From: Schwartzia succinivorans DSM 10502
GTDB lineage: Bacteria; Bacillota; Negativicutes; Selenomonadales; Selenomonadaceae
Length of the DNA stretch: 64,000 nt
Reading direction: 5' to 3'
Assembly (NCBI RefSeq): GCF_900129225.1
Contig: NZ_FQUG01000005.1
Span: forward strand, 248,001-312,000
Below the pieces are notes generated by a model that had not been told where the DNA came from, ran no database searches, and was given only the letters and a program-made list of their open reading frames with translations. The translations under genes were made by a program, and so were the position numbers. Below, piece after piece: positions 1 through 64,000 of the stretch (positions are counted from its first letter, which is position 1; each line of letters starts with the position of its first letter).

Positions 1-1025
1 GATTTCGCGCGAAAATGCTGACTGAGCATTTATCAGCGAATGGAATTACAATTAACTCGTATTCGGAGAGCAGTCAGTTTTGGCGCGAAGGCAAGACGTT
101 TATGGGGAAGGCGGTTGTCAATGCGGAAAATTTAAATCAACTGTATGATACTTATAATTTGGTTATCGGTTGCAGCGGAGCATCAATGGCTGACAATATT
201 GCTGTTTTTTTGCGGAATCCAACTATTGGTCATGTCTTTTTTTTCGAAAAATTTATGATTCCCTGCGAAATATCCTATGAATGGGTTATAAAACATTTGG
301 ACGAATTAGATGAAACCTTTAAAATGTTGGAAGATGATGAATCGAGGACTGTATTTTTGTCATATATTCAATCTCATGTGGAATGCTTAAATACTGATAT
401 TCCGCCTTTGTGGTCATTGTGCCGTAAAGCACAATACTTTAATGAACTGTATCGGTTTAAAAATTTCCCTCAGCATGCTTTGTTGGACGGGGGTGGTTTT
501 GTTGGTGATACCGCGGAAGCTTTTTTAGATTTTGTTGCAGATGAAGTAAAACCTAAGGCTGTATACTCATTTGAACCGGATGAAGATAATTATTCTAAGA
601 TTGTGACTGTCGCCAAACGATACAACGATATTTATGCATACAATTATGCTTTGGGGGAGACTAACGGTGAAACGTTTTTTGAAATGGGAAATCTATCCAT
701 GTCAAAAATAACATCGCAATCGGCAGGCGAACGTATTCGGGTTGTTTCGGCGGATACTATAATAGGTGATAAACAAATTTCTTTTGTTAAGCTGGATTTA
801 GAAGGCGGAGAGATGGATGCTCTGCGCGGTATGAAACGTATTATATCTGAGCAGATGCCGTTTTTGGCTATTTGTGTTTATCATAGAACAGAAGATTTGA
901 TTACAATACCACAGTATATAAGAACTTTGGCAAAAGATAATAATAGAGCGGTGCGGTATAAATATTATCTACGTCATCATGATATTCAGCCACATGAAAC
1001 GGTATTCTATGCTGTGCCGGTTTGA
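1..1025 (+). CDS. FkbM family methyltransferase, 5' end outside window
   Basis: The reading frame is open from base 3 to the stop at 1025, and the first ATG (15) has no clear ribosome binding site, so the gene probably starts upstream of the window. The C-terminal half is a typical FkbM SAM-dependent methyltransferase: LLDGGGFVGDTAEAF is the SAM-binding loop, YSFEPD the acidic strand, and VKLDLEGGEMDALRGMKR the family signature near residue 260. FkbM enzymes O-methylate sugars of surface glycans or natural products. The roughly 150 residues before it, with VIGCSGASMADN, may be the rest of a Rossmann-like domain of the kind that begins the next three proteins. It is the first visible gene of a co-directional glycan cluster; the next gene starts 15 bases after it. 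The substrate cannot be told from sequence. Confidence 0.85.
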   Translation, partial: FRAKMLTEHLSANGITINSYSESSQFWREGKTFMGKAVVNAENLNQLYDTYNLVIGCSGASMADNIAVFLRNPTIGHVFFFEKFMIPCEISYEWVIKHLDELDETFKMLEDDESRTVFLSYIQSHVECLNTDIPPLWSLCRKAQYFNELYRFKNFPQHALLDGGGFVGDTAEAFLDFVADEVKPKAVYSFEPDEDNYSKIVTVAKRYNDIYAYNYALGETNGETFFEMGNLSMSKITSQSAGERIRVVSADTIIGDKQISFVKLDLEGGEMDALRGMKRIISEQMPFLAICVYHRTEDLITIPQYIRTLAKDNNRAVRYKYYLRHHDIQPHETVFYAVPV

Positions 1026-1040
1026 GAAAGAGGTCATTAA

Positions 1041-2315
1041 ATGAAAATAGCTATATATGGAGCAGGAGAAGTAGGGCAAGGCTGTTGTCAAAATCTGCTC
1101 CGTGCGGGAATCCAGCCAGAGGCTTTTTTTGACCGTAGGGCAAGAAAAGGGGAAGAGTGCTTGGGTATACCACTTTTGCAGGTTGATGAATATTCTGATT
1201 CGAAGCATTCTGATACTATTGTAATTATCGCGTTGGCGGATGGTCTTTTACACAAGGAGGTCGCTGATAAGCTCTGTTCTAAAGGATTTCAAAAACTGGT
1301 GTTCCTGCCAATCGCCTATGATATGCCAACGAGGTTAAAGACGAAACTCACGATTCTTTATAATGAGTATCTAGAGGGACGTGTTACTGGAGTGGTTCAA
1401 GATTACGGACGCTATGCAAAAGAATCGTTCTTTGAGGCAGGACAGGCTGTGGCAAGTGCAGGTATTGATAAAGTTGTGGTATGGGTCCCGTTGGAGATTG
1501 TTTATACAGAAAGTTTAGAGCATTGGCCGGGAGATAAAAATAATTTGCATTCGCCGTATGCTTATTATGATAGGAATATCGCAACCAATTATTGGATGTT
1601 GAATCTTATACGCTATTTCCAAGGCATGGATGGCTCTTGTGACTTATATCTCAGTATGTATGAGCGAAATGGTGGAGCAAAGCCGAATATAGAAAAACGC
1701 CGTTTGCAGTTTGAGTTGTTCGAACACGAATATAGCTTTGGGATGGAATTTTTTATTCATAGTGCGCCTGAGGCTATGTGGAATGAAAGAGGATATTTTA
1801 ATATTGTTGGGGGAAACCATCGCATTATGTATTTATATGCAAAGGGATGTCGATATTTTCCTCTAAAAATTAGCAGGAAAGATTTTTGCAAGTGGCAGGG
1901 TATGGAAGCTGTAACCCCTGATTTGATTGAGAGAATTACATACCCTATATCGCATCCCGCCTTTCAGTATGTAATTGTACATGGAGTGGGGGAGATATAT
2001 CATACCTTTAAGAGCATTGAGGAAAGTTACGGTCATGTGGATTTGTCCAATAAGAAAATACTGGATTTATCTCATACAGAAGGTTTTTTTGCTCGTCAAT
2101 TTGCAAGGATGAAAGCGTCTAAGGTTATAGTCGCAGTGAAAGCGGAGAAATTGGCTTTTTATGAAAAGCTCAATAGACTAATGTGTGTACCAGATATCGA
2201 ATTGGTAGATGAGTCTGTTATTGAGTCAGCCGAATTGAATTACGATATTATTCTTCGGAAGGATAGTATAGGTATGGTAGAAATCACGGAGCAAACGGGG
2301 AAAAATTATGAGTGA
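1041..2315 (+). CDS. Rossmann-domain protein with GNHR-containing middle domain and methyltransferase-like tail
   Basis: This 424-residue protein begins with a nucleotide-binding Rossmann motif (MKIAIYGAGEVGQGC) that covers about residues 1-95 and resembles the PglD-N/CoA-binding-like domains fused to glycan enzymes. The middle part (about 150-300) contains VVWVPLEIVYTE and GGNHRIMYLYAKG followed by FPLKIS; this G-N-H-R plus hydrophobic strand layout recalls ParB/sulfiredoxin-like folds. The last 90 residues (KKILDLSHTEGFFARQFA) look like a degenerate SAM-methyltransferase core. The next gene is a paralogue of the first two parts and overlaps it by 8 bases, so they are probably translationally coupled. 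No known function was recognised; a role in glycan or lipid-linked sugar modification is inferred from context only. Confidence 0.6.
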   Translation: MKIAIYGAGEVGQGCCQNLLRAGIQPEAFFDRRARKGEECLGIPLLQVDEYSDSKHSDTIVIIALADGLLHKEVADKLCSKGFQKLVFLPIAYDMPTRLKTKLTILYNEYLEGRVTGVVQDYGRYAKESFFEAGQAVASAGIDKVVVWVPLEIVYTESLEHWPGDKNNLHSPYAYYDRNIATNYWMLNLIRYFQGMDGSCDLYLSMYERNGGAKPNIEKRRLQFELFEHEYSFGMEFFIHSAPEAMWNERGYFNIVGGNHRIMYLYAKGCRYFPLKISRKDFCKWQGMEAVTPDLIERITYPISHPAFQYVIVHGVGEIYHTFKSIEESYGHVDLSNKKILDLSHTEGFFARQFARMKASKVIVAVKAEKLAFYEKLNRLMCVPDIELVDESVIESAELNYDIILRKDSIGMVEITEQTGKNYE

Positions 2316-3756
2316 TGTGAGAACCAGTTCGGAAGATTATATGGGGATTCAGATTGAGAAGAGTTCAATATGGATTTATGGTAAGGGCGGTACAGGTATT
2401 CGAACAGCTCGAGTTTTGGAAAAGTCTGGATTTAAAGTTGCTGGATTCATCGATAAAAGGGCACATGAGATGGCAATAGGAGAGTGCCCCATAATTACTT
2501 TGCAAGAGGCTGCAGAGAAAGTACAGGATAAAAATACGGTTATAGTTGTTATTTGTTTGAAGGATGTATTTCAGCATGAAATAATCGCACGTGATTTGCG
2601 GAAATTCGGGTTTTACCAATTGATATATAAACCCGCAGCCTTTTTAAATGACGGCGCTGAAGATAGTGTTGAACAGCGTGTTAATGAAATTTATGAAAAC
2701 TTAGTAGAAGGATGTCATCCCCCGTTGATGTCCTGTGTGATTCCCAGGATAGATAGTGTATCGGTACATTTGCATGACAGGTTCTTGATTGAAGATTATG
2801 GAGAAACTGTCTTAGCGTGGGTGCCGATAGAACTTGTTTTTAATTATGCGGAATGTTTCGACTATCCTAAGTGCAATATGCCATTGATGTTTGGCTTGAT
2901 AGGACTTTATAGTGCATTTCTCGGGAATTTATGTCAGAAAGAATATGATGATGCGTTACAGGATTTTTATTTGTATTGCGGAGAATGGTTACATCGGAAT
3001 GGGATTAGTACAGAAGAAAAGCCACTGACCGGTTTCCTGGATTCACGAGCTGGCGTGTTTCAAAATCTTGAAAAACTGGCAGAGATCAATACAGGATTCT
3101 TTCAACAAAACGCACCAACCGCTACATTTTTGGACGGTGCTTTCTATTTGGCAAGTAGTGGTAGAAATCGAGTGGCTTTTCAGATTGCTAAAGGTTATAA
3201 GTATGTGCCTTTGCGTTTGGCAAAGGCTGATTATACAGTATGGTGTGATTTGGCGATGGTTCATTCTGTTGAGCGCCGTTTGTGCGAGGAAGCAGGGAGC
3301 CTTTCCTTTGCGCCTGCAGCACATCCTTATTTAGTAGATTTGCCGTGTGAGTTTTCTGATTATCAGAGACTGTTTGTCCTTGCTGCTGCTAAAGAAATTA
3401 TTAGAGATTTATATCTGCAGTGCGTAGTTGTAGATGACCGTGGTGTCCAGCATGTGGATTTTACTTGTTTTGAAAAGCTGAAGAGTAAATTATGTATCTT
3501 TGAAAAAATGAATGATGGCGGCATTCTGCGTAGATATTTCCAATCATTGGGAATATTTGTTATTGGTGAAAACGACGGAGATTCTAGTAATGCAGATATT
3601 TGTTTTTGGAAAGATATTAAATCGGCTCCGTTAGGTCATGGATATTGTCTGTGTACAGACAAATTACCTGAATGGTACGGTTCCAGCAAAACTGGAGGTG
3701 AATTAATGTTCATAGCTAGAGGTCTAACGCATCGCTATTTGGGGGTGAAAGTATGA
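2308..3756 (+). CDS. Rossmann-domain protein, paralogue of the preceding gene
   Basis: The 482-residue product starts with about 20 extra residues, then a Rossmann motif IWIYGKGGTGIRTARVLEKS. Its middle matches the preceding protein: LAWVPIELVFN corresponds to VVWVPLEIVYT, and GRNRVAFQIAKGYKYVPLRL corresponds to the GNHR segment there, although the His is not kept. The C-terminal part (after about residue 380) shows no motif I recognise. It overlaps the upstream gene by 8 bases and the downstream gene by 4 bases (ATGA), typical of a tightly coupled operon. The paired, diverged copies suggest a duplication followed by specialisation or a heteromeric complex. Function unknown. Confidence 0.6.
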   Translation: MSDVRTSSEDYMGIQIEKSSIWIYGKGGTGIRTARVLEKSGFKVAGFIDKRAHEMAIGECPIITLQEAAEKVQDKNTVIVVICLKDVFQHEIIARDLRKFGFYQLIYKPAAFLNDGAEDSVEQRVNEIYENLVEGCHPPLMSCVIPRIDSVSVHLHDRFLIEDYGETVLAWVPIELVFNYAECFDYPKCNMPLMFGLIGLYSAFLGNLCQKEYDDALQDFYLYCGEWLHRNGISTEEKPLTGFLDSRAGVFQNLEKLAEINTGFFQQNAPTATFLDGAFYLASSGRNRVAFQIAKGYKYVPLRLAKADYTVWCDLAMVHSVERRLCEEAGSLSFAPAAHPYLVDLPCEFSDYQRLFVLAAAKEIIRDLYLQCVVVDDRGVQHVDFTCFEKLKSKLCIFEKMNDGGILRRYFQSLGIFVIGENDGDSSNADICFWKDIKSAPLGHGYCLCTDKLPEWYGSSKTGGELMFIARGLTHRYLGVKV

Positions 3757-4532
3757 GTGCAGCACTGGTTTTTGGTTGTGGCGGTGTGGGAAGAAAATGT
3801 AGGGGTTATCTGGAAAAACGCGGTTTAGATGTTATCGCTTTTGTAGATAATGATAAGCATAAGTGGGGAACATTTTTCGATGGCATTGGGGTTATTTCAC
3901 CAGCAGAAATTTTGTCGTTGGAATACCAACAAATAGCTATAGGAAATTATAAGGCGGCAGAGTCTATTAAGCAACAACTATTGAATTTGGGGGTAGAGGA
4001 ACGCAAAATTGTGGTTCCCTTTGTCCCTAAGAAAGTGTTTAAAAATGATAGCATATTACCCAAAGCTAATCTTGGAGAAGAACAGGAATCGGAACTGACA
4101 CGTTGGTATAAGAGACTTGGAGTGAAGTTGGCTGATGTTGATTTTTTTAAAAAGCTACAGGACTTAAAAGTTGTACTGAGAGAGTATAATATTCCGCTTA
4201 GTGAGGTTTGTGTAGTTAGCGGAGCGGTTCTGCAAGTACTTGGCTTGCGAGAATCTAAACCATTCGATGATATTGACATAATCATGAGTTCGCCTTATAG
4301 AGAATTGTATGGGAAAGGTTTAGTGATTGTTTCAGAAACTTGTGAGATGCATCCTCAAAATGAGTACGATGTATCGGATGATGAAATCATAGAGGATGCT
4401 GATATGCATTTTGTGTTTAACGGAGTAAAGTTCATGAATCCGCATATTTTATGTAAACATCTAAAAAAAAGTGGAATTAGGGAAGAGACACGTATACTTG
4501 AGAAATTTTTGCTCACAAGAACACAATTATAG
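3753..4532 (+). CDS. Rossmann domain fused to a nucleotidyltransferase-like domain
   Basis: This 259-residue protein is the third consecutive one to begin with a Rossmann motif (LVFGCGGVGRKCRGYLEKRG). From about residue 140 it changes to a segment with VVSGAVLQVLGLRESKPFDD followed by IDIIM, which resembles the G-S-x-A-L-x8-DxD core of minimal nucleotidyltransferases, and then a helical end with HILCKHLKKSG. A DNA- or sugar-phosphate nucleotidyltransferase role is possible, but the usual GS motif appears as SGA and the activity is not certain. It starts inside the stop of the preceding gene (ATGA overlap), so it belongs to the same operon. Confidence 0.6.
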   Translation: MSAALVFGCGGVGRKCRGYLEKRGLDVIAFVDNDKHKWGTFFDGIGVISPAEILSLEYQQIAIGNYKAAESIKQQLLNLGVEERKIVVPFVPKKVFKNDSILPKANLGEEQESELTRWYKRLGVKLADVDFFKKLQDLKVVLREYNIPLSEVCVVSGAVLQVLGLRESKPFDDIDIIMSSPYRELYGKGLVIVSETCEMHPQNEYDVSDDEIIEDADMHFVFNGVKFMNPHILCKHLKKSGIREETRILEKFLLTRTQL

Positions 4533-4563
4533 GTGTGACTGTAAGGAAAGAGTTGGTGCAAAA

Positions 4564-6600
4564 ATGGTAATAGTAAGAATCAGTCCAGGCCTTGCTAATT
4601 CAATTTACGAATTTGCCGCTGGGTATGCGTTATCAAGAAAATTGAAGCAGGGACTGGTCCTTGACATATCAGAGTGTGTTGTGTCCAGTGCAAGTAGCAG
4701 AGGATATTCATTAGATTATTTTAATATTCCTGATGTAAAAAAGTTAGTATATGGACTTCAAGATATACGTCATATTGGACATGAGGATGTATATGGGATT
4801 CCGGAGTACATAAGGGGAAAAAATAGGATCCTTGTTGAAAACGAAAATGAGTACGATGAAGCGGTTTTATACAAGTCAATTTTTGACGTGTCGGATAATG
4901 ATTGTTCGGCTGATATATACATGTGCGGATATTTTTTCCCTAAAGACAAATATTACGAAGATTATTGGGAGGATATAAGATCTTTTTTTACTGTTAGAGA
5001 AAAAAGTGAGGAGTTAAAACAATTTGAAAATCTAATTGAGGGAAAAGTATCTGTTGGTATACATATACGCAGAGGCGATATGCTTTTTGCTGGGTGGGCA
5101 ACCAGTATGCAAGATGATTATTATATAGCTGCTATGGAAGCTTTTAGAGAAAAGTTTGGAGAATGCATTTTTTGTGTTTTCTCGGACGATATAGATTATG
5201 CCAAAAAAATTATCGGAAAGGACAAAACAGTATATTATGTCCATTATGTTGGGTATAATGATGCTGCACTAGATGAATTTGTATCGCTTTCTATGTGTAC
5301 ACATAGGATACTATCAAACAGCAGTACATTTAGTAGATTAGCAGATGAATTAAATGGAGGCAAAAACAGAAAATGTTTTTGGCAGGGAGATGTTTCACAA
5401 TCCAGTAGTTTGATTAAGTCATTTTGTCGAAACATAAGATTTGTAAAAAATTTAATTAAGCAAACAATTACGAATAGGGATTTCAAATGCGAAGATTTAT
5501 GCATAGGTGACGAAATTAATTGGTCTGAAAAAGATATAAGACTAGGACAAAAATTAATAAAAAAGTATAGACAAGTATATAAGGCTGATAATATTGATAA
5601 CATTGTTGACTATGATAATTTAAAAAATGAAGTTTTGTCAGTTGCTGTCGATGAGTCTAATTGTAACGACACGAATAGTAAAATTGCTAGATTGTCTTTA
5701 AACGTTTATAATAGCGAGTTTGATACTGAACAGGAGTTCTTTTTACAGAAATTTTACTGCTATTATTTTATGAAAAAATTCGATAATGCTTTGCAATTGG
5801 CTTTTGCCATCTATGCATCTCAGCGAGGAAATAAGTGTTTTATGCATAGATATATAGATATCTTGTTACAGCTAGGTTATCTTGAAGAAGCAATGTTAGA
5901 GGCAAGTGGATGTAAAGATTTGGAAATGTTAGATAGAATTTTAAAAAATGACCGTAATATGTTATGGCTAAAAAATGCATTGTCTTCTAGGAAAAAACAT
6001 TTCATATTGGTGCCATATGCCCAAATAAATTCGTCAGATAGGATGCTCGCATTTGAGGAAATAGGAATGGTATTAGCCCATCTAGGGCATAATGTAACAT
6101 TTTTGGCTGAACCGGCAAATGAAATATCTTATAAGCAGTTTATTGATGATAGGCAACTAAAAAATCGTCAGGGGGTAAAATTAATATGCGAGGTAGTGCC
6201 GTATGGAGAAGCTGTTGCTAATGGGGTGGAAAAGTTATATTCGTCGTTTAGCGAGGATGAAATAGTTGTTATTTCAAGAAAGAAAGAAGTTTTTGCTGAC
6301 AAGGATTTTTTTGATAGTGATAATTTAAAATATATATACTGGGATTATTCATTTCAAGCTGACTCAGAAAGGCTTTTAGCATTGGAGAATTTAAGTATGG
6401 AAGAGGAAATGAGGTTAATAGACAGTGCGGACTATGTTATGACCACAAAGGCAAATACTGATAGCAAGTTTATTGTGTGTGATGAGCATGAACAGAGTTC
6501 TTATGGTGTCATTGCAAGGCGGTGGGATTTTGGAATGGAGCATAGATTTAATAAGAATTATATTTATGCTATTGCAAAAATGATGGACAGAATAAAATGA
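4564..6600 (+). CDS. Two-part protein: GT11-type fucosyltransferase N terminus plus GT-B-like C terminus
   Basis: The chosen ATG (4564) gives MVIVRISPGLANSIYEFAAG, which aligns with the start of GT11 alpha-1,2-fucosyltransferases (usually IIVRLxGGLGNQxFQYAxG). A longer frame opening at 4471 would overlap the previous gene and adds no family sequence. SVGIHIRRGDM near residue 165 is the HxRRGD donor-binding motif of this fold, and SNSSTFSRLA follows as the third block. At 678 residues it is more than twice the size of a GT11 enzyme. The remainder has a TPR-like helical stretch (LQLGYLEEAMLEA) and then KHFILVPYAQINSSDRML with GHNVTFLAE, which looks like the N-terminal half of a GT-B fold. The usual GGLGN is changed to PGLAN. 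The sequence is very AT-rich compared with the 26-64 kb part of the window. Sugar specificity is inferred. Confidence 0.7.
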   Translation: MVIVRISPGLANSIYEFAAGYALSRKLKQGLVLDISECVVSSASSRGYSLDYFNIPDVKKLVYGLQDIRHIGHEDVYGIPEYIRGKNRILVENENEYDEAVLYKSIFDVSDNDCSADIYMCGYFFPKDKYYEDYWEDIRSFFTVREKSEELKQFENLIEGKVSVGIHIRRGDMLFAGWATSMQDDYYIAAMEAFREKFGECIFCVFSDDIDYAKKIIGKDKTVYYVHYVGYNDAALDEFVSLSMCTHRILSNSSTFSRLADELNGGKNRKCFWQGDVSQSSSLIKSFCRNIRFVKNLIKQTITNRDFKCEDLCIGDEINWSEKDIRLGQKLIKKYRQVYKADNIDNIVDYDNLKNEVLSVAVDESNCNDTNSKIARLSLNVYNSEFDTEQEFFLQKFYCYYFMKKFDNALQLAFAIYASQRGNKCFMHRYIDILLQLGYLEEAMLEASGCKDLEMLDRILKNDRNMLWLKNALSSRKKHFILVPYAQINSSDRMLAFEEIGMVLAHLGHNVTFLAEPANEISYKQFIDDRQLKNRQGVKLICEVVPYGEAVANGVEKLYSSFSEDEIVVISRKKEVFADKDFFDSDNLKYIYWDYSFQADSERLLALENLSMEEEMRLIDSADYVMTTKANTDSKFIVCDEHEQSSYGVIARRWDFGMEHRFNKNYIYAIAKMMDRIK

Positions 6601-6711
6601 GAACCTTGGTCGTAAGAACTAAAAATATATTTCTTGATGTTAGGAATTTTTAGTATACATCAATAACTTTAATTATTACCAATTTATAAAAATTTGAGGA
6701 GTAAAAAAATT

Positions 6712-7506
6712 ATGAAACATGTGAAAATGTTAATAAAAATATTATTATTAAAAGTATATTATTTCATACAGGAAAAGTTTAGAACTAAACGAGGGGTTTG
6801 GTTGCCATATTTAGAAGATATTGGGCAAGTTTTACGAGCAGATGGGAAACATCATAATTGGAATTTGGGGTATACACAGTATTATAGCCAGTGTGGGCAG
6901 GATTTATTTGTTGATTTTTTACTAAATGGAAAAACTGATGGGGTGTATTTAGATGTAGGTGGGAATGACCCGATTGTAATAAATAATACGTATTATTTTG
7001 AAAAAAAGGGTTGGAGTGGTTTGGCATTTGAACCTTTAAAAAAGTATATTCCCAAATGGAAAGAACAACGAAAAGTGAGATGTCTGCAAATAGCACTGGG
7101 AGATAAAGCAGATATTATTAGATTTTCAGAAGCAAAAAAAGATTACTTATCGAGAAGGTCTTCCGGAAATGGCGGGGTGGGCGTAACAGGTGATTGTGAC
7201 GAAGCAGAAATTGTGGATACTTATGAAGTTTCCCAACGTAGACTTTGTGATGTGTTGGAAGAATATGGTATGCATGATATAGATTATTTATCTCTGGATG
7301 TAGAAGGTATGGAATATGAGATATTAAGTGGAATAAATTGGGATGTAGATAATATAAAAATATTAAGCGTAGAAAATGTGGATAGCTTGTCTAGTGAACT
7401 GAAAATACGGCAGTTTTTAGTTGATAAAGGATATATTTACTTGGCAAGATTGTCTTCGGATGACTTTTTTATAAAAAAAGATTATTTTGAGATTGCTTGG
7501 CGGTAA
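6712..7506 (+). CDS. FkbM family methyltransferase
   Basis: The start at 6712 is set by TGAGGAG at 6695-6701; an upstream TTG (6694) lies within that ribosome binding site and is unlikely. The 264-residue protein has YSQCGQDLFVDFLL followed by GVYLDVGGNDPI (SAM loop), GLAFEPLKKYI (acidic strand) and DYLSLDVEGMEYEILSGI, which together define the FkbM family version often found in surface polysaccharide loci. A short hydrophobic N-terminal stretch (MLIKILLLKVYYFIQ) may associate it with the membrane. It presumably O-methylates a sugar of the glycan made by this cluster. Gaps of about 110 and 180 AT-rich bases separate it from its neighbours. Confidence 0.85.
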   Translation: MKHVKMLIKILLLKVYYFIQEKFRTKRGVWLPYLEDIGQVLRADGKHHNWNLGYTQYYSQCGQDLFVDFLLNGKTDGVYLDVGGNDPIVINNTYYFEKKGWSGLAFEPLKKYIPKWKEQRKVRCLQIALGDKADIIRFSEAKKDYLSRRSSGNGGVGVTGDCDEAEIVDTYEVSQRRLCDVLEEYGMHDIDYLSLDVEGMEYEILSGINWDVDNIKILSVENVDSLSSELKIRQFLVDKGYIYLARLSSDDFFIKKDYFEIAWR

Positions 7507-7687
7507 TTTTCAACTATGTCATAAAGAGAAAATTAGAAGTTTACCTGCAAATAATCTTAACGGCCCCGCAGCCATAAAATGTTTAATCATGCTAACTAAG
7601 CGATCCATATATTTTTGTGACGGCGAGTATGAAAACGGCAAATAACATTGGAAATATAGATTTTAGTAATATAATTGGGAGATAAAT

Positions 7688-8503
7688 ATGATGTATAAAA
7701 CAATTATAAAAGGGTTAAAGGGCATTGGCAGAAATTTAGGATTAAAATATGCTTTGTCAAAAATTAAAGAATTTAGACAGACAGAAATTGATAGAAAAAA
7801 ATATTTAAGTGATATGGATAGATATAAAAAAATGAATACGAGAGATGAATTCTCATACGAGAAAAAATATGAATTCCCATGTATTCATGAATATAGAGGA
7901 CAAGCTGGATATCCTGGGACATATTTTTGGCAGGATTTATGGGGAGCTCAAAGAATTGTTGCAAACCATCCACGAAAGCACTATGACATTGGGAGTCGAG
8001 TTGATGGGTTTATATCACATATGATGCTGTTCCCTGAAATAGAATTGCATTTTATAGATATTAGGCCGATGAATAAATTGATACCGGGAACGTATTTTGT
8101 ACAAGCAGATGCGACTAATTTAGAAGGCATACCGGATAATTCAATTGAGAGTTTGTCGGCATTGTGTTCATTTGAGCATTTCGGGTTAGGAAGATATGGT
8201 GATTCCGTGGATCCGGAAGCGTGTTTTAAGGCATTTAGTGCTGTTCAAAGAGTGGTTAAGGTTGGTGGATATATATATATATCTGTTCCTGTAGGCGAAA
8301 ATCATGTATGTTTTAACGCACATAGGGTATTTAACCCACGTACGATCATAGAAGAATTTGATAGATGTATTTGTGAAGAATTATCGATTATAGATCTTGA
8401 TTCTGATCCTGTTATTTATAAATTGCCGTCTCCGAATGCATTTGCTATAGAGCCAAATGTAGATCATTATTGTGGATTGTTCATGTTTAGAAAGGCGCGT
8501 TGA
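7688..8503 (+). CDS. DUF268 family methyltransferase-like protein
   Basis: The 271-residue protein matches what I know of DUF268: HYDIGSRVDGFISHM, then FIDIRPM, FVQADATNLEGIPDNSIESL, CSFEHFGLGRYGD and GGYIYISVPVG. This layout is that of a class I SAM-dependent methyltransferase, with GSRVDGF in place of the usual GxGxG loop. DUF268 proteins are found in bacterial glycan clusters, but I know of no defined substrate. GGGAGAT at 7678-7684 is the ribosome binding site for the ATG at 7688; a second ATG follows at once. It lies alone between two noncoding gaps, in the same direction as the cluster. Confidence 0.8.
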   Translation: MMYKTIIKGLKGIGRNLGLKYALSKIKEFRQTEIDRKKYLSDMDRYKKMNTRDEFSYEKKYEFPCIHEYRGQAGYPGTYFWQDLWGAQRIVANHPRKHYDIGSRVDGFISHMMLFPEIELHFIDIRPMNKLIPGTYFVQADATNLEGIPDNSIESLSALCSFEHFGLGRYGDSVDPEACFKAFSAVQRVVKVGGYIYISVPVGENHVCFNAHRVFNPRTIIEEFDRCICEELSIIDLDSDPVIYKLPSPNAFAIEPNVDHYCGLFMFRKAR

Positions 8504-8627
8504 CATTTTAGGGGGACGGTAATTCATATAGGACGAAAATAGCTGATGATTATATAGTTCAGCATTCAAGTAATTCGACTGTATCTATGTATAATAGGTT
8601 AAGTATTGTATTTGTGGGGTATTAATT

Positions 8628-9710
8628 GTGGATACATTTTTTGACTTTTATGGAGAAGGGGAAAAAGAATTTTATAATAAATTCGAAGGCGTTGAAACCG
8701 TTTTAATACAGGGGAAACATTGGGAGAAACCACCATTGGTTACAATATTGTTACCTACATATAAACGGTGTAAACTGTTGAAAGAGGCTTTGGAATCTGC
8801 ACTTAATCAGGTCGGATTTGATAATTACCAAATAATTGTAGTTGATAATGAAGGCGAAGATGTTGATGTCATTACTGATACAGCAAAACTTGTAAGTAAA
8901 TATGATGATGACAAGATAATATATTACCGTCACAGAAAAAGTGTATCCTTTAAAATGGATAATGCAGCTAAATTGGCTAAAAGTAAGTGGATTGTATTTT
9001 TACATGATGATGATATATTGAGTCCCCATCACTTAAAAACACTAACAACAATTGCTGGAAGGAATCCAATGGCGAAATATATCTCATGCCCTTGTGAGGA
9101 ATTTATTGACGGAAAAGATTATGAATCAGCAGTTTGTGGTGGAAATTATGAGTATGAATTATATACTAACAAAAGAGAAATGGTGTGTTCCGGGTATTAT
9201 CCAGGCTGGTTGGGAGCTCTGATAAATCGTGAAGCATATATAGAAACTGGTGGGATGCCCTCGTATTCTAATGGTATGGGTGATTTTTGCATGGTGCAAA
9301 AATTTCATTATATGTTTGGGATTTGGGAGTTAAAAAGTATGTTTCCGCTGTATCTTCGCAGGATCTGGAAAGGACAGGCAACTTCAGATGGAAGTGAGGT
9401 ATGGGCGAAATTATATATGGAAGAATACAAATACACAAAATATGTTTCAAGGGTATGTCACTCATTAACGTATAAATATTGGGACAGAATAAGTTCGTAT
9501 AGAATATTAGAAAAAGCTAGAAATATGAATACAGGTGTATATAACTGTAATATTGACTTAGTGGGATTGGCGGAGCAGGCACATATGTCTAAGAATTCAT
9601 TGTGTGGGAACTTTATATACAAAATAGATATGTTTCTGTTGCGAGTTTATAATGCGATTGTACGTAGGTTGTTTATCCATAAGCGCGATGAAGGGAAAAT
9701 TTTGTTGTAA
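8628..9710 (+). CDS. Family 2 glycosyltransferase
   Basis: The product (360 residues, GTG start) has a GT-A fold of family GT2: PLVTILLPTYKRCKLLKEAL at about residue 35, IIVVDNEGED as the nucleotide-binding strand, and WIVFLHDDDILSPHHL with the DDD metal-binding motif near residue 125. It has no transmembrane segment, so it acts in the cytoplasm on a nucleotide-sugar donor. Donor and acceptor are not evident. The C-terminal 100 residues are rich in Tyr, Lys and Arg and may contact membrane lipid. It sits 124 bases after the DUF268 gene. Confidence 0.85.
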   Translation: MDTFFDFYGEGEKEFYNKFEGVETVLIQGKHWEKPPLVTILLPTYKRCKLLKEALESALNQVGFDNYQIIVVDNEGEDVDVITDTAKLVSKYDDDKIIYYRHRKSVSFKMDNAAKLAKSKWIVFLHDDDILSPHHLKTLTTIAGRNPMAKYISCPCEEFIDGKDYESAVCGGNYEYELYTNKREMVCSGYYPGWLGALINREAYIETGGMPSYSNGMGDFCMVQKFHYMFGIWELKSMFPLYLRRIWKGQATSDGSEVWAKLYMEEYKYTKYVSRVCHSLTYKYWDRISSYRILEKARNMNTGVYNCNIDLVGLAEQAHMSKNSLCGNFIYKIDMFLLRVYNAIVRRLFIHKRDEGKILL

Positions 9711-9787
9711 TGCTTTATGCATTATTGTATATGAATAATGAAAGAAGACGTGCAAATAGTAGTATTTATCGTTGAGGGAGATTTTAG

Positions 9788-10756
9788 ATGCAGGAAGAGA
9801 AATACGCTGATTTGATTTGGGACCATGATGAAAATGCACATAAAAAGTTCATAGAGAATTTGGCACCGATTGTGCTTTTTACGTATAACAGGTTGGAGCA
9901 TACGAAAAAGACGATAGCGGCGTTGCAGCAAAATATGTACGCGGCTGATAGCGAATTATATATCTATTCGGATGGCCCGAAAAATGATGTGGCAACGGAA
10001 TCAGTCGAAGCAGTACGAGCTTTCTTGCATCAGGTGGATGGTTTTAAGCAGGTTCATATCATAGAGCGTAAGAAAAATTGGGGACTTGCGGAAAATATTA
10101 TTGATGGCGTGACAGGTATTGTTAATGAATATGGAAAGATTATTGTGCTCGAAGATGATATCGTAACGGCTAAGTACTTTTTAAAATACATGAATGATGC
10201 ACTTGAGGTTTATAAGGACATGCCTAAAGTAATGGCGGTGTCGGGATATGCGTATATTAATGATTGTGAGAATTTATCTGAAACCTACTTTTTGCCATTT
10301 AATGCTTGTTGGGGATGGGCAACTTGGAAACGCGTGTGGGAAGGATTTGAGCGTAATCCGAAAGATTTGTTGAAGCGTTATACTAAGGATGAGATTTATC
10401 GATTTAACATTGATGGTGCGTATGACTATTGGGGGCAAGTTTTAGATAATGCAGAAGGAGTAAAATATACTTGGGCGGTATTTTTCTATGAATGGATTTT
10501 TCGACATAGTGGGTTGTGCCTTTTTCCCAATAAATCCCTTGCCCAAAATATCGGATTCGATGGAACTGGGGAAAATTGCGGTAAAGATACAAAATTTGAA
10601 TCTTTGGTTGTCGGGGAAAAGCAAGTGAAGTTATATTGTAGGCGAGTTGAGCCCAGTATATTGGCTTGCGAAAAAACGAAGAAGTTTTTTTTTAAAAGCA
10701 AGTCAAATGGGTTATCTGTGGTTATCAATAAAATAAAGAAATTGCTGTTAAGATAG
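9788..10756 (+). CDS. GT-A type glycosyltransferase
   Basis: This 322-residue protein begins its fold at [20 protein letters not shown] (about residue 27), followed by [21 protein letters not shown] and [18 protein letters not shown], where EDD is the metal-binding motif. The block [14 protein letters not shown] after it is common in the GT2/GNT-I-like sugar transferases of polysaccharide loci. Soluble and presumably cytoplasmic. AGGGAG at 9776-9781 precedes the ATG. It is followed after 10 bases by the acetyltransferase gene, suggesting co-transcription. Donor sugar not predictable. Confidence 0.8.
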
Positions 10757-10766
10757 GTGGTGCGAT

Positions 10767-11384
10767 GTGAGGTTTGTTATGGACATGTTTTTTAGGATGT
10801 TTAAATGCATATATGACACATACGTGCATTTTTGGGCATTGTATTGGAACTGGGCTTGTCACCTGCAATGTGAGGCAGATGCTGTCGTTTTTTGCTCGGA
10901 GGCAAGGGTAGATAATTTATCTGGTGTTCGTGGCAGGATAGAAGTTGGAAAGGGTACGTATGTTCGCGGGCAGTTGTTGATTTTCCCATATCAAGGGAAA
11001 ATTTCTATTGGTGAGGATTGCTATATTGGTGAAGGGACACGAATATGGTCAGAGAAGAATATAACTATAGGTAATCGTGTGTTAATGGCACATAATGTTG
11101 ATATTCATGATAGCAACGATCATCCTATAGATGCTGATGAAAGACATCGCCACTATCGTGATATATTAACTGTGGGTTTTTTGCCTAAATATCAGTTAAA
11201 TGGAAGCGATGTTGTAATAGAGGATGATGCGTGGATTGGGTTTGGCTCGTGTATCTTGAAAGGAGTTACTATTGGTAAATGTGCGATTGTTGCTGCACAT
11301 ACCGTGGTTACTAAAGATGTTCCTGCGTATGCTGTTGTTGCGGGGAATCCTGCAAGAGTAATCAAAATTCTTACACATAATTAG
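10767..11384 (+). CDS. Hexapeptide-repeat acyltransferase
   Basis: The 205-residue protein has left-handed beta-helix repeats ([40 protein letters not shown]) and ends with [20 protein letters not shown] and [10 protein letters not shown], which is the signature of the maltose/galactoside O-acetyltransferase group. It probably O-acetylates a sugar of the glycan using acetyl-CoA. The catalytic His is likely in [11 protein letters not shown]. The start is either GTG at 10767 (after AGGTGG) or ATG at 10779 (after GTGAGG); the first residues are not conserved enough to decide. Confidence 0.87.
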
Positions 11385-11398
11385 TAGGGGAAAATATA

Positions 11399-12163
11399 AT
11401 GGTAATATGCAAAATTTGTGGGAATAAAATGAGTGAATATGGGCATGCTGAAATTCTGAATAAGTATGATATTACTTATTATATGTGTGAGCAGTGTGGA
11501 TTTATTCAGACGGAGGATCCGTATTGGCTGGGGGAGGCATATTCATCAGCCATAGCGGATTCGGACATAGGGCTCTTGAGTCGTAATATCATGTTGAGTA
11601 AAAACATAAGTGGAATAATTAATGGGGTTTTTAATGATGCCAAAACTTTTTTGGATTATGGTGGTGGTTACGGTATTTTTACACGGATAATGAGGGATAA
11701 TGGATTTGATTTTGAGTGGTATGATAAATATTGTAAAAATATATTTGCTGTTGGACATGAACGAAAAAGAATGCATTACGATGTAGTAACTGCTTTCGAA
11801 TTTATGGAACATTTACCGAACCCACGAGAAGTTTTAGGGGAACTATTTGCGTGTGCAGATAATATCATATGCTCGACAGAATTAATTCCTTTAAATAAAC
11901 CGGATTTGAATAATTGGTGGTATTTTTGTCTTGATCATGGGCAGCATGTTTCTTTCTATACGGAGAAGGCAATGATATATTTGGCTCAAATGTATGGGAA
12001 GTATTATGCACGTTGTGGTTCTACTCATGTTTTTTCACGTAGCCATATAAGTGGGTATAAATTATCTTTATGTTGTCGTTTTCCCAGACTTGTTAATAAA
12101 TTGCGTAGGCGAGCATCATTGTTGCCTGTGGATTATGAAGCGTTGACCGGGAAAAAGATTTAA
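11399..12163 (+). CDS. SAM-dependent methyltransferase with N-terminal zinc-ribbon
   Basis: The 254-residue protein opens with CKICGNKM and, 25 residues later, CEQCGF, a four-cysteine zinc-binding knuckle found at the N terminus of a group of sugar methyltransferases. TFLDYGGGYGIFTRIM is the SAM-binding loop, and YDVVTAFEFMEHLPNPREVL is the post-core motif of Methyltransf_23 proteins. It is shorter than the usual 400-residue sugar C-methyltransferases and lacks their C-terminal domain, so O- or C-methylation cannot be decided. It starts 14 bases after the acetyltransferase, after GGGGAAA. Confidence 0.82.
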   Translation: MVICKICGNKMSEYGHAEILNKYDITYYMCEQCGFIQTEDPYWLGEAYSSAIADSDIGLLSRNIMLSKNISGIINGVFNDAKTFLDYGGGYGIFTRIMRDNGFDFEWYDKYCKNIFAVGHERKRMHYDVVTAFEFMEHLPNPREVLGELFACADNIICSTELIPLNKPDLNNWWYFCLDHGQHVSFYTEKAMIYLAQMYGKYYARCGSTHVFSRSHISGYKLSLCCRFPRLVNKLRRRASLLPVDYEALTGKKI

Positions 12164-12186
12164 TAAATATGAGGAGACTAGGTGTA

Positions 12187-13062
12187 ATGATTATAAAGAA
12201 AATTAAAGAAAAATTGGATCAGATAAGTCGAATAGTAGCAGATTTAGAATATATAAAAATGGCCATAGGTCGATTGGAATTAGCGAATTTGCAAAACGGG
12301 TATAGTAAGACAAAGGAATTTAAGGTGTTTTCACAATGGGGTGAAGATGGAATTATTCAATGGATTATTCAAAATATAAAAATATCACGAGAAATTTTTA
12401 TCGAGTTTGGAGTACAGAATTATACGGAATCAAATACTCGATTTTTGCTTATGAATAATAACTGGTCTGGCTTAGTTATTGATGGCAGTGAAGAAAATAT
12501 CAATTATATTAAGAAGGATGATATTTATTGGCGATATAATCTTAAGGCAGTGCAAAAATTTATTACTGCTGAAAATATTAATTCGATATTTAAAGAAAAT
12601 GGAATTGAAGGAGACATAGGGTTATTATCTATAGATATTGATGGAAATGATTATTGGGTATGGGAAGCGATTAATTGCATTAATCCGGATATAGTGATTT
12701 GTGAATATAACCATATTTGGGGAAAGGAAAAAGCTGTAACTATAGAGTATTCACCGGATTTTGTTCGAGAGAAGGTCGAAAGGTCATGTGTTTATTGGGG
12801 AGGATCTATACAGGCGTTTGTTCATTTGGCAAAGAAGAAAGGCTATTCTTTGGTTGCGGGCAATAAGAATGGTAATAATATTTTTTTTGTGCGGAATGAT
12901 TTATTGAATGATGTTGTACGTGAAAAGTCTGTAGAAGAATGTTTTGTTCACGGCAAATTTAGAGATAGTCGCAATGATGATGGAACTATAGCGTTCTATT
13001 CCTTAGAGGAAGAACAGGCAATATTGAGTAAATTGCCTGTTATTGATGTTTCCAAATGTTAG
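12187..13062 (+). CDS. FkbM-like methyltransferase
   Basis: GAGGAG at 12171-12176 points to the ATG at 12187; an earlier in-frame ATG (12169) lies before it. The protein has an N-terminal coiled-coil-like stretch (about 1-40), then EFKVFSQWGEDGIIQWIIQN, IFIEFGVQNYTESNTRFLLM, GLVIDGSEENI and LLSIDIDGNDYWVWEAI. This is the SQ-GEDG/IDIDGNDYW variant of the FkbM fold, which databases often label simply as a methyltransferase. It starts 23 bases after the preceding methyltransferase gene. With the genes ending at 1025 and 7506 it makes a third FkbM-like enzyme in the cluster, each quite different from the others. Confidence 0.75.
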   Translation: MIIKKIKEKLDQISRIVADLEYIKMAIGRLELANLQNGYSKTKEFKVFSQWGEDGIIQWIIQNIKISREIFIEFGVQNYTESNTRFLLMNNNWSGLVIDGSEENINYIKKDDIYWRYNLKAVQKFITAENINSIFKENGIEGDIGLLSIDIDGNDYWVWEAINCINPDIVICEYNHIWGKEKAVTIEYSPDFVREKVERSCVYWGGSIQAFVHLAKKKGYSLVAGNKNGNNIFFVRNDLLNDVVREKSVEECFVHGKFRDSRNDDGTIAFYSLEEEQAILSKLPVIDVSKC

Positions 13063-13077
13063 TATCACGAATTAGGG

Positions 13078-14028
13078 GTGTATTTCTTGACGAAGCGCGT
13101 TTTAGTTACTGGAACTTGCGGTTTTATAGGACGGTACACGGCCAGGCGTTTTCATGATGCAGATTATTATGTGATTGGAATTGGACACGGGAACTGCACT
13201 CAAGATGATATGCTCCAATGGGGTATTGATGAGTGGCATGTTTCTGATGTTACTATGGACGCGCTTAAAGTATATGCTGGCGATTGTGAAGCTATTGTTC
13301 ACTGCGCCGGGAGCGGTTCTGTTGGATTCTCGTTGCAGGAACCAATGAAGGATTTTGAGCGTACGGTTTTGACAACGCATTATGTTTTGGAATATATCCG
13401 TCTGTATTCACCTCAAACGAAATTGATTTATCCATCCAGTGCAGCTGTTTATGGAAATCAGTCTGTTTTACCTCTGCGTGAGGATATGGTGCCAAATCCT
13501 ATTTCTCCATATGGCGTTCATAAGAAGATTGTTGAGGAGCTATGCAAGATGTATGCGTCCCAATATCGTGTGAATGTTGCGATTTTGAGGTTGTTTTCGG
13601 TATATGGAGAAGGGCTTAGAAAGCAGCTTCTTTGGGATGCGTGTCAAAAGCTTTCAGAGGGGAAAAATGTCTTTTGGGGAACTGGCGAAGAGACACGTGA
13701 CTGGGTTCATGCGGAAGATGTGGCACAGATGATGCTGTGCGCAATGAAGCATGCATCGGAAGAATGTCCGATTGTTAATGTTGCGGGTGGAGAAGCAGTT
13801 CGCATTGATGATGTTCTGAGTTGTTTGTTTGAGGCATATGGAAGAAAGGATGCACCCTATTTTGGCGGGCAGGTTAATGTGGGCAATCCGAATCATTATG
13901 CTGCAGATATTAAGTCGGCGCAGGAATGGGGCTGGAAGCCGAGGATAGAGATAGCTGATGGAATACAACGATACGTAAGGTGGTACTTAAATGAAGGTCA
14001 AGGCTGCATTTCTGCTGGAATTAAGTGA
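13078..14028 (+). CDS. NAD-dependent sugar epimerase/dehydratase
   Basis: An extended short-chain dehydrogenase of about 316 residues: VLVTGTCGFIGRYTARRF is the GxxGxxG NAD-binding loop at the N terminus, YPSSAAVYGN the serine strand, and SPYGVHKKIVEEL the YxxxK catalytic pair. ETRDWVHAEDVAQMM is the substrate-domain block of the UDP-glucose epimerase/dTDP-glucose dehydratase group. It probably converts a nucleotide sugar for the glycosyltransferases nearby. The start is GTG at 13078 or TTG at 13087; AGGGGTG at 13074-13080 would favour the TTG. The end overlaps the next gene by 38 bases. Confidence 0.83.
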   Translation: MYFLTKRVLVTGTCGFIGRYTARRFHDADYYVIGIGHGNCTQDDMLQWGIDEWHVSDVTMDALKVYAGDCEAIVHCAGSGSVGFSLQEPMKDFERTVLTTHYVLEYIRLYSPQTKLIYPSSAAVYGNQSVLPLREDMVPNPISPYGVHKKIVEELCKMYASQYRVNVAILRLFSVYGEGLRKQLLWDACQKLSEGKNVFWGTGEETRDWVHAEDVAQMMLCAMKHASEECPIVNVAGGEAVRIDDVLSCLFEAYGRKDAPYFGGQVNVGNPNHYAADIKSAQEWGWKPRIEIADGIQRYVRWYLNEGQGCISAGIK

Positions 14029-15154
14029 AGGATGGCTCGGTGGGGTCAACTATTATCGCAATCTGTTGCATGCAGTTGACCGATATGGTTCCGACGATAT
14101 TGATTTTTTTGTTGTTGTGCCGAAAGATATTGATAAATCCATGCTTGGAGAGTACTCCCAAAAGATAACTATCCACAAAACAAATTTCTTTAAGAAGTGG
14201 TGCCTCAGTGGATTTTGCCGTAAGGCTTTGAATAAGATTTTTGGGAAAGACTACGTGATGGCTGCTTATTTAAGGTTTCATGGAATTCAAATAATATCGC
14301 ATAGCCAGAGCGGTCTTTATTTTCCAGGGATAAAAACAATGAGTTGGATTCCGGATTTTCAGCATAAACACTGTCCGGAATTTTTTTCTGCAAGTGATAT
14401 AAAAAGCAGAGATAAGACTTTTCTTAAGTTGGCTCAGGATAGTGATGTTGTGATTTTGAGCAGCTATGATGCAAAACGCGATTTTGCGGATTCATTTCCG
14501 AAGTATCGGGATAAATCAGAGGTTTTGCATTTTGTGCCTACACTGAATTTGAAAAATAGCGTGGATGCTAAATCTGCTTTATCTAAATATTCACTTCCGG
14601 AAAAGTTTTTCTTTTTGCCGAATCAGTACTGGATTCATAAAAATCACAAGGTAGTTCTGAAGGCATTGAAAATCCTTCGGGATGCCGGGAATGATGACAT
14701 TTTGGTTGTTTCTACAGGTAATGCTGCTGATTACCGTGCTCCGGGGTATTTTGAAGAGATTACGACGTTCATCAAGGAGAATAATCTTGAGGACAATTAT
14801 AAAATATTGGGACTGATTCCATATGATGATGTGCAGGCGCTGGCAGAGCAGTGTCATGCATATATTAATCCATCCCTTTTTGAGGGGTGGAGCACAACTG
14901 TCGAGGAAGCAAAGTACAGGGGCAAATGCATTATCCTGTCTGACTTGGCTGTGCATAAGGAGCAGAATCCGAAGCACGGTATCTTTTTTGATCCAAATAA
15001 TCCGGAGGAATTGGCAGAGAAAATGCTGCAGGTGTGGAACGCTCCGCGTATCGAAGAAGATAAAGCAGATTTGATTGAGTTCAATGAGAATATGAAGAGA
15101 AAATTTGCACAGCGGTACGAGGAAATTGTTATGCGTGCGGTTAAATCATCGTGA
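13991..15154 (+). CDS. Family 4 glycosyltransferase
   Basis: This 387-residue GT-B fold enzyme starts inside the epimerase gene (38-base overlap). LLELSEGWLGGVNYYRNLLH is the N-terminal glycine-rich loop of GT4 proteins, and the C-terminal half has FFLPNQYWIHKNHKVVLKAL followed by INPSLFEGWSTTVEEAKYRG, the E-x7-E type donor-binding segment. It probably adds a sugar from a nucleotide donor at the cytoplasmic membrane face. It is the last intact gene of the glycan cluster; a diverged tail of a similar enzyme lies 157 bases downstream, pointing to past recombination here. Confidence 0.85.
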   Translation: MKVKAAFLLELSEGWLGGVNYYRNLLHAVDRYGSDDIDFFVVVPKDIDKSMLGEYSQKITIHKTNFFKKWCLSGFCRKALNKIFGKDYVMAAYLRFHGIQIISHSQSGLYFPGIKTMSWIPDFQHKHCPEFFSASDIKSRDKTFLKLAQDSDVVILSSYDAKRDFADSFPKYRDKSEVLHFVPTLNLKNSVDAKSALSKYSLPEKFFFLPNQYWIHKNHKVVLKALKILRDAGNDDILVVSTGNAADYRAPGYFEEITTFIKENNLEDNYKILGLIPYDDVQALAEQCHAYINPSLFEGWSTTVEEAKYRGKCIILSDLAVHKEQNPKHGIFFDPNNPEELAEKMLQVWNAPRIEEDKADLIEFNENMKRKFAQRYEEIVMRAVKSS

Positions 15155-15310
15155 TGCTAAATATTTGTTTTTAAATGTACCTACTTGATATGTTGAGCGT
15201 ATGGTGTCTTTTAGCAAAAGGCGAACGTAGACTCTCTTGTGCATATGGGATTTTGTATTTAACAATTGGTTACATTAGAAAGTGTTAAGAGGTTGTTTAA
15301 GGTATGTTAG

Positions 15311-15490
15311 CTGAACTTCAATCCCAATAGTGTTGACGAAATTGCCGATACACTGGAAAAACTTTGGACGGATGACACTTTGTGCAAAATACTTGCGGAA
15401 AAAGGAAAAGAACGTGCGAAGTATTTTTCACAGGAAAGATTCAATGAGAGATTTCAAAAAGCAATTGCAAAAGCGTTAGAGAGCAAATAA
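15311..15490 (+). pseudogene. C-terminal remnant of a GT4-type glycosyltransferase
   Basis: From CTG at 15311 to TAA at 15490 one frame reads NFNPNSVDEIADTLEKLW, then a charged helix with KGKERAKYFSQERF. This is the usual last 60 residues of a GT4 glycosyltransferase (DPxxxEEIAxAI...RAKxFSWE). The frame is closed by TAG just upstream and has no start codon or ribosome binding site, so only the tail survives. It parallels the end of the complete glycosyltransferase at 13991-15154 but is not a copy of it. Confidence 0.7.
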
Positions 15491-15495
15491 TTTAT

Positions 15496-15529
15496 TCGCC
15501 CCTGTAGGGTTGTTTCCCTGCAGGGGCGA
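15496..15529 (+). terminator. Hairpin terminator after the glycan cluster
   Basis: Arms TCGCCCCTGTAGGG and CCCTGCAGGGGCGA pair almost perfectly around a 6-base loop, followed by TTTGT. It lies directly behind the glycosyltransferase remnant and ends the plus-strand cluster. Confidence 0.75.
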
Positions 15530-15716
15530 TTTGTATGTGCAGGGGTATATTTCATTAGAGGTGAATTGCGCAAAGGATTTTGCCATAAAGTTGTTGATTG
15601 CAATTTAATCTGGTGTTAAAGTTGAGGTAAGAATATTTGGAAAATTGATTAAAGGGTTCATTATATAGCTTTATATAGTCCTACTTTTTTAGCGTTTACG
15701 AATGGGAGGTTTTATC

Positions 15717-15902
15717 ATGTCAATTGTTAACAGAAAAACAAAGGAGAAAAAGCCGGTTTTGGCTATATGTTACGATTTTGATAAAACTTTATCGCCGGAC
15801 GATATGCAGGCACAAGGATATATTCAGGCTGTTTTCGATGGATATTTCAGTCATTTTGAGAAGAGTCAAATGAAATGGCTTATATATAAGATGGCAAAGT
15901 AA
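15717..15902 (+). pseudogene. N-terminal fragment of a HAD-like hydrolase
   Basis: GGGAGG at 15704-15709 sets the ATG at 15717. The first 40 residues include ICYDFDKTLSPDDMQAQGYI, where DFDKTLS is the HAD nucleophile motif (DxDxT), as in HAD hydrolases that are usually several times longer. After GYIQ the sequence loses similarity to anything I recognise and ends at residue 61, so the phosphatase core and the remaining HAD motifs are absent. A non-functional truncated gene is the likely reading; a short independent peptide is possible but not supported. Confidence 0.6.
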
Positions 15903-15993
15903 GCGTGTGGGAAAATACTGCTTACAAGAAAAAGTTTGGAAGAGTAAGGATTTTGAATGCAGGGCAGGATTATTGGATAATGGGGGAATATAG

Positions 15994-17391
15994 ATGGGCG
16001 AAAAAATAAATACAATAGTTGATGTTTTGGAGCGGGAAGAATTTATTGGACAAGTTATGTCTATTGTTCAACGATTAAAGGTAAATAATCAAGGCATGAC
16101 TTTTGCAGTTGAGGGGCAGTGGGGCATTGGTAAAAGCTTTATCCTTGACCGAGTGGAAGAAATATTGAATGGTGAACAAGATTGCTTGGTTTTACGGTAT
16201 AACTGTTGGGAATATGATTATTATGATGAGCCATTGATGGCAATTGTAGCAAGTTTTCTTGATCAGATTTATTCAAAAATTTGGAAGACCGAGATGTTAA
16301 AATTATCTGCGCGTGCAGCTGTGGATTTTATTGGGAGCTGTTTGAAGGAAGTTGCAGGGCAGTATGTTAAGGATAGACTGGGGTTTGATCTGGTTGAGTT
16401 AGGGAAAAAGGAATATGAAAAGGCATTGGGGAGAGAAAAAGCGGATAGTGCCTATGATTTGCTTTCCGGATTAAAGACCGCGTTGTATTGCTTGCGAGGA
16501 TTAATGGTGAAGGTTTCAGGGGATAAAAAACTTATTCTGCTCGTAGATGAATTGGATCGTTGCCTTCCGCCATATCAAATAAAAATACTTGAACGATTGC
16601 ATCATTTGTTTTTGGGAAGCAGTTACGTTGTAGTGTTAGCTGTGAATGCAGGACAGTTAGAAGAAACTGTACATAAATTGTATGGGGAAGGAATTCTCAC
16701 AGATAAATATTTGAAAAAGATAATATCATTTTCACTAAAGTTGGATTGTGGAAATGTTTCAGATAAAATTGCAGAAAAATATGAGAAAGTTTTAGTTCAG
16801 TATCCGGAGAAAGAATTGGCCACGCATGATGAGGTTATTAACTTTTTAAAGGTGCTATTTTTAGGACTGGATATTCGAACTACAGAGAAAATCTGGGAAA
16901 AGGCACAATTGGTACACTCGTTGGTTTTCTCAGCGGAGGAAGGACGAATAGATATTTTTTGCTTTGAGTTGTTGTGGTTAGTTGCAAAAGAATATAAGGA
17001 ATGCAGAGTAGTAGACGATGCCTCAAGACGCGATAACCTGATTGATGGAAATGTTTTGCTGAAATTATATTTCAAAGAAGGTATCGTTGCAATACGTGAA
17101 GGTGCGGAAATTTTGCCCGAGAATATGAGTAATCTTTTTAATGATTTGGTTAAATCGGAGAGATACTACATGTATCAATCTCTTTATGGAGAAGATGATG
17201 GTGCGAAGTTGTTCTTGTTCGAGCGTGAGGTCTTATTCAGGGATTATTTGGTTGGCTATTGGTGTGGCTTGATAGAACAAAGACAATTAAGATTTGATTT
17301 TGAGGATAATGTAGATGGTATGAGGGATGAGTATCATAAAAATATAGAGAAATTGAAACAGTTTGCACGACTAGTGGATATGATGAGGTAA
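15994..17391 (+). CDS. KAP family P-loop NTPase
   Basis: The 465-residue protein has the features of KAP NTPases: FAVEGQWGIGKSFILDRVEE is the Walker A loop near residue 45, LRYNCWEYDYYDEPL the conserved W-x-Y segment after it, and KKLILLVDELDRCLPPYQIK the Walker B with the family-specific DELDRC near residue 185, followed by VVVLAVNAGQLEETV (sensor 1). GGGGGA before the ATG is the ribosome binding site. Many KAP proteins carry transmembrane segments inside the NTPase domain; none is seen here, but a two-helix membrane protein is encoded 210 bases downstream. KAP NTPases are commonly found in phage-defence islands and plasmids. A defence role is inferred from its neighbours. Confidence 0.85.
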   Translation: MGEKINTIVDVLEREEFIGQVMSIVQRLKVNNQGMTFAVEGQWGIGKSFILDRVEEILNGEQDCLVLRYNCWEYDYYDEPLMAIVASFLDQIYSKIWKTEMLKLSARAAVDFIGSCLKEVAGQYVKDRLGFDLVELGKKEYEKALGREKADSAYDLLSGLKTALYCLRGLMVKVSGDKKLILLVDELDRCLPPYQIKILERLHHLFLGSSYVVVLAVNAGQLEETVHKLYGEGILTDKYLKKIISFSLKLDCGNVSDKIAEKYEKVLVQYPEKELATHDEVINFLKVLFLGLDIRTTEKIWEKAQLVHSLVFSAEEGRIDIFCFELLWLVAKEYKECRVVDDASRRDNLIDGNVLLKLYFKEGIVAIREGAEILPENMSNLFNDLVKSERYYMYQSLYGEDDGAKLFLFEREVLFRDYLVGYWCGLIEQRQLRFDFEDNVDGMRDEYHKNIEKLKQFARLVDMMR

Positions 17392-17601
17392 ATGTATAAA
17401 TTGTACCTCTTGTATAAACGTATGTGTGACTATAAAATTTGTCTGGAAAAATTGTACGTACGAATAATGGGTGGGAAGGTACAAGTATGTCAAAAACAGA
17501 AGGCTGCTTCGAGTATGCGTCCATTTCCATGGACTATACTTTTTAAGGTGGACATTCTTATGAGTATGGTATGCAGTTAAATTTCTGTGAGGAATGATAA
17601 A

Positions 17602-17958
17602 ATGAATACTAAGAAAATGTATGAAAAATTTTACAATGAGTGGGAAAATAAAGATAAGTTTGACATTGAATCTGAAGTCGCTGGTTTGAAAGCGGCAATT
17701 AGATGCAGAGAGTTTTTTCCGGTGTTAATTTCATTATGCGTTGCTATATTTGCGCTGTTTGTTGGATATACGGATTCGGTTTTTGGAGGAACAAACGAAG
17801 CAAGAGAAAAATTTGAATTTTTAATTAAGCTGATATATTTGAACACTGGAGCTGTAAGCGTGATAATTGCATGGTTGATATATGCTTTTATGCGTACACA
17901 AAGGGACTCAATAAAATTAGAAGCACTTTTTAATATTTTAAAGAATAGTAATCGCTGA
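17602..17958 (+). CDS. Small two-helix membrane protein next to the KAP NTPase
   Basis: GAGGAA at 17589-17594 supports the ATG at 17602, giving 118 residues. A soluble charged N terminus (MNTKKMYEKFYNEWENKDKF) is followed by two membrane segments, FFPVLISLCVAIFALFVGY and a second hydrophobic stretch beginning at NTGAVSVIIAWLI, with a soluble tail. No family recognised. Its position behind the KAP gene suggests a membrane partner or effector, but co-transcription is not proven because 210 bases lie between them. Confidence 0.6.
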   Translation: MNTKKMYEKFYNEWENKDKFDIESEVAGLKAAIRCREFFPVLISLCVAIFALFVGYTDSVFGGTNEAREKFEFLIKLIYLNTGAVSVIIAWLIYAFMRTQRDSIKLEALFNILKNSNR

Positions 17959-18043
17959 GAAGTGTTATATACAGGAAACTGATTGCGGATTTGTTTGAAT
18001 ATGTGAAACATTATATACATACAAACTCAAAGTTCGAAGCCCG

Positions 18044-18085
18044 AAGGTCTTCTATGAAAAAGCTAATCATAGGAGGCCTTTTGTT
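18044..18085 (+). terminator. Hairpin terminator
   Basis: AAGGTCTTCTATG and CATAGGAGGCCTT pair over 13 positions (two G-U) around an 11-base loop and are followed by TTGTT. It would end transcription of the KAP/membrane protein pair. Confidence 0.6.
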
Positions 18086-18207
18086 ATGGCAAAGCAGCAA
18101 AAAGAATATTGACACTACCGAAATATTTGATGCATAATAAAAGAAAACATATATTCTGAAATATACAACACAGTATATAGTGTGGTATATTTGAGAGGGT
18201 GGACTGT

Positions 18208-19023
18208 GTGGATGACCTTAGAAATGCGACCATCAGTAATAATTTCATGTTTCGGTTGGTTATGGAAAAACCGGAGCTTTGCAGACAGCTTTTGGAGCGG
18301 GTTCTTGATGTAAAGATAAGTGAGATAAATTATCCTGAAGGGGAAAAGAGCCTTGAGGCACAGTTAACCAGTAAAGGTGTACGGCTGGATATTTACGTTA
18401 CACTTGCTGACGGTACTGTTATAGATGTAGAGATGTAGGCTAGTGATTCGTTCAAAGAAGCCCTTGGAAAGAGAACGAGATATTATCAGTCTGTACTGGA
18501 TAATGATGCTTTGAAAAAGGGCGAGTTGTATAGCAGACTGCGAAAGACGTATATTATTTTTATATGCACATTTGATCCTTTTGATAAGAATTTTACGAAA
18601 TATACCTTCAGCAGCCGGTGCCATGAGGATTGCGGATTGTCACTGGATGATGATGTGTACAAGATTTTCTTGAATACGCAGGGTGACAGGCATCAGGTAA
18701 GCAAGAGCTTGGCGAATTTGATGGATTATATCAACAACAATGAACCAAATGATGACTTTACCCGCAGTTTGCAGGAAGAAGTAGAATTGCAGCGTGACGA
18801 TGATGGAAAGAGGGCGTTGTATATGACTTACAATCAGACATTGATGGAAATGGAAGAAAAAGGAAAAATCAAAGGACGCGAAGAGGGACGAGCGGAGGGT
18901 CGTGCGGAGTTGGCAAAAGCCATCAAAAAGATAATGGAGAATATGAAGCTGCCTGCAGATAAAGCCATGGAGATGATGGGGATAGCTAAAGAGGAATATC
19001 CGAAATATATGACACTACTTTAA
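18208..19023 (+). pseudogene. Rpn-type PD-(D/E)XK nuclease gene broken by an amber codon
   Basis: Two same-frame segments, 18208-18438 and 18439-19023, together read as one Rpn/PD-(D/E)XK transposase-nuclease (recombination-promoting nuclease family): LRNATISNNFMFRLVMEKPE at the start, RLDIYVTLADGTVIDVEM at the catalytic region, then ASDSFKEALGKRTRYYQSVL and LYSRLRKTYIIFICTFDPF. TAG at 18436-18438 falls exactly where the family usually has Gln after the catalytic Glu (xVEMQ), so a single CAG to TAG change explains it. The tail (GKIKGREEGRAEGRAELAKA) is the typical charged helix of these proteins. The start is GTG at 18199 or 18208, behind GAGAGGG. A gene product would need stop-codon readthrough. 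Confidence 0.8.
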
Positions 19024-19092
19024 AGAATATTGGAGATAGATGAGTATGTTGTGTATCCGTTGATTTAAGTTATTATAGCAGGAGGGATTACT

Positions 19093-19293
19093 GTGGATAA
19101 TTTCATTGAATACAAAGGGTACATTGGGAGCGTAGAATTTTCGGAGGAAGATGCTTTGTATTACGGAAAAGTTCAGGGTATTCGTTCGTTAATTTCCTAT
19201 GAAGGTTCAACTGCTAAAGAATTGGTTGCTGATTTTCACGGTGCGGTGGATGATTATCTTTCAAGTTGTGAAGAGAAGGGAATATTACGTTAA
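19093..19293 (+). CDS. HicB-like antitoxin domain protein, shortened
   Basis: The 66-residue product (GTG start after GGAGGG) matches the N-terminal domain of HicB antitoxins: YKGYIGSVEFSEEDALYYGK, VQGIRSLISYEGSTAKELVA and DFHGAVDDYL. Full-length HicB proteins have about 110 residues and end in a ribbon-helix-helix DNA-binding domain, which is missing here. No hicA toxin gene is visible on either side. It is either an orphan remnant or a short, non-DNA-binding form. Confidence 0.75.
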   Translation: MDNFIEYKGYIGSVEFSEEDALYYGKVQGIRSLISYEGSTAKELVADFHGAVDDYLSSCEEKGILR

Positions 19294-19391
19294 CTTTATG
19301 TATTTAATCATTTTGAATTACAGAGAAATACTCGGTAGTTGAGTTTTTCTTCAGGGAAATTTTTGATGGAGGACGAAAAGAGCTATTTTTT

Positions 19392-19448
19392 AAAAGCACG
19401 CAATTTATTTCCGATTCATGGAAATAAATTGCGTGCTTTTGCGTTTTT
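19392..19448. terminator. Perfect 21-bp stem with T tract
   Basis: Bases 19392-19412 and 19420-19440 are perfect inverted repeats around a 7-base loop; both ends carry A or T runs, so it could terminate in both directions. The right arm contains the likely -35 box of the next gene. Confidence 0.75.
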
Positions 19449-19457
19449 ATGTATAAT
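19429..19457 (+). promoter_or_regulatory. Sigma-A-type promoter of the ATPase/TOPRIM pair
   Basis: TTGCGT (19429-19434) and TATAAT (19452-19457) are 17 bases apart, and the AAGGAGGG ribosome binding site follows. The -35 box lies inside the right arm of the 21-bp hairpin, so terminator and promoter overlap. Confidence 0.55.
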
Positions 19458-19484
19458 TGACGTAAGAAGGAGGGTGATTTTGCG

Positions 19485-20669
19485 ATGTTTTTTCTGTCTG
19501 TACGTTTAGATAATGTGTATATGTTTCGTGATTTCTTTTTGGATTTTACTATGGCGCGCAAATCATCTCATTTTTTGGCAAAACATGATGCGCTTTTTGA
19601 GGGTTCAAAGATTTACGTGCGGAAAAAACTTCTGATTTTAGGTGCTAATGCCTCCGGTAAGACAACTTTTGGCCGTATCCTCTGTGCAATTCAAAATTAC
19701 CTTGTAGGCAGGGAGATGGGGACTCAGATTAATCTGTTGGAGAAGCGGTATGATCAAACAAAACCCGGAATGTTTCAGGTTGATTTTGCTATTGGAGAGT
19801 ATGCGTATCGAATGAGATGCGTATATGATGAGCGCGGGGTTAAAACAGAAGGCCTGAAAGTGGTAAAGATTTTTCCAAGCTACACCAATAAAGTTTTATG
19901 TAAAAGGTTAGATGATGCCGACTATGTAACGGAATATGAACGGCCTGTTAATGCACCTGTTCCAACAATACTTGGGAAAACAGGTATGGTTTCTAGCCTT
20001 TTGTTGAGGCAGGAAAATGAGACATATTTAACAAAGTTTAGGGACGGTATACAGTTTTCGTATATTTTTTCGGATTTTGCAAGCACGCAGTCAAGCCTCC
20101 ATCTGCAGGAAAGCGTTGAAAGGCTTAATCATATATTGCCGAAAATTGATAACTCGGTTGAGCGCATTGTATCGCTAAAATCTGAAGACTCAAAACTGAT
20201 ATCGCACTCTTATGTCATTGTATTCAAGAATGGGCAGCAGATGACGATACCGGATGGGGATTTGAATCGTGCTGACCGAACCAGACTGTCACATGGTACA
20301 TATGAAGCACTGCAGTTTTTGGATTTTTTGACCAATGTAAAAAATAACCCGGAAATGGTGGCTTTTATTGATGAACAGTTAGCACATCTTCATGCAGAGC
20401 TTGAGGCTTATTTAATTATGAAAGCTTTGTTGGTGCAGCGAAACGGACAGATTTTTTGCACTACACATAACCCGGAACTGCTTGATTTAAATATTGCTCC
20501 TCAAATGGTGCTTCTATTCCGCAGGACAGAAGATGGGTTTAATGAAGCTCTGTATGTAAGTGACCGTATCAAAAAGAATGACAGAGGATTCAAGGGGTAT
20601 TATGATAATGACTTTTTCGGGGTCTTGCCGGATTACAGCGTTCTCGATAAATATTTCGAGGAGGATTGA
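19485..20669 (+). CDS. SMC/OLD-like AAA ATPase of a two-gene system
   Basis: The 394-residue protein is an ABC-type AAA ATPase (AAA_15/AAA_21 group): LLILGANASGKTTFGRILCA is the Walker A near residue 50, DRTRLSHGTYEALQFLDFL is in the place of the ABC signature, MVAFIDEQLAHLHAELEAYL is a Walker B region near residue 287, and IFCTTHNPELLDL the switch His. This is the layout of RloA/AbiL and OLD-like ATPases. The next gene, two bases downstream, encodes a TOPRIM-like protein, so the pair resembles the ATPase-plus-TOPRIM anti-phage modules (AbiL/RloAB, PARIS, Gabija-related). It has its own promoter and a strong ribosome binding site (AAGGAGGG). Defence function is inferred from architecture and place. 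Confidence 0.8.
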   Translation: MFFLSVRLDNVYMFRDFFLDFTMARKSSHFLAKHDALFEGSKIYVRKKLLILGANASGKTTFGRILCAIQNYLVGREMGTQINLLEKRYDQTKPGMFQVDFAIGEYAYRMRCVYDERGVKTEGLKVVKIFPSYTNKVLCKRLDDADYVTEYERPVNAPVPTILGKTGMVSSLLLRQENETYLTKFRDGIQFSYIFSDFASTQSSLHLQESVERLNHILPKIDNSVERIVSLKSEDSKLISHSYVIVFKNGQQMTIPDGDLNRADRTRLSHGTYEALQFLDFLTNVKNNPEMVAFIDEQLAHLHAELEAYLIMKALLVQRNGQIFCTTHNPELLDLNIAPQMVLLFRRTEDGFNEALYVSDRIKKNDRGFKGYYDNDFFGVLPDYSVLDKYFEED

Positions 20670-20671
20670 GC

Positions 20672-21205
20672 ATGGGGACGTGTCTTTATGTAGCTGAGGG
20701 TGAGATTGAGAAAAGGTTTTTAACAGAGGTAAAGCAATTAGAATATTTTGTCCCAGGCAAGTTCATGAAGTATAATCTGATGCATAATAGGATTAAGTAT
20801 TCGGATAGTATTATGGCAAAGAAATATTCTCGGATAATTTGCGTTATAGATACAGATTGTTTGGACCCTATACAGTTAAAAACGCTGGAACATAATCTTA
20901 GGATGTTATCGGAAGTTTGTCGTAATATTGAGGTTATGGTTCAAAATAAGAATTTCGAAGATGAGCTTTGTCGATTGTTAGGAAAGAAATCATTATTAAA
21001 AGTGTTTTCAAAGACGTTTGACGGAGTAAAGGATTTGAAACATTTTCTTGCGCAAAATGTTATCTACAAAGAATATCTTTCAACTGAGAAGCTTGAGGCA
21101 TATTGTGGTAAATATCATGAGTTTAGAGATTTATGGATAAAGCAGCATAAGCGCAGTGCTTATATCAAGTTTGTTACAGGAAAAGACATCATGAATAAAA
21201 GGTAA
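20672..21205 (+). CDS. TOPRIM/RloB-like protein, partner of the ATPase
   Basis: GAGGAGG at 20659-20665 precedes the ATG at 20672. The 177-residue protein opens with CLYVAEGEIEKRFLTEVK, where EGE fits the first acidic motif of TOPRIM domains, and continues to RIICVIDTDCLD, which fits the DxD motif. NKNFEDELCRLLG and IKQHKRSAYIKFVTGK follow, similar in layout to RloB-type proteins. In such systems the TOPRIM protein is thought to be the nuclease effector and the ATPase the sensor. It is shorter than most (about 200-300 residues), and an alternative function cannot be excluded. Confidence 0.65.
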   Translation: MGTCLYVAEGEIEKRFLTEVKQLEYFVPGKFMKYNLMHNRIKYSDSIMAKKYSRIICVIDTDCLDPIQLKTLEHNLRMLSEVCRNIEVMVQNKNFEDELCRLLGKKSLLKVFSKTFDGVKDLKHFLAQNVIYKEYLSTEKLEAYCGKYHEFRDLWIKQHKRSAYIKFVTGKDIMNKR

Positions 21206-21289
21206 AAACTTTCGTTTTTGGTAAGTTGACGGATGAACTATACAAAAATTTAGGATTTTGGTGAGTGATGAAGAAGTATAACTCGGCAA

Positions 21290-21480
21290 AAGATGTCCCC
21301 ACTTCTGCCCTAAAGGACTAGCTGCGCGTCGTAAGTGGGGGCTGGGACAAATAACAGGTGGTGAGCATATATCTATCTCCCGCCTCGCGCGACGCGCAGC
21401 TAGTCCCATCCGGGAAAACGCCAACAGATGAAGTTTTGCCTGCGGCAAAACTGGAACAAAGGCGTTATAAATGATTCTCG
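21290..21480. repeat. Structured noncoding segment with several inverted repeats
   Basis: Three inverted repeats lie in this gap. Bases 21315-21331 and 21390-21406 are perfect 17-bp arms separated by 58 bases. CCCCACTT (21297-21304) pairs with AAGTGGGG (21333-21340), overlapping the first structure. AGTTTTGCC (21433-21441) pairs with GGCAAAACT (21444-21452). No coding signal on either strand. Confidence 0.65.
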
Positions 21481-21497
21481 CAGAAGTATGAGATAAT

Positions 21498-22271
21498 TCA
21501 GATAGATGAACATTTTTTATCAAAGTATTTTAGATTCAGTATATATCGGTGTGCACGGCGGGTTTTGTTTACAAGGACAAGACCTTCCGGCAATGAAAGA
21601 ATTTTTTCGCGAATCGTGCGAGATGTCTTATCTATGGGGGATTCAAGAGCGGACAAAGTGACGCCGTCTGCAGAAAACAGAGCTGCCTGCAATAATTGAA
21701 GACAAATCATCTCTGAGGCGTGATCTTTTAGTGGAATTTGTTTTAGCAATTCTTGATAACGCTCAAGTTCACGCTGTTTTTCTTCCAACAGGTCGTTTAC
21801 GCGGATAATGCTCTTTCTGATAATCCGAAGAAAGCCTGTGATGAATGGTGTTAAGTCGCCACGGTTTCCGTAAGCATCCGTAATCTCAAAAAGTTTATAA
21901 TAGGCCCTAAGGCTTTTCTTTGTTGTTATTGACAGACGTATACCGACCAAAGGATTTAATATCTTGGATAAATAATACGATGTGATGAACCTGGAGGTTC
22001 GTCCATTGCCATCATAGAACGGATGGATATATCCGAAGAGGTAATGAAAGATTGAGATTCGAATCAGTGCGGGGATTTGCGTATCATGGAGTATTTGCAT
22101 AGCTTGCTCCATGTAAGAGATGATTTTTGACTCCGGGTAGAGTCCTTTATGTATTATTTTTGTGTGAGAATGGACATCGACTCCGTCTGCACGGAAAATT
22201 TCCCCGTCGGGTCTGTTTTTTTCGTCATCACGGCAGACTTCATCAAGTACAAAATCATCATAAAATTTCCG
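21498..22271 (-). pseudogene. 5'-truncated Fic family gene
   Basis: The Fic core is intact: ALIRISIFHYLFGYIHPFYD and GNGRTSRFITSYYLSKIL give the HPFxDGNGRxxR AMPylation motif. The first in-frame ATG (22112) would start only shortly before the motif, but the same frame reads on upstream as FVLDEVCRDDEKNRPDGEIF and VDVHSHTKIIHKGLYPESKI, which belongs to the family, until TAA at 22274-22272. No start codon exists in that stretch, and about 100 or more N-terminal residues normal for these proteins, usually including the inhibitory helix region, are missing. The C-terminal part has a winged-helix-like domain. It is most likely a remnant, although translation from ATG 22112 (204 residues) would give a protein lacking its N-terminal domain. 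Confidence 0.7.
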
Positions 22272-22320
22272 TTAACCACTTCCTTTGTGCGCAAAAGTAT
22301 GCTGTTTTGCATAGGTGAGC

Positions 22321-22361
22321 AATTAACTGTGCAAAATATTGTAACTTTTGCACAGTTAATT
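22321..22361. repeat. Perfect 16-bp inverted repeat upstream of the Fic remnant
   Basis: AATTAACTGTGCAAAA (22321-22336) and its exact complement (22346-22361) flank a 9-base loop. It lies between the extended -10 promoter at 22392 and the Fic frame, where an operator or leader hairpin would be expected. No T tract in the right place for a terminator on the minus strand. Confidence 0.6.
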
Positions 22362-22391
22362 TTAAAATTGATAAATATAATTTTTGGTAAC

Positions 22392-22402
22392 ATTATAGCA
22401 TA
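22392..22402 (-). promoter_or_regulatory. Extended -10 promoter element
   Basis: On the minus strand this reads TATGCTATAAT, a TGn extended -10 box. The same word is found before the FIST-GGDEF gene at 26491 and the DeoR gene at 50200. It would drive the Fic remnant. Confidence 0.45.
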
Positions 22403-22462
22403 TAAATACAACAAAGTGGAGTCGCTGATGAAATTAGAAAAGTTTTCTTATGTCTATATACG

Positions 22463-22515
22463 CACAACACCCCCATAAGTCAGGTTGTCCGGGCCTGACT
22501 TATGGGGGTGTTGTG
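22463..22515. terminator. Perfect 22-bp stem hairpin
   Basis: Bases 22463-22484 and 22494-22515 are exact inverted repeats with a 9-base loop, GC-rich in the middle (CCCCCATAAGTCAGG). It sits 87 bases beyond the stop of the minus-strand secreted protein and between two minus-strand transcription units, so it probably ends the upstream one. T tracts are weak on both sides. The gap 22272-22601 otherwise holds only the inverted repeat and -10 box listed separately. Confidence 0.5.
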
Positions 22516-22601
22516 TCTTATTTATGTTCTTTCTATGCAGTATTACGAGGAGGGTGTAATATTGCATAGGCTTAGAGGGATTGGATTTTTAGCAGGGTTA
22601 T

Positions 22602-23162
22602 TTAGTTATCGAGGTCCGGGTTCAGGCTTGGCAGCTCCTGTGCTTTATCCTGCTCCGAGGATTTTGTTTCCGGAATCCGGTGGTTTGTGTTGCCGGAGGT
22701 GCCGGCTTCAGGTTTTTTCATTTCCGGGGAAACTGTTTCCGGTGCTTTAGTTTCGGGGAGTTTGGATTCAGAAGCTTTTACCTCGGAGGTTTTATCTGTA
22801 GTGTGTTTTGAGTCGCTGATTCTTTCTGCTGCGCGTTTATCGTCCTTTTTGACATCCTGCTTTTTATCGCCGAGTTCTTTTTTGTCGGAGATTTTGCTGT
22901 CAGCAGTTTTCTCTGCTTTGTCGGAGGACGGCTGCTCGAAGCGTCCGCGGCTTACCTGCACATTGGATCCACCTTCCTGTTCGAAGGCTCCGCGGCGTAC
23001 GTCGTATTTATGTTCTCCTGTTCCGTTGAGCGCACCGCCCTGTTCTGTTACTTCGGCAGCAGCTACAGGTGCTTCGGATGCCATGACAGGCATTGCGGTT
23101 CCGATTACTGATGCACCGATTGCCAGTGCGCAGAGTCCGTTTGTCCATTTTGTTGTTTTCAT
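22602..23162 (-). CDS. Small secreted protein, copy B
   Basis: The 186-residue product has a signal peptide (MKTTKWTNGLCALAIGASVI, cleavage likely after AMPVMAS). The mature part begins with a conserved core, GALNGTGEHKYDVRRGAFEQ then EGGSNVQVSRGRFEQP, which holds two copies of a short motif (R/S)RG(A/R)(F/Y)EQ. The remaining 120 residues are low-complexity, rich in Lys, Glu, Ser, Thr and Pro (KASESKLPETKAPETVSPEM) and presumably unstructured. The neighbour at 24150-24578 is a clear paralogue, and their upstream regions are alike too. No known family recognised. Probably periplasmic or surface-exposed; no lipobox, membrane anchor or sortase signal is seen. Confidence 0.7.
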   Translation of the reverse strand: MKTTKWTNGLCALAIGASVIGTAMPVMASEAPVAAAEVTEQGGALNGTGEHKYDVRRGAFEQEGGSNVQVSRGRFEQPSSDKAEKTADSKISDKKELGDKKQDVKKDDKRAAERISDSKHTTDKTSEVKASESKLPETKAPETVSPEMKKPEAGTSGNTNHRIPETKSSEQDKAQELPSLNPDLDN

Positions 23163-23313
23163 AGAATCATCCTTTCGGTGTGTTAGTGGTTCGGGATAAC
23201 CCGTTGACTGAATTATATGACAATTTTATGGAAGAGTTATGATAGGCTATGAAAACATTATGATTAATTATGGAAGAAGTCTGGGGAAGAATGAAAAGTG
23301 TTTGAAAAGGGAT

Positions 23314-23342
23314 GAAAAAAGCCTTCCCCGATGGGGAAGGCT
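23314..23342 (-). terminator. Terminator of the superoxide reductase gene
   Basis: AGCCTTCCCC and GGGGAAGGCT pair around a 3-base loop and on the minus strand are followed by TTTTTT. It is also the left end of the REP-like repeat. Confidence 0.75.
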
Positions 23343-23436
23343 GGATAGTAGGTAATTTGGGGTGCACCTCATCCACCGCTGACGCGGTCCCAAGCCGATA
23401 TGCCACTGGCATATCGACACCCAACAATGGGGAAGG
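23320..23436. repeat. REP-like repeat, copy 1
   Basis: The element starts with GCCTTCCCC and ends with GGGGAAGGC, so its termini are inverted. Inside are CGATATGCC-ACT-GGCATATCG (9-bp stem) and ACCGC-TGAC-GCGGT. About 76 bases (23361-23436) match copy 2 at 24044-24119 with few differences. It lies just behind a gene, as REP-type elements do. Confidence 0.75.
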
Positions 23437-23440
23437 CAAT

Positions 23441-23809
23441 TTATGATGCCCAGAGGCCGTGGAGGTTGCAGTATGCGTAGGTCTTGACGAGTTTTTCTCC
23501 TTCAGCCAGTTTGAATGTGGCGGCCGGGGCATCCTGTGGGGTGAGGTTCTTTATCTGGCAGCCGCTGCCGGTTTCGATAAGGATCCATTCGATGTAGTGC
23601 TCGGGGGTCATCGGATGTTCGACGCTTCCTACTTTGACGGTTACTGTGTCACCGGATACTGTTGCGACAGGGACGTGTTTTTCTTGAGCTGCGTCGGTGG
23701 TTCCGGGGATAAGCTCTGTCATGTTCTGGCCGCAGCATACCAGCGGGCCGCCACCGTCTTTAAGTACCTGGATGATGTTGCCGCACAGATTGCATTTGAA
23801 AAATCTCAT
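23441..23809 (-). CDS. dfx: Desulfoferrodoxin (class I superoxide reductase)
   Basis: The protein reduces superoxide to hydrogen peroxide in anaerobes without making oxygen. GGAGGG in front of the second ATG sets the start at 23809, giving 122 residues. The N-terminal desulforedoxin centre has its four cysteines (FKCNLCGN and LVCCGQNM). The catalytic iron site is complete: EKHVPV, HPMTPEHYIEWI and YAYCNLHGLW supply the histidines and the cysteine, and the EKH Glu-Lys pair is present. It is flanked by the two secreted paralogues in the same orientation, with a REP-like element on each side, so it is a separate transcription unit with its own terminator. An oxygen-sensitive, oxygen-exposed lifestyle fits a gut or oral anaerobe. 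Confidence 0.95.
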   Translation of the reverse strand: MRFFKCNLCGNIIQVLKDGGGPLVCCGQNMTELIPGTTDAAQEKHVPVATVSGDTVTVKVGSVEHPMTPEHYIEWILIETGSGCQIKNLTPQDAPAATFKLAEGEKLVKTYAYCNLHGLWAS

Positions 23810-23950
23810 GATATTCCCTCCAGTCAACATAAATATTTATTACTTCTACCTGTGTAAATTGTATTACATATTTATGGAAAAATGAAGAAAGATATATTAG
23901 CGGCGAATAAAAAAGACACAGCGAAAAATAAGGGATTGTGAAAAGAAGAA

Positions 23951-23979
23951 AAAATAGCCTTCTCCTTTAGGAGAAGGTG
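23951..23979 (-). terminator. Terminator of secreted protein copy A
   Basis: CCTTCTCC and GGAGAAGG pair around TTTA; on the minus strand TATTTTTT follows. It forms the distal end of REP-like copy 2. Confidence 0.65.
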
Positions 23980-24119
23980 GCTGCGAAGCAGACGGATGAG
24001 GTGTTCCACAAAGTGCCTGCTATGTGAATAGTGGTAGGCTTTTGTGCACCTCCTCCACCGCTGGCGCGGTCCCAGCCAATATGCCACTGGCATATTGACA
24101 CCCCTGAAGGGGAAGGCAA
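23956..24119. repeat. REP-like repeat, copy 2
   Basis: Same layout as copy 1: starts AGCCTTCTCC, ends GGGGAAGGC, with an inner AATATGCC-ACT-GGCATATT stem and ACCGCTGGCGCGGT. It has about 45 extra bases near the left end (a CTGC-GAA-GCAG hairpin and following sequence). Of the gap 23810-24149, the part to the left of it holds only AT-rich promoter-like sequence for the superoxide reductase gene. Confidence 0.75.
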
Positions 24120-24149
24120 GTAAAGAGTATTATGTATTTGTATGTCAGA

Positions 24150-24578
24150 TTATTTTACAGGGCCTGCTTCCGGATGGGGGGCTTTGCCCGGGGTTGCTTT
24201 TGAGCCTTCTACATCGCCCTTTGCCTCAGGACCCTTGACCTCGCCTTCAGGAGCCTTTTCATCAGAAACCTTGGCCTCAGGTGCTTTTGCTTCCGGAGCA
24301 TTTTCCTTGTTTGAGCCTGCCTCAGGATGCTTTTCCTCAGGTCCCTTTGGTACATGCGCGTGGATTTCATCCGGTTTAGGCTGTTCGTAGCGGCCGCGGC
24401 TTACCTGTATATCTGAGCCGCCTTCCTGCTCGTAGGCACCGCGGCGGACATCGTATTTATGTTCTCCGTTTCCGTTGAGAGCGCCGTCGTAAGCTGCCGC
24501 ATATGGCACTGCGGTACCGAGAACAGCCGCGCCTACAGCGAGAGCACAAAGTCCATTCATCCATTTCGTTGTCTTCAT
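24150..24578 (-). CDS. Small secreted protein, copy A
   Basis: The start MKTTKWMNGLCALAVGAAVL matches that of the paralogue, with GGATGGGA as ribosome binding site; an upstream in-frame ATG is not used. The signal peptide is probably cut after VPYAAA. The 142-residue protein has the same core (GALNGNGEHKYDVRRGAYEQ then EGGSDIQVSRGRYEQP) and then an Ala-Pro-Glu-Lys-rich disordered tail with repeated PEAK units (APEAKAPEAKVSDEKAPEGE). The tail has diverged entirely from copy B, whereas the core and the signal peptide are kept, so the core is the functional part. The role is unknown. Confidence 0.7.
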   Translation of the reverse strand: MKTTKWMNGLCALAVGAAVLGTAVPYAAAYDGALNGNGEHKYDVRRGAYEQEGGSDIQVSRGRYEQPKPDEIHAHVPKGPEEKHPEAGSNKENAPEAKAPEAKVSDEKAPEGEVKGPEAKGDVEGSKATPGKAPHPEAGPVK

Positions 24579-24692
24579 AAAATCCCATCCTTTCAGTGAG
24601 TACATTATGTTACGGGGTAACCCGTTGAATGCATTATATGATAAGGCTATGAAAAGATTATGGTCGATAATGGAAGGCACGTGAAAAGAGCA

Positions 24693-26447
24693 TCATTCAC
24701 CTTCGTACAGTGTAATCTGATTTTTTCCGTTGTTTTTGGAATGGTAGAGCGCATCGTCAAGATGACGGTAGAAGCTCTGGAAGTTTCCGTCGGAGGGAAA
24801 TTCAGCTATGCCGACACTCAGGGTAACAGTTCTGCCGTCGGGAAGCGGCGGTGCTTTTTTTGCGGCATTCTGTATGCGCTCGGCGATGGATTTTGCCGCT
24901 TTAAGGCAAGCTCCCGGAAGAATGATGAGAAATTCTTCGCCGCCCCAGCGTCCTACACTGTCCGTCGGCCGGATATTTTTTTCGAATACCTTTGCTATAT
25001 CCTTGAGAACCTTGTCTCCAACCTGATGACCGAATTTGTCGTTTACAAGCTTGAAGTCATCCAGGTCAATCATAATGGCGCTGAGGTGGTCGGATGCACG
25101 TTTCCCGCTGCGTTCACAGGCAATGGTATGCTGGAGAATCTGTTCGATTTCACCGCGGTTGTATATGCCCGTGAGGCGGTCCAGCTTCGCGAGCTTTGCA
25201 AGCTTTTCGTTGGCTTCCTCAAGCTCTGCCGTTGTGGCCGCGACAAAGTTTGCGAGACGCTGCACAAGCGGCATTGTGGTGGGCTGGGACTGATTTGGTT
25301 CTTCAGGCAGCCTCGGCATTATCGTGGGTTTCCCTTCCCGCATGGCAGTGGTAACGATTGCGCAGTTTTCGAGGATGACGTGACCGTTGATACGGGCAAT
25401 TTCTCCGTGGCCGTAGAATCCGAGATTCGGGGCGATGGAGTGAAATGGGCGAAGCTCCCTGTTGGTGTCCGCCTGCAGGAATTTCTGCCGCGACATGCAG
25501 CTGAAGATGAACATGCCCTGAGGTGCAAACTGAACAAGGGAACGGCTGATTTCACGGGAGGAATTTATTATTTCTCCCGGGTCGCCGTAGGAAAGGCGCA
25601 TGGTTTCTCCTTTGCGGCAGTCGGCGGTGAATATCAGGGAGCCGTCAGTTCTTGTGTCGGCAGGAAGCCGCATGAGAGGTTCTCCATCGCGCTCAAGCAC
25701 GAATGGGAACACCAGGCTTTCGGAGTCGAACTGCTTCGGAGTGACCTTGAGATAGGTTTCGTAGATACGAACTGCGGGATTGCCATTGAGGGTGTTCACT
25801 ATGCGGTCGCCTTCCACATCTGTTATGCGGAGTGAGCGGCCCAGCGGTTTCCACCCCAGACCTACGTTTGTACGGACATGAAGTTCTTCGCCTAGGAAGC
25901 AGACCGCGATAATGCCCGCCGTGAAGACTTCCTTGTTTGTAAATATATACGGTTTGTCCTGCGGACGGTAGACCGCGGCGCAGCCACCGAAAACCTCGAT
26001 TTCCGACGGAACCTCGGAAAGCTTTTTCAGGAAGGCCTCAAGGTCCGGCGTACTGACAGTCGAAAGAAGGCAGACTCCCTTCAAAAGCGGAGTTGTTTCG
26101 CAGAATTTTTTGAAGGCCTCTGCTGCCGCAAGGGTTTTGCCCATGCGCAGGTCAAATGTATGAATTTTTATTATCGCTGATTCGAAGACCGTGAAGGACA
26201 GAATCATCGTGCGGTTTGAATAAAGTCCGTTTAAAATTTCCGCATAGGAGGTTGCTCCGATAATGGTCGCGCGCGGAATCCGGTCGGTAAGATTCTTCGC
26301 GATTTTTGCGATGTCCGAATGCGATGTCCATGACGAAAATATAGATATGAGGATGCTCGAAGGGTTCTTTGGGCATTCTGAAAGAAATGCGCTGAGACAC
26401 GCTTCGAGGTCATCAACTGTTTTCAAGTAATAGGAGAATTGTTTCAT
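24693..26447 (-). CDS. FIST-sensor diguanylate cyclase
   Basis: The 584-residue protein begins at MKQFSYYLKT (26447); an upstream in-frame ATG at 26504 is less likely because the paralogue at 62563 starts the same way. Residues 1-200 fit the FIST N domain and about 200-370 the FIST C domain (LGLGWKPLG-like GLGWKPLGRSLRI, FYGHGEIARI), a small-molecule sensor. After a helical linker (VAATTAELEEANEKLAKLAK) comes a complete GGDEF domain: DRLTGIYNRGEIEQIL, DDFKLVNDKFGHQVGDKVL, and GGEEF near residue 500 with an intact RPTD inhibitory I-site five residues before it. It should make cyclic di-GMP in response to a ligand. No membrane segment, so cytoplasmic. An extended -10 box lies just upstream. Confidence 0.92.
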   Translation of the reverse strand: MKQFSYYLKTVDDLEACLSAFLSECPKNPSSILISIFSSWTSHSDIAKIAKNLTDRIPRATIIGATSYAEILNGLYSNRTMILSFTVFESAIIKIHTFDLRMGKTLAAAEAFKKFCETTPLLKGVCLLSTVSTPDLEAFLKKLSEVPSEIEVFGGCAAVYRPQDKPYIFTNKEVFTAGIIAVCFLGEELHVRTNVGLGWKPLGRSLRITDVEGDRIVNTLNGNPAVRIYETYLKVTPKQFDSESLVFPFVLERDGEPLMRLPADTRTDGSLIFTADCRKGETMRLSYGDPGEIINSSREISRSLVQFAPQGMFIFSCMSRQKFLQADTNRELRPFHSIAPNLGFYGHGEIARINGHVILENCAIVTTAMREGKPTIMPRLPEEPNQSQPTTMPLVQRLANFVAATTAELEEANEKLAKLAKLDRLTGIYNRGEIEQILQHTIACERSGKRASDHLSAIMIDLDDFKLVNDKFGHQVGDKVLKDIAKVFEKNIRPTDSVGRWGGEEFLIILPGACLKAAKSIAERIQNAAKKAPPLPDGRTVTLSVGIAEFPSDGNFQSFYRHLDDALYHSKNNGKNQITLYEGE

Positions 26448-26490
26448 CCGTGTTTTCCCCTCTGCAGAGCATAAATTAGGTATTTTGTCT

Positions 26491-26501
26491 ATTATAGCAT
26501 A
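26491..26501 (-). promoter_or_regulatory. Extended -10 promoter of the FIST-GGDEF gene
   Basis: On the minus strand the sequence is TATGCTATAAT, about 45 bases before the start codon. Confidence 0.5.
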
Positions 26502-26674
26502 CAAATATAATGGTAGATATAGTGAAATTGCGGATAGGAAAAATTTGTTTTTTTGATAGAAATAAAATTTTATACAATTTCAGTAGAAAATCTTTGCTGA
26601 GTAAGTTATACTTATAAGGATTTTTATTTTATGTGTAATCTTGTAAAGTTATACACATTGGGAGTTGGGATTGT

Positions 26675-27883
26675 ATGAAAAAGCTAAGCATGAGTGCCAA
26701 GGTTTTTCTGGGCTTTGGCATCGGTATCGTTCTGGGGATGATTTTCCAGAAGGACATTCTCTTTGTAAAGCCTGTTGGTGACATCTTTTTGAAGCTCATT
26801 CAGATGATTGTCATACCGCTTATTTTCTGTTCGATTATCAGCGGTATCGCAAGTATCGGTGATATAGGAAAGCTCAGGCGTATCGGTACGAAGGTAATGG
26901 GCTTCTATATAGTTACGACGATTCTTTCGACGATTCTCGGTCTTGTTGTCTCGCATATAATCCGCCCGGGGACAGGCTTTCGTATGTACGACATTCAGGC
27001 ATCGGGAGAGGCGGTCAAGGCGGCCGAGCCTATGTCCGTCGGTTCTGCTATTCTGGGTATGATTCCCAGCAACCCGATTGCTGCTCTGGCAAAGGGCGAG
27101 CTGATGCAGGTAATCGTGTTTGCGGTGTTCGTGGGCGTGACGATTACGATTCTCGGAGACCGTGTGTCCAACGTCAAGAAGCTTATTGACGAGGGCACGC
27201 AGATTATGTTCAAGGTAACTGACCTCGTTATGCAGACGACTCCTTACGGTGTGTGTGCGCTGGCGGCCTGCAGTGTGGGAGAGTACGGGCTTGCTGTGTT
27301 CGGTGTAATGGGGAAATTTATTTTTACCCATTATATGGCGGCACTTTCCATCATCGTATGTCTGTATCTTTTCATTGTGCGCGGTATCGCGAAGATTCCG
27401 CTTTCGGATTTCTTCAGGAAGATTACGGAGGTGTGGCTTGTTGCCTTCAGCACGACGTCAAGCTCCGGCACGCTGCCTGTTACGCTCAAGGTCGTTGAGC
27501 AGGAGTTTCGTGTGAAGCATGAGCTGGCGTCCTTTACTCTGCCTTTGGGAGCTACTGTCAACATGAACGGTATCGCGGCGTACTACGCTGTTACGATTAT
27601 GTTTGTATCTCAGGTGTATGGTGTTGACCTTACGCTTGCACAGCAGGCAAGCTTTATATTTATTACGACGCTTATTTCAATCGGAACACCGGGTATCCCC
27701 AACAGCGGCATCGTTCTTACGGTAATGCTTCTCGGAACGATGGGACTGCCTGCGACAATCATGGGAATGATTGTGGGTATTTTCCGTCCGATAGATATGA
27801 TTCACACCGCACTCAATGTAACGGGCGACGTTGTTTCTACGCTTGCAGTTGCAAGAATTGAAAATATGTACGATGAGGCTTAA
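26675..27883 (+). CDS. Dicarboxylate/amino acid:cation symporter
   Basis: The 402-residue, highly hydrophobic protein belongs to the DAACS (SDF) family that imports glutamate, aspartate or C4-dicarboxylates with Na+ or H+. Motifs: FLKLIQMIVIPLIFCSIISG in the third helix, AFSTTSSSGTLPVTLKVVEQ for the serine-rich re-entrant loop near residue 260, LPLGATVNMNGIA for the NMDGT-like segment in helix 7 (NMNG here), and GIPNSGIVLTVMLLGTMG for the second re-entrant loop. NMNG and the conserved charges fit the amino-acid/dicarboxylate branch, but the substrate is not settled. It stands alone with its own terminator. Confidence 0.93.
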   Translation: MKKLSMSAKVFLGFGIGIVLGMIFQKDILFVKPVGDIFLKLIQMIVIPLIFCSIISGIASIGDIGKLRRIGTKVMGFYIVTTILSTILGLVVSHIIRPGTGFRMYDIQASGEAVKAAEPMSVGSAILGMIPSNPIAALAKGELMQVIVFAVFVGVTITILGDRVSNVKKLIDEGTQIMFKVTDLVMQTTPYGVCALAACSVGEYGLAVFGVMGKFIFTHYMAALSIIVCLYLFIVRGIAKIPLSDFFRKITEVWLVAFSTTSSSGTLPVTLKVVEQEFRVKHELASFTLPLGATVNMNGIAAYYAVTIMFVSQVYGVDLTLAQQASFIFITTLISIGTPGIPNSGIVLTVMLLGTMGLPATIMGMIVGIFRPIDMIHTALNVTGDVVSTLAVARIENMYDEA

Positions 27884-27928
27884 AGAAAAAAGCATTCGGC
27901 ATAAACAATGCTGAATGCTTTTTTCTTT
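27884..27928 (+). terminator. Terminator after the symporter
   Basis: GCATTCGGCAT and ATGCTGAATGC pair around AAACA with A and T tracts on the two sides (AAAAAA and TTTTTTCTTT). Confidence 0.85.
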
Positions 27929-27996
27929 ATATGTGGTAAAATATGACTGTGAAAAAAATTATTGTTGCAATTTAATTGAAATTGGAGGCGGAGCGT

Positions 27997-28443
27997 ATGG
28001 CTGCAGTGGAGGATATTCGTTATCGTAAAATTCTTGTTCCTATTGACGGTTCCGAGGAGGCGGACAGGGCATTTCATCATGCCGTGTATCTTGCTTCACT
28101 GGTAAGAGGAGAGCTGACGCTGCTGCATGTTGTGGACCTCAACAGGAAGATGTCCATGCTGGAGCGTTCCATGGCAGGAGGATATGTTCCGCAGGAGTTC
28201 AAGGAGCAGGGCTATAAGCTGTTGCAGCCGTATATGAAGCAGATTCCTGAGGAGGTCGGGCTTGATACCATGGTTCAGATAGGCTCTCCTGCGGAGATTA
28301 TAGCTGATGTGGCGGAGAATGGCGGCTTCAGTCTTATTATAATGGGGAGCCGCGGCCTTGGCTCACTGCAGGATATTATTCTCGGCGGTGTGAGCCACTA
28401 TGTTCTTCATCACTGCGGCGTGCCGACGCTTGTTGTGCGCTGA
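27997..28443 (+). CDS. Universal stress protein, UspA family
   Basis: TTGGAGGCGGAG before ATG 27997 decides the start; an earlier TTG is not needed. The 148 residues show the Usp fold: RKILVPIDGSEEADRAFHHA at the N terminus, LTLLHVVD, then the ATP-binding motif GSPAEIIADVA with LIIMGSRGLGSLQDIILGGV followed by SHYVLHHCGVPTLVV, i.e. G2xG9xG(S/T). This ATP-binding type of Usp is linked with energy limitation and stress survival. It is monocistronic or precedes the DUF1294 gene after 71 bases. Confidence 0.93.
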   Translation: MAAVEDIRYRKILVPIDGSEEADRAFHHAVYLASLVRGELTLLHVVDLNRKMSMLERSMAGGYVPQEFKEQGYKLLQPYMKQIPEEVGLDTMVQIGSPAEIIADVAENGGFSLIIMGSRGLGSLQDIILGGVSHYVLHHCGVPTLVVR

Positions 28444-28514
28444 TTGTTGCTGGCGTAATGTACTTGTGATACTCTAAAGGGATAAGGAATACTTTTCTTG
28501 ACGGAGGCGTTTAT

Positions 28515-28790
28515 ATGCTGCTGTATTTTTCCTGCTATGTAGCTGTTATGTCTGTCATTGCCTTTTTAATGTACGGCGCGGATAAGATGTTTGCCGTAAA
28601 AGATATGCGGCGTATTTCGGAGGCGGTGCTGCTTTTGATTGCGCTTGTCGGCGGCAGCATAGGAGCGCTTTTGGGTATGATAGTGTTCCGTCATAAGACG
28701 AGACATCTGAAGTTTCAGATAGGTGTGCCTGTTATTCTTCTTTGTCAGCTTATAGCTGTCGGGTACATCTGGATTCAATTAAATTCGTAA
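28515..28790 (+). CDS. DUF1294 family small membrane protein
   Basis: The 91-residue protein has three hydrophobic segments and the family hallmark RHKTRHLKFQIGVPVI, preceded by YGADKMFAVKDMRRISEAVL. DUF1294 proteins have no assigned function. ACGGAGGCG precedes the ATG. The gene is 13 bases ahead of the deacetylase, so probably cotranscribed. Confidence 0.88.
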   Translation: MLLYFSCYVAVMSVIAFLMYGADKMFAVKDMRRISEAVLLLIALVGGSIGALLGMIVFRHKTRHLKFQIGVPVILLCQLIAVGYIWIQLNS

Positions 28791-28803
28791 AGGGGAAACA
28801 GGG

Positions 28804-29658
28804 TTGAAGCGTATCATTGTGAATGCGGATGACTTCGGGCGTCATCCGCTTATTAATGCGGCTGTGGTGCAGGGTGTTGAGAAGGGGTTTTTGCGGTCTG
28901 CAACACTTATGCCAGGCGGAAAGGCCTTTGACGGGGCTGTGGAGGCTGCACGCTCTCATAGTGAGCTGGGCGTGGGGATTCATTTTACTCTGGTAAACGG
29001 ATTTCCTGTGCTGCCGCCGGAGGAGATTCCGTCTCTTGTGACGCCGGATGGGGTTTTTCATGATACGCATACGATTTTCGTCAAACGTTTCCTTCTTGGG
29101 AAGATATCTATGGAGGAAGTGCGGAGGGAGCTTGTCGCGCAGATGGAAAAGATGCGGCAGACAGGGCTTTCGCTTACGCATATAGACAGCCATCAGCATA
29201 TGCACACGCTTCCGGGGGTTATTGATACTGCACTTGCTATTGCCAAGGATGCGGGAATACGCGCAGTGCGTGTTCCTGTCATAGACCTTTTTTGCGGCGA
29301 CGGGATGAGCCCGGGGCAGCTGATAGGACGGCTGGGTCTGGGTACGCTTGCCCGTATGGCAAGGTACAAGGCACATTCCCTGGGAATGAAGACTCCCGAT
29401 AATTTTGCCGGGATAGTTGCAGGCGAGGCCGTCAGCGAGAAATATCTTAGGGAAATGGCAGAGAGTATGCCTGAGGGAACAACGGAGGTCATGCTTCATC
29501 CGGGGACGGACAACAGTGTGCTTGTTCCTGATTGTGAATGGGAGCATGATTTTGAGGAGGAGCTTCGTGCCGTGACGTCGGAGAAGACGATGGAGCTTTT
29601 GAAGGAAAAGAACATCACGGTGGGAAATTTTGCGGATTTGGTGGTAGAGAATGGATAG
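28804..29658 (+). CDS. YdjC/HpnK-like carbohydrate deacetylase
   Basis: The 284-residue protein (TTG start after AAAGGGG) is a YdjC-family hydrolase with an N-terminal RIIVNADDFGRHPLINAAVV (metal-binding DD), GVGIHFTLVNG (His) and LTHIDSHQHMHTLPGVIDTA (two His). Members deacetylate N-acetylated sugars, such as diacetylchitobiose for ChbG or a hopanoid sugar for HpnK. The next gene, overlapping by 8 bases, is an ArnC/DPM-like glycosyltransferase, so the target is more likely a lipid-linked or envelope glycan than chitobiose. The C-terminal EVMLHPGTDN is also conserved. Confidence 0.88.
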   Translation: MKRIIVNADDFGRHPLINAAVVQGVEKGFLRSATLMPGGKAFDGAVEAARSHSELGVGIHFTLVNGFPVLPPEEIPSLVTPDGVFHDTHTIFVKRFLLGKISMEEVRRELVAQMEKMRQTGLSLTHIDSHQHMHTLPGVIDTALAIAKDAGIRAVRVPVIDLFCGDGMSPGQLIGRLGLGTLARMARYKAHSLGMKTPDNFAGIVAGEAVSEKYLREMAESMPEGTTEVMLHPGTDNSVLVPDCEWEHDFEEELRAVTSEKTMELLKEKNITVGNFADLVVENG

Positions 29659-30667
29659 GATTACAATCATTGTTCCGTGCTATAACGAAGAGGAGGTCGT
29701 TGAGACCTTTTATGATACGCTTAAGGCTGCTCTGGAGGAGGTCCCGGATGTGGATTTTCGCTGCCTTTTTGTAAATGACGGCAGCGTGGACGGGACGCTT
29801 TCCGTGCTGCGGCGTCTTTCGGAGCAGTATGAGGGTGTGTCGTATCTTTCTTTTTCGCGGAATTTCGGAAAGGAAGCTGCCATGATGGCAGGTCTTGACT
29901 ACGCGGACGGGGATGCGGTCATTCTGATGGATGCGGACCTTCAGCATCCGCCTTCTCTTATTCCGGAGATGGTGGAATGGTGGCGGAAGGGCTATGATGA
30001 CGTGTGCATGAAGCGCACGGACCGTGAGGATGAGGCGTGGTTCAAGAGAACCATGACAGGCGTTTTTTACCGTGTGCTTCAGGGGTTCATGCGCTACAGG
30101 GTGCAGCGGAATGTGGGGGATTTTCGTCTTCTGGACCGCCGCTGTGTTTCGGCGCTTTGTCTGATGCGTGAGAGTCAGCGGTACACCAAGGGCCTTTTTA
30201 CATGGGTGGGCTACCGCAAAAAGGAGCTGCCCTTCAAGGTGCAGCCAAGGGCAGCAGGGACTACGACGTGGAATTATCTTTCCCTGTTCAATCTGGCTGT
30301 AGAGGGAATCACTTCCTTTACGACGGCACCCCTTCGCCTCACAACGATGCTGGGACTCTTTGTTTCAATGATGGCGATTATTTACATGCTTGTGGTGTTT
30401 TTTGACGCGCTTTTATACGGGGACCCTGTTGCAGGATATCCTACACTCATGACTGTCATGCTCTTTTTGGGCGGAGTGCAGCTTTTGTCTTTGGGTATCA
30501 TCGGAGAATATCTTGGAAGGGTGTTTACGGAGAGTAAGCAGCGGCCAATATATCTCGTCGATGAAATGGACGGCAAAAAGCTCTGCTACCGCAGGGGGAG
30601 AAGCTCTGAGCATGATGTGGAGTCTGTCGATAATATTAGGGAATTTAGAGAAGGGGACGACGGCTGA
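29651..30667 (+). CDS. ArnC/DPM-like family 2 glycosyltransferase
   Basis: The 338-residue protein has a cytoplasmic GT2 domain (ITIIVPCYNEEEVVETFYDT, RCLFVNDGSVDGTL, AVILMDADLQHPPSLIPEMV with the DAD metal motif) and two C-terminal membrane helices (LGLFVSMMAIIYMLVVFFDA and MLFLGGVQLLSLGIIGEYLG). This is the architecture of undecaprenyl-phosphate glycosyltransferases such as GtrB and ArnC, which make the lipid-linked donor for later transfer outside. It overlaps the deacetylase by 8 bases and is 6 bases ahead of the polytopic protein, so the three genes form one unit. Confidence 0.9.
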   Translation: MDRITIIVPCYNEEEVVETFYDTLKAALEEVPDVDFRCLFVNDGSVDGTLSVLRRLSEQYEGVSYLSFSRNFGKEAAMMAGLDYADGDAVILMDADLQHPPSLIPEMVEWWRKGYDDVCMKRTDREDEAWFKRTMTGVFYRVLQGFMRYRVQRNVGDFRLLDRRCVSALCLMRESQRYTKGLFTWVGYRKKELPFKVQPRAAGTTTWNYLSLFNLAVEGITSFTTAPLRLTTMLGLFVSMMAIIYMLVVFFDALLYGDPVAGYPTLMTVMLFLGGVQLLSLGIIGEYLGRVFTESKQRPIYLVDEMDGKKLCYRRGRSSEHDVESVDNIREFREGDDG

Positions 30668-30673
30668 TTTATT

Positions 30674-32329
30674 ATGAAGATAGAGAATAAAGGGAAAGTC
30701 CTTCTTGTTTTGGCGGGGATTTTTCTGCTTATGTTTTTTTTGAATGCGTTGATGCCGATTCACCGTGATGATTACGATTATTCCATGATATGGATGACGA
30801 CCGAGCATCTCGGCTCTCTGCAGGATGTTTTCACCTCTGCGTACCGCCATTATTTTCTGCACGGCGGACGCATGATGACGGTTTTCGGTCTTGACCTTTT
30901 CCTGTATATGGGAAAGCTCTGGTTTGATATTGCAAACGCGCTGTTCTTCACGGCGCTCGTGGTGCTGATTTATTTTCATGCCTGCCGCAGGGCATCCTTT
31001 GAGAACGGAGCAGGGCTTCTGGCGGTGGCAGGCGTGCTTTCGTGGCTTTCCTTTCCGCATTTCGGAGAGGTGGCAATATGGAAAAGCGGCTCGACGGTTT
31101 ATCTCTGGTCTGCCGTGCCTGTTCTGCTCTTCCTTCTGCCATACAATCTTTCACTTGCGGAAAGCATGAAAAAATCCTCTGTGCTTTTGGCGGTTGGCAT
31201 GTTCCTTTTGGGGATCGTCGCAGGCTGGTCGGTGGAAAATTTCGCTGTTACGGCGGTGCTTGTTTCCGCAGGCTGTACATTTTATTCCTTCCGCCGCGGT
31301 GAGATGAAGCCGTGGATGGCGGCAGGTGTTTTGGGAGCGGTTCTTGGCTTTTTGGGGCTTTTGCTTGCTCCGGGTAATTTTGTCCGCTATGACCAGCAGG
31401 ATCACGGCATACTCCGTCACTTCAGCAATCAGCTGGCCGGCAACGGAGAGATGATTCTCTATCTTCTGCCTGCTATTCTTCTGGCCCTGATTGCATGGCG
31501 CTTTCTGCAGCGGGAGGTATTGCGCGGCAAGGGGATAAGCTTTGTGGCAGAGCTTCCGCGGCGCGGCTGGAAGCGTTTCCTGCTGCCGGGCTTTACTGTG
31601 CTTATACTGGTTTCTTATTTTACCAACAGCTTTGTTGCAAGGGCGATTCATGACGCTCTTTTGGCAGCGGTTTTGACGCCGCTTCATTATACTGACGCAA
31701 AGACGCTTCTTCACTGGAGCAATCTGATGAAGGGCTTCGAAGAGGTTGCCGTATACTGGCTGATGGTGTTCCTGTTCTATGGACGGGTAAAGGAAAAATG
31801 CGGATTGACGCCGCTCAATATCAGGCTGCTGAAGAAAAATGCCAAGCCCTCCGAGGTTTTGCAGCGTTTTCCGGCGGTGCGCTACAGTGCGGCTGTGGTG
31901 CTTTTGGCGTTTTTTAATAATTTCGTTATGATAGCAGCCCCCACCTTCCCGGTGAGAGCGACATTCGGCTCTGTGGCGCTTATACTTGCCGCTATCTGTG
32001 CTCTTCTCGTGATTCCTGAGGTACAGCAGGGAATGAAGAAAACAGAAGCAGGAAGAATGCTTCGAAACGGCGCGGCTGTGCTGGGAATCTTCACCTTCGC
32101 GGCTGCTTCTGTCATTATGTACAAGGTTTATCAGGCGGATGCACTCCGTGTCCAGTGGGCAAAGGAGGCTGCTGCCGCAGGGCAGGAGGTTGTGACCTTC
32201 CCTGCCTACGGAGATGATTTCAACCGTGCATTGAGGCACGTGTATTATGAGGATTACGACAATAACGTGACCAAGGTTGGCTTCTGCAAATACTACGGTC
32301 TTAAGGATGTTTTGGTAGATAAAAAGTAA
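30674..32329 (+). CDS. Polytopic membrane protein of the DUF6056 type, possible GT-C glycosyltransferase
   Basis: The 551-residue protein has about ten to twelve membrane helices. The first periplasmic loop has LMPIHRDDYDYSMIW, where HRDDY is a likely acidic catalytic motif as in GT-C enzymes, and AVWK-like FGEVAIWKSGSTVYLWSAV later. This matches the DUF6056 group that accompanies DPM-type glycosyltransferases. It would transfer the sugar from the lipid carrier made by the preceding enzyme to an envelope acceptor. The role is inferred from context and topology. Confidence 0.65.
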   Translation: MKIENKGKVLLVLAGIFLLMFFLNALMPIHRDDYDYSMIWMTTEHLGSLQDVFTSAYRHYFLHGGRMMTVFGLDLFLYMGKLWFDIANALFFTALVVLIYFHACRRASFENGAGLLAVAGVLSWLSFPHFGEVAIWKSGSTVYLWSAVPVLLFLLPYNLSLAESMKKSSVLLAVGMFLLGIVAGWSVENFAVTAVLVSAGCTFYSFRRGEMKPWMAAGVLGAVLGFLGLLLAPGNFVRYDQQDHGILRHFSNQLAGNGEMILYLLPAILLALIAWRFLQREVLRGKGISFVAELPRRGWKRFLLPGFTVLILVSYFTNSFVARAIHDALLAAVLTPLHYTDAKTLLHWSNLMKGFEEVAVYWLMVFLFYGRVKEKCGLTPLNIRLLKKNAKPSEVLQRFPAVRYSAAVVLLAFFNNFVMIAAPTFPVRATFGSVALILAAICALLVIPEVQQGMKKTEAGRMLRNGAAVLGIFTFAAASVIMYKVYQADALRVQWAKEAAAAGQEVVTFPAYGDDFNRALRHVYYEDYDNNVTKVGFCKYYGLKDVLVDKK

Positions 32330-32330
32330 A

Positions 32331-32354
32331 ATGAGACCGCGCAGGCGGTTTCAT
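32331..32354 (+). promoter_or_regulatory. 10-bp hairpin in front of galE
   Basis: ATGAGACCGC and GCGGTTTCAT pair fully except one G-U around GCAG, and the galE ribosome binding site GGGAGG follows at once. There is no T tract, so it is not a simple terminator; a processing site or a weak attenuator is possible. Confidence 0.4.
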
Positions 32355-32369
32355 GGGAGGAATTCATTG

Positions 32370-33341
32370 ATGAAGGTTTTGATAACAGGCGGAGCAGGAT
32401 ATATAGGGAGCCACTGCAACCGTTATTTCGCTGAGAAGGGCGTAGAGACGGTGGTTCTTGACGACCTTTCAAGCGGACACCGCGAGGCGGTGACTGATGG
32501 ATGCTTTGTTGAAGGAGATTTCGGCGACCGCGGACTTCTGGACAAGGTGCTTGGGGCAGAGAAATTTGACGGAATAATTCATTTCGCCGCTTTTATTGAT
32601 GTGGCGGAGTCGGTGGCTGAGCCTGCGAAGTACTACGAAAATAATGTGGTGAAGATGAAAACGCTTCTTGATGCGGCAGTCGCCCACGGGGTGAAGCATT
32701 TCGTGTTTTCCTCCACGGCAGCTGTTTTCGGAGAGCCTGAGTATGTGCCCATAGATGAGGCGCATCCGAAGAAGCCTATCAATGCCTACGGCGCCACGAA
32801 GCTCATCGGTGAGCAGATGCTGGCTGATTACGGACGCGCCTATGGTCTTCGTTCCTGTTCCTTCCGCTATTTCAACGCGGCAGGAGATTCGTCGGATGGA
32901 TGCATAGGAGAGGCTCATAATCCTGAGCATCACCTGATACCGCTGGTACTGCGTGCTTCACTGGCAAACAGGGCAATGAAGGTTTTCGGTACGGATTACG
33001 ATACCCGGGACGGAAGCTGCATACGTGATTATGTCCATGTGGAGGACCTGGCAGAGGCCCATTATCTCGGACTTAAATACATTATGGAAAATGATGGAAA
33101 CCATGCGTTTAACCTCGGCAGCAGCGAGGGCTTCAGCGTGCTTGAAATCCTGCATGAGGCTGAGCGTGTAACGGGAGAGCCTGTACCCCATGATATAGCG
33201 GACCGGCGCCCGGGAGACCCTGCGGTGCTTATAGCCTCCAACAAAAAGGCTAAGGATGTGCTGGGATGGGAGCCAAAGCGCAGCGAGGTGCAGACGATTC
33301 TGCGTGACGCGTGGAACTGGGAGCAGAATAAAAAATATTAA
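32370..33341 (+). CDS. galE: UDP-glucose 4-epimerase
   Basis: GGGAGG at 32355-32360 sets ATG 32370, giving 323 residues, typical for GalE. MKVLITGGAGYIGSHCNRYF is the NAD-binding loop, FSSTAAVFGEP the Ser strand, NAYGATKLIGEQML the YxxxK pair, and RYFNAAGDSSDG with HNPEHHLIPLVL the GalE substrate region. It interconverts UDP-glucose and UDP-galactose (or the GlcNAc pair). It follows the lipid-linked glycosyltransferase genes, so it may supply their donor sugar. Confidence 0.94.
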   Translation: MKVLITGGAGYIGSHCNRYFAEKGVETVVLDDLSSGHREAVTDGCFVEGDFGDRGLLDKVLGAEKFDGIIHFAAFIDVAESVAEPAKYYENNVVKMKTLLDAAVAHGVKHFVFSSTAAVFGEPEYVPIDEAHPKKPINAYGATKLIGEQMLADYGRAYGLRSCSFRYFNAAGDSSDGCIGEAHNPEHHLIPLVLRASLANRAMKVFGTDYDTRDGSCIRDYVHVEDLAEAHYLGLKYIMENDGNHAFNLGSSEGFSVLEILHEAERVTGEPVPHDIADRRPGDPAVLIASNKKAKDVLGWEPKRSEVQTILRDAWNWEQNKKY

Positions 33342-33353
33342 GGAAGTGAGCCT

Positions 33354-34739
33354 ATGGCGATTCTGGGGGCAGCAGCTGTACCGCATCCGCCTATCATCCT
33401 GCCTGAGGTGGGAAAAGGCGAGGAACGGAAGATACAGCGCACGATTGACGCGTACCGCGAGGCAATGAGGCGTCTCGCGGAGTTGAAGCCTGATACGGTT
33501 ATCCTGTCGAGCCCGCATGCGACAATGTATGCGGATTATTTTCAGGTGTCCCCGGGATATGGGGCGGAGGGAGATTTTTCCGCGTTCCGTGCCCCCGAGG
33601 TCAGGGTTTCTGTGCAGTACGACAAGGAATTTGTGGAGCTTCTTGAGAAGAACTGCCGTGATGCTTTGCTGGCGGCAGGAACTCTGGGTGAACGGGTTCC
33701 CAGGCTTGACCACGGTACCATGATACCGATTCGTTTCCTGCAGGAATTCTGGTCGGATTTCAGGCTTGTTCGTGTAGGGCTTTCAGGCATGTCGCCGGCA
33801 GAGCACTATGCCTTCGGCGAGTGTATAGCTCGGACGGCTGCGCTTCTGGGACGCCGTGCGGTGTATATCGCTTCGGGAGACCTTTCCCATAAGCTGAAGA
33901 CTGACGGGCCTTATGGCTTTGCCGAGGAAGGCCCTGTCTTTGACAAGGAATGTACCGAGGCTCTTGGCTGTGCGGATTTTACGAGGCTTCTTTCCATTGA
34001 TTCGGAGCTTGCAGAGGGAGCAGCGGAATGCGGTCTTCGTTCCTTCTGGATTATGGCAGGAGCTCTTGACCGTCATACGGTTAAGGCGGAGCTTCTCTCC
34101 TATGAAGGGACGTTCGGTGTGGGCTACGGAGTCGTATCCTTTGAGCCGGGCGGACGTGATGACGGTAGGAACTGCGGAGAGCAGTTTGAAAAGCAGGAAA
34201 AGGAGCGTCTCGCGAAGCTGCGTGCTGCTGAGGATATTTATGTGAAGCTTGCGCGGTACAGCCTCGAAACCTTTGTGAGGACAGGTGAGCACGCGGCATT
34301 TCCCGACAGGCTTCCTGATGAGCTTACAAAAAGAAAGGCCGGCGTTTTCGTGTCGCTGAAAAAGGACGGACGTCTTCGCGGCTGTATAGGAACATTTTTG
34401 CCGAGAGAGGACAGCATCGCAAAGGAGATACTTCACAACGCTGTTTCGGCCTGCTCGGAGGATCCGCGTTTTTCTCCTGTGAGAAAAAGTGAGCTTGATT
34501 CTCTGGTGTACAGCGTGGATGTTTTGACAGAGCCGGAGCTTACAGATGAGGACGGTCTTGATGTGAAACGCTACGGCGTAATAGTCGAGGCGGAGGACGG
34601 ACGAAGAGGGCTTCTGCTTCCTGACCTTGCGGGTATTGATACTGTTGAGGAGCAGATAAGTATTGCCGCGCAGAAGGGAAACATCAGACCTGATGAAAAG
34701 GTGCGCTACTGGCGCTTTGAGGTGGTAAGACACCGATAG
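33354..34739 (+). CDS. AmmeMemoRadiSam proteins B and A fused (MEMO-AMMECR1)
   Basis: The 461-residue protein joins two domains of the AmmeMemoRadiSam system. The N-terminal 265 residues are MEMO-like, related to class III extradiol dioxygenases: LGAAAVPHPPIILPEVGKGE, VILSSPHATMYADYF, LDHGTMIPIRFLQ and VYIASGDLSHKL hold the conserved histidines. From about residue 285 comes AMMECR1, with RLRGCIGTFLPREDSIAKEI as its hallmark. The third component, a radical SAM protein, is not in this window. The system's chemistry is not established. It lies 12 bases after galE. Confidence 0.9.
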   Translation: MAILGAAAVPHPPIILPEVGKGEERKIQRTIDAYREAMRRLAELKPDTVILSSPHATMYADYFQVSPGYGAEGDFSAFRAPEVRVSVQYDKEFVELLEKNCRDALLAAGTLGERVPRLDHGTMIPIRFLQEFWSDFRLVRVGLSGMSPAEHYAFGECIARTAALLGRRAVYIASGDLSHKLKTDGPYGFAEEGPVFDKECTEALGCADFTRLLSIDSELAEGAAECGLRSFWIMAGALDRHTVKAELLSYEGTFGVGYGVVSFEPGGRDDGRNCGEQFEKQEKERLAKLRAAEDIYVKLARYSLETFVRTGEHAAFPDRLPDELTKRKAGVFVSLKKDGRLRGCIGTFLPREDSIAKEILHNAVSACSEDPRFSPVRKSELDSLVYSVDVLTEPELTDEDGLDVKRYGVIVEAEDGRRGLLLPDLAGIDTVEEQISIAAQKGNIRPDEKVRYWRFEVVRHR

Positions 34740-34759
34740 AACGGAAAGGGAGGAGCAGC

Positions 34760-35044
34760 ATGCGGTCAAAGGGCTGGCAGTATCCTGAAGAGGATGAGAT
34801 GAAACAGAAAAAGAAGCAGCGCTATACTCACGCGCAGCTCAGCAGCATGGTGCTTTCCGTTGTGCTTTTCTGCTACAGTGTTTTCCTTGCGAATGATATC
34901 CCCATGGCTTTTCTGACAGGAGCGTTTTTCCTTTTCATGCTGCATCCTGTTATATCAAGGGTGTTCGGGGAGACAATCGGAAAAATTGTGCATTCCTTTT
35001 CTGTGACGCTTATCATCGGCGCCTTTATACTGGCATTTTTTTGA
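34760..35044 (+). CDS. Small membrane protein of unknown function
   Basis: The 94-residue product (AAGGGAGGAG before the ATG) has a basic N terminus (KQKKKQRYTHAQLSSM) and two or three hydrophobic helices (VLSVVLFCYSVFLANDIPMA, FLTGAFFLFMLHPVISRVFG, VTLIIGAFILAFF). No family recognised. It is the last gene before a terminator and is 20 bases behind the MEMO-AMMECR1 gene, so it shares that transcript. Confidence 0.65.
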   Translation: MRSKGWQYPEEDEMKQKKKQRYTHAQLSSMVLSVVLFCYSVFLANDIPMAFLTGAFFLFMLHPVISRVFGETIGKIVHSFSVTLIIGAFILAFF

Positions 35045-35053
35045 ATGAATACG

Positions 35054-35095
35054 AAGGTTCCCTGCGAAGGCTTTTCGGGGGAGCCTTTTTATTTT
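35054..35095 (+). terminator. Terminator before the glycogen operon
   Basis: AAGGTTCCC and GGGAGCCTT pair (one G-U), then TTTTATTTT follows. The gap 35096-35274 after it holds the glycogen promoter region; a 12-bp palindrome GCTTCATGAAGC lies at 35227-35238, with no clear consensus boxes. Confidence 0.75.
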
Positions 35096-35274
35096 CCCAA
35101 AAACGCAAAAATTAATCTACTCCATGCAGGAAAAAAGGAATTACTGTAGAATTTAAGAAGTGTAACGCTGTAATTTGTTTTGTAAATTACGACGGCTGAT
35201 TGAATCGGATATCGCGTGTGTCGTAAGCTTCATGAAGCACTGCGCAGCCGTTTTAGAAAATGGGGGGACACTCT

Positions 35275-36435
35275 GTGAAAACCACTTGTGTTGCTATGAT
35301 ACTTGCCGGAGGGCAGGGAAGCCGCCTGGGCGCGCTGACGAAACGCGTAGCGAAGCCGGCCGTTCCCTTCGGAGGTAAATACCGCATTATTGATTTTCCT
35401 TTGTCGAACTGTGCTCATTCGGGAATAGAGCGTGTCGGTGTTCTTACGCAGTATCGTCCTTTTGAGCTTCATAACTATGTCGGCAATGGCGACGCATGGG
35501 ATCTTGATGTCCGCGACGGAGGCGTTTTCATCCTGCCGCCGTATGCGCGTGACAAGGGGGCTGACTGGTACCGTGGCACGGCTGATGCCATCTATCAGAA
35601 TCTGTATTTCATATCCCTTTCGGACCCTGATTATGTGCTGGTGCTGTCAGGCGACCACATTTATTCCATGGATTATTCCAAAATGATTGCGGCACATAAG
35701 GAGAACGGTGCCGAGGCAACAATAGCGGTTATACGTGTTCCCTGGGAGGAGGCCTCCCGCTTCGGAATAATGGATGCTGATGAGGACGGACGGATTAAGG
35801 AGTTTGCGGAAAAACCTGAAAATCCAAAGAGCAATCTTGCATCCATGGGAATATATCTTTTTTCGACAGATTTTCTTCGCCGTTATCTCGAGGCTGATGC
35901 AAAGCAGAAAAACTCAAGCCACGATTTCGGCAAGGATGTAATTCCGAAGATGCTGGCCGACGAAGCCAAGCTTTTCGCGTACCCATTCGAAGGGTACTGG
36001 AAGGATGTAGGAACGATTGAGAGTCTGTGGGAGGCAAACATGGATTTTCTTTCGGATACGCCGCCTATAGATGTGGGCGGGCGCTGGCGCATACGCTCGG
36101 CAAATCATTCCATGCCGCCCCATTATCTCGGGCCGCGCGCGAAGGTGAGACATTCCCTCGTGAATGAGGGTTCGGTTGTGCTTGGCACTGTGGAGCATTC
36201 GGTTCTCTCATCAGGGGTTCGCGTTGAAAAGGGCGCTGTTGTGACGAATTCTGTGCTCATGCCTTTTGCGAAGGTGGAGGCAGGCGCTGTTGTAGACCAT
36301 GCCATAGTAGGACAGGGAGGCCTGGTGGAGAGCGGCGCGCATTTTGAGGGGACTGACGGCGCGGTACGCGTCATTGGAGACAAAGAGGTATATCACGTGG
36401 ATGGAACCGTAACAGAGGGGAGCGGAGTCTTTTGA
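35275..36435 (+). CDS. glgC: Glucose-1-phosphate adenylyltransferase
   Basis: It makes ADP-glucose from glucose 1-phosphate and ATP, the first committed step of glycogen synthesis. The GTG at 35275 is preferred, because GGGGGG lies just ahead of it and the protein then begins [20 protein letters not shown]. The pyrophosphorylase loop [20 protein letters not shown] is complete, as are GTADAIYQN and [14 protein letters not shown]. The C-terminal third is a left-handed beta-helix ([20 protein letters not shown]). At 386 residues it has the usual length. It overlaps glgD by 4 bases. Clostridial GlgC usually works together with GlgD. Confidence 0.95.
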
Positions 36436-37544
36436 TCAAGAATGTCATGGGGATTGTAAACCTGCAGGCGCAGGAGGAGCTTTTGAGCGCTCTCACTGAG
36501 CAGCGCCCGTTGGCATCCCTTCCCTTCGGCGGCCGTTATCGTCTGATTGATTTTCCGATGTCCTGCATGGTTAATTCGGGTATACGAAATGTCGGTGTTC
36601 TGCTTCCTGAGCATTCACGGTCGATTCTTGACCATCTTCGTTCAGGCAAGGACTGGGATCTCGCGCGTCATCACAAGGGACTCTTTTATCTTCCGCCGGT
36701 CCGCAGGGCACATGGCGAGCAGGGCGGCGACCTGCAGAATATGTATTCAAATCTGGATTTTGTGGATAACAGCTCTGAGGAGTATGTGCTTCTGGCAGAG
36801 TCATCGGCCGTGTATAATATGGATTTTACGGAGGTCATGGAGACTCATTTCAGGCTGGGAGCGGATATCACAATGGTAACCAGCGCGTCGCGCTGCACGG
36901 ATTCCGGCAGCGGTATAGTTGTGCGCGCGGCAAGGGACGGGGTTGTCAGCGACGTATGTCTGCATTCTGATATCAAAAAGGGAGAGCAGCGGTCGCTGGG
37001 AATTTACTTTATGCGCAAGCAGCTTTTTGTGGAGCTTGTACGGCAGGCGGTAGAGCATGGCGGAAAGGATTTTCGCGTTGATGTGCTGCTCCGTGCGGCG
37101 GCAGGCTGCAGAATCTGCGCGCATCAGCATACAGGCTATGCATGGCGCATATGCTCTGTGCAGGCATATTATGAAACGAATCTCGCGCTTCTGCACCCGG
37201 AGGTGTGGGAAGGGCTGTTCCTCCGCGAGGGCGCGCCTATCTATACGAAGGTCAAGGATATGGCGCCTGTTCAGTATCTTGACGGTGCACATGTCAAAAA
37301 CAGCATTGTGGCAAACGGCTGTGAAATCTCAGGAAAGGTCGAAAACAGCATTCTGTTCCGCGGCGTAAGGGTGGACAGAGGCGCGGTTGTCCGCAATTCC
37401 ATCATAATGCAGAACGGTGTAATCGGGGCTCATGCTGAGGCGGAGTGCGTGATTACCGATAAGAATGTATTTATAACAGGTGGAAAGGTTCTGCAGGGTG
37501 CAAGGACGTACCCGATTTACATAGGGAAGAATAAACGTGTTTAA
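36432..37544 (+). CDS. glgD: GlgD, non-catalytic-type subunit of ADP-glucose pyrophosphorylase
   Basis: The 370-residue protein is a GlgC paralogue whose N terminus ([20 protein letters not shown], then [20 protein letters not shown]) lacks the GGxGxRL catalytic loop. Such GlgD proteins bind GlgC and raise its activity. The TTG start at 36432 overlaps the glgC stop (TTGA); the alternative ATG is 36447. The beta-helix end is kept ([20 protein letters not shown]). Confidence 0.93.
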
Positions 37545-37599
37545 CTCGGCTGCTTCGCGGGGGTTTACAGCGGAGTGAGTGTAGGAGGCGGAGAGAAAC

Positions 37600-40053
37600 A
37601 TGACACAGTGGTCAAAGGATATACAGATGGCAGAAGAGGAGCGTAAGAGAACAGTTGAGTCGCTTCGGAAGAGATTTGTAGCGACCGGACATATTCTTTG
37701 GGGGCGTGAGCTTTCTGAGCTTACGCCTCATGAAATGTTCCGTACTGTAGCTGCAACGGTAAAGGAGCTTCTGTCGGAAAACTGGATACGTACAAACCGT
37801 ATATATTCCGAGCAGAAGACCAAGCAGGTCTATTATTTTTCCATTGAGTTCCTGCTGGGACGGCTTTTGAACAGCAACCTTATAAATCTGGGGGTCAAGG
37901 AGCTTCTGGCAGATGCTTTGAAGGGGCTTGGAATATCCATGACCCGCTATTATGAGGAGGAGCCGGACGCAGGTCTCGGAAACGGAGGGCTGGGAAGGCT
38001 GGCGGCCTGCTTTATTGATTCGCTGGCGGCTCTCGGCATGCCGGGACACGGCTGCAGCATACGCTACCAGTATGGGCTTTTTGAGCAGAAAATTGTAGAC
38101 GGACAGCAGGTAGAGCTTCCTGACAGATGGCTTCGTGACGGCTTCGTCTGGGAATACAGGAAGCCTGATAAGGCCGTAAACGTGCGCTTCGGGGGAAATG
38201 CGTGGATGCGTCCGCGTCCCGATGGCTCCCTTGAGCTGGTGCATGAGGGCGGAACGACTGTCATGGCGGTGCCCTATGATGTCCCTATTGTCGGTGCCAA
38301 CGGGAAAACCGTCAATACGCTCAGACTCTGGAATGCCGAGCTTAACAAGGACTTTACTCTTTACGGTGTCACACAGGAGCAGCGTGAGGAGAGACAGCGC
38401 TATCAGCGGTTTGTTGAAAGCATTACGGAATTTCTGTACCCGAATGACAGTTCCTATGAGGGACGGCGTCTTCGCCTGGTACAGGAATATTTTTTCGTTT
38501 CCGCCGGTGTGCAGAGCATCATAAGAAATCAGCTCAGGAGCGGGGTCCCGCTGCATTCCATGGATGAGCATGTGGCAATCCACATCAATGATACTCATCC
38601 TGCACTTGTTGTGGCGGAGCTTATGCGTCTTCTTGTTGATGTATACGAGCTTACCTGGGGTGAGGCATGGGCTGTTACACGGCGTGTCGTGGCGTACACG
38701 AACCACACCATTATGCCTGAGGCTCTTGAGAAGTGGCCAATAGATATGTTCAAACCGCTTCTTCCGCGTATATATCTCATAATCGAGGAAATAAACCGCC
38801 GTTTCCTTACGGAGGTACGCCGCCGTTATCCGGGGGATGAGGAAAGAGTCAGGGAGCTTTCGATTCTGCAGGATGGGCAGGTGCATATGGCACGGCTTGC
38901 GATTGTTGGCAGCCACAGTGTCAACGGCGTCGCGGAAATTCATTCGGAAATTCTCAAGAATACTACGCTGCATCCCTTTTATGAGTTTTATCCTGAACGG
39001 TTCAACAATAAGACGAACGGTGTTACTCACCGCCGTTGGCTTATCGGTGCGAACCCCGAGCTTGCCCAGCTTCTGGATGATACTATTTCTCCCGCGTGGC
39101 GGACAGAGCCGTCCTATATGGCGGATTTTGCCCGTTATGCCGACCATCACAAGGTGCAGCAGCGCGTGGCGGAAATCAAGGCAACGCGAAAGAAAATTCT
39201 GGCGCGCTGGCTCCGTGAAAAGACAGGACAGCGTATTGACGCGGACACTATGTTTGATATACAGGTGAAGCGCATTCATTCATACAAGCGTCAGCTGATG
39301 AATATACTTTACGTTATAGATGCCTTTGAACGTATCAAGGAAGGCATGGCAGAGGATTTTCTTCCGACGACTGTTTTCTTCGGAGGAAAGGCAGCCCCGG
39401 GCTACTACATTGCAAAGGAAACGATTCGACTTATATGTGCGGTTGCGCAGCGCATAAATAATTCTCAGGCGGCTGAGGGAAAGCTTGCTGTCGTTTTCCT
39501 CGAAAATTTCGGTGTTTCCCTTGGTGAGGCTGTTTATCCCGCGGCAGATATTTCAGAGCAGATATCCACGGCCAGCAAGGAAGCCTCAGGCACGGGCAAC
39601 ATGAAATTCATGATGAACGGTGCTATTACTCTCGGAACTCTCGACGGCGCGAATGTAGAAATACGTGATGCCGTGGGCGATGAGAACGCGATTATTTTCG
39701 GTATGCATGCCGATGAGGTCATGAACTATTACGCCAACGGCGGATATTCCGTGTGGGACGAATACAACGGCAACCCCACAATACGGCGCGTGCTTGACAG
39801 GCTGGTAGACGGGACATACGGAGATTTCCGTTCTCTCTATGATTACCTTTTGAGAAATAATGATGAGTATTTCATACTGAAGGATTTTGAAGCTTACCGG
39901 GCAGCCCACGAGGAGGCTGCAAGGCGCTACCGCGATAAGGAAGCATGGAGAAAGTCCATGATTATAAACATTGCCCGGTCGGGAAGATTTTCTTCTGACA
40001 GGACAATAAGGGAGTATGCGTCCGACATCTGGGGAATCCGTGGTGTGCAGTAA
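37600..40053 (+). CDS. glgP: Glycogen phosphorylase
   Basis: The 817-residue GT35 enzyme releases glucose 1-phosphate from glycogen ends. GAGGCGGAG precedes the ATG. VYYFSIEFLLGRLLNSNLIN, EEPDAGLGNGGLGRLAACFI, and the pyridoxal phosphate site EASGTGNMKFMMNGAITLGT with the Lys near residue 665 are all intact, as is DIQVKRIHSYKRQLMNILYV. Length fits the usual 800-840. It lies 55 bases after glgD, inside the synthesis operon, so breakdown and synthesis are transcribed together. Confidence 0.96.
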   Translation: MTQWSKDIQMAEEERKRTVESLRKRFVATGHILWGRELSELTPHEMFRTVAATVKELLSENWIRTNRIYSEQKTKQVYYFSIEFLLGRLLNSNLINLGVKELLADALKGLGISMTRYYEEEPDAGLGNGGLGRLAACFIDSLAALGMPGHGCSIRYQYGLFEQKIVDGQQVELPDRWLRDGFVWEYRKPDKAVNVRFGGNAWMRPRPDGSLELVHEGGTTVMAVPYDVPIVGANGKTVNTLRLWNAELNKDFTLYGVTQEQREERQRYQRFVESITEFLYPNDSSYEGRRLRLVQEYFFVSAGVQSIIRNQLRSGVPLHSMDEHVAIHINDTHPALVVAELMRLLVDVYELTWGEAWAVTRRVVAYTNHTIMPEALEKWPIDMFKPLLPRIYLIIEEINRRFLTEVRRRYPGDEERVRELSILQDGQVHMARLAIVGSHSVNGVAEIHSEILKNTTLHPFYEFYPERFNNKTNGVTHRRWLIGANPELAQLLDDTISPAWRTEPSYMADFARYADHHKVQQRVAEIKATRKKILARWLREKTGQRIDADTMFDIQVKRIHSYKRQLMNILYVIDAFERIKEGMAEDFLPTTVFFGGKAAPGYYIAKETIRLICAVAQRINNSQAAEGKLAVVFLENFGVSLGEAVYPAADISEQISTASKEASGTGNMKFMMNGAITLGTLDGANVEIRDAVGDENAIIFGMHADEVMNYYANGGYSVWDEYNGNPTIRRVLDRLVDGTYGDFRSLYDYLLRNNDEYFILKDFEAYRAAHEEAARRYRDKEAWRKSMIINIARSGRFSSDRTIREYASDIWGIRGVQ

Positions 40054-40082
40054 CAGGACATTCTTCCGGAAAGGAATGGAAT

Positions 40083-42035
40083 ATGAAGACTGCTGATTTG
40101 TCGGAATATGACAGATATCTATTTCATCAGGGAACAAATTATCATGCTCAGGAGATGCTTGGCGCGCATTATGTGACCGTGGACGGTGTCCGCGGAGTGC
40201 GCTTTGCTGTCTGGGCGCCCCATGCCTCGGAGGTCAGCGTCGTAGGTGATTTTAATTCATGGGATACACGGGTGAATCCCATGGAGAGAATCGGTGACGG
40301 AGAGATATGGACCTGCTTCATACCTGAGCTTCCCTCGGGGACGGTCTATAAGTACGCTATACGTCCGCCATGGGGCGGCGTGCATATCATGAAGGCAGAC
40401 CCTTATGGCTTTTTTGCGGAGCGAAAGCCTGCGACTGCATCAAAAACCTACGACTTCAAGGAATATGAATGGCATGATGCCGCGTGGATGGAGGAAACGG
40501 CAAAGGGACGCTCCTATGAGAAGCCGATGCTGACCTATGAGGTTCATCTCGGTTCATGGCGCCGTTCCCCGGATAATGATTATCTCAGCTACAGACAGCT
40601 TGCTGAGGAGCTTGTTGATTACGCGGTGAAGATGCATTACACTCATCTGGAGTTCATGCCTCTCTGCGAGCATCCCTACGACGGCTCCTGGGGGTATCAG
40701 GCAACGGGGTATTTCGCGGTGACAAGCCGATACGGAACTCCTGAGGATTTCAAATATCTCGTGGACTGCGCGCACCGGAAGGGAATAGGCATCATAATGG
40801 ACTGGGTGCCCGGTCATTTCTGCAATAATGATGAGGGACTCCGCCATTTCGACGGACCGAATCTTTATGAGTCGGATAATCCGCAGCTTGCCGAAAACAA
40901 GGGCTGGGGTACGACGAATTTCGATTACGGACGCACCGAGGTGCAGAGCTTTTTGATTTCCAACGCGCTGTTCTGGTTTGAGGAGTACCATATTGACGGA
41001 CTCCGCATTGATGCGGTAGCAAATATGCTTTATCTCAATTACGGACGCGAGGAGGGCGAATGGCTGCCGAATAAATACGGCGGCACGGGAAACCTTGAGG
41101 CGATGGAGTTCATAAAGAGGCTCAATACTGCTGTGTTCCGCGAGCATCCCGGTGCTCTTATGCTTGCTGAGGAGTCCACGGACTGGCCGATGATTTCACG
41201 TCCTGTGGATATGGGCGGCATGGGCTTCAATTACAAGTGGAACATGGGCTGGATGAACGATATTCTCGAATATGTGTCCCTTGACCCTGTGTACCGCAAG
41301 TGGAATCAGGATAAGCTGACCTTCTCCCTTATGTACGCTTTTTCGGAGAATTTCGTGCTTCCGCTGTCCCATGATGAGGTGGTTCACGGTAAATGCTCTC
41401 TCATAAGCAAAATGCCCGGAGACTACTGGCAGAAATTTGCAGGGCTTCGGGGATTTTTCGGATACTGGCTGGCTCATCCCGGCAAGAAGCTTTTGTTTAT
41501 GGGCGGAGAGTTCGGTCAGTTCATAGAGTGGAATTTTGATGACAGTCTCGACTGGCATCTTGTGGAGCAGTATGAGATGCACAAAAAGCTTTCCGATTGC
41601 TCTGCTGCCCTTAATGAATTCTATGTTTCGGAGCCTTCCATGTGGGAAGTGGATTTTACATGGAACGGCTTTGAATGGATTGACTGCGACGATACCGACA
41701 ACAGTGTAATATCCTTTGTCAGAAAGACAAAGGACGGTAAGGATTTTGTGATTGCGGTTTGCAATTTTACTCCCGAGGTGCGGCACGGCTATCGCATCGG
41801 TGTGCCGAGGGAGGGTATTTACGAAGAGGTGTTCAATACCGACGAGACGCGCTGGGGCGGCTCAGGGGTACAGAATACGGGAAAGCTTGAGACGGAAGCC
41901 GTTCCGTGGCAGTGGCGTGATAATTCGCTGGTGCTTACGCTGCCGCCTCTTGCGACGGTTTATTTGAAATTCCGCGAAGAAAAGAAGAAGCCGCGTGCGA
42001 AGAAACACGTGGAAAGCAGGAGGGATATAAAATGA
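40083..42035 (+). CDS. glgB: 1,4-alpha-glucan branching enzyme
   Basis: The 650-residue GH13 enzyme creates alpha-1,6 branches. The N-terminal CBM48 has VRFAVWAPHASEVSVVGDFN; the catalytic barrel has YHIDGLRIDAVANMLYLNYG (nucleophile Asp), LMLAEESTDWPMISRPVDMG (acid Glu) and NFVLPLSHDEVVHGKCSLIS. It has only one N-terminal CBM48 and the tail is a basic stretch (EEKKKPRAKKHVESR). AAAGGAATGG precedes the ATG. It overlaps glgA by 4 bases. Confidence 0.96.
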   Translation: MKTADLSEYDRYLFHQGTNYHAQEMLGAHYVTVDGVRGVRFAVWAPHASEVSVVGDFNSWDTRVNPMERIGDGEIWTCFIPELPSGTVYKYAIRPPWGGVHIMKADPYGFFAERKPATASKTYDFKEYEWHDAAWMEETAKGRSYEKPMLTYEVHLGSWRRSPDNDYLSYRQLAEELVDYAVKMHYTHLEFMPLCEHPYDGSWGYQATGYFAVTSRYGTPEDFKYLVDCAHRKGIGIIMDWVPGHFCNNDEGLRHFDGPNLYESDNPQLAENKGWGTTNFDYGRTEVQSFLISNALFWFEEYHIDGLRIDAVANMLYLNYGREEGEWLPNKYGGTGNLEAMEFIKRLNTAVFREHPGALMLAEESTDWPMISRPVDMGGMGFNYKWNMGWMNDILEYVSLDPVYRKWNQDKLTFSLMYAFSENFVLPLSHDEVVHGKCSLISKMPGDYWQKFAGLRGFFGYWLAHPGKKLLFMGGEFGQFIEWNFDDSLDWHLVEQYEMHKKLSDCSAALNEFYVSEPSMWEVDFTWNGFEWIDCDDTDNSVISFVRKTKDGKDFVIAVCNFTPEVRHGYRIGVPREGIYEEVFNTDETRWGGSGVQNTGKLETEAVPWQWRDNSLVLTLPPLATVYLKFREEKKKPRAKKHVESRRDIK

Positions 42036-43477
42036 GAATCGGTTTTGTGGCATCCGAGGCGGTGCCCTTTGTAAAGACCGGCGGGCTTGCAGATGTAGCA
42101 GGCTCTCTGCCGAAGGCGCTTGCGGCTCTGGGACATGACGTGCGTGTATTTCTCCCTAAATACTATCAGATACCTCAGGCATACCGCGAGAAAATGGAGC
42201 ATGTCTGGAGCGGAGAGATTAATGTCGCGTGGCGCAGAAAATTTATCGGTATTGACCGTCTGGAAGAGGACGGTGTGACATGGTATTTCATCGATAACGA
42301 GGATTATTTCAGACGGGACAGCCTCTACGGAAGCTTCGACGACGCGGAGAGGTTCTCATTTTTCTGCCGTGGAGTTCTGACAGCCATGGGAGTGCTGGAT
42401 TTCTTCCCGGATATTCTTCATGCCAACGACTGGCATTCGGCTCTGGTGCCTGTCCTTCTCCGTCTTGAGCATATCGGGGATGGACGTTATGAGTCGGTCA
42501 GAAGCGTATTTACGATTCATAACCTCAAGTACCAGGGTGTATTTGACAAGGGTATTATGCCGGATGTCCTCGGGCTTGACTGGAAATATTTCAACAATGG
42601 CGATCTGGAATATTATGACGCGGTGAATTTCATGAAGGGCGGCATTATCTATGCGGATATGGTTACTACCGTCAGCCGTACATATGCCGATGAAATTCAG
42701 TACGAATATTTCGGCGAGGGACTTCATGAGCTTCTGCGTTCCCGTGCGGAGATGGGAAAGCTTACGGGTATTGTGAACGGCATAGACAATGAGAGCTTCG
42801 ACCCGAGAACGGACAGGCGTCTTGTTTATTCCTACGGAGTTGAGGATATTCACCTGAAATTTGAAAACAAGGCAGCTCTGCAGCATCAGCTGGGGCTTCC
42901 TGAGAACCGCTGCGCGCCGATGATTTCGATGGTGACACGTCTTGTTGAGGCGAAAGGGCTTGACCTTGTTATGCGCGTTATCGACGAGCTTTTGTCCCAG
43001 GAAAACATGCAGTTTGTTCTGCTGGGAGTTGGAGATGCTGTTTATGAGGCATGGTTCAGGGAGCTTGCTTGGCGGCATCCCGACAAGGTGTCGGTAAATC
43101 TTTCCTTTGCATCGGAGCTTGCACAGCGGATTTATGCGGCTTCGGATATATTCCTGATGCCGTCCAAGTATGAACCCTGTGGTATCGGTCAGCTCATTGC
43201 AATGAGGTATGGCGCGGTGCCTATTGTAAGGGCAACAGGAGGATTGAAGGATACGGTAGAGCAGTATGATAAGCTCACAGGCAAGGGGAATGGATTCGTT
43301 TTCCCGAATTACAACGCCCATGAGCTGCTCTTTACGATGAAGCGTGCCCTGAGCCTCTATAAGGATATGACGGCATGGAGCGCTCTGGCGCGCAATTCGA
43401 TGAAATCCGATTTTGGATGGAAGCGGTCGGCTAAGGAATATATAAGACTTTATGAAGGGTTGAAGCATGAAGGCTGA
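42032..43477 (+). CDS. glgA: Glycogen synthase (ADP-glucose)
   Basis: The 481-residue GT5 enzyme extends the glucan from ADP-glucose. VPFVKTGGLADVAGSLPKAL carries the KTGGL donor site at the N terminus, FFPDILHANDWHSALVPVLL the acceptor region, and the C-terminal half has MPSKYEPCGIGQLIAMRYGA with the conserved E-P-C-G. GCAGGAGGG is a good ribosome binding site within glgB, and the genes overlap by ATGA. It overlaps the next gene by 11 bases, so translation of the last four genes is coupled. Confidence 0.96.
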   Translation: MRIGFVASEAVPFVKTGGLADVAGSLPKALAALGHDVRVFLPKYYQIPQAYREKMEHVWSGEINVAWRRKFIGIDRLEEDGVTWYFIDNEDYFRRDSLYGSFDDAERFSFFCRGVLTAMGVLDFFPDILHANDWHSALVPVLLRLEHIGDGRYESVRSVFTIHNLKYQGVFDKGIMPDVLGLDWKYFNNGDLEYYDAVNFMKGGIIYADMVTTVSRTYADEIQYEYFGEGLHELLRSRAEMGKLTGIVNGIDNESFDPRTDRRLVYSYGVEDIHLKFENKAALQHQLGLPENRCAPMISMVTRLVEAKGLDLVMRVIDELLSQENMQFVLLGVGDAVYEAWFRELAWRHPDKVSVNLSFASELAQRIYAASDIFLMPSKYEPCGIGQLIAMRYGAVPIVRATGGLKDTVEQYDKLTGKGNGFVFPNYNAHELLFTMKRALSLYKDMTAWSALARNSMKSDFGWKRSAKEYIRLYEGLKHEG

Positions 43478-46400
43478 ACATGATTCAAGAAACGCGGCCT
43501 TCCGCTGGCCGCTGGGTGCCTGCGAAGCGGGCGGACGTGTGAGACTTTCCGTGCGTGTTGAGGGCGCGGAGAAGGCCTCGGGAGAGCTTAGAATATGGCA
43601 GGACGGTGCAGGTGAACTGCGTCTTCCGCTGAAGGGAGAAACGGAGGGCGAAAGCATTTGGCTTTCGTCCTCTTTGACGCTGCCTGAAAATGGAACTCTG
43701 CTTTGGTACAGGTTTGAGCTTTTGATTGATGGGAAGAAAATTTTCTGCGGACAGGCAGCTGACGAGCTTGGCGGCAGCGGAGCCTTCTCTGAAAAGGAGC
43801 TGCCGTCGTTTCAGATTACCGTATACGACAAAGGCTCGGATACTCCGTCGTGGTTCAGAAAGAGCGTAATGTACCAGGTTTTTCCGGACAGGTTTTTCAG
43901 GAAGGATACGGGGACTCTTCCGCAAAAGCGGGGAGCAGTATTTCACACAATGTGGAATGATACGCCCCAGTATTACCGCGATAAAAACGGGGATATTCTT
44001 GCCTATGATTTTTTCGGAGGAAATATTGCAGGCATACGGGAAAAGCTGGAATATCTTAAGTCTCTCGGGATTACGGTGCTTTATCTTAATCCTGTGTTTG
44101 AGGCTCAGAGCAGCCACAGATATGATACCGGTGATTATACGAAAATAGATCCCGTGCTGGGGACGAATGAGGAGTTTTCTCAGCTGTGCAGAGATGCAAA
44201 GCGGGCAGGAATCCGCATAATTCTGGACGGCGTTTTCAGCCACACGGGGGCTGACAGCGTATATTTCAACAGGTACGGCACCTATGATTCAACGGGTGCC
44301 TTTCAGTCAAGGGGTTCACGCTTTTACGACTGGTATGATTTTCAGGAGTACCCGAAAAAATATACAAGCTGGTGGGGTGTTGAGGTACTCCCCGCAGTAA
44401 AGGAAACTACACCGTCCTATATGGATTTTATTATTCATTCGGAAAAGAGTGTGCTTCATCAATGGATTAATGCAGGAATAAGCGGTTGGCGGCTTGATGT
44501 GCTGGATGAGCTGCCGGAGGAATTTTCTCAGGCGTTTTACAGGGAGCTTAAAAATACAAACTCCGAGTCGGTGCTCATCGGTGAGGTCTGGGAGGATGCT
44601 TCCCACAAGGTAAGCTACGGGAAGCTCCGTACTTATTTCTCGGGGCATGAGACTGACAGCGTTATGAATTATCCGCTCCGCGATATTATCATATCTTTTC
44701 TTATGGGGGAAAAGGATGGCGGAGAAACGGCAAGGGCTGTCGCAAGTCTCGCGGAAAATTACCCGAAGCATAATTTTTACGCGCTAATGAATCTCCTGGG
44801 AAGTCACGATACTCCGCGTATCATCTCCGTTCTTGGAGAAATGCCCGACCTTCAGGAAGGTACCTACAGGGAGCAGGGGGAATACAGACTTCCTGAGGAA
44901 AAGAAAGCTCTTGGAAAAAAGCGGCTGCTTTTGGCTGTTTTATGGCAGATGACATATCCGGGAGTCCCCTCTGTCTATTATGGAGACGAAATCGGTATGC
45001 AGGGAGGAAAGGACCCTTACAACAGAGCTCCCTACGACTGGGAAAACGGCGATGCGGGCATAAGAGAGACTGTGATGGAAGGCATAAGGCTTCGTCGGGG
45101 AAATGCCGCGCTTTCTACAGGGGAACTGATACAGCTGACGGCTGACGGCGATGTTTTTGCATTTGCGCGTGCAGTGCGAAAAGGAAAGGATGTTTTCGGA
45201 GAGGCGGCTGAGAACGGGATATTCATAACAGTGCTTAACCGAAGTGTAAGCGGGAAGCATGAGGTTATTCTTGACGTCGGGGATTTTGCGGCATGTGACA
45301 TGAGCTTTGTCCCTGTACTCTCTGCAGGAAAATTCTCTGAGGATGAAATTTTCGTCGTGGGCGGAAAGCTGCGCGTGACACTTGAGCCTCTTGGCGGTGT
45401 TGTGCTGAAAAGCGCTGCGGCTGATAAGAAACGTATACGGCAGGCAGGAGTTCTGCTGCACCCGACGTCGCTGCCGTCAGAACACGGCATAGGAGATATC
45501 GGAAAGGAAGCATTCCGTTTTGTAGACTGGCTTCATGAGGCAGGGCAGAGTATATGGCAGATTCTGCCGACTGTTCCTGCGGGGGAGGGAGGCTCTCCTT
45601 ATTCTTCTACGTCAGCCCTTGCAGGAAATCCGCTTTTGATATCTCCTGAGGTACTCTTCGAGGAGGGACTTCTCACAAGGGACGAGCTTGATGGTGATTT
45701 TCCTGTGGATGCGCCGGTGGACTTTGAAGCGGCAGCCGCGCATAAGGAAATTCTTTTGAGAAAAGCGTGGAGCCGTTTCAGAAGGGGAATTTCCTCGGGG
45801 TACAAAATTTTTTGCGAGAGAGAGGCATACTGGCTTGACGACTACGCGCTCTTTACTGCGCTTCAGGGAGAGCAGGGCGCGTCATGGACGAAATGGGAGC
45901 CGGTACTGGCGCACAGAGAGCCGGATGCACTTAGGGAAGCTGCGGAAAGGCTGAGCGGTGAATGCGAGTTCATCCGTTTCTGTCAGTATGTATTTACGTG
46001 CCAGTGGCAGAGACTTCATACCTATGCGAAAAAGCGCGGTATAAGAATCATGGGGGACATGCCCCTTTTCGTTGCCCATGACAGCGCTGATGTGTGGGCA
46101 CATCAGGAGCTTTTTGCTCTGGATGCAGACGGAGACCCATTGAAGGTTGCGGGAGTACCTCCTGACTATTTCTGTGAAGACGGACAGCTTTGGGGGAATC
46201 CGCAGTACGACTGGGCAGCCATGGAAAAGGACGGCTTTTCATGGTGGTCGGCCCGACTTTCACGTCTTGCGAAGCTTACGGATATTATCCGTATAGACCA
46301 TTTCAGAGGTCTGGCGGCATATTGGGAAGTAGATGCCGGTGCTGAAACCGCAAAGGAAGGCCGATGGGTCAGCGGCCCGGGGCACAAATTCTTTGAGGCG

Positions 46401-46928
46401 GTAAGAGAAGCTCTCAGGGGAGCCGAAGTGGTGGCGGAGGACCTTGGAGTTCAGTCTCCTGAGGTGGAGAACCTTAGAAGGCAGGAAGGTCTGCCTGGGA
46501 TGCAGGTTCTGGAATTTTCGCTTATTGACAACGGCACGCCCCGGGTAGGAGCGCAGGCCGAGGAGAACTGCGTTGTATATACGGGGACTCATGACAACAA
46601 CACGGCAGCCGGATGGTTTGTAAATGACCTGAATGCCTGGACACGTCCGAGAGTCGGTGAGTATCTTGGAATTTCTCCTGATGATACGCCGGATAGGGTG
46701 GCAATGGCCATGATTCGGGAAGCATATTACTCAAGAGCCGGAATTGCGATAGTTCCTGTGCAGGATATTCTTGGGCTGGGGAAGGAAGCACGCATGAACA
46801 TCCCCGGTGAGGCAAAAGGCAACTGGCGGTGGCGCATGAAGAAGGGCGCGCTCACAGGTGAACAGGCAGAATGGCTCAGGGAGCTTGCTGAAAAAACGGG
46901 CCGCAGGGGAAGTTGTCTGGGAAGATAG
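43467..46928 (+). CDS. Fusion of GH13 alpha-amylase/neopullulanase and GH77 4-alpha-glucanotransferase
   Basis: The 1153-residue protein joins two complete enzymes. The first has a beta-sandwich N domain (about 1-120), then VMYQVFPDRFFRKDTGTLPQ, IRIILDGVFSHTGADSVYFN, GWRLDVLDELPEEFSQAF, VLIGEVWEDA and NLLGSHDTPRIISV, i.e. all four GH13 conserved regions with Asp, Glu and Asp; the sequence is closest to neopullulanase/cyclomaltodextrinase types. From about residue 655, VLLHPTSLPSEHGIGDIGKE starts MalQ: GEGGSPYSSTSALAGNPLLI, IIRIDHFRGLAAYWEVDAG, AEDLGVQSPEVENL and VYTGTHDNNTAAGWFV. No signal peptide, so cytoplasmic. Placed at the end of the glycogen operon, it should debranch, trim and rearrange maltodextrins. 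The junction around ALEPLGGVVLKSAAADKKRI (residues 630-660) has no long linker. Confidence 0.92.
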   Translation: MKAEHDSRNAAFRWPLGACEAGGRVRLSVRVEGAEKASGELRIWQDGAGELRLPLKGETEGESIWLSSSLTLPENGTLLWYRFELLIDGKKIFCGQAADELGGSGAFSEKELPSFQITVYDKGSDTPSWFRKSVMYQVFPDRFFRKDTGTLPQKRGAVFHTMWNDTPQYYRDKNGDILAYDFFGGNIAGIREKLEYLKSLGITVLYLNPVFEAQSSHRYDTGDYTKIDPVLGTNEEFSQLCRDAKRAGIRIILDGVFSHTGADSVYFNRYGTYDSTGAFQSRGSRFYDWYDFQEYPKKYTSWWGVEVLPAVKETTPSYMDFIIHSEKSVLHQWINAGISGWRLDVLDELPEEFSQAFYRELKNTNSESVLIGEVWEDASHKVSYGKLRTYFSGHETDSVMNYPLRDIIISFLMGEKDGGETARAVASLAENYPKHNFYALMNLLGSHDTPRIISVLGEMPDLQEGTYREQGEYRLPEEKKALGKKRLLLAVLWQMTYPGVPSVYYGDEIGMQGGKDPYNRAPYDWENGDAGIRETVMEGIRLRRGNAALSTGELIQLTADGDVFAFARAVRKGKDVFGEAAENGIFITVLNRSVSGKHEVILDVGDFAACDMSFVPVLSAGKFSEDEIFVVGGKLRVTLEPLGGVVLKSAAADKKRIRQAGVLLHPTSLPSEHGIGDIGKEAFRFVDWLHEAGQSIWQILPTVPAGEGGSPYSSTSALAGNPLLISPEVLFEEGLLTRDELDGDFPVDAPVDFEAAAAHKEILLRKAWSRFRRGISSGYKIFCEREAYWLDDYALFTALQGEQGASWTKWEPVLAHREPDALREAAERLSGECEFIRFCQYVFTCQWQRLHTYAKKRGIRIMGDMPLFVAHDSADVWAHQELFALDADGDPLKVAGVPPDYFCEDGQLWGNPQYDWAAMEKDGFSWWSARLSRLAKLTDIIRIDHFRGLAAYWEVDAGAETAKEGRWVSGPGHKFFEAVREALRGAEVVAEDLGVQSPEVENLRRQEGLPGMQVLEFSLIDNGTPRVGAQAEENCVVYTGTHDNNTAAGWFVNDLNAWTRPRVGEYLGISPDDTPDRVAMAMIREAYYSRAGIAIVPVQDILGLGKEARMNIPGEAKGNWRWRMKKGALTGEQAEWLRELAEKTGRRGSCLGR

Positions 46929-47000
46929 GTTCGCTTTTTTTTCAGCAGAGTTTATGCTATCCTAAGGAGTGTATTTGTTTTTTATGAAGGAGTTGAAAAT

Positions 47001-47699
47001 ATGTCAGTTGGAAATACGTATGTGGTGGAAAAGGTCTGCCCGATCTGCGGTGAAAAAACACGCGTCATTAAAGTGCGTTCACGCCTTGTTGCAGAAAAAA
47101 GCGATCCGGATTTCTGCACATATTATCAGGATTTTAACCCGTATTACTATACAATCTGGGTATGCGAGCATTGCGGCTTTGCTGCTGATGAGAAAACCTT
47201 TACAAGTGTGATTCCTCAGCGGCACAAGACAAAGATTCAGGAATTTTTGTCTCAGCGCAAGGTTGGCTTTAAGTTTGCTGAAACACGCGGTGTTCCTGAG
47301 GCAGTCGCATCATATAAGCTTGCGATTTTCTATGCCGAGATGATTGATTCTTCCCTCGCGCATATCGCAGGTCTTTACCTGAAGCTTGCCTGGGTATACC
47401 GTACCTCCGGAAAGGCAGAGGAGGGACTTGATTTCCTTCGCAAGGCAGGAGAGCTTTACGACCGTTCTGTCATGACGGAGCGTTATCCAATCGGGCCTAT
47501 GTCGGATTATATGGCAATCTATCTTACGGGTGCCATTTTTTACATCAGCGGAGATGTTGAGCAGGCAACGCAGTATCTGAGCCGGCTCATGGGAGATCAG
47601 GATCTCCGTGAAACTGACCCCAAGCTCTTTGAGAGGGCAAGAAATCTTTGGCAGGATATCCGCGAAGCCAAGAAAAATGAGACTGGTGAGGAAGCATGA
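47001..47699 (+). CDS. DUF2225 family protein
   Basis: The 232-residue protein starts with VEKVCPICGEKTRVIKVRSR and then IWVCEHCGFAADEKTFTSVI, a CxxC...CxxC zinc site, followed by a helical TPR-like region (AEMIDSSLAHIAGLYLKLAW). This matches DUF2225, a family common in Firmicutes with no known biochemical role. AAGGAGTTG precedes the ATG. It overlaps the DUF4127 gene by 4 bases. The helical half suggests a scaffold or protein-binding function. Confidence 0.88.
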   Translation: MSVGNTYVVEKVCPICGEKTRVIKVRSRLVAEKSDPDFCTYYQDFNPYYYTIWVCEHCGFAADEKTFTSVIPQRHKTKIQEFLSQRKVGFKFAETRGVPEAVASYKLAIFYAEMIDSSLAHIAGLYLKLAWVYRTSGKAEEGLDFLRKAGELYDRSVMTERYPIGPMSDYMAIYLTGAIFYISGDVEQATQYLSRLMGDQDLRETDPKLFERARNLWQDIREAKKNETGEEA

Positions 47700-49330
47700 G
47701 GATTCTTGCAGCGCTGCTGGCTGCATTCGTTATGGTGGGCTGCTCCATGCCGTCAGCAATGGCAAAAAAGATACCCCATCCCGATATTCCGAAGGTTGTT
47801 TTTGTTCCACATGACAATAGGCCGATTTCAGATGAGCAGACAGCGGATACAATGAAGGCAATAGGCTGGAATGTTGAAACGCCGCCGGAGGAGATTTTGG
47901 GAAGCAGGGACAATCTCGGAAATCCCGATGATGTCTGGGATTGGCTTGAGGAAACAGCAGCGGATGCAAACATAGCTGTTCTTTCCTCCGATACGCTTCT
48001 CTACGGAAGTCTTGTGGGCTCCAGAAAGCATGATTATCCGCAGAGGGTAATTGATTCCCGTATTGAAAGATTCCGTGAGTTTAAGGCGCTTCATCCGGAT
48101 CTTAAGATTTATGTATTCGGTTCGATTATGCGCACGCCGCGTTCCGCAGAGGCATCCGGAGGTGTCGAGCCCAGCTACTATGAAAGCTATGGCAGCGATA
48201 TTTTCAGATACACGGCGCTTACGGATAAAATGGAAATAGAGGGGCTTACGAAGCGCGAGAAAAAGGAATTCGAATTCCTTGGAAAGCTTATTCCGAAGGA
48301 CGCGATTGATGACTGGCTGAGCCGTCGCAACAAGAATTTCTCTGCGAATAAGAAGCTCATACAGCTGGAGCGCGAGGGACTCTTTTCTTACCTTGCCCTT
48401 GGACGCGACGACAATGCGCCATATTCACAGACGCACATGGAAAGCCGCAAGCTGGCGGCAGAGGGCGCGGATTTAGGCCCGTCGAAGTTTCAGGCTATGG
48501 CAGGTATTGACGAGTTTGCGATGCTCATGCTGACCAGGGCAGTAAATGACTGGACCAGCAGCGTGCCCTTCGTATATGTAAGATATAACTGGGGACGCGG
48601 AGGGAATACCGTTCCCAAGTATTCCGATGAAAAAATTTCGGATTCCATGAAGGCACATGTTGTTGCAGCAGGCGGTCTTATGGTAAATTCTCCAAAGAAC
48701 GCAGATTTTGTTCTCCTTGTGAACACGAATCCCAATGGTCAGACCTATGAGGCAAATGACAGAGCAAATGACGGAAAGCCCAGGGAGGGAACGAAATATT
48801 TCGCCGACCTCGTACAGGAAAGCGTTGAAAGCGGAAAGCCGACATGCGTTGCTGATGTTTCCTACGCCAACGGTGCGGATAACGCTCTGATGGAAATGCT
48901 TAAGGGCCGCGACCTTCTTTTCAAGCTCCGTGCATATTCAGGCTGGAATACTCCGACCAACAGTACGGGCTTTGTTCTGAGCCAGGGAATGCTGGCGTCG
49001 AAAATGACGGATGAGGCCTGTGACCGGCTGCTTATGACAAGGTATCTGGATGATTGGGCATATCAGGCAAATATACGCGGTATTGTGGCCCGTCAGCTCG
49101 GATGGCTGCGTGCCAGCGGGACGTATTCGGCGCTTGGGGACAGAAAGCGTGCTGCTGAAGCACGTACGACGAACTTCATGAGGCGCTTTGTCGAGGAAAA
49201 TCTTCCCCCAATGGAGGGTCTTCAGTATCTTGAGGTAACCTTCCCGTGGAACCGCATGTTTGAAGCAAAATTTGACCTTTCAAAGCCCTTTGATTTCAAG
49301 GAATACAAAGCGGCACATATGGCTGAATAA
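47696..49330 (+). CDS. DUF4127 family lipoprotein-like protein
   Basis: The 544-residue product has an N-terminal hydrophobic stretch ending in AFVMVGCSMPS, a lipobox-like cysteine, so it may be a lipoprotein or a secreted protein cut after MAKK. The family core is clear: VVFVPHDNRPISDEQTAD, AVLSSDTLLYGSLVGSRKHD, VYVRYNWGRGGNTVPKYSDE and LVNTNPNGQTYEANDRANDG. DUF4127 is of unknown function. It is translationally coupled to the DUF2225 gene and ends at a bidirectional terminator. Confidence 0.88.
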   Translation: MRILAALLAAFVMVGCSMPSAMAKKIPHPDIPKVVFVPHDNRPISDEQTADTMKAIGWNVETPPEEILGSRDNLGNPDDVWDWLEETAADANIAVLSSDTLLYGSLVGSRKHDYPQRVIDSRIERFREFKALHPDLKIYVFGSIMRTPRSAEASGGVEPSYYESYGSDIFRYTALTDKMEIEGLTKREKKEFEFLGKLIPKDAIDDWLSRRNKNFSANKKLIQLEREGLFSYLALGRDDNAPYSQTHMESRKLAAEGADLGPSKFQAMAGIDEFAMLMLTRAVNDWTSSVPFVYVRYNWGRGGNTVPKYSDEKISDSMKAHVVAAGGLMVNSPKNADFVLLVNTNPNGQTYEANDRANDGKPREGTKYFADLVQESVESGKPTCVADVSYANGADNALMEMLKGRDLLFKLRAYSGWNTPTNSTGFVLSQGMLASKMTDEACDRLLMTRYLDDWAYQANIRGIVARQLGWLRASGTYSALGDRKRAAEARTTNFMRRFVEENLPPMEGLQYLEVTFPWNRMFEAKFDLSKPFDFKEYKAAHMAE

Positions 49331-49342
49331 TATGGCATAACA

Positions 49343-49379
49343 AAAAGCTCCGGACGGAAATGTCCGGAGCTTTTGTGTT
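49343..49379. terminator. Bidirectional terminator between convergent genes
   Basis: AAAAGCTCCGGAC and GTCCGGAGCTTTT are perfect arms around a 6-base loop, with A and T runs on either side. It ends the DUF4127 gene and, on the other strand, the DeoR gene. Confidence 0.9.
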
Positions 49380-49391
49380 TTGAGTGTTAAG

Positions 49392-50159
49392 TTATTCGTT
49401 GCTGGAGGTTACCGTATAAACATGGGTATCGCCTGCGTGAAGCATCTGTGCTGCCTCTGCGGTGATGCCGTCGTCGGTGAATACAGAGTCTACCGCTTCA
49501 AACGGGAACAGGGAAACAACGCCTGTCTGTGTAAATTTCACGGACTCGGTGAGAATAACTATGTGTTTCGCTTTCTTTGACATGGTACGGATAGCTTCGG
49601 CACGCATGAGGTTGTTGCTCATGAAGCCGTTCTCGTTAAAGCCGTCGATGCCGATGAAGAATTTGTCAACATAGAAATCACTGACGCATTTGCGGATCAT
49701 AGGCCCGATCATTACCTGGGATTCGTTCTGATATTCTCCGCCCAGGAGTATGATGTGCGCGCTGGGGGATTTTCTCACAAAGGATGCGATGAATGCTGAG
49801 TTTGTGATGATTGTAACGTCACGGCGGTTCATGGCAAGCTCTTCCGCGAGCAGTGTACAGCAGGAACCTGATTCAATCATAACTGTTTCACCGTTGTGAA
49901 CCGTGTCAGCGGCACGCATCGCAATGCGGTGCTTCGTTTCGTAGTTGAAGGAAAGATGATTGGCGATATCGTCGCTTTGAGCCATAGCCGCATATCCATG
50001 CTCTCTGCGGAGAAGCCCCATGTGCTCCAGCGTGCTGAGGTCCTTGCGTATGGTTACCTCCGAAACGTCGAGGCTCTGAGCAAGATCCGTCACGGCTACG
50101 CGTTTCTTTTCGTTGACGATATTCAGCAGCTTACGATGTCGAATGTGCAATATAATCAT
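49392..50159 (-). CDS. DeoR/GlpR family transcriptional regulator
   Basis: The 255-residue protein has an N-terminal winged HTH (VAVTDLAQSLDVSEVTIRKD and LSTLEHMGLLRREHG) and a C-terminal sugar-phosphate sensor domain (IMIESGSCCTLLAEELAMNR-like GETVMIESGSCCTLLAE, KFFIGIDGFNENGFMS). It represses or activates sugar metabolism genes in response to a phosphosugar. The ATG is only one base behind AAGGA, so the TTG at 50150 could be the real start. Its target is not evident here, as no sugar operon is adjacent apart from the glycogen genes 2.5 kb away. Confidence 0.9.
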   Translation of the reverse strand: MIILHIRHRKLLNIVNEKKRVAVTDLAQSLDVSEVTIRKDLSTLEHMGLLRREHGYAAMAQSDDIANHLSFNYETKHRIAMRAADTVHNGETVMIESGSCCTLLAEELAMNRRDVTIITNSAFIASFVRKSPSAHIILLGGEYQNESQVMIGPMIRKCVSDFYVDKFFIGIDGFNENGFMSNNLMRAEAIRTMSKKAKHIVILTESVKFTQTGVVSLFPFEAVDSVFTDDGITAEAAQMLHAGDTHVYTVTSSNE

Positions 50160-50199
50160 TCCTTTGCTTTATATGTAAGTATTTTCTTTCACAAAATGC

Positions 50200-50210
50200 A
50201 TTATAGCATA
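50200..50210 (-). promoter_or_regulatory. Extended -10 promoter of the DeoR gene
   Basis: Minus strand reads TATGCTATAAT about 40 bases before the start codon. Confidence 0.5.
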
Positions 50211-50362
50211 TTTAGTACACTAATGAAAGAAAAATTTTCATTTGAAATGTAATTCTTTGTATTTTGAATACAGTTGACTCGATTCTAAAGCAAAGTGACG
50301 TTTTAGTGGGATTTCGCAAAAAATAAATTGCTTTCGATTGTTAAAGATTCATGTTCAAAAAT

Positions 50363-50393
50363 AAAAATGCCGCACGGTTTTACCGTGCGGCGT
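50363..50393 (-). terminator. Terminator of serC
   Basis: GCCGCACGG and CCGTGCGGC pair around a 5-base loop; on the minus strand TTTTTATTTTT follows. Confidence 0.9.
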
Positions 50394-50412
50394 TTTGCAT
50401 ATAGTCTTGGAT

Positions 50413-51504
50413 TTATGCGTTTGCTTTTTTGAATTTTTCCATGAAGTCTGCGAGGCGCTCTACACCTTCCATAGGCATTGCGTTGTATATGGAGGTGCGC
50501 ATGCCGCCGACGGAACGGTGTCCTTTGACACCGCAGAGCTGGTGTGCCTTAGCTTCTTCGACGAATTTCTTTTCCAAATCTTCGGTCGGGAGACGGAAGG
50601 TTACATTCATGAAGGAACGGCTGTCTTTGTCAGCGTGCCCCTTGTAGAAACCGTCGGAGTTATCCAGAACGTCATAAACGAGCTTTGCTTTCTTTGCGTT
50701 GCGTTCCGCCATGACCTCAAGTCCGCCCTGAGCTTTGAGCCATGCAGCGGTTTTTCCGACCATATAGATGCAGAAGGCAGGAGGTGTGTTGTAAGCTGAA
50801 TTCTTTTCAGCGTGGATGGAGTAGCGGAGCATTGTCGGAATCGTTTTCGGGGATTTCGCAAGGAAGTCCTTCTTCGCAACGACTACAGTTACACCCGCCG
50901 GACCGAGATTTTTCTGCGCGCCTGCGTAGATGAGTGTGAATTTGGAGAAATCCAGCGGGCGGGAGAGCATATCAGAGGACATGTCGGCGATGAGAGGAAC
51001 GTTGCCGGTCTCAGGAATGTAGTGATATTCGGTTCCGTAGATTGTGTTGTTGTAGCACACATGGAGATATGCCGCGTTGTCTGAAAGCTTGATTTCATCC
51101 TGTGTCGGGATATGACGGAAATCAACGTCCTTGCTGGAGGCCGCGATGTGTCCTACGCCAAGAAGATCCGCTTCCTTGTAGGCTTTTTCAGCGAAGCTTC
51201 CGGATACAACATAGTTGCCGACTTTGCCGTCCACAGCGTAGTTCAGCGGAACCATCGCGAACTGCATGGAAGCACCGCCCTGAAGGAAAAGAACATCATA
51301 GTCATCGCCGAGCTTCATGAGCTCAAGGATGTCTGCCTTTGCCTGATTCAGCACAGCATCAAATTCCTTTGCGCGATGGCTGATTTCGATGATGGATTCA
51401 CCGGAGCCTCCGAAGTTCAGAAATTCTGCCTGGGCTTCCTTCAATACCTCGAGGGGCTGCATGGCAGGGCCTGGGTTGAAATTGTAAACGCGATTTGCTT
51501 CCAT
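50413..51504 (-). CDS. serC: Phosphoserine aminotransferase
   Basis: The 363-residue enzyme converts 3-phosphohydroxypyruvate to phosphoserine with glutamate. NFNPGPAMQPLEVLKEAQAE is the family N terminus, FLQGGASMQFAMVPLNYA the substrate loop, IYAGAQKNLGPAGVTVVVAK holds the PLP-binding Lys near residue 197, and GHRSVGGMRTSIYNAMPMEG is the C-terminal motif. AGGAGG precedes the ATG. It is divergent from serA (240 bases between), so the serine pathway is split over two promoters. Confidence 0.97.
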   Translation of the reverse strand: MEANRVYNFNPGPAMQPLEVLKEAQAEFLNFGGSGESIIEISHRAKEFDAVLNQAKADILELMKLGDDYDVLFLQGGASMQFAMVPLNYAVDGKVGNYVVSGSFAEKAYKEADLLGVGHIAASSKDVDFRHIPTQDEIKLSDNAAYLHVCYNNTIYGTEYHYIPETGNVPLIADMSSDMLSRPLDFSKFTLIYAGAQKNLGPAGVTVVVAKKDFLAKSPKTIPTMLRYSIHAEKNSAYNTPPAFCIYMVGKTAAWLKAQGGLEVMAERNAKKAKLVYDVLDNSDGFYKGHADKDSRSFMNVTFRLPTEDLEKKFVEEAKAHQLCGVKGHRSVGGMRTSIYNAMPMEGVERLADFMEKFKKANA

Positions 51505-51655
51505 CTGAAAGACCTCCTGTAATGTTTCAGAAAATTTGTGGTTACATTTCTTTTCATATAAGATAGAAATATGTTCGGATTGTGTAATATTTTACTCCCC
51601 GTGATTCGAAAGCGTCAAGAGGAAAAATAAAAATGTTTTTTTGCGGAGTACATTA

Positions 51656-51684
51656 TTGACGTTTTTGTATCATTCCTTTATAAT
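51656..51684 (+). promoter_or_regulatory. Promoter of serA
   Basis: TTGACG (51656-51661) and TATAAT (51679-51684) with a 17-base spacer, 60 bases before the serA start. Confidence 0.75.
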
Positions 51685-51743
51685 GGCGGTAATGTTAGGG
51701 AGTGTGTTCATTCCTATATGTAAAGAGAAGGAGAGACTTAACC

Positions 51744-53330
51744 ATGAAGATTTTAGCAGCGGATGGTGTATCACCCAAGGGTATTGAAATTCTGAGAAAT
51801 GAAGGCTACGAGGTCGTCGTCAAGGATAAGCTTCCGGCAGATGAGCTTCTTGCAATCATCGGCGAGTATGATGCTCTGATTGTCCGCTCTGCTTCGAAGG
51901 TTACGAAGGAAGTGCTTGAGGCAGGAAAAAATCTTAAAATTATCGGCCGTGCGGGTGTCGGCGTGGATAACATTGATGTGGCTGAAGCTACGGCACGCGG
52001 CATTGTTGTCATTAACTCTCCTGGCGGCAATACGATTGCTGCAACAGAGCATACAATGGGTATGATGCTCGCTATGGCACGTCACATTCCTATTGCCAAC
52101 GAGACGACGCAGAAGGGCGAGTGGAATCGCAAAAAATACGTCGGCGTTGAGCTTCGCGGGAAAACTCTTGGTATCGTCGGCCTTGGCCGTATCGGCGCAG
52201 GTATTGCGAAACGCGCTCAGGCATTTGAGATGGATGTCATCGGATATGATCCTTATGTCACCGAGGACCGTGCAAAGGCAATGGGCGTAAGGCTTGCATC
52301 TTTGGACGATATTGTTGCGGAGTCTGATTTTATTACGGTTCATATGCCGCTGACAGCAGAAACACGCAATATGTTCAATAAGGATAATCTTCACAAGATG
52401 AAAAAGGGCGTGCGCCTGATCAACTGCGCACGCGGTGGTATCATTAACGAGCAGGATCTGGCTGATGCCGTAAAAGAAGGTATTGTGGCAGGTGCTGCAA
52501 TTGACGTTTTCACAAGCGAGCCTATGCCGGCAGATCATCCGCTGCTTGGTCTCCCGGGTGTTGTTCTTACGCCGCATCTCGGAGCATCCACTGTTGAGGC
52601 ACAGATTGGTGTCTCTATTGATGTTGCTGAGGGAATCCGTGCACATCTCAAAGGTGAGCCGGTTATGACGGCAGTCAATATGGCTCCTGTTTCTCTTCAG
52701 GTCATGAATGTAATCAAGCCGTATTTCGACCTGGCTGAGCGCCTTGGCTGTATGGCCGGCGCGCTTGCTGAAGGACCTGTCAAGACTGTTGAGGCTGAGT
52801 ACACGGGTGAGATTACCGATGTCAGCACGAAGCTTTTGACAACGGCAGTTCTCAAAGGTATGCTGAATCCTATTCTTGAGACAGCGGTCAACTATGTAAA
52901 TGCCCCGAGTCTTGCAAAGGAACGCGGAATTACTGTCCGTGAGGTCAAGAACAAGGAAACGGCTAATTTCTCGAATCTCCTGACGGTACGCGTATCGACG
53001 GAGAAGAAGACCGTAACCCTGCAGGGCGCGCTTTTCGGAACTGAGGGACGTATCGTTACTATTGACGGTTACCGCGTCGATGTTGACCCGCACAAGCGCA
53101 TTCTTGTCTGCCCGCACACGAACTGCCCGGGTATTATCGGAAAAGTCGGCTCCATCATGGGTGATGCCGGAATCAATATCTCAGGCATGCAGGTGTCCAA
53201 GACGGAGCAGGAGGGCACGAATATCATGGTACTTATCGTTGACAACGATATTCCTGATGATGTCATGGCAAAGGTCAAGAGCGTCGATGGAATCTTTGGC
53301 GCAAAGCTTATCAATTTCGACCTTCTTTAA
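51744..53330 (+). CDS. serA: D-3-phosphoglycerate dehydrogenase
   Basis: GAGAAGGAGAG precedes ATG 51744, giving 528 residues (MKILAADGVSPKGIEILRNE). It oxidises 3-phosphoglycerate with NAD. GIVGLGRIGAGIAKRAQAFE is the NAD-binding loop, NCARGGIINEQDLADAV the active-site Arg, and TPHLGASTVEAQIGVSIDV the active-site His. The long form has an intervening (ASB) domain, ending with a C-terminal ACT domain (CPGIIGKVGSIMGDAGINIS), which mediates serine inhibition. A terminator follows. Confidence 0.97.
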   Translation: MKILAADGVSPKGIEILRNEGYEVVVKDKLPADELLAIIGEYDALIVRSASKVTKEVLEAGKNLKIIGRAGVGVDNIDVAEATARGIVVINSPGGNTIAATEHTMGMMLAMARHIPIANETTQKGEWNRKKYVGVELRGKTLGIVGLGRIGAGIAKRAQAFEMDVIGYDPYVTEDRAKAMGVRLASLDDIVAESDFITVHMPLTAETRNMFNKDNLHKMKKGVRLINCARGGIINEQDLADAVKEGIVAGAAIDVFTSEPMPADHPLLGLPGVVLTPHLGASTVEAQIGVSIDVAEGIRAHLKGEPVMTAVNMAPVSLQVMNVIKPYFDLAERLGCMAGALAEGPVKTVEAEYTGEITDVSTKLLTTAVLKGMLNPILETAVNYVNAPSLAKERGITVREVKNKETANFSNLLTVRVSTEKKTVTLQGALFGTEGRIVTIDGYRVDVDPHKRILVCPHTNCPGIIGKVGSIMGDAGINISGMQVSKTEQEGTNIMVLIVDNDIPDDVMAKVKSVDGIFGAKLINFDLL

Positions 53331-53390
53331 GAAATGTCCTTTTGTCTCATTTTTATTCAGTAAAAACATATATTTTCGTAATTTGGAACT

Positions 53391-53422
53391 AATCCCCGAG
53401 GCTGATGCCTCGGGGATTTTTT
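53391..53422 (+). terminator. Terminator of serA
   Basis: AATCCCCGAGGC and GCCTCGGGGATT pair perfectly around TGAT, followed by TTTT. Confidence 0.92.
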
Positions 53423-53587
53423 GACATTCTGATATATATATTATGCAGGGAAATTAGTACTAATAATTTGAAAATATGAAGAAAAAGACGTATATACCAA
53501 TTGAATTATTTATTGCGAATTTTTTTACAGAGGCATAAAATAAATCTGTAAATATAAACACATATCTATAGAAGGGGAATGGTTGAA

Positions 53588-55555
53588 ATGGGAATTAGGC
53601 AGAAGTTCATAGGGCTTGCCGGTCTCGCAGGCGCGTTAATGGCGATTGTAGCTGTCGTGGGCTACTATACGGCTGCGACGAACCTGGAGGCAAGCATTGA
53701 GAGGGGAACGCGTTCGGCGATTATGGTCCGAAGCGAACAGATTCATGCCTGGTTCAGCAGGAAGGTCAGCCTCGCGCAGGCAGCTGCGGAATATGCTTCT
53801 GCGGCAGGTACGGCTGATGTGCCGACGCTGCAGCGCGGACTTACGCTTGCAAACAGCGATAAGGAAGTCGCATCGCTTGTGAATGGACTTGAGTCAGGTG
53901 TGTCCTTTGACGCGAAGGAAGACCTGACGAAGCTTTTTGATGCACGCACCCGTGACTGGTACAAGGCAGCTAAATCCGCAGGCAAGACGATTTACACGAA
54001 TGCTTATACGGACGTTCAGACGAAGCAGCTGGTCGTTTCGGCTGCGGTTCCGTATTCCGTTAATAATCAGTTTGCCGGTGCCATTTGTATGGATGTGACG
54101 CTTGATGCATTAAAACATCTGGCTTCCGAGCTCAAATACCGTGAGCAGGGCACAGGCATCATTTTTGAAAAGGCAACGGGTAAGGTTCTGGGAAGTGCAG
54201 GGGGAGATGAAATCTTCTCTGATGTTCGTCAGAACAAGGAAATAGGAGCTCATTTTGATGAAATGGTGAAAAATGAGCGCGGATATTTTATGACGACGAA
54301 AAACGGTGAGAAGCAGGTATTTGCTTATTCAACTGTTGCTGATGTAAACTGGGTAGTCGGCCTGATGATTCCGGAATCCTTCATGTTTGCGGAGCTTCAC
54401 CGCATGCAGACGATGTACGCGGTTGTGACGATAATCGGCGTGCTGCTTATCGTAGTTGCCTGCCTTAAATTTTCTACGCGAATCGTCCGCGTTGTCCAGC
54501 TTTTGGCTGAGCGTGTAAAGGAAATGGCTGACGGAGTGCTGAATCAGAAGCCTTTGGAGGTTGATTCCGAGGATGAGCTGGGACAGCTTTCCGGTGGCGT
54601 TAACGCAATGGGGGCAAATCTTAGAAAGCTTATCGGTGAAGTCAAGAAGTCCGCAGAGCAGGTTGCGGCATCCAGTGAGGAGCTTACTGCAGGAGCCCAG
54701 CAGGCGGCTCAGGCAGCTACAGAGGTTGCACAGACTGTTACCGAGGTTGCCGACGGCATGGAGAAGCAGCTTGAAAATGTTGATGGCGCAAAAAATAACG
54801 TTGATACAGTGTCTGAGGATATCCACAATATGACTGCAGAGGCTCAGGAGGTAGCGGCTGATACCGCAGAGACCGCTGTAGCAGCACGTCAGGGCGAGGA
54901 ACTCATGGGAACTGCAACAGAGCGTATGCAGGGAATTGAAGAGGTTGTAAAAAATCTCGCGGGTGTCGTGAAGAAGCTTGGAGATAATTCCCAGCAGATT
55001 GGGCAGATTGTTGAGACGATTTCAAGCATAGCCGACCAGACGAACCTTCTCGCATTGAACGCTGCTATCGAGGCAGCCCGTGCAGGTGAAGCTGGCAGAG
55101 GCTTCTCGGTTGTTGCTGAGGAGGTCAGAAAGCTTGCTGAACAGTCGGCTGACGCGGCTGAGGAAATCAAGGAGCGTATAGGCTCTGTTCAGAGCGATAC
55201 GGAAGAAGCTGTCGCGGCCATGGAAAAGGGGACCGTGGAGGTTCAGCAGGGTGCTCAGGCGGTGCAGAGTGTCGGCGAGCAGTTTGCAAGAATCATGGAG
55301 ATGGTTACAGCTATCGAGGCGAAGATGCGCTCAATAAGCTCTTCGGCGGCGACAGTTGCCGACGGGACGAAGAATATCGTCAGCGCGGTGGAGAATATAG
55401 ATTCTGTAAGCCGCAAAACCAGCGAGCATACGCAGACTATTTCTGCCGCTGCTGAGGAGCAGTCGGCATCCAGTGAGGAGATTGCTTCCGCTTCCCAGGC
55501 GCTGGCTACCCTCGCAACAGATCTTTCCCACGAAACAGGGAAATTCAGACTTTAA
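53588..55555 (+). CDS. Methyl-accepting chemotaxis protein with dCACHE sensor
   Basis: GAAGGGGAA lies directly before an ATG at 53579, so the ATG at 53588 is better spaced (655 residues). A first membrane helix ([20 protein letters not shown]) is followed by a periplasmic dCACHE domain ([33 protein letters not shown]-like [17 protein letters not shown]), a second helix ([20 protein letters not shown]), HAMP, and the signalling tip [20 protein letters not shown] followed by [20 protein letters not shown]. It senses a small external ligand, perhaps an amino acid, and controls flagellar motility. No CheR-tether pentapeptide at the end. Confidence 0.95.
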
Positions 55556-55570
55556 TATCAACAGCAGAAG

Positions 55571-55597
55571 GCCGCATCCTGAGGGGTGCGGTTTTTG
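55571..55597 (+). terminator. Terminator of the chemoreceptor gene
   Basis: CCGCATCC and GGGTGCGG pair (one G-U) around TGAG, followed by TTTTTG. Confidence 0.85.
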
Positions 55598-55655
55598 CTG
55601 TTTTACGGCGGATTGAAAATGCGTGACAATATTAAAGAAAGTAATACCGTTTTTC

Positions 55656-55684
55656 TTGTCAATACAATTACAACGTGATAAAAT
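55656..55684 (+). promoter_or_regulatory. Promoter of murA
   Basis: TTGTCA (55656-55661) and TAAAAT (55679-55684) with a 17-base spacer, about 100 bases before murA. Confidence 0.6.
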
Positions 55685-55787
55685 CATAAAGAATATGTTC
55701 TTTTTTGTACATTATTATCATATAAATATATGGATCATTTATTCTTGGCAATAGCGTGAGAGAGTTTTAGGGGGAAAACGGAGTTTC

Positions 55788-57053
55788 ATGGAAAAATTGG
55801 TAATCAACGGCGGACACCGCCTGGAGGGACGGGTAAAAATCAGCGGCGCAAAGAATGCGGTGCTGCCTATCATTGCTGCAACGCTTCTTGGGCAGAATGA
55901 ACCAAGCCGTCTTGATGAGGTGCCGGCGCTTGATGATGTTCATACGATTTCTGAGGTTATATCGGCGCTTGGTGTAGATGCCGTATTTGATGAGGAAGAA
56001 AATCAGCTCAGGGTTGATGCGTGCAAAATTACGAGCTGTGAGGCTCCTTATGATCTTGTGAGGAAGATGCGTGCATCATTTCTTATCATGGGGCCGCTTC
56101 TGGCCCGTTGCGGCAAGGCACGCATTTCGCTGCCGGGCGGCTGTGCAATAGGTACACGTCCTATTGACTTGCATCTTAAGGGCTTTGAGGCACTGGGAGC
56201 AAAAATTGAAATAGGTCATGGCTTTATTGATGCCAGCGCGCCGCAGGGACTCAAGGGAGCGCGAATTTATCTTGATTTCCCGAGCGTAGGAGCAACGGAG
56301 AATATTATCATGGCGGCTTCTATGGCAGAGGGGCAGACTATACTTGAAAATCCTGCTCAGGAGCCTGAAATCATTGACTTGGCGAATTATCTTAATGTCA
56401 TGGGAGCAAAGATTCGCGGAGCAGGAACAAACCTCATAAAAATCGAGGGTGTTGAAAAGCTTCACGGTGCCGCGTACACGGTTATTCCTGACCGTATTGA
56501 AGCCGGTACCTATATGGTCGCCGCAGCTATGACTCATGGAGACGTGTATATTGAAAATGCCATAAGTGAGCATTTAAAGCCTGTTATTGCAAAACTTAAG
56601 GAGGCAGGCGTTTCCATTGAGGAGGAAGTGGACGGTATACGTGTCCGCTGCGAGGGACAGCCGAAAGCTGTTGATATCAAGACTATGCCGTATCCGGGAT
56701 TCCCTACGGATATGCAGGCACAGTTCATGGCGATGCTTGCCATATCAGAGGGAACAGGTATGGTGACGGAGACGGTATTCGAGAACCGTTTCATGCATGT
56801 GGACGAGCTCAAACGTATGGGTGCGAATATTAAGATTGACGGACGTACATCGGTTGTTGAGGGAGTCTCTAAGCTGACAGGCTGCCAGGTCAAGGCGACA
56901 GACTTGCGCGCGGGTGCTGCGATGGTGCTTGCAGGTCTTGTGGCGGACGGGGAGACGCAGATAGGCTATATTCATCATATAGACCGAGGATATGACCATC
57001 TGGTGCAGAAGCTTGTAGCTCTGGGCGCTGATATCAAGCGTATCGAGGAGTAA
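55788..57053 (+). CDS. murA: UDP-N-acetylglucosamine 1-carboxyvinyltransferase
   Basis: The 421-residue enzyme makes the first committed step of peptidoglycan synthesis in the cytoplasm. [20 protein letters not shown] and [12 protein letters not shown] are the N-terminal loop, [20 protein letters not shown] holds the fosfomycin-target Cys near residue 115 (so a sensitive form), and [20 protein letters not shown] the C-terminal end. It is 4 bases ahead of the ArnT-like gene. An alternative copy (murZ) elsewhere is possible. Confidence 0.97.
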
Positions 57054-57057
57054 GAGG

Positions 57058-58521
57058 ATGTCAATCGAGCGTAGACCTATACTATTCTTTGTTGTTTTTA
57101 CCCTTGCACTTTATCTCTTGGGTAACGGCATGATTCCAGCGACAGACCCGGTGGAAACAAATTACACGCAGACTGCCAAGGAAATGCTTGCCTCGGGAGA
57201 TTTCATATCTCCGAGGATATTTGGAAATTTCTGGTATGATAAGCCTGTATTTTTCTACTGGGAGCTTATAGGTGCTTTCAGCCTTTTTGGAATCAGTGAT
57301 TTTTCGGCCCGTTTGTTTCCGTCGGTATTTGGCATGATAGGCGTTTTGATGACGTATTGGTTCGCAAAACGCATCTATGACAAAAAGACCGCCGGCTATG
57401 CGGCACTGATGCTGGCAACATCCTTTGGATACTGGCTCGTGTCAAAGACTATCATCACTGACATGACGCTGTTTGTGTTCTTCAATGCGGTGTTGGTATT
57501 CTTTTATATTGCCTATACGAGTGAGAACAAGAAATGGTATTATCTCTGCTATCTTTTCGCAGGACTTGCAGTACTTACGAAAGGTCCTATCGGGATTCTG
57601 CTTCCGGGACTCGTAGTCACCATATTTATATGCGTGCGCCGTGATTTCAAGGAAATTCTCAGGATGAAGCCGCTGGGCTTTGTGGTTTTTGTTGCTGTGG
57701 TTGCCGTGTGGTATTATCCGATGATTGTGCTTCACGGTGATGATTTCATCAAGAATTTTCTGGGAGTTCATAACGTACTCCGTGCCACTCAGTCGGAGCA
57801 TCCGCTGTGGAATGTATGGTGGTATTATTCAGTACTGTTCTTCCTGATATTTATGCCATGGTCCTTTATGACGCTTCCGAAGACGCTTGCGAGATACGTG
57901 AAGGCGTATCGTGAAAACCATGAGCTTCCGAAATTTGATCAGACGCAGCTGTTCCTTTTGATTTGGGCAATAACAGTTACACTATTTTATCAGAACATGG
58001 CAACGAAATATACTACGTATACGCTGCCTACACTTTTGCCGATATCCATTCTGGGTGCGCGGTACATGATAAATCATGACCGTCTTTTCAAGCGTACGGC
58101 GGCTGTTTGGACAATCTGCCTTGTGGTACTCACGTTCCTGGTGGCAATACCTGTTACTAGAAATCAGGGTTATTCCCAATGGGAAGCAGGGGCGTATCTG
58201 AAGGAAATCTGTAATGATGATGACCTTATAGTCGAGATTGGTGATTACAAGGTTTCGCTGACGTATTACAGTGACCTCAAGGTATACCGTCTTGAAACAA
58301 GAGCGGATGTGCAGAAGGAGCGTCCTGACGGCAAGAGCTGGAAGGCGAAAAATTTCATGCCGTTCTATGCGATAGAGGATCTTCCAAGGGATAAAAAAGT
58401 GTACCTTCTGGTACAGTCAAAACGAAGAAAAGCATTTGAAGCTAATATGAAGGTTGATGAGTGGGAGCTTGTAAGGACATTCCCGCGCTTCGAGCTTTTT
58501 GTACGAAAACCGCAAAGCTGA
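57058..58521 (+). CDS. ArnT-like GT39 family glycosyltransferase
   Basis: The 487-residue polytopic protein has about ten to twelve helices and the PMT/ArnT acidic loop ATDPVETNYTQTAKEMLASG just after the first helix, with DPVE as the likely metal-binding motif. FWYDKPVFFYWELI is the second conserved loop. ArnT transfers 4-amino-arabinose to lipid A; others move different sugars. Co-transcription with murA suggests an envelope function, but the acceptor and donor are not shown. A terminator follows. Confidence 0.9.
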   Translation: MSIERRPILFFVVFTLALYLLGNGMIPATDPVETNYTQTAKEMLASGDFISPRIFGNFWYDKPVFFYWELIGAFSLFGISDFSARLFPSVFGMIGVLMTYWFAKRIYDKKTAGYAALMLATSFGYWLVSKTIITDMTLFVFFNAVLVFFYIAYTSENKKWYYLCYLFAGLAVLTKGPIGILLPGLVVTIFICVRRDFKEILRMKPLGFVVFVAVVAVWYYPMIVLHGDDFIKNFLGVHNVLRATQSEHPLWNVWWYYSVLFFLIFMPWSFMTLPKTLARYVKAYRENHELPKFDQTQLFLLIWAITVTLFYQNMATKYTTYTLPTLLPISILGARYMINHDRLFKRTAAVWTICLVVLTFLVAIPVTRNQGYSQWEAGAYLKEICNDDDLIVEIGDYKVSLTYYSDLKVYRLETRADVQKERPDGKSWKAKNFMPFYAIEDLPRDKKVYLLVQSKRRKAFEANMKVDEWELVRTFPRFELFVRKPQS

Positions 58522-58525
58522 AATA

Positions 58526-58566
58526 AACGGCGCTCATCTTATGAAGGTGGGCGCTGTTCGTTTTGT
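58526..58566 (+). terminator. Terminator after the ArnT-like gene
   Basis: AACGGCGCTCATCTT and AAGGTGGGCGCTGTT pair with three G-U around ATG, followed by TTCGTTTTGT. Confidence 0.7.
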
Positions 58567-58661
58567 ATACAGTCGGGTGCGGTAGAAAAACTCTCTTATT
58601 TGCAGTATAATAATCCTTATACATAAAACACGAAAACTTAAATAATACAGGAGGTCATGGT

Positions 58662-59720
58662 ATGAGCAAGATGGACTCTCCAATAGATTTGGGCAGGCTG
58701 TCCTGCAGAAACCGCATTGTGCGTTCTGCTACACACAGCTTTCTTGGCTCTCAGGACGGAAAAATAACAGAAGCGGAGCTGGCAATGTATGAGACGCTGG
58801 CTAAAAATGAGGTTGGGCTGATTATCTCGGGACACTGCTGTGTTGCACGTGGCGGCCGTGCCAACGAGGAACAGATAAATGTTTATGATGACAGCTGTAT
58901 TGATGGAATACGGATGGCAGCGGAGCGCATACACGAAAACGGGGCGCGCTTTGTTGTGCAGCTCAGTCATGCAGGTCCGCGGGCAATCGATACCGAGGAT
59001 TTGGCGGATGTTACGGCGCGTCCACTGAAAAAGGGACGTAATGCCAGAGAGATGACTGTTGAGGAAATCCATGCAGTAGAGAAGGCCTTTGTCGAGGCAG
59101 CCGTGCGTGTCAAGAGTGCGGGCGCTGACGGAGTGCAGCTTCATGCGGCGCATTCATATCTTTTGTCCCGTTTTTTGGATCCGACCTTCAATCAGCGCAC
59201 TGATGAATACGGAGGCAGCCGGGAGGGAAGATTCCGCATTGTGGAGGAAATTATCCGAGGCATTCAGGAGGCGTGCGGAGAGGATTTCCCGGTGCTGGTG
59301 AAAATCAACTGTGATTCGAAGACGGATGATGAAGCATACGAGCATGACCTCGTATACATGCTGTCACGTACGAAGAAGCTGAAAATCGCTCTTGTGGAGC
59401 TGTCTGGAGTTGCATTTCTCGACGAGCCGAGGGATAAGCATGTCTATTACTTTGAACGTATATCGCGTTTAAGGCGTGTGGTAGAGCAGCCTATGAGTCT
59501 TGTGGGGGGCGTTCGTTCTCTTGAGGATATTGATAAGGTTTTGACCGACGGCATAGATATGGTTTCCATGAGCCGTGCTTTTGTATGCGAACCTGATATC
59601 ATAAAAAAACTTAAAAACGGAGAGAAATCCCAGTGCCTTTCCTGCAACCGCTGCTTTGTCATTGCCCATCTCCATCCGGGGATGCGCTGTGTGCGGCAGC
59701 GAAAGCTTTTGAAAAAATAA
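58662..59720 (+). CDS. NADH:flavin oxidoreductase, old yellow enzyme family
   Basis: The 352-residue barrel protein binds FMN: CRNRIVRSATHSFLGSQDGK, VGLIISGHCCVARGGRANEE, VVQLSHAGPRAI, GADGVQLHAAHSYLLSRFLD and NQRTDEYGGSREGRFRIVEE are all typical of the 2,4-dienoyl-CoA reductase/OYE group. The C-terminal CLSCNRCFVIAHLHPGMRC looks like the four-cysteine cluster that holds 4Fe-4S in the longer 650-residue enzymes, but here the protein ends there and lacks the NADPH-binding half. An electron-transfer partner encoded elsewhere is implied. Substrate unknown. AGGAGGTCATGGT precedes the ATG. Confidence 0.9.
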   Translation: MSKMDSPIDLGRLSCRNRIVRSATHSFLGSQDGKITEAELAMYETLAKNEVGLIISGHCCVARGGRANEEQINVYDDSCIDGIRMAAERIHENGARFVVQLSHAGPRAIDTEDLADVTARPLKKGRNAREMTVEEIHAVEKAFVEAAVRVKSAGADGVQLHAAHSYLLSRFLDPTFNQRTDEYGGSREGRFRIVEEIIRGIQEACGEDFPVLVKINCDSKTDDEAYEHDLVYMLSRTKKLKIALVELSGVAFLDEPRDKHVYYFERISRLRRVVEQPMSLVGGVRSLEDIDKVLTDGIDMVSMSRAFVCEPDIIKKLKNGEKSQCLSCNRCFVIAHLHPGMRCVRQRKLLKK

Positions 59721-59724
59721 AAGT

Positions 59725-59776
59725 ACAGGGACGGTGTGATAAATTTTTTGTTTGTCACATCGTCCTGTTTTTATTT
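59725..59776 (+). terminator. Terminator after the oxidoreductase gene
   Basis: ACAGGGACGGTGTGA and TCACATCGTCCTGT pair with one bulged G and one G-U, then TTTTTATTT. Confidence 0.75.
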
Positions 59777-59855
59777 AAAGGCAAAGGAATTGACAGAAAA
59801 AATTGGGAAATGGTGTTACAATATGAAGGTATCTGAATACTCGGGAGGAAATTAA

Positions 59856-60497
59856 ATGTCAAAATTTTGTACGAACTGCGGCGAAGCTCTGACGGAGGGA
59901 ACAAGATTCTGCGTCAAATGCGGAGCAGAGATTTCCGCAGACAGGAAGGAAATAAATGATGTTCAGCAGTATGAGGCTGTGAATCGTGAGCCTGAGCAGG
60001 ATGAGAAGCTCGGGTATGAGAAGGACTTCGAGGAGTATGAGGACGAAAAGGATTTCGTATATTATGTAAAGAAGGTACTGGTTTTCGCGCTGCTGGCTGC
60101 AGTTATGTTCGAATCGAAATATTACCACAAGCATGATCATCTTTATATTCCGGCGGTGATTCAGGAAACGTTTGGAATCGGAAGCAGCGCAGATATCGAA
60201 AAGGTTAAAAACAGCTCCCTGAGAGAATTCCCCGGAGTAAAGATAGGGAAGGAAATGGACCGCTTCTTTGATGATGCGAAATGGAGTTCTGAGGATATGG
60301 GAAAAGGAGGAAAACGTGTCACCTGCTCAGGCACGTGTATATGGGAAGGACGTACGTCGAAGGCAAAAATTTCCTTTATTGTGGTTAATAATGGGATATT
60401 GGGCTATGGAGCCGTGACGATGAATGGGGTGAAACTCAGCCCGGAAGATTCGCAGGATGTGATGCGAACAATAATGAGAAGGGAGTACAGCCTGTAA
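59856..60497 (+). CDS. Zinc-ribbon protein with a possible membrane segment
   Basis: The 213-residue product begins with a zinc-ribbon (FCTNCGEALTEGTRFCVKCG), followed by a long acidic linker (EYEDEKDFVYYVKK), one hydrophobic helix (VLVFALLAAVMFES) at about residue 75 and a C-terminal domain (DAKWSSEDMGKGGKRVTCSG) whose beta-rich fold I do not recognise. It resembles zinc-ribbon membrane proteins of Firmicutes with unknown roles. GGGAGGAAATTAA precedes the ATG. The next gene, fliB, begins 31 bases after it. Confidence 0.7.
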   Translation: MSKFCTNCGEALTEGTRFCVKCGAEISADRKEINDVQQYEAVNREPEQDEKLGYEKDFEEYEDEKDFVYYVKKVLVFALLAAVMFESKYYHKHDHLYIPAVIQETFGIGSSADIEKVKNSSLREFPGVKIGKEMDRFFDDAKWSSEDMGKGGKRVTCSGTCIWEGRTSKAKISFIVVNNGILGYGAVTMNGVKLSPEDSQDVMRTIMRREYSL

Positions 60498-60528
60498 CTC
60501 GGCAGATGCGCTGGAAGGGAGCGGACGT

Positions 60529-61701
60529 ATGGGAACAGAAAGAGTATACCTCGTAAGCCAGCCTGATGATTTTGAGGACTTTATCTGTACCGGTGCGCTC
60601 TGCCCTGACAGCTGCTGCATAGGATGGTGGGATATAGTTCTGGATGATGCGGCGCTGGAGCGCTACCATAAGGAACGGGACGGGGAGTTCCGCGAGATGC
60701 TTGCTCACGCGGTGGCGTGGGAGAAGGAAGATGGAAGGCCGATTGCGGTTATCCGCATGGGCGCCGGAAAGCGCTGCCCGTTCCTTAGAAACGACGGCTG
60801 GTGCAGTATTCAGCGTCGGACAGAGGAAAAGAACCTTTCCATGACCTGCCGGACATATCCGCGTGTTTTGTACCATTTCCGCGGGGGTGAAGCATTTCGC
60901 TCAGTATGTGTTTCGTGCCCTGCGGCTGCAGAGCAGGTGCTTCTTCGAAATACTCCGCTGACATTTGTTGAAAAGGAAGTTCCTGCATCCTGGGAGGACG
61001 GCCTGCGTGTTCAGGGGAGAGAAGAGCATATTAAAGGAACTGCAGGAATTGTTCGTGCACACCTGATGAAAATTATCAGGGACGAAAACCTGACTTTAGC
61101 TGACCGTATTAGAAAATGTGACGCTTTTGTCTGGAAGGTGGAGTCGTTTTCAGGACATCATGCAGAGCATCATATCATGCAGTATATAGACGAGGAAGAG
61201 GCAGGAGGTATATCATATGCCCCGGTTTCTGAGGAGGTACACCTTGCCGCGGTGCGTTCTGTCTTAAAAATGAGGAGGCAGAATCCTTCGCTTCGGCCTG
61301 ATTTTGCTTCGAGGCTTGAGGATGTTCTCTTTCATACCTCGGAGATTAAAAGCTGGCGTGATAATCTGGAATTTTATGATGCCTTTGCCAAGAAAAGGCT
61401 CAGACTATTCTGGATGAATCATCTCCTGCTGCAGATTTTTCAGGATATGCTCCCGACTGAGGAAACGAATCAGACAGGTGAGATATGGACAAGGCTGATA
61501 ATTGTTTTTTCGTTGGTACTGTCATTTGTGCAGACAGATTTTATCACTTCGCCTGATGACTGGACGGTCAAAAGAGCTGCTGCTGCCGTACAGCTGGGGG
61601 TGCGCTTTACGAAGCATGATGACGCTTTTTTGAATCAGGTACTTGCTGCTGTCGGAGAAAAAGCCGGTTTTAGGGAGTTTTGCCGTGAATTGATTGGGTG
61701 A
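60529..61701 (+). CDS. fliB: FliB family flagellin lysine N-methylase
   Basis: The 390-residue protein has the FliB cysteine pattern: DFICTGALCPDSCCIGWWDI at the N terminus, CPFLRNDGWCSIQRRT, SMTCRTYPRVLYHF and VCVSCPAAAEQVLL, consistent with a metal or Fe-S centre. FliB methylates lysines of flagellin. This supports a flagellated organism. No flagellin or flagellar gene is adjacent, so it is not in a motility operon here. The spacing to the zinc-ribbon gene is short, so the two may be one transcript. Confidence 0.85.
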   Translation: MGTERVYLVSQPDDFEDFICTGALCPDSCCIGWWDIVLDDAALERYHKERDGEFREMLAHAVAWEKEDGRPIAVIRMGAGKRCPFLRNDGWCSIQRRTEEKNLSMTCRTYPRVLYHFRGGEAFRSVCVSCPAAAEQVLLRNTPLTFVEKEVPASWEDGLRVQGREEHIKGTAGIVRAHLMKIIRDENLTLADRIRKCDAFVWKVESFSGHHAEHHIMQYIDEEEAGGISYAPVSEEVHLAAVRSVLKMRRQNPSLRPDFASRLEDVLFHTSEIKSWRDNLEFYDAFAKKRLRLFWMNHLLLQIFQDMLPTEETNQTGEIWTRLIIVFSLVLSFVQTDFITSPDDWTVKRAAAAVQLGVRFTKHDDAFLNQVLAAVGEKAGFREFCRELIG

Positions 61702-61734
61702 GGCTTTGCGTATGATATGGAAAGGGGCTTTCCT

Positions 61735-62481
61735 ATGAAAAAAATGGCAATTCTCTGTGGTGTTCTTTTCTGTATTGCGGCTGGAATAGGAGCGTATGCA
61801 GCGATTTCACGCAGTGTCGGTACGGAAAATGCTGCAGCTGCGCGGGTTGAGCAGCAGGCACGGGAAGCGCAGTATGTAAGAGAGCGGGATGAAAAATACC
61901 GCAGGCTTCTGGAGCAGGGGACAAGGGAGCTTTATGAACTGAAGGATGCGCGCTCTGCACGGCAGACGCTGGAGCAGGCTCTTGATACCGCGCTGGATGA
62001 CACGCAGAGATATCAGGCGTGGAGATGGCTTGCCGAGGCGGCCGAAGATACTGACCCGGCGCTAAGGAAAAAGGCAGGGCAGCAGATGGCAGCTATCGGG
62101 AAAAGCGGGCGTGAGCGCAGCGAGGGGCTGTTTGTAGCGGCTCAGGCGGAGGAAAAGCTCGGGGCTGCAAGAGAAGCGGTTAAGGGCTACAGAGCGGCGG
62201 CTGCAGGCTATGAGAAGGAAGGCGATTTTATTGAGGCGTGCAGATGCCTTCAATACGCAGCTGACGCGGCCCTGCTTCCGGGGCTTAGGGACATCAGATT
62301 ATGCAAAAATATCCTTGCTCAGGAAGAAAAGCTTCTGAAGAGAGCAGAGGAAGGCTCCAAGAGAGATATGCTTCTTTATGATTTGCAGCTGGCAAAGGCA
62401 GATATTGAACGCCGTGAAGGTCATAAAGAGGAAGCACAGAGAAAATTTGCGGAAATAGAAGGAAATTCAGAAAAAAGATAG
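61735..62481 (+). CDS. Membrane-anchored TPR-like protein
   Basis: GGAAAGGGG supports ATG 61735, giving 248 residues. A lysine-started signal anchor (MKKMAILCGVLFCIAAGIGA) is followed by an all-helical, alanine- and charge-rich part with TPR-like spacing (DARSARQTLEQALDTALDDT, YQAWRWLAEAAED, GAAREAVKGYRAAAAGYEKE). No family recognised. Probably exported and anchored, with a protein-binding role. It starts 33 bases after fliB. Confidence 0.6.
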   Translation: MKKMAILCGVLFCIAAGIGAYAAISRSVGTENAAAARVEQQAREAQYVRERDEKYRRLLEQGTRELYELKDARSARQTLEQALDTALDDTQRYQAWRWLAEAAEDTDPALRKKAGQQMAAIGKSGRERSEGLFVAAQAEEKLGAAREAVKGYRAAAAGYEKEGDFIEACRCLQYAADAALLPGLRDIRLCKNILAQEEKLLKRAEEGSKRDMLLYDLQLAKADIERREGHKEEAQRKFAEIEGNSEKR

Positions 62482-62562
62482 AAGTATAAAAGGATATTAA
62501 TTTTTACATTTTGCAGTTGGTAAAAAATCTGTGGGCAAGTCCGCAGAGAAAGGATTTTTGGG

Positions 62563-64000
62563 ATGAAACAGTTTTCCTACCGCTTCAGGGATAAAAAAGA
62601 ACTGGCATCATGTCTGGAAGCTTTGCGAAGCGAAGCCCCAATGGAATATAAATCTGTGCTTGCCAGCCTTTATACGGCCGATGAATGGGAGAACGTTAAT
62701 GAGTTTCGACAGGAAGTGGAAAAGACTCTGCCGCGGGCAACGGTTGTCGGGACCTCTTCAGACCATACCATACTGCATGGAAGCATAATAGAAAAAGAGA
62801 ATATCCTTGTAGTTCAGTTCTTTGAGCATACAGTGGCAACGCTGCAGGTTTATGATTTTGATGTGTTGTCACCGGGAGCATCGGGAAAAGCTTTGGCAAA
62901 TCTTGTGAAGCATATTGATGACCTTGCAGGCGTCGAGCTTCTGACTGTACCGGGGCGCTTTAACACGAAGCCGTTTCTTGATTCACTGTCAGTTCTGCCT
63001 GTTTCTATTCCTGTTTTCGGAGGGGTGGCAAACTGCGAAATACCGGATTTTCAGCCGTTTGTATTTGCAGGGGATTCGCACATGACCTCAGGGGTTGTGG
63101 TGATTCTTTTCAGAAGCAGCAGGCTGAAGTTTTTCGTCTACGGAGGGCTGGGCTGGAAGCCGCTCGGAGTGCCGATGAGTATCACAAAGCTCAGCGACGA
63201 CGGGATGACGATTGAAGAGCTTGACTATCAGCCGGCATTTCATGTTTATGATAAGTATCTCCATGTTTCCCACAGTAAATCAATGGAGAAGGATCTCTTT
63301 GCTTTTCCGCTTATGCTTGAAAGAAACGGTGTTGAGATAGCGCGGCTTCCTGTTGAGATAACGCCTGATGAATATCTGCGCTTCGTCTGCGGATTTACAA
63401 AGGGTGAGAAGCTGCGGCTTGCTTATGGGGATCCGGAGGAGATTCTGGCCAGCTCGAAGCGTGCGCAGCATTACATGGCTTTTTTTGCTCCTGAGGCAAT
63501 ATTGTTTTTTGACTGTGTAAGCCGAAATCGTTTTATGCAGGACAGTGCTGAGACGGAGCTGCGTCCTTTTGAAAGCATAGCGCCGAACGCCGGATATTTT
63601 TCTCACGGAGAAATCACCCGCGCCGGAAGGAACGTCGTAACGATGAATATGGTCATGTTGACCGTCGGAATGAGGGAAAAGGCGGCGGAAAACGTGCTCC
63701 CGCTTACGGAATCCGGGGCAGGGGACTCGGAGCTGACAGGCTCAATGTCGCTTGTGAAGCGCCTTGCCAGCTTTATTACAGTTGTTTCAAAGGAGCTTGA
63801 GGAGGCAAATAAAAAGCTTGAGCGCCTGGCGCGTCATGACAGGCTGACTTCAATATATAACCGCGGTGAAATCGAGTCCATAATGCAGGACGCGCTGCTC
63901 AGAAACCGTGAATTAGGTTCGGTACCGGTTTCCATCATCATGCTGGATATCGATAACTTCAAGCAGGTAAATGACAAATACGGGCATGCGGTGGGTGATG
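62563..64000 (+). CDS. FIST-sensor diguanylate cyclase, second copy, cut by window end
   Basis: The frame from ATG 62563 is open to the window end (about 479 residues visible). It starts MKQFSYRFRDKKELASCLEA, like the protein at 24693-26447, with the FIST N and C segments (LGWKPLGVPMSITKL, FFDCVSRNRFMQDSAETELR), the linker (ELEEANKKLERLARHDRLTS) and the beginning of the GGDEF domain (YNRGEIESIMQD and LDIDNFKQVNDKYGHAVGD). The GGDEF signature itself lies just past the end, so its catalytic state cannot be judged. The two proteins are paralogues with diverged sensor domains, so they probably respond to different ligands. Confidence 0.88.
   Translation, partial: MKQFSYRFRDKKELASCLEALRSEAPMEYKSVLASLYTADEWENVNEFRQEVEKTLPRATVVGTSSDHTILHGSIIEKENILVVQFFEHTVATLQVYDFDVLSPGASGKALANLVKHIDDLAGVELLTVPGRFNTKPFLDSLSVLPVSIPVFGGVANCEIPDFQPFVFAGDSHMTSGVVVILFRSSRLKFFVYGGLGWKPLGVPMSITKLSDDGMTIEELDYQPAFHVYDKYLHVSHSKSMEKDLFAFPLMLERNGVEIARLPVEITPDEYLRFVCGFTKGEKLRLAYGDPEEILASSKRAQHYMAFFAPEAILFFDCVSRNRFMQDSAETELRPFESIAPNAGYFSHGEITRAGRNVVTMNMVMLTVGMREKAAENVLPLTESGAGDSELTGSMSLVKRLASFITVVSKELEEANKKLERLARHDRLTSIYNRGEIESIMQDALLRNRELGSVPVSIIMLDIDNFKQVNDKYGHAVGD

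Follow-up and report, generated by a model that had tools for sequence, protein, structure and literature searches.

Two paralogous, predicted exported proteins on either side of a superoxide reductase gene share a conserved core found in a few genera of Selenomonadaceae

Introduction

Lpp and OmpM are outer-membrane tethers, and the TonB-type linkers, which are rich in proline, glutamate and lysine, span the periplasm. The well-known parts of the oxygen defence of anaerobes, superoxide reductase (SOR) and rubrerythrin, are cytoplasmic iron enzymes. The Pho box and the other sites of the OmpR family are direct repeats, and phased direct-repeat ladders are typical of OmpR/PhoB-type regulators. 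Repeated conserved units with free spacers between them are typical of multi-copy precursors.

Here we describe a locus that touches on each of these systems. Two genes for exported-type proteins, termed P1 and P2, lie on either side of a SOR gene in a stretch of 64 kb that was analysed as a whole (the window). The first-pass annotation of this DNA had read P1 and P2 as a secreted, duplicated family around an oxygen-defence gene, which might mark an envelope or stress function.

Results

P1 and P2 are paralogues on either side of a two-domain superoxide reductase

Both previously proposed open reading frames were recovered on the minus strand, on which the order of transcription is P2, SOR, P1. 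P2 (positions 24150 to 24578) is a protein of 142 amino acids with a putative signal peptide, the core (24378 to 24461; E 6.5e-18 with core profile A2) and a 75-residue tail rich in Pro, Glu, Ala and Lys (16% Pro, 17% Glu, 16% Lys). P1 (22602 to 23162) comprises 186 amino acids and has the same layout, with the core at 22929 to 23012 (E 3.7e-17) and a charged tail of 108 residues. A GTG at 24680 would give P2 a longer reading frame, but the ATG at 24578 is the more likely start: both it and its ribosome-binding site line up with those of P1. The gene between them (23441 to 23809, minus strand, 122 amino acids) matches both PF01880 (E 1.7e-20) and PF06397 (E 1.8e-14) above cut-off and thus encodes a two-domain desulfoferrodoxin, confirming the flanked SOR; its match to TIGR00320 (E 3.5e-40, 137.1 bits) is below the cut-off of 146.9. 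For context, P2 is directly preceded on its strand by a gene for a FIST-GGDEF protein (24696 to 26504).

BLASTP aligned P1 and P2 with 71 identities in 154 positions (E 4e-40). Their signal peptides, assigned by eye, are of the MKTTKW(T/M)NGLCALA type and lead into a short GALNGxGEHK segment, so that the proposal of a duplicated and secreted family holds, export being predicted from the sequence. The similarity extends beyond the signal peptide: a stretch of 37 residues common to both proteins (GALNG to RFEQPS / RYEQPK) showed a dN of 0.11 at a dS of 0.92, and both cores are found by the profile. The tails had been described as completely different. Their sequences do differ, but the two have in common a high content of charged residues (43% E/D/K/R in P1 and 37% in P2).

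Several other features were noted in this region. A pair of intergenic repeats, CCACCGCTNNCGCGGTCCC followed by the palindromic TATGCCACTGGCATA, flanks SOR at 23362-23431 and 24044-24112; with up to 2 mismatches allowed, the window has no further copy. A strong hairpin with 20 counted pairs (22466-22512) lies between P1 and the downstream Fic-type gene (21501-22112). The latter matches only the last part of the Fic/DOC domain (profile positions 53-93 of 93) and may be truncated or frameshifted upstream.

The core matches no family in the libraries searched and occurs in four of 102 genera

The core of P1 and P2 reads YDVRRGA(F/Y)EQEGGS(N/D)(V/I)QVSRGR(F/Y)EQP. It comprises 28 residues and consists of two similar half-repeats of the xVRxGx(Y/F)E type. 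No known family had been recognised in it at first, and none emerged from the collections searched. Neither P1 nor P2 matched Pfam or PHROGs at E 1, and the three NCBIfam matches of P1 fell well short of the cut-off (best 15.7 of 650 bits). When 13 members were scanned, the best matches (Pfam E 0.015, NCBIfam E 0.0033) pointed to no convincing family, and phrog_3793 was met by a single member from genus g7 at E 0.029, in the spacer. Searches against PDB sequences returned one match at E 1.2, to a phage tail fibre, and in a second search none at E 10; Foldseek, with a weak model as query, found none in the PDB. A plasmid collection searched with P2 and one scan of IMG/VR gave nothing usable, and four core strings had no occurrence in the papers searched.

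We then used the core alone, as a profile built from 16 segments, to search the class. At E 0.001, 16 of 380 genomes matched. One of them (G226) was dropped, the match being in another frame of a different gene, which left 15 of 380 genomes in 4 of 102 genera, all within the window's own family, Selenomonadaceae. Two of these genomes belong to g1, the genus of the window, ten to g7, one to g14 and two to g29; within g7 the gene is present in 10 of 11 genomes. The search of the same family at E 0.01 likewise left 15 genomes (18 of 189 minus G011, G048 and G226, dropped after reading). In the genome of the window, the profile at E 0.01 matched only the P1 and P2 sites. Of 398 genomes sampled across the phylum four matched, and the match was genuine in the window's own genome only. 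A pattern scan of named genome records yielded 78 stretches, nine of which encode relatives, labelled Selenomonadaceae, Selenomonadales or Schwartzia.

Weak matches were discarded throughout. Those in G226, G011, G048, G474 and G500 were in other frames, in the interior of unrelated proteins or only nine residues long. An initial search of 100 genomes had given ten matches, eight after removal of G019 and G022. The weak matches L003, L014 and L022 lie inside a large enzyme that by eye resembles an adenylate-forming one; L015 belongs to a further unrelated protein. A g29-type second copy on another contig of G191 (7% contamination) is probably a contaminant and was excluded from the g7 loci. 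In G041 a second match, on contig C163, is truncated where the contig ends and seems to be the beginning of the same gene. Taken together, these comparisons indicate that P1 and P2 belong to a real, unnamed and lineage-restricted family.

One further observation concerns a histidine kinase (L123:2-1540) that by eye adjoins an OmpR-type regulator. Its likely sensor region contains RRGMSGRQRGMHMRGMHH, which resembles the RGM of the g7 core; this may be chance.

Ladders of CATA boxes precede P1 and P2

The regions upstream of P1 and P2 had been called similar. They can indeed be aligned over 68 nt at 72% identity through the -10 region, but the motifs had been written on the plus strand while the genes are on the minus strand. 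Part of this likeness is a phased ladder of CATA boxes of the type YTWTCATA. Upstream of P1 there are six boxes in steps of 10, 11, 10, 11 and 11 (23216 to 23272, minus strand), the last of which overlaps a TATAAT-type -10 element (23217-23212). Three boxes in steps of 11 precede P2 (24637 to 24662, minus strand), and again the last one overlaps a TATAAT-type -10 element. These are the only exact ladders of at least three CATA in the 64 kb, for which 60 Markov resamples gave one in total (mean 0.017). When the local sequence was resampled 20000 times, a ladder as long as the one observed arose in 0 cases for P1 and in 6 for P2. The exact pattern had eight matches genome-wide, five of them the P1 and P2 ladders and three inside long ORFs; the reversed pattern, as a control, had two. 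No other gene of this genome thus has an exact ladder in front of it; the two ladders are a new finding.

In the sister genome G001 the boxes of P1 are at the same positions, one of the six being no longer CATA, and the longest exact ladder has four boxes (0/20000 resamples). Mismatches between the two upstream regions numbered 3 of 30 in the boxes versus 6 of 34 between them, which is no clear difference. No ladder was seen by eye upstream of the g7 and g29 genes, and ladder regulation is therefore not conserved across genera.

Four genes of the window's genome encode an OmpR/PhoB-type DNA-binding domain and are candidate regulators. A Pho regulon was rejected as an explanation of the ladder, since PstS was not matched and no further gene is preceded by an exact ladder. 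The PstS model TIGR02136, which matched 13 of 14 control genomes, had no match in this genome.

Between the genes, terminator-like hairpins were found on the transcribed strand after P2 (23958 to 23977) and after SOR (23320 to 23342), both by consensus match only. P2, SOR and P1 are for this reason likely to be separate transcription units. Such sites are frequent here, with ten on both strands of 2.4 kb versus 3.2 expected from shuffles. A common regulation of SOR and P1 is not claimed: their promoters align loosely, but the region upstream of SOR in G001 does not, by eye, keep this likeness. Promoter consensus matches near the genes were at chance level (two versus 2.7 in shuffles), and a small hairpin in the 5' leader did not reach significance (z -0.80 to -1.59).

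Stress-related genes recur as neighbours

The proposed link to oxygen defence was followed beyond the window. In g7, a rubrerythrin gene is divergent to the family gene in eight of ten loci, or eight of the nine that can be resolved: in L080 the contig ends inside the gene, and in L071 (G035) rubrerythrin is on another contig. The outer flanks fall into two kinds on the rubrerythrin side and three on the side of the family gene. On the rubrerythrin side, an LpxB gene is next in six loci and absent as next gene in L069, and the contig ends in L076. On the other side, an MlaD-like gene is next in L069, L076 and L079 (and L080), an unnamed gene in L075, L077 and L078 (and L071), and neither of them in L070 and L073; the names MlaD and LpxB were assigned from the sequence and not by a family search. 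The pair of family gene and rubrerythrin is thus kept in these loci although what surrounds it changes.

In g29, the family gene is followed on its own strand by HSP20 in two loci and on the g29-type contig of G191 (probably contamination), but HSP20 was added to the class of stress genes, a loose one, only after it had been seen. The g14 contig shows a sensor kinase as the sole neighbour, on the other side. Of nine genomes searched, eight have SOR itself. In both g1 genomes it adjoins the family gene, and all six g7 and g29 genomes searched carry it on another contig; only in the window's genus are the two genes adjacent. The examined loci of G035 and g29 contained neither SOR nor rubrerythrin. 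The link to oxygen defence thus gains from the rubrerythrin pairs of g7 and loses by the separate location of SOR, the loci with neither gene and the hairpins between the genes of the window. We regard the recurrence of stress-gene neighbours as suggestive, the genomes of one genus being non-independent and the stress class loose.

These data bear directly on the strongest rival of the tether or scaffold that we discuss below, namely that the neighbourhood reflects chance or inherited gene order and that the family is dispensable, confined to single genera and unconnected with oxygen. The dependence among genomes of one genus, the limitation of SOR adjacency to g1, the hairpins and the patchy occurrence of the family all argue for it, as does the failure to find, by eye, a promoter element common to the family gene and rubrerythrin. 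A PerR-like box in the intergenic region of L069 (g7) was rejected; it overlaps the likely -10 element of rubrerythrin and by eye is not kept in other loci. The persistence of the g7 pair amid changing flanks speaks against mere coincidence, as do the oxygen-defence gene that also adjoins in g1 and the heat-shock gene in g29. On balance, we consider this explanation somewhat unlikely and rank it behind the tether or scaffold.

The core occurs singly or in pairs and is under purifying selection in P1

Each of the ten g7 genomes that have the gene, and likewise the g14 genome, gave two core matches, compared with one per protein in g1 and g29. In the g7 and g14 proteins the core follows the signal peptide and recurs near the C-terminus, separated by a charged spacer (45-70 residues, 58-70% charged in the nine two-core loci measured). 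The g1 proteins carry a single core and a tail. The preprotein of g29 has about 73 residues with the core at its end, so that its mature part would be little more than the core.

The sister genome G001 has the same P1-SOR-P2 order on a contig of 3 kb, from which the start of P2 is missing. In length its P1 equals that of the window, but only 18 residues follow the P2 core, versus 75 in the window. Between the P1 genes of both genomes, dN/dS was 0.06 in the core and 0.19 in the tail, with 0.03 for SOR as a yardstick, all rough values from few sites. The P1 core is under purifying selection. The dS between the P1 and P2 cores (0.92) exceeds the between-species values of 0.41 (P1 core) and 0.57 (SOR), and both species have both genes, which indicates that the duplication predates the species split.

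An AlphaFold2 model of a g7 member (11 sequences; mean pLDDT 61.9, pTM 0.27) contained one hairpin per core (40-43/48-51 and 138-141/146-149), at low confidence, and a helix from 62 to 115, with block means of 94-96 pLDDT for residues 81-110. The model of P2 was poor (pLDDT 50.4, pTM 0.12; no hairpin, tail not helical) and was set aside. The helix may act as the spacer in g7; the salt-bridge test does not single it out, the pattern of a single alpha-helix having reached significance in none of 11 proteins (lowest p 0.0515).

This architecture would also suit a secreted peptide precursor, in which the core would be set free, or would serve as a small secreted peptide with a signalling or antimicrobial role, and the spacers would do no more than separate the copies. 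The short g29 protein, the dibasic RR in each core and the combination of repeated conserved units with free spacers are consistent with such a precursor, but no peptide exporter, protease or modification gene recurred among those neighbours that were identified, and the P1 tail is itself constrained at the dN/dS given above. We consider this reading distinctly improbable. Least probable of all, and very doubtful, is a metal or oxidant sink, in which the exported core (Tyr, Asp, Glu, and Met in g7) and the charged spacers would bind iron or other metals or be sacrificially oxidised: the iron enzymes next door, the invariance of Tyr3, Asp4 and Glu11 in 16 segments and the HRDEH-type units that make up the g14 spacer agree with it, but those 16 segments have no conserved Cys or His, the g7 Met is Ala in g1, and a His-rich spacer occurs in one genus only.

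Discussion

The reading that we tentatively favour, at less than even confidence, is that P1 and P2 are stress-linked envelope tethers or scaffolds. The family would be a small, lineage-restricted set of exported envelope proteins, of which the 28-residue core is the working part, with a charged spacer that is free to change in length and sequence. We infer that the core has a binding partner, located in the periplasm or outer envelope, which the spacer keeps at a distance. A protein with one core, as in g1 and g29, would decorate its partner, and one with a core at each end, as in g7 and g14, would bridge two. The gene is probably made under oxidative or protein-folding stress. In g1, an activator with the phased direct repeats as its binding sites, for example a response regulator of the OmpR/PhoB type, is likely to switch on P1 and P2 jointly. 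The sequence itself shows the family with its architecture and spacer turnover, the selection on the P1 core, the neighbours and the promoter ladder, whereas export, binding, tethering, induction by stress and the type of regulator are inferences. The weak AlphaFold2 models, the salt-bridge result, the separation of the G035 gene from rubrerythrin, the lack of a ladder by eye in g7 and g29, the broken P1 ladder of G001 and the looseness of the stress class count against the tether or scaffold. Quite unlikely in its full form is the most specific version, an undescribed, stress-induced envelope family whose new 28-residue module, single or paired across a charged spacer, forms a bridge in the periplasm of diderm Firmicutes, and which occurs in few Selenomonadaceae genera with a different stress-defence gene beside it in each of three.

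At present, P1 and P2 stand as members of an uncharacterised, lineage-restricted family with a suggestive neighbourhood. If the favoured reading is true, a new short envelope module would be named in the diderm Firmicutes, and the oxygen defence of anaerobes would gain a candidate envelope component. The CATA ladder would be an unusual promoter architecture by which a regulator could be found.

Compared with the described tethers, the family proteins resemble Lpp and OmpM (the latter compared by description only) in that they are predicted to be exported and, in our proposal, would cross or connect the layers of a diderm envelope. They differ from both, since P1 and P2 have no lipobox cysteine at the end of the signal peptide (by eye, the only Cys of each is residue 11, inside the signal peptide) and since neither SLH nor any other known domain was matched in family members in Pfam and NCBIfam. 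The P2 tail resembles the TonB-type linkers in its Pro, Glu and Lys content, but P2 has no Pfam match at all, and its signal peptide is, by eye, of the cleavable type and not an anchor. At the level of regulation, the direct repeats of P1 and P2 share with the Pho box and other OmpR-family sites the steps of about 11 bp and the way in which they run into the -10 element. They differ in that their boxes are of the YTWTCATA type, and the missing PstS match means that a phosphate regulon is not supported.
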